Part shown: piece by piece, positions 1 to 20,680 of the stretch | Layout of the letters: each line of letters opens with the position of its first letter | Position numbering within the stretch: the stretch's first letter is position 1 | IMG/VR virus record: IMGVR_UViG_3300008266_008458 | Span: 1-20,680 of that record | Strand: one strand, 5' to 3' | From: a virus | DNA length: 20,680 bases | Program-made: the position numbers and the translations under genes | The notes under the pieces: model-generated | The model's database searches: none | Told to the model about the DNA's origin: nothing | What the model saw: only the letters and a program-made list of their open reading frames with translations

Positions 1-828
1 AATTGGTTTATTGATAATGAAGAAAAAGTAGATTACAACGCTTTATCTAAAGAATATATTAATAATTTTGATTCTGTAATTTTATTAGCTGGTCATAGCT
101 CAGTAAAAATGTGTGATAATGATATGTTATCTTCTTTTAATAATAATATTAAAAATTTTATTAATCTATTAACAAAAATAAATAAATCTCAAAAATTTAT
201 TTATGCTAGTAGTTCTTCTGTTTATGGTAATACTCAAAAAAGTGTTGTGTCCGAAACATATAATAATTTTGATCCATATAATTATTATGATTTGACAAAA
301 CAAATTATAGATTCTTACGCGCAAAAAACAGAATTAAATTATTATGGTTTAAGATTTGGAACTGTTAATGGTTGGTCACCACATTTAAGAACAGATATTA
401 TGATAAATTCTATGACTTATTGTGCTGTAGAAGAAAAACACATAAAATTATACATTAAAGATATTAGTAGAGCAATATTAGGAATTGATGATTTAGCAAA
501 CTCAATTAAAGCAATAATTGATTGCAATAAAAATAATTCTGGTATTTATAATATAGCTTCTTTTAATGATACAGCAGAAAATATAGCAAAAGATGTTTCT
601 CAAATCTGCAATGTTCCAGTAGTTGAATATGATTTAAACAACTTGGATAAAATTAAAAATGTTAAGGTTCAACTCAAAGCTTATGATTTTTCCATAGACA
701 CAACAAAATTTGAAAAAACATTTAATTTTAAATTTAAAGATACAACTAAAAATATAACAAGAAATTTGTTACTTAATTATAACAATTGTATTAAAACATC
801 AAGAAATGAAAATATAAATTATGAATGA
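1..828 (+). CDS. NAD-dependent epimerase/dehydratase (extended SDR), 5'-truncated by window edge
   Basis: The reading frame is open from base 1, so the N-terminal Rossmann glycine motif lies outside the window; the first ATG (109) is internal. Visible are an ILLAGHSSV strand, then YASSSSVYG carrying the SDR active-site serine region, then a YYDLTK segment holding the catalytic YxxxK pair, then YGLRFGTVNGWSPH, the substrate-side segment typical of nucleotide-sugar epimerases and dehydratases. The family acts on NDP-sugars in the cytoplasm (epimerisation, 4,6-dehydration or reduction); the exact substrate cannot be read. The gene overlaps the next one by 8 bases, and the next two genes are methyltransferases, which suggests a deoxysugar or glycan-modification cassette. 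Base composition is very AT-rich (13 G+C in bases 1-60), unlike the early and right-end genes, so the cassette may have come from an AT-rich host. Confidence 0.85.
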   Translation, partial: NWFIDNEEKVDYNALSKEYINNFDSVILLAGHSSVKMCDNDMLSSFNNNIKNFINLLTKINKSQKFIYASSSSVYGNTQKSVVSETYNNFDPYNYYDLTKQIIDSYAQKTELNYYGLRFGTVNGWSPHLRTDIMINSMTYCAVEEKHIKLYIKDISRAILGIDDLANSIKAIIDCNKNNSGIYNIASFNDTAENIAKDVSQICNVPVVEYDLNNLDKIKNVKVQLKAYDFSIDTTKFEKTFNFKFKDTTKNITRNLLLNYNNCIKTSRNENINYE

Positions 829-2029
829 TTATAAAGTTATAAATCAATGTAGATGTTGCAATGGTTCTGTTGAATGTATATTAGATTTGAATGATCAACC
901 TTTAGCAAATTCATATCATAAAAATACTGAAAAATTAAAATATTATCCTTTAAAGTTAAATTTATGCAATAATTGCTTTCATTTACAATTAAGCGTTGCA
1001 ATTAATCCAGATTTAATGTTTAAAAATTATTTGTATGTTAGTGGAACTACGGAAACTCTTAAAAATTATTTTGATTTTTTTTCTAAATTTACCGTTCAAA
1101 GATTTAAACATCACCATAATAGAAAACCTGTAAATATACTTGACATTGCTTGCAATGATGGATCACAACTTGATTCTTATAAAAAACTTGACATTTTAAC
1201 ATACGGAATAGACCCTGCTGAAAATTTATTTAAGCTTAGTAGTTTAAATCATCAAATTATTTGTGATTATTTTCCATCAAATAAAATTAATAATAAATTT
1301 GATTTAATTACTGCCCAAAATGTTTTTGCCCACACAGATGATATTGTTGCATTTTTAAATGAATGTAGAGATAGATTGAATGAAGATGGAATGTTATACA
1401 TTCAAACTTCACAATCAAATATGATATTGAATAATGAATTTGATACAATATATCACGAACATCTGTCATTTTTTAATACTCTTTCTATGAAAAATGTAGT
1501 TGAAAAATGTGGATTGAGATTAAATAATGTATTTAAATTTGATGTTCATGGATCAAGTTATATTTTCGAAATTGCAAAATATACAAAAGATACAAATTTG
1601 GAATCAACATTATTGGAAGAGCAAAAAAATGGCATCTATTCAAGAAAAACATACGACTTTTTTTCAAAAAATGCAAAAGAAATAACAATAAATTTAAAAA
1701 ATGCTATTAATGATTACAAAAAAAATGGGTATAAAATAATAGGTTATGGGGCAGCGGCAAAGGGGATGACATTGCTTAACTTTGGAAAAATTAAATTAGA
1801 TTACATTATAGATGATAATGTACTTAAAACATCTCTATACACTCCAGGTATGAATACAGAAATTGTATCAATTTCTGTATTAGAAAAAATGAAGTCTGAT
1901 AAAATTGTTTTTGTTCCTTTGGCTTGGAATTTTTTTGATGAAATTTGCAGCAGGATAAAAAAAGTAAGAAACTATTCTGGTGATTTATTTTTGATGTATT
2001 TTCCAACTTTAAAGGTTATATTAAAATGA
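821..2029 (+). CDS. Sugar C-methyltransferase-like protein (zinc-binding N-terminus, class I SAM core, C-terminal methyltransf_14-like domain)
   Basis: 402 residues in the three-part layout of NDP-hexose C-methyltransferases (TylC3/TcaB9 type). Residues 10-13 (CRCC) and 49-52 (CNNC) form a zinc knuckle, with LDLNDQPLAN between them as in the family. ILDIACNDG (106-114) is SAM motif I. YHEHLSFF (211-218) gives the Y-x-E-H pattern of the catalytic tyrosine, glutamate and histidine described for TcaB9. The C-terminal part has GYGAAAKG and a second Rossmann-like region ending near YFPTLK. The family transfers a methyl group from SAM to carbon 3 of a keto-deoxysugar nucleotide. The start overlaps the preceding epimerase by 8 bases, and the stop overlaps the next ATG (ATGA), so the three genes are probably translationally coupled. 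The sugar target is unknown. Confidence 0.82.
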   Translation: MNDYKVINQCRCCNGSVECILDLNDQPLANSYHKNTEKLKYYPLKLNLCNNCFHLQLSVAINPDLMFKNYLYVSGTTETLKNYFDFFSKFTVQRFKHHHNRKPVNILDIACNDGSQLDSYKKLDILTYGIDPAENLFKLSSLNHQIICDYFPSNKINNKFDLITAQNVFAHTDDIVAFLNECRDRLNEDGMLYIQTSQSNMILNNEFDTIYHEHLSFFNTLSMKNVVEKCGLRLNNVFKFDVHGSSYIFEIAKYTKDTNLESTLLEEQKNGIYSRKTYDFFSKNAKEITINLKNAINDYKKNGYKIIGYGAAAKGMTLLNFGKIKLDYIIDDNVLKTSLYTPGMNTEIVSISVLEKMKSDKIVFVPLAWNFFDEICSRIKKVRNYSGDLFLMYFPTLKVILK

Positions 2030-2562
2030 AACATATTTACAATAATAGTAATTTTGGTGAAAATTGGTTTACATATCCTAATTTGTATACATCTATGGTT
2101 AATATATGTCCAGATAATGGACATTTTGTTGAAGTTGGATGTTGGAAAGGGAAATCTACATCTTATTTGATGGTGGAAATAATTAACAGTGGTAAATCTA
2201 TCAAATTAGATTGTATTGATTTATGGTCCAAGGATCAAGATTATCACGAAGATCTTTCTAATTTATTTGATACATTTTTAAATAATATGTCTGAATTCAA
2301 AGGATTATATAAAGCAATTAGAATGGATTCTGTAGAAGCAGCTTCTTTATATAAAAATAATAGTTTAGATTTTGTTTTTATAGACGCATGTCATAGTTAT
2401 GAATGTGTTAAAAATGATATAAAAGCATGGCTTCCAAAAATTAAAAAAAATGGTTATTTGTGCGGTCACGATTTTAGCAGTAAAGATGTAAATAAAGCAG
2501 TATATGAATGTTTAAACAACATATCAACACAAGAAGATTGTTGGATTTATAAAAATTTATAA
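2026..2562 (+). CDS. Class I SAM-dependent methyltransferase (Methyltransf_24-like)
   Basis: 178 residues, a single compact Rossmann methyltransferase. FVEVGCWKGKSTSYL (34-48) is the glycine-rich SAM motif I. LDCIDLW (61-67) is the strand 2 acidic motif. LDFVFIDACHSYECVKNDI (114-132) matches the Asp-containing strand 4 and following helix of the Methyltransf_24 group. GYLCGHDF (143-150) is the strand 5 motif. Such enzymes are common in capsule, O-antigen and flagellin glycosylation clusters, where they methylate sugars or small molecules; the acceptor is not readable here. The start overlaps the previous stop (ATGA), so it is translated with the sugar C-methyltransferase. It is the last gene of the AT-rich cassette. 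A 99-base gap follows without a clear terminator. Confidence 0.8.
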   Translation: MKHIYNNSNFGENWFTYPNLYTSMVNICPDNGHFVEVGCWKGKSTSYLMVEIINSGKSIKLDCIDLWSKDQDYHEDLSNLFDTFLNNMSEFKGLYKAIRMDSVEAASLYKNNSLDFVFIDACHSYECVKNDIKAWLPKIKKNGYLCGHDFSSKDVNKAVYECLNNISTQEDCWIYKNL

Positions 2563-2634
2563 TGTATAAATTGTAGGTGGTTCTGATCTTTTGTGAATGC
2601 ATTTTTTTTTCCAATAACTGTCCAAATTTTTGGT

Positions 2635-2642
2635 TATAAATA
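2635..2642 (+). promoter_or_regulatory. T4-type late promoter octamer TATAAATA
   Basis: Perfect TATAAATA in the gap before the glycosyltransferase, 19 bases upstream of its ATG at 2662. Transcription would start about 6 bases downstream and include an AAGGA ribosome site (about 2647-2651). In T4-like phages this octamer is recognised by the gp55 sigma factor with gp33 and gp45. The match is seen; function is inferred. Confidence 0.75.
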
Positions 2643-2661
2643 GTATAAAGGACTTTTAGTA

Positions 2662-3876
2662 ATGTATCGATTAGCTTTATCAATGATTGTGAAAAATGAA
2701 TCTCATATTATTCTTGAGTGTCTTAACTCAGTTTATAAACACATAAATTACTGGGTTGTTGTGGATACTGGTTCGACAGATGGAACTCAAGACATAATTC
2801 AAAACTTCTTTAAAGAAAAAAATATTCCTGGAGAATTGATTCAATCTGAATGGAAAGGATTTGGCCCATCCAGAACTGAAGCCTTGGATGCTTTAAAGGG
2901 TAAGGCAACATATGCTTGGATGATTGATGCCGATGATTACCTTGATGGATCATTCACACTTCCAGACGGTGATGAGATTGATTCTTTCGCTCTAAGATTG
3001 GGTAGGGAAGAATTCTCTTGGTGGAGAAATCAAATATTTAAAGTTGATAGCGGGTGGGAATATGTTGGTGTATTGCACGAATATGCCAGATCAAGAAAAA
3101 CAGAAAATCCCATAATAATGAAGCTTGAGGGAAATTATAGAATTGTTGCTAGAACTGTTGGTGGTAGAAATATTGGAATCACCGCTATTGAAAAATACTC
3201 AAAAGATGCAGAAATTCTAGAAAAAGCATTAATAGATGAGCCAGATAATATAAGATATAAGTTTTATCTAGGTCAATCATACTTTGATTCTCAGCAATGG
3301 GAAAAAGCCATCGATGCATATATTAGAAGAGTTGAGGCTGGTGGTTGGGCCGAAGAGGTTTACTACTCACTCTATAGAATCGCAATTGCAAAGGCAATGT
3401 TGAATAGACCTTGGGGTGAGATAATGGAGGCTTTCTTGGTCGCTTATAATAGCAGACCGATTAGAGCCGAACCACTATATCACATTGCTCAAATCTATAG
3501 AACAAGATTAAACATGCCAGCAGTTGCCTATATGTTTGCAAAGGCTGCTCTGGATATTCCATTCCCACAAAATGACATCCTATTCGTCCCAGACGCAATT
3601 TATAATTTTGCAATTTTAGATGAAGTCGGTGCAACGGCTTACTCGGCTGGTCAACCATACATTGGTTATGCTGCCTGTAAGAAACTATTACAGGATGGGA
3701 AAGTGCCAAAGACTGAGATTGAAAGAATTAAAAATAATATGTCTCAGTATGAAAAAATAATACAAGATATTGAGGCAAAAAAAGTTCAACATGAACTGGC
3801 TTTGGCTAAAATTAAAAAGGAAAATAATCCACCTCAAGTGCCAAAAAAGCAAAAAAAATATAAAGTTAGAAAGTAA
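2662..3876 (+). CDS. Family 2 glycosyltransferase with C-terminal helical (TPR-like) repeats
   Basis: 404 residues. The N-terminal 95 or so residues are a GT-A fold: LALSMIVKNE (4-13), VVVDTGSTDGT (32-42) and the metal-binding DADD (89-92). EEFSWWRNQIFK and a YVGVLHEY segment belong to the acceptor half. Residues about 180-330 are helix pairs of TPR type, for example the IRYKFYLGQSYFDSQQWEKA stretch. The tail is Lys-rich and probably coiled (residues 365-404). GT2 enzymes with a TPR tail are common in bacteria and large phages and transfer a sugar from an NDP-sugar to glycan or protein. It has its own late promoter and a terminator directly after it, so it is a single-gene late unit between the sugar cassette and the fibre genes. 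It may glycosylate virion proteins or host surface glycans; this is inference. Confidence 0.85.
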   Translation: MYRLALSMIVKNESHIILECLNSVYKHINYWVVVDTGSTDGTQDIIQNFFKEKNIPGELIQSEWKGFGPSRTEALDALKGKATYAWMIDADDYLDGSFTLPDGDEIDSFALRLGREEFSWWRNQIFKVDSGWEYVGVLHEYARSRKTENPIIMKLEGNYRIVARTVGGRNIGITAIEKYSKDAEILEKALIDEPDNIRYKFYLGQSYFDSQQWEKAIDAYIRRVEAGGWAEEVYYSLYRIAIAKAMLNRPWGEIMEAFLVAYNSRPIRAEPLYHIAQIYRTRLNMPAVAYMFAKAALDIPFPQNDILFVPDAIYNFAILDEVGATAYSAGQPYIGYAACKKLLQDGKVPKTEIERIKNNMSQYEKIIQDIEAKKVQHELALAKIKKENNPPQVPKKQKKYKVRK

Positions 3877-3881
3877 AACTG

Positions 3882-3902
3882 GCTCCCGAAAGGGAGCTTT
3901 TT
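3882..3902 (+). terminator. Rho-independent terminator after the glycosyltransferase
   Basis: Perfect 6-bp GC-rich stem GCTCCC / GGGAGC closed by a GAAA tetraloop and followed by TTTTT. It begins 5 bases after the glycosyltransferase stop codon and is followed at once by a late promoter, so it separates two transcription units. Confidence 0.92.
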
Positions 3903-3905
3903 ACA

Positions 3906-3913
3906 TATAAATA
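3906..3913 (+). promoter_or_regulatory. T4-type late promoter octamer TATAAATA
   Basis: Perfect TATAAATA located between the terminator and the ATG at 3924, with only 10 bases between octamer and start codon. A start site about 6 bases downstream leaves a 5' leader of roughly 4-5 bases with no visible Shine-Dalgarno sequence. Confidence 0.75.
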
Positions 3914-3923
3914 TTAAAATAAT

Positions 3924-4469
3924 ATGCCATTAATTTTTCCAATAGAACCAGATATAGGAGATAATTATTCTTATGGTGACATAACCTGGAGATTTAATGG
4001 TTATGGATGGGAAAAATTAGACGAAGGAAATTTCTTTCAGCAAGATAGCCCACCAACAGAGTATGTAAAAGGCGATCACTGGTTTAATACCTTAAATGGA
4101 AAATTATATATTGCAATAGATGATGATTCTGGAGTCATCTGGGTTGAATTTACAGGAATTGGCGGTGCATTCAATGTTGTTATTCACGAAACAACAGCAG
4201 TAACTGGTCAAACATACCAAGTTGGAGAATTTGACCACTATATTGGTGTGAGTTATAACGGACAACCAACAATAATTCTTCCAGCAAATTCAGCAAGCGG
4301 AAAGGTTATAGTTGTAAAAGATGAATCTGGAAAGGCTGGAGAGCCATATAAAGCAATTACAGTTCAGGGTTCTTCTTCGGACTTAATTGATAATCAATCA
4401 AGTGCTATTATTAATATAAACAACGCATCCTTAACATTTATCTACAGAAATGGATGGAGAATAATATAA
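3924..4469 (+). CDS. Virion structural/fibre-associated protein with WRFNGYGW motif
   Basis: 181 residues, no signal peptide or membrane segment. The N-terminus contains GDITWRFNGYGWEKL (18-32), a version of the short W-x-(W/F)-NG-x-x-W module that recurs in phage fibre and neck-appendage proteins; the gene at 5717 carries the same module as [29 protein letters not shown] is another small module common in phage fibre proteins. The C-terminal part, from TGQTYQVGEFDHYIGV to the end, is beta-rich and resembles fibre-tip shells. It is the first gene of the late fibre block, directly behind a terminator and late promoter, and its stop overlaps the next start (TAATG). A structural role follows from modules and neighbours; the exact position in the virion is unknown. 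Confidence 0.6.
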   Translation: MPLIFPIEPDIGDNYSYGDITWRFNGYGWEKLDEGNFFQQDSPPTEYVKGDHWFNTLNGKLYIAIDDDSGVIWVEFTGIGGAFNVVIHETTAVTGQTYQVGEFDHYIGVSYNGQPTIILPANSASGKVIVVKDESGKAGEPYKAITVQGSSSDLIDNQSSAIININNASLTFIYRNGWRII

Positions 4470-5704
4470 TGTCTTACTTATTTAACGACAAAATTGGATT
4501 CAAGGATAACGCAGTAGATGCGTTTAATCGCCTCAAAATTTCAACTCCATTTACTTTATTTGATTCCCAACATCGTTATCAGGAAAATGATAAATGGGAC
4601 ACATTTGGTGTAACTGGTGGAACTGCAACATATGTACTTAATGAGAGTGCTATTGATTTATCGGTTGGAGTTACTGCTGGTGCAAAAGTGACCAGAGAAA
4701 CAAAAAGAATATTTTCATATCAGCCTGGAAAATCTTTATTGATTTTAAACACATTTGCTTTCAATGCACCAAAAGAAAATTTAAGACAAAGGGTTGGCTA
4801 CTTTGGAATTACTGGTGGTGCTACTTTTGGTGTACCATATAACGGAGTGTATCTTGAGCAGAATGGTCTTACATTAAGTATAAATTTAGCATCTGGATCT
4901 TTAAATCAAACAACTACTGTAAACCAAAACTCATGGAATGGTGATAAATTTGACGGAAATGGTTCATCGGAAAGAACACTTGATGTTAGCAAGGCAAATA
5001 TATTTTGGTCAGACATAGAATGGTTAGGTGTTGGTGATGTTAGAACTGGGTTTTTTGTTGATGGAAAACCTGTTGTTGCTCACACATTTCATAATGATAA
5101 TATAAATTCAACAACATATATGACAACTGCAAATTTACCGATTCGGTATGAATTAGAAAATACATCAACAACATCTTCAAGTAGCACAATGAAGCAAATA
5201 TGTTCTTCTGTTCAGTCCGAAGGTGGTTATGAAGGATTTTCTAGAAGATTTAATGTCACCAAAAATGGATCAAATCCAACAACATTAACCACGCAAGATG
5301 TTCATTATCCTATGATCGCTTTGAGATTAAATTCAAATAGATTGGATAGTGTAATTGTTCCTTCAAATTTAAGTGTGGTTTTAGAAGAAACTGCTGCAAA
5401 TAAACCAGATACTGTTCAATATAGAATTTTACTAAATCCAACACTTACAGGCGGAACATGGACAACACACTTTAATGGTAATGTTGACTATAATATTACT
5501 GCTACAGGAGTTACTGGTGGAACTGATATTATTGGTGGATACATTAGCAGTAGCGGATCTCTTGACATAACCAGCATTAATAATTTTAATTTTCAATTGG
5601 GAAGAACACAAAAGGGTGTAAGTGATACATTTGTTTTGGCACTGACACCTGTAAATAGTGGAGCGGTAGTTTATTGTGATTTATCTTGGTTTGAAATAAT
5701 ATAG
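4469..5704 (+). CDS. Phage structural protein, beta-rich (DAFNRLKISTPFTLFDSQ family)
   Basis: 411 residues from the ATG at 4469, chosen because it overlaps the previous stop as TAATG and has GGAG about 9 bases upstream; an in-frame ATG at 4454 lies inside the previous gene and lacks such a site. The N-terminus has DAFNRLKISTPFTLFDSQH, which I recall as a conserved opening in virion proteins of marine T4-like phages. The rest is Gly/Thr/Ser/Asn-rich beta sequence (ITGGATFGVPYNGVYL, TGGTWTTHFNGNVDYN) ending in YCDLSWFEII. No transmembrane or enzymatic motif is seen. It probably forms part of a tail fibre, baseplate appendage or decoration protein. A TPVNSGAVVYCDLSW-type C-terminal jelly-roll is possible but not provable here. 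Confidence 0.6.
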   Translation: MSYLFNDKIGFKDNAVDAFNRLKISTPFTLFDSQHRYQENDKWDTFGVTGGTATYVLNESAIDLSVGVTAGAKVTRETKRIFSYQPGKSLLILNTFAFNAPKENLRQRVGYFGITGGATFGVPYNGVYLEQNGLTLSINLASGSLNQTTTVNQNSWNGDKFDGNGSSERTLDVSKANIFWSDIEWLGVGDVRTGFFVDGKPVVAHTFHNDNINSTTYMTTANLPIRYELENTSTTSSSSTMKQICSSVQSEGGYEGFSRRFNVTKNGSNPTTLTTQDVHYPMIALRLNSNRLDSVIVPSNLSVVLEETAANKPDTVQYRILLNPTLTGGTWTTHFNGNVDYNITATGVTGGTDIIGGYISSSGSLDITSINNFNFQLGRTQKGVSDTFVLALTPVNSGAVVYCDLSWFEII

Positions 5705-5716
5705 GTAATATAGCAG

Positions 5717-5950
5717 ATGTCGATTAATTTTCCCAACGGAGCAACATCAGGTCAAACTTATGCCTACAATGGAATAGTGTGGGCGTGGAATGGTTTTGCT
5801 TGGGATAGGTATACACTAGGAAATCGCTTAGATGATTTAATTGATGTTGGTATTTCTGGAGTTTCTGCTGGTGATATTTTATACTATTCTGGTTCTCAGT
5901 GGATAAACAAACCTTTTAATGATATTCCAATTGATGGGGGATCATACTAA
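5717..5950 (+). CDS. Small fibre-associated protein with WAWNGFAW module
   Basis: 77 residues in two recognisable pieces. [21 protein letters not shown] (12-32) is the tryptophan-rich module found in many phage fibre proteins. [26 protein letters not shown] (38-63) is the 'LDDV...GDiLyY...gqW' linker module, which also occurs inside the collagen-like protein that follows (ELLDV...DGYFLVFD...GKWI). AUAGGTAA about 9 bases upstream serves as ribosome site. The last base of its stop codon is the first base of the next ATG (TAATG), so it is translated together with the collagen-like gene. It may be a detached N-terminal part of that fibre protein. Role inferred from modules. Confidence 0.6.
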
Positions 5951-6996
5951 TGGCGCAAGAGACAACAATAACAGCAACAATACAAGGACTGCAAACTATA
6001 ATTGAAGTTGCTACTCCTGGTGTTGCTCTTGCAGGACCACAAGGCATTCGGGGAATTCAAGGATTTACTGGAGGAACTGGTCCTATTGGCCCAACTGGTC
6101 CAACTGGTCCAACTGGCCCAACTGGATCTACTGGAGATCCAGGAATTCAAGGACCAACTGGTCCAACTGGATCTACTGGAGATCCAGGAATTCAAGGACC
6201 AACAGGCCCAACAGGTCCAACTGGTTCGACGGGTCCAACAGGTCCAACAGGTCCAACTGGGCCGACAGGACCAGCTGGAGCAAAAGGTATAAATGGAGAA
6301 AGAGGTCCAACAGGTCCAACAGGTCCAACTGGGGCATCGAATTTATACGAATTATTAGATGTTTCTATAGATCCAGAAATTGAATATTCAAGTTTAAAAG
6401 ATGGATATTTTTTAGTATTTGATATTTCAACTGGTGGCGGTAAATGGATTATGGATAATGTAAATAATTACATTAACTCTGGACTTATTGGGGAAACAGG
6501 TCCACAGGGTGCAGTTGGACCAACAGGTCCAACAGGTCCAACAGGTCCACAGGGAATTCAAGGAATTGTTGGGCCAACTGGTCCAACAGGTCCACAAGGT
6601 ATTCAAGGAGTTACTGGTCCAACAGGAGCAACTGGAGCAACTGGAGCAACTGGTCCAACAGGTCCACAAGGTATTCAAGGAGTTACTGGTCCAACAGGAG
6701 CAACTGGAGCAACTGGAGCAACTGGAGCAACTGGTGATCAGGGGCCACAAGGTATTCAAGGAGTTACTGGTCCAACAGGAGCAACTGGAGCAACTGGACC
6801 ACAGGGAATTCAAGGTGCAACAGGAGATATTCCAACAGATTATGTCATTTACATAAATGGATTAACAGGAATAGTTGGAATATCAGCAGGATCAAATATA
6901 ACTATAAATCAAAGTGGACAAACATTAACAATTTCAGCTTCTAGTAGTGGTGGAGTAACTGAAGCGTTTGTAATTGCTATGGCAACAGTACTATAA
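5950..6996 (+). CDS. Collagen-like tail-fibre protein with two Gly-X-Y rods
   Basis: 348 residues. An N-terminal anchor (1-28) ends in [10 protein letters not shown]. The first collagen-like rod covers about 29-129 and is dominated by GPTGPTG and GIQG. A non-collagen insert (130-178) carries the LLDV...[17 protein letters not shown] module. A second rod covers about 178-293, made of [19 protein letters not shown] units. A short beta C-terminus of about 50 residues ends in FVIAMATVL. Gly-X-Y rods form trimers in phage fibres and spike stalks. The same [11 protein letters not shown] anchor-to-rod junction occurs in the gene at 11337. The coding DNA has tandem repeats with units in multiples of 9 bases, so copy-number change would keep frame. 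The stop codon overlaps the late promoter of the next gene. Confidence 0.8.
6121..6345 (+). repeat. Tandem repeats coding for collagen-like rod 1
   Basis: Short GGTCCAACT/GGTCCAACA units (9 bases, Gly-Pro-Thr) recur throughout. A longer unit containing GGATCTACTGGAGATCC occurs at 6124 and again at 6169, a 45-base period (15 residues). All periods are multiples of 9, so expansion or loss keeps the frame and the Gly-X-Y register. Confidence 0.85.
6484..6834 (+). repeat. Tandem repeats coding for collagen-like rod 2
   Basis: A unit with CACAAGGTATTCAAGGAGTT followed by several GGAGCAACT triplets appears three times, with the CACAAGG segment near 6593, 6665 and 6745. The spacings of about 72 and 81 bases differ by one 9-base GGAGCAACT step. 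This is the pattern expected from slipped-strand or recombinational copy-number change in frame. Confidence 0.85.
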
Positions 6997-6999
6997 ATA
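6992..6999 (+). promoter_or_regulatory. T4-type late promoter octamer TATAAATA overlapping a stop codon
   Basis: Perfect TATAAATA whose TAA (6994-6996) is also the stop codon of the collagen-like gene. The next ATG (7008) is 8 bases after the octamer, so a start about 6 bases downstream would leave a leader of only 2-3 bases. Confidence 0.72.
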
Positions 7000-7007
7000 A
7001 TAATACA

Positions 7008-7646
7008 ATGAAGAAACTACTCGGACAAGATGCCTCTGGCACATACACATTCAACCCTTCTGCAAAGACGATCACCTTCTCTGGTCTGTCTCAACAGATA
7101 ACTCTTGCCAACATTCTTCTCATCACGAATGTAACTGCAAATACGATCATCTACAACTTTGCAGATTCAAGCAATGGTGCGACAAGTTTTGCAAACAATG
7201 TCCTGACTCTCGACCACAATACCACATCTATGAACTCCACGGATGTCCTACAGATCTATCTTGATCTTGCTGGTGAGGAGTCGCTTCACGATCTTCTTCG
7301 TCGCATGAACAAGTTGCTTGAGAGCAATGCGGTTGTTGATACTAGATTAAGACAAAGAATAACTATTGACGCTATTGGAAATAGCACTGCTGGTGCTTCA
7401 CCAACCGAAGTAACCACAACAATTCCTGTTTCGGGAACGGTCACGGCAACTGCAAGCGGCACTTATTCTGTCAGTAATGGTGTTGCAACACAGTTAGTAT
7501 CAAACTCGGCAACAAATCCATACACTCTAACCTCTAGCACAACTGGTTTAATTATGGAAGGACCAGTTCATCAATTATGGCGTATTGCAAACGATGCTCA
7601 GACTTGTTATGCATCTGCAATCAGATCAAAACTCACTTTCTCATAA
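7008..7646 (+). CDS. Phage structural protein (LLGxDASGTYTFN family), mosaic composition
   Basis: 212 residues. The opening KKLLGQDASGTYTFNPSAKT and the LLITNVTANTIIYNFAD segment resemble virion proteins I recall from marine and freshwater myoviruses. LHDLLRRMNKLLESNAVVDTRLRQRITID (93-121) is a predicted helix and linker. The C-terminal half is Thr/Ser-rich and ends in CYASAIRSKLTFS. The first 320 or so bases are much richer in G+C, especially at third codon positions (28 of 60 in 7201-7260), than the flanks (20 of 60 in 6901-6960; 21 of 60 in 7321-7380), and leucine/arginine codons change from CTC/CGT/CGC to TTA/AGA at about 7330. This points to a recombination joint within the gene. No Shine-Dalgarno site precedes the start. 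Function: structural, not further resolved. Confidence 0.55.
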   Translation: MKKLLGQDASGTYTFNPSAKTITFSGLSQQITLANILLITNVTANTIIYNFADSSNGATSFANNVLTLDHNTTSMNSTDVLQIYLDLAGEESLHDLLRRMNKLLESNAVVDTRLRQRITIDAIGNSTAGASPTEVTTTIPVSGTVTATASGTYSVSNGVATQLVSNSATNPYTLTSSTTGLIMEGPVHQLWRIANDAQTCYASAIRSKLTFS

Positions 7647-7658
7647 TAGGATAAAATC

Positions 7659-10556
7659 ATGGCAGTAACGAATCTTCTAAAGCAGCAAGTAGATCAACCA
7701 GTGTTTGAGTGGATGCGTTTTGCTCCAACAGCAACAATTGCAACTTCTGCTCTTGCAGCAAGCGATGATCTGGCGAGATATTTTTATTATGTTGTTGGTC
7801 AGGCATTATGGCGTTATGACACATATTCTGATTCGTGGCAAGAATGTGCTCCACCAAATACCGCTCCAGTTACTTTTACAGCAATGAAGTATTCTAAGTA
7901 TTCTGGTTATCGTGGTCATGTGATTTCTGCCACATCAACAACAATTCAAATGGGTGGATTTGGACCAAATAATAAAATGTTAATTGGATTGACAGTTCGT
8001 ATTATAGCAGGAAAGGGTGCTGGTCAGGAAAGAACAATCACAGATGTTGCCGATGCAGTAATTCATGATTTTGGAGTAATAACTAGTGCTGGTACTACAG
8101 AAATAAGCGATAATACAAAAAAATGGAGAGTCAATCAATGGGATGGATATACTTGTAGAATACCATATAATCCAGGATCACCACAGTTTCGTAAAATTCA
8201 ATATAACAGTCCCACAGTAGTTTATTTTTCCGATACTAACTGGCAAGCTATAGATTCATTTAATAATACAGGTTACTCCACTGTTTCTCCATTCAGCAGT
8301 ACAAACGCTGTATCTTCATCTACTGCTCACTATGTGATAGAATCCACAGTTGTTACTGTTAATTCTCCATGGGATGTTACACCAGATGAAAATTCCATAT
8401 ATCAGATTGTATCTGGTGGACTGTGGTTGTTTTCTTCAACAGCAGCAGCACCATTTTCATCTTTACAGTTCTATGATATTCTTACAGATTCTTGGTTCAC
8501 AAAAACTGCGATTGGTGGTTTATTAACAGCATCATTTGCTAATGAGGCATCATTAGAAAGAACTGGAGAAGTTGGAGGAGCATTTATCAGTGGTCTTACT
8601 GCCACATCTGGTGGAGATCTATCGCTTATTAATAGCGGTGCTACTATGACATACGACAGATGGGCAAACCATCAGTTGAGGATCACCGCAGGAAAGGGTG
8701 TTGGTCAAAAAAGAAGAATCGTCGGAAACACAGACACGACTTTCTTTGTCGAGCACAAGTGGGGAATAACAGCAGATAACACCTCGCAATATGCAGTCTA
8801 TCCAGATGTGGATAAACTCTGGGTTGTTGGTAATGTTAGCAGTACAGTTTGGCAATATTCAGTTGAAAGAGATTTATGGAGTAGTGGACATATTTCTGAT
8901 AGCGGAATTGCAAGAAATATATCAATCACATCGTATGCTGGTGCTTCATATGAAGCACCACATGAGGGTGTTGCTGCATCTGGTATCGTCTATAATGCAA
9001 ACGGTATTCTTACTGTTGCTGTAAATGCTGTTGGATCAAACTATGTTGTTGGTGATCTTGTCACCCTAAGCACTACTGGTTCTGGAGCACAGGCTTATGT
9101 GACAGGAGTAACTGCAAACGGAGCAGTAACATCTCTTCAATTGGCATCATCTGGAACCAACTATACCTCAGTAACAACAAGCAACACCACAGGTGGTTCT
9201 GGTACAAGTTTAACTATTAATGTCACTGTTGGTAAAGTAGGAAATGTTACCACAGCAATTAATCATGATTTTAGACATGGAGAATTTGTTACAATTGCTG
9301 GGTGTGCGACTGATACAACATTCAACGGCACATTCCAAGTTATTGGAACTGCTTCTATTACCACATTCTCAATAGCAAATCCGTCAGGAACCGCATCTCC
9401 AACGGCAGCATCTTCTCAATCGACATCCGTGCTTGTAGACGCTTCGCAGAACTGGAACACAAATGAACACACTGGTAAGATTCTTTATATTCTTTCTTCT
9501 GGTGCTTCTCCCACACTGACAGCAGCAAGGAAAATTGCATCAAATACTGTATCAACAATAACTGTTACTGGTTCATCTATAACAGCAGCAACAAATGGCA
9601 CAAGTAGATACTTAATAAGAGAACCCCGTGGATTTGGTTCGATGTGTACGAATAAGATCGCAAACAAGCGTGGCGATGGTTGGGCAACCTCTGGTACGGC
9701 AACGACACTTGTGGATACAACCAAAGATTGGAACAACAATCAGTGGATAAACTGCCGTGTGCGTGTTATGTGCGGAACAGGTGCGGGAAACGAATCGGTC
9801 ATAACGGCAAATACATCAAATACACTTACAGTTGCATCTTGGGGTGTTGCGACTCCAGATGCCACATCCAAGTATGAAATACTTGATTCGTTTGGAGTTG
9901 TTACAACTGGTGGTTCTGCTGTTGCAACAATTACAGATGCAAATAAGAACTGGACAACTAATATTCTTGCTGGAAAGCGTATTCGTATTGTAGCTGGAAC
10001 ATCAATCGGAACAGATACTATAATTAATTCAAATACAGCAACTGTAATAACAACCGCAATAACTCTTACAACAGATGCACTAGCTGCAAGTGGAACATTC
10101 TATGAAATATACGAAATTCCTGCTCGCTCAACTGCTTCTCAATTTGGTACAAATATTTGCTGGATATACAATAATTCCAACATTGATAATAAAGGAAGAT
10201 GGATGATATCCCCCCGTGCTGGTGCTTCAAATATTTTCGATATCTATGATATACCATCAAATACCTGGAAACTAGCACCAATTATTCCACCATTTACAAC
10301 TACTCTAACTACTGGTTCAATGTATGCGTATGACGGTGCTGATTCTTACTTCTTTACAAAAGATGCAACTAATCGTATTTACGAATTAGACTTAGATAAA
10401 TTTGTAGTTAATGCTTCAACAAGCATTCCATACGCTCATGGTACTGCTATTATTGGAAATAGAATGGAAATTGTTGAAACTGTAGACGGGTTGAAGTATC
10501 TCTATGTGATGCGCCATTCTGGTCAGGAAATGTGGCGTACACTCAAGTTCTGGTGA
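7659..10556 (+). CDS. Large tail-fibre/receptor-binding-like protein with Kelch-like and repeated beta modules
   Basis: 965 residues, the largest product here. Kelch-like strands ('LWxYDxxxDSW') occur at about 43-65 (ALWRYDTYSDSW), 253-285 (GLWLFSS...YDILTDSW), 386-410 (KLWVVGN...YSVERDLW), 847-878 (FDIYDIPSNTWKLAP), 885-915 and 944-963, which suggests a beta-propeller-like platform. Inserted between them is a module of about 60 residues, 'W..N....RI.AG.G.G....I..NT..T..V...W....D.TS.Y.I', at 322-381, 682-742 and, more diverged, 97-165, 588-654 and 748-819. Residues 443-525 form a 'GSNYVVGDLVTL...GAVTSLQLASSGTNY' unit and 536-584 an 'HDFRHGEFVTIAG...FNGTFQV' unit, both widespread in phage fibres. 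AGGATA lies 9 bases before the ATG. Binding to a host glycan is plausible but inferred. Confidence 0.68.
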   Translation: MAVTNLLKQQVDQPVFEWMRFAPTATIATSALAASDDLARYFYYVVGQALWRYDTYSDSWQECAPPNTAPVTFTAMKYSKYSGYRGHVISATSTTIQMGGFGPNNKMLIGLTVRIIAGKGAGQERTITDVADAVIHDFGVITSAGTTEISDNTKKWRVNQWDGYTCRIPYNPGSPQFRKIQYNSPTVVYFSDTNWQAIDSFNNTGYSTVSPFSSTNAVSSSTAHYVIESTVVTVNSPWDVTPDENSIYQIVSGGLWLFSSTAAAPFSSLQFYDILTDSWFTKTAIGGLLTASFANEASLERTGEVGGAFISGLTATSGGDLSLINSGATMTYDRWANHQLRITAGKGVGQKRRIVGNTDTTFFVEHKWGITADNTSQYAVYPDVDKLWVVGNVSSTVWQYSVERDLWSSGHISDSGIARNISITSYAGASYEAPHEGVAASGIVYNANGILTVAVNAVGSNYVVGDLVTLSTTGSGAQAYVTGVTANGAVTSLQLASSGTNYTSVTTSNTTGGSGTSLTINVTVGKVGNVTTAINHDFRHGEFVTIAGCATDTTFNGTFQVIGTASITTFSIANPSGTASPTAASSQSTSVLVDASQNWNTNEHTGKILYILSSGASPTLTAARKIASNTVSTITVTGSSITAATNGTSRYLIREPRGFGSMCTNKIANKRGDGWATSGTATTLVDTTKDWNNNQWINCRVRVMCGTGAGNESVITANTSNTLTVASWGVATPDATSKYEILDSFGVVTTGGSAVATITDANKNWTTNILAGKRIRIVAGTSIGTDTIINSNTATVITTAITLTTDALAASGTFYEIYEIPARSTASQFGTNICWIYNNSNIDNKGRWMISPRAGASNIFDIYDIPSNTWKLAPIIPPFTTTLTTGSMYAYDGADSYFFTKDATNRIYELDLDKFVVNASTSIPYAHGTAIIGNRMEIVETVDGLKYLYVMRHSGQEMWRTLKFW

Positions 10557-10571
10557 TAATAGGAGAATAAC

Positions 10572-10883
10572 ATGGCATTAGAAAAACAAATTTATACGGA
10601 TGAAAATACTGGAGTTTCAGCAACATATTGGATCATATGTGATCTTTATGGTGATTGGAAAGATAAAAAAATGTTCATCAAACTATGTGGATACATTTCT
10701 GCACAGGCAAGAGCAGAGGGCAGAAAAGAAGTTTTAGAGAGATCATATACACTTAGCGGAGATATGTTTGATATTTATTTCTCTCCAGCAGCAATGAGTC
10801 CAGAAGGAGTTAATGTTGTGACTCAAGGTTATTTGTATGTAAAAGGTCATGCACCAGATTTTATTGACGCAGTTGATGTTTAA
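10572..10883 (+). CDS. Small structural-block protein, function unknown
   Basis: 103 residues, no family I can name with certainty. The start has a strong AGGAG site 7 bases upstream, and the gene lies 15 bases after the large fibre gene. The sequence runs YWIICDLYGDWKDKKMFIKLCGYIS (19-43), then a charged helix (AQARAEGRKEVLERSY, 44-59), then beta sequence ending in GYLYVKGHAPDFIDAVDV. It resembles small beta proteins found between fibre genes in T4-like phages of marine bacteria. No signal peptide or membrane helix. Candidate roles are a fibre connector, cap or chaperone; the evidence is position only. Confidence 0.5.
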   Translation: MALEKQIYTDENTGVSATYWIICDLYGDWKDKKMFIKLCGYISAQARAEGRKEVLERSYTLSGDMFDIYFSPAAMSPEGVNVVTQGYLYVKGHAPDFIDAVDV

Positions 10884-10902
10884 TAAAAAAAAGGAATAAT
10901 AA

Positions 10903-11334
10903 ATGCCAGCATCAAGATACGATATTCAAGCAGATCAGGGTTCAACATTTAAACTTCATTTAAATTACAAGTATAAAGGTGGAACTGGTATTAATCTTGC
11001 TAACTTTACTGGAGCAATTCAAGTTAGAAGATCAGCGAAAGATTCTGGAGTTCTTTTATTTTTTACTGATTCTGGTTTAACTGGTGGTGGAATAACTGGT
11101 GAATTTACTGTTGGATTGGATGGTATTGCTGGTATTGGTGGAATAAGTTTCAATACTTCAATTTCTGGAGGAACTGGATTTACTGGTGGAATTTTAATTA
11201 AAGCAGATGCAAACACTATGAAAAATATTCCAGCAGGAAAGCATTTCTATGATTTTGAATTAACAAACACACTTGGAGAAGTTCAAAGACTTATTGAAGG
11301 AACATTTGAAGTAAATAGAGAAATTACGAGATAA
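10903..11334 (+). CDS. Phage structural protein with '[18 protein letters not shown]' N-terminal domain
   Basis: 143 residues. The N-terminus ([20 protein letters not shown], then [15 protein letters not shown]) matches a small immunoglobulin-like beta domain that I recall at the N-terminus of baseplate and fibre proteins (BppU-like or cyanophage structural proteins). The C-terminal [33 protein letters not shown] is typical of the same domain. The middle is unusually Gly/Ile-rich ([24 protein letters not shown]). AAGGA lies 8 bases upstream of the ATG. The next gene begins 2 bases after the stop. It is probably an adaptor between fibre or baseplate parts; assignment rests on pattern memory, not a search. 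Confidence 0.6.
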
Positions 11335-11336
11335 AG

Positions 11337-12260
11337 ATGTCAAATCCGAATGATCTGGCAACTATAATAATCACAACATTCAGTGATGCTGGATCTGGTT
11401 CTATTTCTATAACTGATAATTCTCAGCCAACAAATATTATAGTTAATAATACAACTGAAGCTGAAATATTTGTAACTCCAAATTTAACAACAAATACTGT
11501 AATAGAAAAAGCAACAGAAGCAGCAGTTTTGTATGTTTCTGCTCCTGGAGTTGCTTTGGCTGGACCACAGGGTATTCAGGGTATTCAGGGTCTAGTTGGC
11601 CCAACGGGACCAACAGGCCCACAGGGAATTCAAGGTCCAACAGGACCAACTGGAGAGAGTGGTTTTGTTGGGGGAACTGGACCAACAGGTCCAACTGGAC
11701 CTCAAGGAATTCCAGGAATATCTGGTTATGGTTATACTGGTGCTCAAGTTATAGGGGAATATCTTTATATCTCACAAGTCGATCCTAATGGGATTGTAGG
11801 TTCTCTTTATTCTATCGGATATGTTAGAGGAAATACTGGCGCAGATTCAACTGTGGCTGGTCCAACTGGGGCTACTGGTCCAACAGGACCACGGGGAAAT
11901 ACTGGAGCAACAGGAGAATATTATTTCACATCAACGACAGGTGTATCTTTAAACATTTCTGGATTAACTCATAATTTTTTTGTAGATTTAATTACAACTA
12001 ATTTATCAACAAGAACTAACGCAGCCTCATCAGATTTTCTATTAATACAGAGTAAAGATTCTGGTTCCACTGCTCAAAGAGTTACTGTTCAAACTTTATT
12101 AAATATTCCAGTAGTATCTGATGCACCAGGACTAATAACTAATCTCGAAACTAGTTTATTTTTGTTTTACGATACAGGCGACGAAACAGAAAAATCTGCA
12201 TCATTGAATACTGTAAAAAACGCAATAATAGAAGTAATCGATGGTGGAGAGTATTCCTAA
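11337..12260 (+). CDS. Second collagen-like fibre protein
   Basis: 307 residues. An N-terminal beta domain (1-68) contains [15 protein letters not shown] and ends in [17 protein letters not shown], nearly the same junction as in the collagen-like gene at 5950. A Gly-X-Y rod covers about 76-129 ([13 protein letters not shown]). A non-collagen insert (130-163) is followed by a short second rod (164-193, [16 protein letters not shown]). The C-terminal domain (about 195-307) is not collagen-like: [39 protein letters not shown], ending in [14 protein letters not shown], which resembles the end of many fibre modules. The two rods are much shorter than those of the first gene. The ribosome site is weak, so translation may depend on coupling with the gene just upstream. 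Confidence 0.75.
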
Positions 12261-12278
12261 ATATAAAAAGAGGTAATC

Positions 12279-14279
12279 GTGTCGATAATAAGATTTAAAA
12301 GAGGAACAACAGGACCAACTGGTTTAACACTCGGTGAACCAGCGTGGGATTACGCAAACAATAGATTTTTTATTGGTGTAACATCAGAAGCCATCTGGGT
12401 TGGTGCTCAGATTGATGGATCTACTGGTCTTGGTACAAGTCAACTTAAAATTCCAACACAAAATGCGGTTAAGCAATATGTTGATGCAAGAAGTGGTGTA
12501 GTTTCTGTTAATGGTCAAACTGGTGCAGTTACTATTTCAGTTTCTGGTGGTGGTGTCAGCAGCTTTAACGGACTCACTGGTGCTGTTCAAGGTGTTTCTT
12601 CCGTTAATGGTGCTACTGGTGCGATTACAAATGTTGCTCGTATAAATGAAGGTAATACATTCTCCGTTCGTCAAGTCATGAATGCTGGTGCTACCATGAC
12701 AACACTTTATGTGTCAAATGGTATTACTTTTAATGGAACAAGGTTTGAATTGAAAAACAATTCATCGCCAACAATTATTGGTACAAATACAAGCACAAAT
12801 AATTTAATTCTTCGTGGAAATAATAGTTCCGCTGTGACTCCAGCAGATGCAATTATCAATCTAAGAGGTGGAGATCTAGATACTCCAACATATGGAGAAA
12901 TAGATCTATTTGCTAGTGTTGGTAGAGTGAACATTAATACTGCAACATTTGGAGTTACTGCAAATCAATTATTAGAAGGAACATTAATTGTAACTCGTCT
13001 TGGAACATTTTATGAAGGTATCACAGCATCTGGTGCTACACTCAATGGAAATGTTGCTATATCAGGAACTCTAAGAACAACAGGTCTTGGAACATTTACT
13101 GGTGGAATCACAACAAATGGATTTACTGCATCAACCGTAAATGCAGTCTCATCTGTAGTGACTCCAGCAGTTTCCACACCAGTAGTAAATGCAAGTAATC
13201 TTGCACTTACATCAGTAAATGAAACTGAGGTTGTTCCTGGTGTTCTCTATACTGGTGGAGAAATAAATGTAACTGCTAAAAATAAAATAGCATTTACTGT
13301 TGGATCTGGCAGTAATACGGTTCCTTATCCAGTTCTAAGTTTCACAAATTCAAATACAAACGCAGCGGCAGATATAACATTTACCACACTAGGTGGAGAT
13401 ATAGAAATGTCTGCTGCTGGTGGAATTGTATTTAATCCAGTAACTTATGTGAATATGGCAGACGGTGTTCTTTATGTTGATGATACGAACAATAGAGTTG
13501 GTGTAAATACAACATCACCTTCTGTTCCACTTGATGTTGTTGGTGCTATGAATGTTTCTGGACTTGGATCATTTGCAGCTGGAATATCTGGAACAAATGG
13601 AATAACTTTTAATAACGCAACAGTTTATATTTTTAACTCAGGGGCAGTTGATCCACTATTCGTTCAGCATTCAACATCTGGATCTGTGAAAATTGCAACT
13701 ACAGGTCAGGCAAGACAAGGTTCTATAAGATTTGGAAATAGCGCAACATCTACAAATAATAATTTCATGCAGAGTGTAGATGGAACTTTAACTTTTTATC
13801 AGGGATTCAGTAATACTGGATCAAATATGTTGAATTTTAATGCAACAACATTGAATGTTTCTCCAACAATAACAGGAGCAACATTTAGTGGTTTGATTAG
13901 ATCAACTGCTGGAATCTGTGCAAATGCTGGAGTCACTGTTGGTGCTCATGTAAGTTCCGAGAGTGGTTATAGAATCACATCAGGCGCAATAAGAACACTA
14001 ACAGGAACAACTTATACATTCTTGACTACAGATGATGGTAAAATTATAACCAGTTCAAATTCATCAAACCAAATATTTACAGTACCCACTGGGCTTCCTG
14101 TTGGATTCAACTGTACAGTTATTCAATTGGGAAATGCTCCAGTAGGATTTTTAGGTGCTTCTGGTGTGACACTGAATAGTTTTGCTGGAAAAACATTTAC
14201 AGCAGGACCACATGCTGCGGTTAGTATAATAGAATACGCAACAAATATAGTAAATATTTCTGGTGGATTGACAACATGA
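12279..14279 (+). CDS. Tail-fibre protein with Mtd_N-like N-terminus and conserved fibre-tip domain
   Basis: 666 residues, GTG start with an AGAGGTA ribosome site 5 bases upstream. The N-terminus (RFKRGTTGPTGLTLGEPAWD, then NNRFFIGVTSEAIWVG) follows the 'F.RGT...GE.A.D...N.LyiG' pattern of the Mtd N-terminal attachment domain. Residues about 74-118 hold three VNGxTGAV linkers (VSVNGQTGAV, SFNGLTGAVQ, VNGATGAI). The middle is a long beta-helix-like region with alternating 'SGLGTF..GI' and 'TLYVSNGITFNG' units. The C-terminus (about 580-666) has TGTTYTFLTTDDGKIIT, VPTGLPVGFNCTVIQLG and GVTLNSFAGKTFTAGPHAAVSII, a conserved receptor-facing tip found in many phage fibres. The stop overlaps the next start as ATGA. 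Confidence 0.75.
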   Translation: MSIIRFKRGTTGPTGLTLGEPAWDYANNRFFIGVTSEAIWVGAQIDGSTGLGTSQLKIPTQNAVKQYVDARSGVVSVNGQTGAVTISVSGGGVSSFNGLTGAVQGVSSVNGATGAITNVARINEGNTFSVRQVMNAGATMTTLYVSNGITFNGTRFELKNNSSPTIIGTNTSTNNLILRGNNSSAVTPADAIINLRGGDLDTPTYGEIDLFASVGRVNINTATFGVTANQLLEGTLIVTRLGTFYEGITASGATLNGNVAISGTLRTTGLGTFTGGITTNGFTASTVNAVSSVVTPAVSTPVVNASNLALTSVNETEVVPGVLYTGGEINVTAKNKIAFTVGSGSNTVPYPVLSFTNSNTNAAADITFTTLGGDIEMSAAGGIVFNPVTYVNMADGVLYVDDTNNRVGVNTTSPSVPLDVVGAMNVSGLGSFAAGISGTNGITFNNATVYIFNSGAVDPLFVQHSTSGSVKIATTGQARQGSIRFGNSATSTNNNFMQSVDGTLTFYQGFSNTGSNMLNFNATTLNVSPTITGATFSGLIRSTAGICANAGVTVGAHVSSESGYRITSGAIRTLTGTTYTFLTTDDGKIITSSNSSNQIFTVPTGLPVGFNCTVIQLGNAPVGFLGASGVTLNSFAGKTFTAGPHAAVSIIEYATNIVNISGGLTT

Positions 14280-14656
14280 TTCCTAGTTTTAAACCTGGTA
14301 TTTTATCTTCAAATATAATTCGTGCTGCTGGTGGTGGTGGAGGTGGTAGTGATGTAACCCCAAATGCCGTGAATTGGATTGAAAGTACAAGCAATTCACT
14401 GGTGGCAACAAGCAATCAGCAAACCATCACGGGAATTGCATCTTATATAAAAAATTCTGGTTCTGCCATCGATGTGCAGAATCCTGCTGCATTTCCCGCT
14501 GTAGAATATGCAGATGTTTCTATTGTTAATGGGGATATATTGGAATTTAGGTTAGATGGAACTGGTAATTCTCAACAGGGCATATTCAATATTACGAATT
14601 TGAGTGATGGAAACACGCTGTTGGATACCGTAACATTGAATGTTCTTGGAGTATAA
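14276..14656 (+). CDS. Glycine-rich small structural protein, possible fibre-tip adhesin
   Basis: 126 residues. The start overlaps the fibre gene's stop (ATGA), so the two are translationally coupled. A six-glycine run (RAAGGGGGGSDV, about 17-28) separates a short N-terminus from a beta domain (NWIESTSNSLVATSNQQTI, DVQNPAAFPAVEYADVSIVNGDILEF) ending in DTVTLNVLGV. Glycine runs in a small protein just downstream of a fibre gene recall the adhesin/chaperone gene that follows the long tail fibre in T-even phages (gp38), but the poly-Gly pattern is too short to claim that. The domain could equally be a beta-sandwich decoration. G+C rises after about 14340, another sign of mosaicism. Confidence 0.5.
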   Translation: MIPSFKPGILSSNIIRAAGGGGGGSDVTPNAVNWIESTSNSLVATSNQQTITGIASYIKNSGSAIDVQNPAAFPAVEYADVSIVNGDILEFRLDGTGNSQQGIFNITNLSDGNTLLDTVTLNVLGV

Positions 14657-14659
14657 TTT

Positions 14660-14797
14660 ATGCCACTAAACTTCACCGATACACCCACAGCAAATCTATA
14701 CCAGTGGTTCCAACTGAGAGTAGCACTGAACGATGTGGAATGGATTGTCGATGTCGAAGAGTGGGAACAAGCACACGATCTTTACATGGCGATGTAA
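14660..14797 (+). CDS. Short acidic protein, function unknown (45 residues)
   Basis: The ATG at 14660 has GGAG 8 bases upstream and lies 3 bases after the previous stop, so it reads as the last gene of the late block. The 45-residue product begins MPLNFTDTPTANLYQWFQLR and continues with a Trp- and acid-rich segment (EWIVDVEEWEQAHDLY). It is compact, soluble and predicted mostly helical. No known family is recognised. Good ribosome site, tight spacing and higher G+C than the flanking non-coding sequence support a real gene. The following 65 bases hold a weak hairpin (14802-14816) and the early promoter. Confidence 0.5.
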   Translation: MPLNFTDTPTANLYQWFQLRVALNDVEWIVDVEEWEQAHDLYMAM

Positions 14798-14828
14798 AAT
14801 AATCTAAAGACTAGATATTTAAATTAAA

Positions 14829-14857
14829 TTGACTTTAAGATATAAAAATGGTATAAT
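14829..14857 (+). promoter_or_regulatory. Sigma-70 promoter with extended -10, driving dut operon
   Basis: TTGACT (14829-14834), 17-base spacer, TATAAT (14852-14857) preceded by TGG, i.e. a TGnTATAAT extended -10. The predicted start, 7 bases after the -10, falls at about 14864, on the ATG of the dUTPase gene (14863). The transcript would be leaderless or nearly so. This is a host-polymerase (early or middle) promoter. Confidence 0.85.
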
Positions 14858-14862
14858 AAATT

Positions 14863-15381
14863 ATGCAACCTGAATTAAAAATATACAAAAGAAATGCAAA
14901 TGTAAAAGGAATAGCCTGGGGTTCGGCAAGTGCTGCTTGTTTTGATATTTCAGCAAACATAGCCTTTCAATCATCATTGAAGATGTATACTAAATCAAAT
15001 AAATTTGTTGAAGTATTGGCATCTAATGATGATATTGGATCTTATGTTGATATTCCAGCAGAGTGGAGAATTTTAGTCTCAACTGGAATGTTTTTTGATA
15101 TTCCTAAAGACCATGCGATAAAAGTTTATCCAAGATCTGGTCTTTCAACGAGATTGGGATTGAATCTTATAAATTGTGTTGGTATAATCGATGAAGACTA
15201 TACTGACGAACTTTTTATTCCATTGTATAACAATTCGCAAGAGAAGGTTAGAATTTATCATGGAGATAGAATTGCACAGGGTGAATTGGCTAAAGTTGAA
15301 AGGCCAATCATCACATATATAAATGAAAGCCCACAAAGAAAAGGAAATCGTGAAGGTGGGTTTGGATCTACAGGAGTATAA
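14863..15381 (+). CDS. dut: dUTPase (dUTP diphosphatase)
   Basis: 172 residues with the five motifs of trimeric dUTPases in order. Motif 1 is ASAACFDI (22-29), motif 2 YPRSGLSTRLGLNL (89-102), motif 3 GIIDEDYTDEL (107-117) with the catalytic Asp110, motif 4 GDRIAQGEL (134-142), and motif 5 RKGNREGGFGSTGV (159-172), the C-terminal flap over the active site. The enzyme splits dUTP to dUMP and PPi, which keeps uracil out of phage DNA and feeds dTMP synthesis. The glycine usual in motif 1 (AGxD) is replaced by Cys26, and an insertion of about 25 residues (KMYTKSNKFVEVLASNDDIG) separates motif 1 from motif 2. It is the first gene of an early operon with the DUF1599 gene and DNA polymerase. The promoter lies so close that the ATG is at or next to the transcription start. 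Confidence 0.93.
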   Translation: MQPELKIYKRNANVKGIAWGSASAACFDISANIAFQSSLKMYTKSNKFVEVLASNDDIGSYVDIPAEWRILVSTGMFFDIPKDHAIKVYPRSGLSTRLGLNLINCVGIIDEDYTDELFIPLYNNSQEKVRIYHGDRIAQGELAKVERPIITYINESPQRKGNREGGFGSTGV

Positions 15382-15382
15382 G

Positions 15383-15778
15383 ATGAAGCGTGAAGAATTA
15401 TTTAAAATTCATAAAGATTTATGCCATTCAGCATTGAATTTGATGCAGAAAAAAAATACAGATTATGCTGGCAAAAAAGGAACAGAGCCATTTGCCAATT
15501 TTACAAGAGCCGAATCGATGGGAATAACAACTACTGAAAAGGGTATGTTGGTGAGAATGGTTGATAAGATTAGCCGTTTATCATCATTTACCGATTCTGG
15601 AACATTTACTGTGGAGGATGAAAAACTTGAAGATACAATCCTTGATGTTATCAATTATTCTATACTTTTCTACGCCTATATTCAAGACAAAAAAAATATG
15701 TCAAACAATCAGTTGGAACTTCCGTTTGACATTGTTATAATGAACAAGGAATCCAATAGTCCATCTGGAAGTGATTGA
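15383..15778 (+). CDS. DUF1599 / nucleotide-modification-associated (MazG-like) protein
   Basis: 131 residues from the ATG at 15383, which has AGGAG 6 bases upstream; a longer frame upstream lies inside dut. KKNTDYAG (23-30), EPFANF (35-40), RMVDKISR (58-65) and EDTILDVINYS (83-93) are the conserved blocks of DUF1599, an all-alpha fold related to MazG and dimeric dUTPases, with Glu/Asp residues placed to bind Mg2+. The family is frequent in phages and has been grouped with nucleotide-modification genes; its exact substrate is not settled. Its position between dUTPase and DNA polymerase suggests work on nucleotide pools. The last residues (SPSGSD) form a hydrophilic tail. The stop codon overlaps the polymerase start as TGATG. 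Confidence 0.8.
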   Translation: MKREELFKIHKDLCHSALNLMQKKNTDYAGKKGTEPFANFTRAESMGITTTEKGMLVRMVDKISRLSSFTDSGTFTVEDEKLEDTILDVINYSILFYAYIQDKKNMSNNQLELPFDIVIMNKESNSPSGSD

Positions 15779-17253
15779 TGAATTTCTATACAAATGTTTA
15801 TTATACTGGTTCAAATATTCTTTTAAGAAAAATAGTTGATGGAAGGGCAGAGAAGGTGAGGTTTAGTTACTCACCCTCTTTGTTTTTGATATCAAGTAAG
15901 AGTTCAAGTTACAAAACAATCGATGGTAGAAATCTAGAACAAATTCAATTTTCAAATATTTTTGAGTTGAATGACTTCAAAGAGTTATACAAAGATGTCG
16001 ATAACTTTGAGATACACGGAGAGATCGGTGTAGAATATCAATTTATATCTGAAAACTATGGTCCAGATTCTGAATACGATTTTAGAAAAATTGGAATTCT
16101 GTATCTAGATATTGAAACAACAGCGGAAAATTCATTTCCCTCTATTTCAAATCCAATAGAAAAAATCATAGCAATATCGTGTAAGTATAATGGCAGCAAG
16201 TATATTTTTTGCTTGGGTGAGTACAAAGCAAAGCCTGATGAAAATGCAGTCAGTTACTCAGACGAACAAAAATTACTAGAAGATTTTATTCAATTTATAT
16301 CTCATATTCAACCAGAAATCATTACTGGTTGGAATGTTAGATTTTTTGATATTCCGTACATCATCAATAGAGCAAATAAAATCCTAGATGAAGGTACAAC
16401 TAAGAAATTGTCTCCTTGGGGAATCATCAAGAACAAAATTATCAATAGAAAAGGATATGATGCAGAAGTCTATGAAATAATCGGAACTAGTATTCTAGAT
16501 TATTATGAACTTTATCAGACATTCACATATACAAATCAAGAATCATACAAGTTAGATCATATTGCCTATGTTGAACTTGGTGAGAGAAAAATTTCATATT
16601 CTGAGTATGAAAATATTTCAGATTTTTACAAGAATAATTTTCAAAAATTTGTAGAATATAATATGAAAGATACCGAACTTGTTGAAAAACTTGAAGAAAA
16701 ATTAAAATTGATTGAACTTGCAACAGCATTGGCATATTCAGCTGGTGTGAATTATAACGATGTATTTTCTCAAGTTAGAACATGGGATGTAATCATATTT
16801 AACGATCTAAAAAAGAAAAACATAGTAATTCCACCAAAAAGAAAAAACAATAAAAATGATCAATATGCTGGAGCATATGTAAAAGATCCAATTGTTGGAA
16901 TGCATCAATGGGTAGCATCTTATGATGTCAATTCTCTATATCCTTCTTTGATTGTTCATTACAATATTTCTCCAGAAACTATTCAGAACAAAAATTTCAA
17001 AGGAAAGATAAATTTGAATGATATATTAAGTAACAACAAAGATACAGAAACATTCAAATGTTTTGAAAAAGCAAAAGAATATGGATATTCCATTGCGGCA
17101 AATGGAACAATGTACTCTGTGGAAGAGCAAGGGTTTTTGCCTAAACTTATGGATAAGATGTATAAAGAAAGAAAACAATTTAAAAATCTTATGATTGAAT
17201 CTAAGAAAAAACTAGAAGAAGTAAATAAAGAAATAAAGAAGAGGGGCTTGTAG
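15778..17253 (+). CDS. 43: DNA polymerase gp43, N-terminal part only (family B; exonuclease plus motif A)
   Basis: 491 residues from the ATG at 15778 (TGATG with the previous stop). T4 gp43 is about 898 residues. Present are the N-terminal domain, the 3'-5' exonuclease with Exo I DIE (Asp111, Glu113; T4 Asp112 and Glu114), Exo II WNVRFFDIPYI (Asp191) and Exo III YNMKDTELVE (Asp298), and polymerase motif A YDVNSLYPSLI (Asp383), followed by HYNISPETI and FLPKLMDKMYKERKQFK. The frame then stops after a charged helix ending in KKRGL. Motif B (KxxxNSLYG) and motif C (YGDTDS), and thus one of the two catalytic aspartates, are absent from this product and from the rest of the window. Split gp43 genes (43A/43B) are known in some Aeromonas T4-like phages, broken in the same part. 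It therefore probably needs a separate C-terminal subunit encoded beyond the window. Confidence 0.9.
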   Translation: MNFYTNVYYTGSNILLRKIVDGRAEKVRFSYSPSLFLISSKSSSYKTIDGRNLEQIQFSNIFELNDFKELYKDVDNFEIHGEIGVEYQFISENYGPDSEYDFRKIGILYLDIETTAENSFPSISNPIEKIIAISCKYNGSKYIFCLGEYKAKPDENAVSYSDEQKLLEDFIQFISHIQPEIITGWNVRFFDIPYIINRANKILDEGTTKKLSPWGIIKNKIINRKGYDAEVYEIIGTSILDYYELYQTFTYTNQESYKLDHIAYVELGERKISYSEYENISDFYKNNFQKFVEYNMKDTELVEKLEEKLKLIELATALAYSAGVNYNDVFSQVRTWDVIIFNDLKKKNIVIPPKRKNNKNDQYAGAYVKDPIVGMHQWVASYDVNSLYPSLIVHYNISPETIQNKNFKGKINLNDILSNNKDTETFKCFEKAKEYGYSIAANGTMYSVEEQGFLPKLMDKMYKERKQFKNLMIESKKKLEEVNKEIKKRGL

Positions 17254-17275
17254 AATCTTTATAGTCTGGTATAAT
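17248..17275 (+). promoter_or_regulatory. Extended -10 promoter before the SPOUT methyltransferase
   Basis: TGGTATAAT (17267-17275) is the same extended -10 as at the dut promoter. A weak -35 (TTGTAG, 17248-17253) lies 16 bases upstream and overlaps the end of the polymerase gene. The predicted start is at about 17282, which is the ATG itself, so the mRNA would be leaderless; GAGG ends only 1 base before the ATG, too near to act as a normal ribosome site. Confidence 0.7.
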
Positions 17276-17281
17276 TGAGGC

Positions 17282-17851
17282 ATGGCTGAAACGAGAAACA
17301 TCATTGATCACTACCATTACTGGAATCATGAAGCCATCATGGCAGATCTTGATTCCAAGAGAAATAACTTTACCGTTATTTGTGCAAATGTTGAGAATGA
17401 CTTCAACATTAGCACAGTGATCAGAAATTCAAATGCATTTCTAGCAAATGAAGTTTGGATTTATGGCCGTAAGCAATATGATCGTCGCGGTACTGTAGGA
17501 ACACATCTGTATACTAAGTTTCGCCATGTGAAGACGATTGATAATCTTGTAGAAGAACTAAATTCATTGAAGGAAAGAGCTGGAGGAAACATTCATGTTG
17601 TCGGCATTGATAACATTTCAAACTCATCTAACATTACCAATTTCTCTTGGGGTAATGACTCAAATGCCCATGTTGTGATGATTTTTGGACAAGAGCAGAT
17701 TGGCATTCCAAAGGAACTTATTGATATCTGTGACGATGTTGTTTATATTCCACAGTATGGATCAGTTCGTAGTCTAAATGTTGGTACTGCAAGTGGTATT
17801 GCAATGTATGACTATTGCACCAAGGTAGTTGACACAGTAAATAGTATGTGA
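17282..17851 (+). CDS. SPOUT-class RNA 2'-O-methyltransferase (TrmH/SpoU family)
   Basis: 189 residues with the three SpoU motifs. Motif 1 is NDFNISTVIRNSNAF (39-53), with Asn42 and Arg48 at the conserved catalytic positions. Motif 2 is FGQEQIGIPKEL (135-146) with Glu138. Motif 3 is IPQYGSVRSLNVGTASGIAMYDY (156-178), forming the trefoil knot that holds SAM. These enzymes methylate ribose 2'-OH in tRNA or rRNA. It lacks the extra N-terminal RNA-binding domain of rRNA methylases and in layout resembles TrmH (Gm18) more than TrmL. The gene sits directly before phage tRNA genes for Gln and two Leu, so phage tRNAs are plausible substrates; this is inference. It has its own extended -10 promoter. 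Confidence 0.88.
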   Translation: MAETRNIIDHYHYWNHEAIMADLDSKRNNFTVICANVENDFNISTVIRNSNAFLANEVWIYGRKQYDRRGTVGTHLYTKFRHVKTIDNLVEELNSLKERAGGNIHVVGIDNISNSSNITNFSWGNDSNAHVVMIFGQEQIGIPKELIDICDDVVYIPQYGSVRSLNVGTASGIAMYDYCTKVVDTVNSM

Positions 17852-17857
17852 TACAAT
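17829..17857 (+). promoter_or_regulatory. Consensus sigma-70 promoter for the tRNA cluster
   Basis: Perfect TTGACA (17829-17834), 17-base spacer, TACAAT (17852-17857) preceded by TGA (extended -10). It lies within the last codons of the SPOUT gene. The predicted start, at about 17864, is 12 bases upstream of the basic-peptide ATG, leaving room for the GAGAGG ribosome site. It would drive the peptide and the tRNAs behind it. Confidence 0.85.
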
Positions 17858-17875
17858 AGTGAAAGAGAGGTAAGC

Positions 17876-17968
17876 ATGTCAAGACCGCAAACAAGGACAA
17901 AGTGTCGTCGCCGTCGAAAGATTGGCAGTAAGAAGCGTAAGGCAATGAAACTTGCTCGTAAGCAGTAA
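17876..17968 (+). CDS. Very basic 30-residue peptide
   Basis: The ATG at 17876 follows a consensus promoter and a good ribosome site (GAGAGG, 5 bases upstream). The peptide, beginning MSRPQTRTKCRRRRKIGSKK and ending KAMKLARKQ, contains 14 Arg/Lys in 30 residues, one Cys and no acidic residue. The stop is 6 bases before tRNA-Gln, so peptide and tRNAs probably share one transcript. The composition recalls RNA-binding tails or small ribosomal proteins, but I do not recognise a family. Possible roles are RNA binding near the tRNAs or a leader peptide that separates promoter from tRNA; both are speculation. A chance frame is possible given the length, but the promoter and ribosome-site placement argue against it. 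Confidence 0.5.
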   Translation: MSRPQTRTKCRRRRKIGSKKRKAMKLARKQ

Positions 17969-17974
17969 TAGGAT

Positions 17975-18045
17975 TGCTCTGTGATGAAATGGTATCATAG
18001 GAGGCTTTGAACCTCCGCTTCTTGGTTCGAATCCAAGCAGAGCAT
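17975..18045 (+). tRNA. trnQ(UUG): tRNA-Gln (anticodon UUG)
   Basis: A full cloverleaf: acceptor TGCTCTG/CAGAGCA (7 bp, U1-A72 as usual for bacterial tRNA-Gln), D arm ATGA/TCAT with an AATGGTA loop, anticodon arm GGAGG/CCTCC with loop CTTTGAA (anticodon TTG), variable loop GCTT, T arm CTTGG/CCAAG with TTCGAAT. CCA is not encoded. Reads CAA codons, which are frequent in the AT-rich phage genes. Confidence 0.95.
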
Positions 18046-18048
18046 GTC

Positions 18049-18315
18049 GGGATTGTGGCGGAACAGGCAGACGCAACAGACTTTATATATGAGCACTTAG
18101 GTAGGAATATTTAAGTGAATCCAATCAAATTCGGTGAACGGTTTAAACTCCCAACGCCGAGCCAAGCCCTAATAGGAAGGTGTAGAGACTAGACGGTTGG
18201 CATCCAGAACGGATGAAGGCATAGTCCAGACCACAAACGCAAGGTGACGAAAGTCATAGTGGTAAGAAAATCTGTCGGTCAATTGACCATGTGGGTTCGA
18301 TTCCCACCAATCCCA
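18049..18315 (+). tRNA. trnL(UAA): tRNA-Leu (anticodon UAA), split by a group I intron
   Basis: Exons 18049-18083 and 18267-18315 join into an 84-nt tRNA: acceptor GGGATTG/CAATCCC with discriminator A, D arm GCG/CGC containing GG, anticodon stem ACAGA/TCTGT with loop CTT|AAAA (anticodon TAA), long variable arm GGTC-AATT-GACC typical of tRNA-Leu, T arm GTGGG/CCCAC with TTCGATT. The intron interrupts the anticodon after U34, the position used by the cyanobacterial and plastid tRNA-Leu(UAA) intron. CCA is not encoded. It starts 3 bases after tRNA-Gln. The spliced tRNA reads UUA, the commonest Leu codon in AT-rich genes. Confidence 0.94.
18084..18266 (+). ncRNA. Group I intron (IC3-like, 183 nt) in tRNA-Leu(UAA)
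   Basis: Seen elements: the 5' exon CTT pairs with internal guide GAG, giving the U-G pair at the splice site. P2 is CACTTA/TAAGTG. The conserved J-region CCGAGCCAAGCC is followed by GGAAGGTGTAGAGACTAGACGG in two adjacent blocks, containing the P3' and P7 strands; P7 is GACTA with TAGTC (in CATAGTCC). P8 is CATCC/GGATG. P9 is ACCAC/GTGGT, with an inner TGAC-GAAA-GTCA GNRA hairpin. The last base is G (omega-G, 18266). Layout and conserved blocks match the Anabaena tRNA-Leu(UAA) intron as I recall it, in a compact form without P5/P6 extensions. No ORF lies inside. Self-splicing activity is inferred. Confidence 0.9.
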
Positions 18316-18320
18316 TTGAA

Positions 18321-18362
18321 AAGGCAATTCGTATATATAGTAATAGGGGCACGAATTGCCTT
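18321..18362 (+). promoter_or_regulatory. Perfect 12-bp hairpin abutting the HNH start codon
   Basis: AAGGCAATTCGT (18321-18332) and ACGAATTGCCTT (18351-18362) are exact inverted copies around an 18-base loop containing TATATATAG and the ribosome-site-like AGGGG. The ATG at 18363 follows the stem directly. There is no U-tract, so a terminator is unlikely. In T4, homing-endonuclease genes are often silenced by such hairpins in long transcripts and expressed from a late promoter within the hairpin; a similar control is inferred here. Confidence 0.6.
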
Positions 18363-18833
18363 ATGAAGACTTATGGTAGATTAAATAAAATTGGTAAAAA
18401 CAAATTACAAGAGTTAGCAAACAATTGTAAAAGTTTAGCAGGATTAATAGAACAATTAGGTTATAGCAAAACTGCTGGTGGAACATTTTCTGTTGTTAAA
18501 AAATATCTACAATTATATCAAATAGATACATCTCATTGGACAGGTAAAGCATGGAATAAAGGTCAGCAATTAAAAGATTGGTCAAAATATGCCAATCATC
18601 AATATTGTAAAAAACATTTAATATCAGAAAGAACTCATAGATGTGAATTGTGTGGATTAACAGATTGGCGTGAATCTCGTATTCCTTTGGAGGTTCACCA
18701 CAAAGACGGTAACAGAACAAATAATGAATATGATAATTTACAATTACTTTGCCCAAACTGTCATGCTATGACTGATACTTGGAGAGGTAAGGGTAAAAAA
18801 CACCAAAGTGGTGAAACTGGCATACACGATTGA
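18363..18833 (+). CDS. HNH homing endonuclease (free-standing), overlapping tRNA-Leu(CAA)
   Basis: 156 residues from the ATG at 18363; the same frame extends upstream only into tRNA-Leu(UAA). Residues 13-60 are a helical DNA-binding segment (NKLQELANNCKSLAGLIEQLG, in two parts, then IDTSHWTGKAWNKG) known from this HNH family. The nuclease core is HRCELCGLTDW (92-102), PLEVHHKDGNRTNN (108-121) and NLQLLCPNCHAMTDTW (125-140), with zinc ligands C94/C97/C130/C133 and catalytic His112 or His113 and His134. It would nick or cut DNA and spread into uncut sites. The gene is markedly AT-rich (14 G+C in 18481-18540). Its last 32 bases are also the first 32 bases of tRNA-Leu(CAA). Confidence 0.88.
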   Translation: MKTYGRLNKIGKNKLQELANNCKSLAGLIEQLGYSKTAGGTFSVVKKYLQLYQIDTSHWTGKAWNKGQQLKDWSKYANHQYCKKHLISERTHRCELCGLTDWRESRIPLEVHHKDGNRTNNEYDNLQLLCPNCHAMTDTWRGKGKKHQSGETGIHD

Positions 18834-18883
18834 TTCAAAATCAATTGCCTAACGGCATGTGGGTTCGATTCCCACCTTTGGTA
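18802..18883 (+). tRNA. trnL(CAA): tRNA-Leu (anticodon CAA)
   Basis: 82-nt cloverleaf: acceptor ACCAAAG/CTTTGGT with discriminator A, D arm GTG/CAC with loop AAACTGGCATA, anticodon stem ATTGA/TCAAT with loop TTCAAAA (anticodon CAA), long variable arm GCC-TAAC-GGC, T arm GTGGG/CCCAC with TTCGATT. CCA not encoded. Reads UUG. Its T arm and flanks (18856-18876) are identical over 21 bases to those of tRNA-Leu(UAA) (18288-18308). Positions 18802-18833 also encode the HNH C-terminus. Confidence 0.94.
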
Positions 18884-18885
18884 TT

Positions 18886-19356
18886 ATGAATCAAGAACGA
18901 TACGAAGAAAGCCGAAAAGAACTAGATGCATACCGCGCCTACGAAATGGCAAAGGATAAGTCACTTTCACTAGATACAATCTTCAAGGCAACTGGAGGTT
19001 ATCGACAAGGCGTTGTAGATGCAAGAAATGCATCTCCTAAGAAAGAAAATAATAAAGTGATCAAGAAGAAGACAGTCAATAAGACCACCCGCACCACAAA
19101 GATGGATCGTCTGCGTATTGAAGCAGAGAAGAATCGTCCCGTGGGCGTGAGGGTTGTGTCGGAAGGACGATGCGAGGTGGAGATCACCACGCTTTATAAC
19201 TCCACAATGCACAAGCGCATGGGAGGAGTTCGTGCTGACTATTTCGACACTTCTGAACCCGCCTCACCGACTGTCTACATGGACAATCCGCATAACTTGC
19301 GAGTTCTTGCACAGGCTTTGCTCATGGCAGCGGATTGGATGGAGGGTGGTAAGTGA
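18886..19356 (+). CDS. Unknown protein, basic linker plus C-terminal domain (156 residues)
   Basis: The ATG at 18886 lies 2 bases after tRNA-Leu(CAA); the in-frame GTG at 18859 falls inside the tRNA T arm and is rejected. No Shine-Dalgarno site is visible, so translation may rely on the 5' end made by tRNA 3' processing, or begin at the later Met (residue 20, MAKDKSL). Residues 1-45 are helical and charged, 48-75 form a Lys/Thr/Arg-rich linker, and 83-156 form a folded domain (VGVRVVSEGRCEVEITTLYN, MHKRMGGVRADYFD, then LRVLAQALLMAADWMEGG). No family is recognised. G+C is clearly higher than in the HNH gene upstream. The stop overlaps the next start (GTGA). Confidence 0.6.
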   Translation: MNQERYEESRKELDAYRAYEMAKDKSLSLDTIFKATGGYRQGVVDARNASPKKENNKVIKKKTVNKTTRTTKMDRLRIEAEKNRPVGVRVVSEGRCEVEITTLYNSTMHKRMGGVRADYFDTSEPASPTVYMDNPHNLRVLAQALLMAADWMEGGK

Positions 19357-19547
19357 CAACCAAAGAACACATGGAGGCAAAAATTCAACAACTGATCGCC
19401 AAGTGTGATCGCCTGACGATGGAACGGGATGAGGCACGGCGGGAGGTATGTAGAAACGAATCACACCATCTACCAACAATGTCAGACCCATACCGCGAAG
19501 CAGAGCGGCGCGGATGGGACTGCTTCAAGGAGGACGGCAATGGCTGA
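19353..19547 (+). CDS. ERDEARR/GWDC small protein, copy A (64 residues)
   Basis: GTG start overlapping the previous stop (GTGA), with GGAGGGTGG just upstream as ribosome site. An N-terminal helix likely forms a coiled coil (EAKIQQLIAKCDRLTMERDE). It carries ERDEARREVC at 24-33 and ERRGWDCFKEDG at 51-62. The two motifs recur in the next two genes with the spacing Cys-to-Gly of 21, 26 and 25 residues. The copy is the shortest of the three. The family is unknown to me. The paired cysteines (one per motif) could form a metal or disulphide pair, but this is speculation. It overlaps the next gene by 8 bases. Confidence 0.65.
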   Translation: MTTKEHMEAKIQQLIAKCDRLTMERDEARREVCRNESHHLPTMSDPYREAERRGWDCFKEDGNG

Positions 19548-19908
19548 TTACACTCCCAATCCTTGGATACTTGACGAGATAGCAGCAAATCGCAAGTGGA
19601 TGGTGGAAATGATGGATGGTATGCCAACTGAATGCCTGACAAGTTGTGCCAAGGAGATTGAGTCTCTTCGTGCCGAACTCGCAAAAAGAACAGATGAACG
19701 GGATGAGGCTCGTAGGAGAATCTGCGAAACCACCGACATGACCAACCCCAACGATGACTGCTATGTGCGATTGACCCCGAAGCAGATTGCAGAGCATTAT
19801 GGTTGGGACTGCTACAAGAAGCCATATTGCTTTCGTGTAAACGGCGTTGTCGTTTCCAAGGGCAAGGCAGTCCCACCGAAGTTTGAACTTGGAGAGGATG
19901 ACGAATGA
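19540..19908 (+). CDS. ERDEARR/GWDC small protein, copy B (122 residues)
   Basis: The ATG at 19540 is chosen for the AAGGAGG site 5-11 bases upstream; upstream extension in frame lies within copy A. Residues 1-35 (MADYTPNPWILDEIAANRKW, then MVEMMDGMPT) are specific to this copy. A predicted coiled coil (CAKEIESLRAELAKRTDE) leads into ERDEARRRIC (53-62), followed by AEHYGWDCYKK (84-94). A C-terminal beta-like tail (CFRVNGVVVSKGKAVPPKF) is absent from copies A and C. The stop overlaps the start of copy C (ATGA). No known family. The DNA is G+C-rich for this genome (35 of 60 in 19501-19560, over the A/B junction). Confidence 0.68.
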   Translation: MADYTPNPWILDEIAANRKWMVEMMDGMPTECLTSCAKEIESLRAELAKRTDERDEARRRICETTDMTNPNDDCYVRLTPKQIAEHYGWDCYKKPYCFRVNGVVVSKGKAVPPKFELGEDDE

Positions 19909-20156
19909 GCGATGATATTGTGGCACGGTTGCGCTACTACACACAGGTAGATACGACAAGTCCTGTCTTTATAGTCAATGCTGATCTTCTCAAAGCCGCC
20001 GACGAGATCGAACGACTCCGTGCCGAGCGAGATGAAGCAAGACGGGAGATTTGCCAACTGAAAGGAACCGTCAGATGGAATTATTATTTTCCACACTTTG
20101 GTCCGAAGGGTTATGCGAAGCATCGTGGATGGGATTGCCACAAGGATTACAAATGA
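19905..20156 (+). CDS. ERDEARR/GWDC small protein, copy C (83 residues)
   Basis: ATGA overlap with copy B; GGAGAGG lies about 10 bases upstream. MSDDIVARLRYY is followed by DLLKAADEIERLRAERDEAR (28-47), which resembles the coiled segment of small phage proteins of the Ea22 or restriction-alleviation-neighbour type, then ERDEARREIC (41-50) and AKHRGWDCHKDYK (71-83). It ends right after the GWDC motif, as copy A nearly does. The same paired motifs in three successive genes point to tandem duplication. The stop overlaps the next start (ATGA). Function unknown. Confidence 0.68.
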   Translation: MSDDIVARLRYYTQVDTTSPVFIVNADLLKAADEIERLRAERDEARREICQLKGTVRWNYYFPHFGPKGYAKHRGWDCHKDYK

Positions 20157-20479
20157 ACAACGAAAATGACAATGTAACCAAAGACCCGTTTCTTGATGAA
20201 TACTACAAGATTCATAGAGGTTTCGGTCAACCTGAGATCATCGACAAGATGATCTATGAACGCCATGATCAGCGCAACTGCTCTCCACGCATTCAGGATA
20301 AGATTCTGGGTGCAGCATGGCAGATCAAGGAAGAATGGGTAAAGGAAGAGATTCGTGAGTTCGTACTGCGTATGTCGTGGCACATCATGCACCTTGAGGA
20401 AACACTCAAGCGAAACAACATTCCCCACGAACCGTACAGAAGTTATTACAACATGCCAAAGGAAGGAGACATGATTTAA
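20153..20479 (+). CDS. Unknown small helical protein (108 residues)
   Basis: Start at 20153 (ATGA overlap with copy C); the longer frame from 20051 lies inside copy C. The product is mostly helical and charged: DPFLDEYYKIHRGFG (11-25), a basic/His patch (YERHDQRNCSPRIQDK), a long amphipathic helix (QIKEEWVKEEIREFVLRMSW), and a C-terminal tail with PHEPYRSYYNMPKEGDMI. It does not carry the ERDEARR or GWDC motifs of its neighbours. No family is recognised. It closes a five-gene run linked by 4- or 8-base overlaps. A late promoter starts 5 bases after its stop. Confidence 0.6.
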   Translation: MNNENDNVTKDPFLDEYYKIHRGFGQPEIIDKMIYERHDQRNCSPRIQDKILGAAWQIKEEWVKEEIREFVLRMSWHIMHLEETLKRNNIPHEPYRSYYNMPKEGDMI

Positions 20480-20484
20480 CTTTC

Positions 20485-20492
20485 TATAAATA
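20485..20492 (+). promoter_or_regulatory. T4-type late promoter octamer TATAAATA
   Basis: Perfect TATAAATA between the small-gene operon and the ATG at 20511. A start near 20498 would give a leader of about 13 bases; no clear Shine-Dalgarno site is seen in it. Confidence 0.7.
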
Positions 20493-20510
20493 CATGTAGA
20501 TGTTTAAACC

Positions 20511-20680
20511 ATGAAAAAAGATCTCAAGCAAGCAAAGAAAAACGCTGAGTATATTGCAAAGATCAAAATAGAAAAAGGTTGCTGTAAATGTGGTTATAAA
20601 GTGCATCCAGCAGCATTAGAATTTCATCATTTGCAGGATAAAAAGCATAATATATCACGCATTGCTAGATCTGGAGTTCC
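20511..20680 (+). CDS. HNH-type endonuclease or zinc-finger protein, 3'-truncated by window edge
   Basis: Open from the ATG at 20511 to the window end (56 codons). MKKDLKQAKKNAEYIAKIK is a basic helix. GCCKCGYKVHPAALEFHHLQ (27-46) is the first half of a treble-clef HNH core, with CxxC zinc ligands and the HH pair that holds the catalytic His, followed by DKKHNISRIA. The 'ALEFHHxxxxKK..IS' form is common in phage HNH proteins. The second CxxC (or HNH histidine) would lie beyond the window. If it is an endonuclease, it is a second candidate mobile gene flanking the insert after the split polymerase. Expressed from the late promoter just upstream. Confidence 0.7.
   Translation, partial: MKKDLKQAKKNAEYIAKIKIEKGCCKCGYKVHPAALEFHHLQDKKHNISRIARSGV

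Follow-up and report, generated by a model that had tools for sequence, protein, structure and literature searches.

The window, i.e., the whole stretch of 20,680 nucleotides analysed here, is a fragment of a virus record and contains a gene 43 that stops between polymerase motifs A and B, which raises the question of where the remaining half of the DNA polymerase is encoded. The gene, termed 43A (15778–17253, plus strand), runs from ATG at 15778 to TAG at 17253 and encodes 491 amino acids, representing the N-terminal half of a family B DNA polymerase. According to the translation of the open reading frame (ORF), it includes exonuclease motifs I (YLDIETT), II (TGWNVRFFDIPY), and III (YNMKDTELV), motif A (SYDVNSLYPSLI), and the first fingers helix. 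Pfam analysis identified the exonuclease domain (PF03104), while DNA_pol_B was matched only to profile position 147 of 453, and the 20,680-base record gave no further DNA_pol_B match, so that the window lacks motifs B and C. The first-pass annotation, which had described intact exonuclease motifs and motif A in a frame ending at 491 residues and no motif B or C in the rest of the window, is borne out by the translation and by Pfam.

The stop of 43A is not an error, because it is identical in L002, a second contig of the window phage (99.98% identical), and stands at the equivalent place in relatives: 43A of L003, L004, L005, and L006 (56–58% identity), as well as of L024, ends within a few codons of the window stop. 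The charged helix at this end is also common to the relatives (e.g., ...KKLEEVNKEIKKRGL, ...KNLEQINEELKRRGLHV, and ...KQLEAVEAELKRRGIA), in agreement with the earlier description of a clean end rather than a ragged frameshift. Two alternatives had been named at that time, a sequencing error and the decay of this gene beside a complete second polymerase. The stop position common to relatives excludes the former, no second polymerase is present in the window, and decay is ruled out by the shared break together with the partner gene described below. Neighbouring lineages (L007–L012 and L014) possess whole polymerases without a break at this position. In alignment with RB69 gp43 (1clq), 43A matches up to residue 499, and the motif-B half from a full-length relative matches from residue 555 onwards; this gap places the break in the fingers tip. 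Upstream of the gene, L002 (6573–6630) differs from the window at position 14436 by an insertion of about 56 bases inside the ORF at 14276–14656.

The Partner Gene 43B of the Window Phage

The missing half was traced via contigs overlapping the end of L002. L112 overlaps L002 over 1,967 nt at 99.95% identity, and L111, which came from the sample of L002, has the same sequence. Both carry an intact 43B (L111: 1306–2418) of 370 amino acids without internal stop, which is located on the same strand as 43A and contains motif B (LNSAYGALGN) and motif C (ASDTDS), read as MNLEKLSDRELLEYKRTLEYDISKYHNFQLVRKVQLNSAYGALGNEWFRF...ASDTDS.... The gene starts at approximately window position 24,035, about 3.4 kb past the window end and about 6.8 kb after the 43A stop. 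A second same-strand ORF with motifs B and C is also present in L005 and L006, 4–5 kb after the 43A stop. The sequence of the window phage thus speaks almost with certainty for a split 43A/43B polymerase. As the partner gene is present, the split reading of the first-pass annotation holds; it had expected another gene to supply the missing half and had pointed to a motif B/C protein in the flanking genome, which is the gene found on L111 and L112. Beyond its view were the 43A/43B junction as a probable landing site of mobile elements and the stop-bearing 43B of relatives.

In such a split enzyme, 43A would serve as the exonuclease and palm-N/first-fingers-helix subunit of the replicative family B DNA polymerase, and 43B would provide the second fingers helix with motif B, the palm with motif C, and the thumb; an active enzyme would need 43A paired with 43B. 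The polymerase halves of Aeromonas phage 25 co-purify and have polymerase activity (PMC2988022), and by analogy with the Aeromonas phages, phage 25 in particular, we infer that 43A and 43B of the window phage assemble. The split Aeromonas phages (44RR, 25, 31, and the Aes series) resemble the window phage in the fingers-tip break, with the exonuclease and motif A in the N half and motifs B and C in the C half, so that the comparison with their gp43A/gp43B made in the first-pass annotation is apt (44RR, Aes120, and others share the same break). Several of them carry a GIY-YIG endonuclease between the halves; 44RR is split, and its 43B is uninterrupted.

Stop-Bearing Interruption of 43B in Relatives

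The interruption described in this and the following sections belongs to relatives of the window phage, whose own 43B is without the stop-bearing insertion. In L023, L024, and L025, 43B is broken inside motif B, directly after LNSAYGAVG, by GGT TAG, and the frame resumes 5 or 6 nt on. A pattern scan for the GGN-plus-stop arrangement returned 39 stretches, all of which were gp43, and scans for other stops and neighbouring motifs led to a total of 33 distinct interrupted sequences. Among these 33, the skipped length is 4, 5, 6, 8, 9, 10, or 11 nt, the downstream part is found in all three frames, and the stop codon is TAG (25), TAA (5), or TGA (3). The ORF upstream of the stop comprises 44–48 codons in nearly all interrupted relatives.

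While the first scans required GGN and a stop, the codon preceding the stop (take-off codon) was free only in two later scans, which were meant as controls and either dropped the demand for a Gly codon or placed the stop one codon earlier. These later scans gave a Ser class (TCC TAG TT ACC AAC) and a Leu class (CTT TAGC CTT GGT, CTT TAG CTA GGA, and CTT TAG TGA CTC GGT), and the interruption is now represented by 41 distinct sequences from over 50 (about 60) metagenomes. The take-off codon and the codon just before the resume point (landing codon) specify one and the same amino acid in 33 of the 41 and share the middle base in all 41; in the other 8 (GGT/AGC and TCC/ACC), the landing codon matches at just two of three bases. 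The pairs covary (Gly/Gly, Leu/Leu, and UCC/ACC), and where the stop is one codon earlier, the landing codon is also one codon earlier (CTT to CTN). Matches to the pattern in L071, L075, L079, L081, L084–L089, and L121 were judged to be chance, as were all six matches from a scan of the whole-genome collection for the stop site.

Purifying selection acts on the first 32 codons past the 43B stop (pooled pN 0.112, pS 0.735). The polymerase-segment tree requires at least 10 changes in the frame of the insertion and shows interrupted members mixed with uninterrupted ones. A record of 178.6 kb (G006) contains one detected polymerase, the family B one; neither a family A or C polymerase nor a group I intron was found in it. 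These data bear on the reading that the interrupted 43B (or the split 43A) represents decay or an assembly artefact, to which we give almost no credence. It could appeal to the source of the interruption, since the interrupted genes come from metagenomic contigs only and none of the cultured phages seen among the matches listed in the collection searched has the insertion. However, it has to face the recurrence in over 50 metagenomes with both flanking frames intact, the strong purifying selection, the covarying stem described below, and the failure to find another polymerase in G006. Alignments with cyanophages fall short by 5 nt, exactly the insertion length, and L047 as a query against cultured phages gave no match.

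RNA Stem Upstream of the Stop

The 120 nt ahead of the stop align without gaps across the interrupted sequences and contain a stem of 16 bp, in which columns 22–28 and 30–38 pair with columns 112–118 and 102–110. Pairing is formed in 93.3% of cells, versus 80.0 ± 1.0 in shuffled and 25–47% in slid alignments; double changes are found in 67 cells versus 20.3 ± 4.0 when shuffled, and the covariation score is 0.431 versus 0.172 ± 0.013. The same stem was found unaided by RNAalifold. Interrupted sequences form 10–16 of the 16 pairs, while uninterrupted and intron-bearing polymerases form 4–8. The 43B of the window phage, uninterrupted and with 7 of 16 pairs, thus represents an empty site. The folding of the upstream stretch has a mean z of −3.64 for 33 interrupted genes versus 0.03 for 11 uninterrupted genes, which are unstructured there.

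The codon choice in the stem strands is extreme (CGT for 26 of 26 Arg at codon −30, and TAC for 27 of 29 Tyr at −5), which may come partly from shared recent ancestry of a mobile segment. The Ser and Leu classes retain the stem at the same gene position. Its 3' strand runs as far as the take-off codon. A DNA-level inverted repeat was considered instead of an RNA stem and judged less likely; several positions frequently show T-G pairs (at one of them, UG in 18 of 31), which suits RNA, and the stem is therefore read at the RNA level. A GAGG stretch is located 5' of the stem (all 23 Glu codons at −36 are GAG); a Shine–Dalgarno role for it at landing is only a thought. Within or after the gap, no conserved structure was seen in the interrupted sequences, i.e., neither a take-off/A-site hairpin nor a 3' stem-loop.

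Position and pairing of the stem also concern the reading in which the 4–11 nt are cut from the mRNA by a residual or trans-acting group I ribozyme or another kind of RNA excision. Aes120 and G2285 do carry group I introns in motif B, and so do, judged by exon/intron sequence, other Aeromonas phages. On the other hand, no group I intron was found in 11 relevant records, G006 included, either at the motif-B site or elsewhere; the stem is wholly 5' of the insertion rather than bracketing it; and excision has no need for matching codons on both sides. We regard such excision as very improbable.

Proposed Decoding across the Stop

Pointing to the matched codons, the stem, and the selection past the stop, we consider it quite likely that the interrupted relatives produce full-length 43B through short programmed ribosome bypass. 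The ribosome would halt with peptidyl-tRNA on the codon preceding the stop and let go, slide 4–11 nt, re-pair at the matching codon, and resume in whichever frame follows; the conserved RNA stem, which extends with its 3' strand to the take-off codon, would assist in this. For L028, the bypass product would give the junction-spanning tryptic peptide IQLNSAYGAIGNEYFR, with no extra residue.

Independent initiation offers another route, in which the segment of about 45 amino acids is a free peptide, the downstream part is initiated on its own, and three polypeptides assemble into a three-piece polymerase. Further fragmentation of this polymerase does occur: 43A is broken in L119 and L120, and Aes512 splits 43B with an intein. 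However, an ATG, GTG, or TTG in the downstream frame before the resume point is absent in 29 of 33 sequences, and in-frame members have just 1–2 codons between the stop and that point. The first in-frame start codons further downstream are scattered from codon 1 to codon 48, while the residues ahead of them are under strong purifying selection, and separate initiation gives no reason for the covariation of take-off and landing codons. Three pieces are consequently an improbable solution. The additional break of 43A, near the third exonuclease motif in L119 (7142–9593, reverse complement) and L120 (4269–6771), amounts to about 0.7–0.8 kb, so the polymerase of these two would be encoded in four stretches.

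Ordinary recoding could also be envisaged, i.e., readthrough of the stop where the downstream part is in frame and +1 or −1 frameshifting elsewhere. The 6- and 9-nt members are in frame, and a shift could in principle supply the net frame change of the rest; yet a single conserved stem and position would then serve three different events, and no consistent slippery sequence is present. In L068 and L073, moreover, the new frame has a second stop immediately preceding the landing codon, which means that shifting ahead of the first stop cannot work there. The chance that ordinary recoding accounts for the interrupted genes is therefore slight. Programmed bypass, the preferred reading, is combined below with the mobility of the element.

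A Probable Mobile Cassette

A GIY-YIG endonuclease gene, whole or as a remnant, is located directly before most interrupted 43B genes and has been lost in some. L027 and L044 are nearly identical over ~900 nt of the endonuclease and the 43B 5' segment up to the stop, soon after which identity falls to ~75%; L043 and L052 likewise pass abruptly at the stop from near-identity, over ~190 nt, to lower identity. Among interrupted phages, L091 is the nearest relative of the window phage (69% identity in 43A), and it retains a stump of the old 43B start before the endonuclease. The drop of identity at the stop and the stump in L091 indicate that the endonuclease is transferred as one unit with the replacement 5' segment and the stop, at which the transferred tract ends. 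From these comparisons, a cassette of endonuclease, 43B 5' segment, and stop is very probably mobile.

The fingers-tip gap before 43B would be the landing site of this cassette, which would consist of a GIY-YIG homing endonuclease gene, a replacement 5' segment of about 45 codons, and the stop-bearing insertion of 4–11 nt in motif B. The insertion would lie at or next to the presumed cut site, and we infer that it protects the 43B of its carrier from cleavage by the endonuclease. As a whole, the combination of split polymerase, mobile cassette, and bypass is the best explanation and appears quite likely. In the Aeromonas phages Aes007 and 50AhydR13PP (L096 2620–3795 and L097 2601–3776), an uninterrupted 43B with YGCLGN instead of YGALGN in motif B was observed beside a differently annotated endonuclease gene; this is perhaps resistance by substitution.

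Comparison with Known Systems

The original paper on gp43 insertions is reportedly that of Petrov, Ratnayaka and Karam from 2010. In Aes120, Aes002, phiAS4, and E. coli phage G2285, the order 43A–endonuclease–43B and the motif-B site are the same as in the interrupted relatives, and Aes120 and G2285 have a GIY-YIG endonuclease before a group I intron in motif B. The interruption in these four phages is a group I intron of ~250–300 nt, whereas that of the relatives is an insertion of 4–11 nt without intron. Aes512 additionally contains a split intein and a VSR-type endonuclease.

T4 gene 60 is a gene split by an endonuclease, with 46 codons, GGA followed by UAG, a matched landing codon, a 5' stem, and a 50-nt gap, which is thought to be a degenerate intron, possibly of group I origin, protecting against the endonuclease (PMC5009743, PMC11194080). 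The cassette of the relatives resembles the T4 gene 39/60 topoisomerase split in the endonuclease-linked division of the gene, the in-phase stop after the take-off codon (Gly in T4), the 44–48 codons, the matched landing codon, and the 5' stem. It differs in its host gene, in its GIY-YIG endonuclease, in its long-range stem reaching the take-off codon, and in the lack of a visible take-off or 3' hairpin; the gap is 50 nt in T4 gene 60, whereas it is 4–11 nt in 43B of the relatives, in all three frames and 41 sequence variants. The byps of Magnusiomyces mitochondria (81 instances, reportedly not dependent on the mRNA context) are also short inserts skipped in translation, with landing codons that are not always perfectly matched (PMC5009743). 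Unlike these mitochondrial elements, the cassette affects one bacterial-virus gene, comes with a linked endonuclease, and contains a conserved stem.

The split, the partner gene, the interruption, the selection, the stem, and the mobility can be read from the sequences themselves, and the best reading of the relatives' 43B is a miniature analogue of the T4 gene 60 bypass cassette, at the site of the Aeromonas group I intron. Shorter counterparts of T4 gene 60 have long been presumed, with few authenticated cases listed (PMC5009743). A search of literature that takes in only a minority of subscription journals found no paper describing a 43B stop cassette. Such a stop-hop is probably widespread in T4-like environmental phages, affecting an essential gene as an endonuclease-linked cassette that works in any frame, needs codon matching and the covarying stem, and has replaced, or descended from, the group I intron at this site.

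Programmed bypass is so far a near-singleton in bacteria and their viruses, and its detail is known from essentially one T4 gene. About 40 natural variants, with gaps of 4–11 nt, three frames, swapped codon pairs, and a covarying stem, make the take-off and landing rules testable by comparison. They suggest that T4 gene 60 exemplifies a more general pattern: after a gene has been split by an endonuclease, the self-protecting insertion is tolerated through a translational skip. Gene finders would call the interrupted polymerases truncated or missing.

The Interval between 43A and 43B and Other Features

While the halves of the Aeromonas polymerases are adjacent or one gene apart, those of the window phage are separated by 6.8 kb containing genes for a SpoU-type methyltransferase, tRNAs, and HNH endonucleases, and in L002 also a tmRNA gene. 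The place of the remaining gene 43 is occupied by the SpoU/TrmH-type methyltransferase gene (17282–17851, plus strand), which also follows 43A in L005, L006, and L024. It is followed on the plus strand by tRNA-Gln(UUG) at 17975–18045, the first in the tRNA cluster between 43A and 43B, an HNH endonuclease ORF (18291–18833), and tRNA-Leu(CAA) at 18802–18883. The HNH ORF is absent in L005, where uninterrupted tRNA-Leu genes adjoin. At the contig end, the start of a small HNH gene (MKKDLKQAKK..., 20511–20680, plus strand) is cut off; in L006, 43B begins 2.6 kb after this gene.

The anticodon loop of a tRNA-Leu(UAA) at 18049–18315 apparently contains a group I intron (Rfam RF00028, 18073–18246), presumably at the position known from cyanobacterial tRNA-Leu introns; the counterpart of this tRNA in L005 (5021–5104) is uninterrupted. 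The HNH ORF at 18291–18833 starts within the 3' part of this tRNA gene and fills the space to the next tRNA-Leu, and a close relative of the ORF is found in L024 between uninterrupted tRNA-Leu genes. The tmRNA gene between 43A and 43B was identified in L002 (14706–15019), L006 (15164–15477), and L024 (8250–8683), with the tag AAPMRMAA and, in L024, the permuted type according to Rfam. Finally, the window encodes collagen-like Gly-Pro-Thr repeat proteins at 5950–6996 and 11337–12260, which are probably tail fibres.
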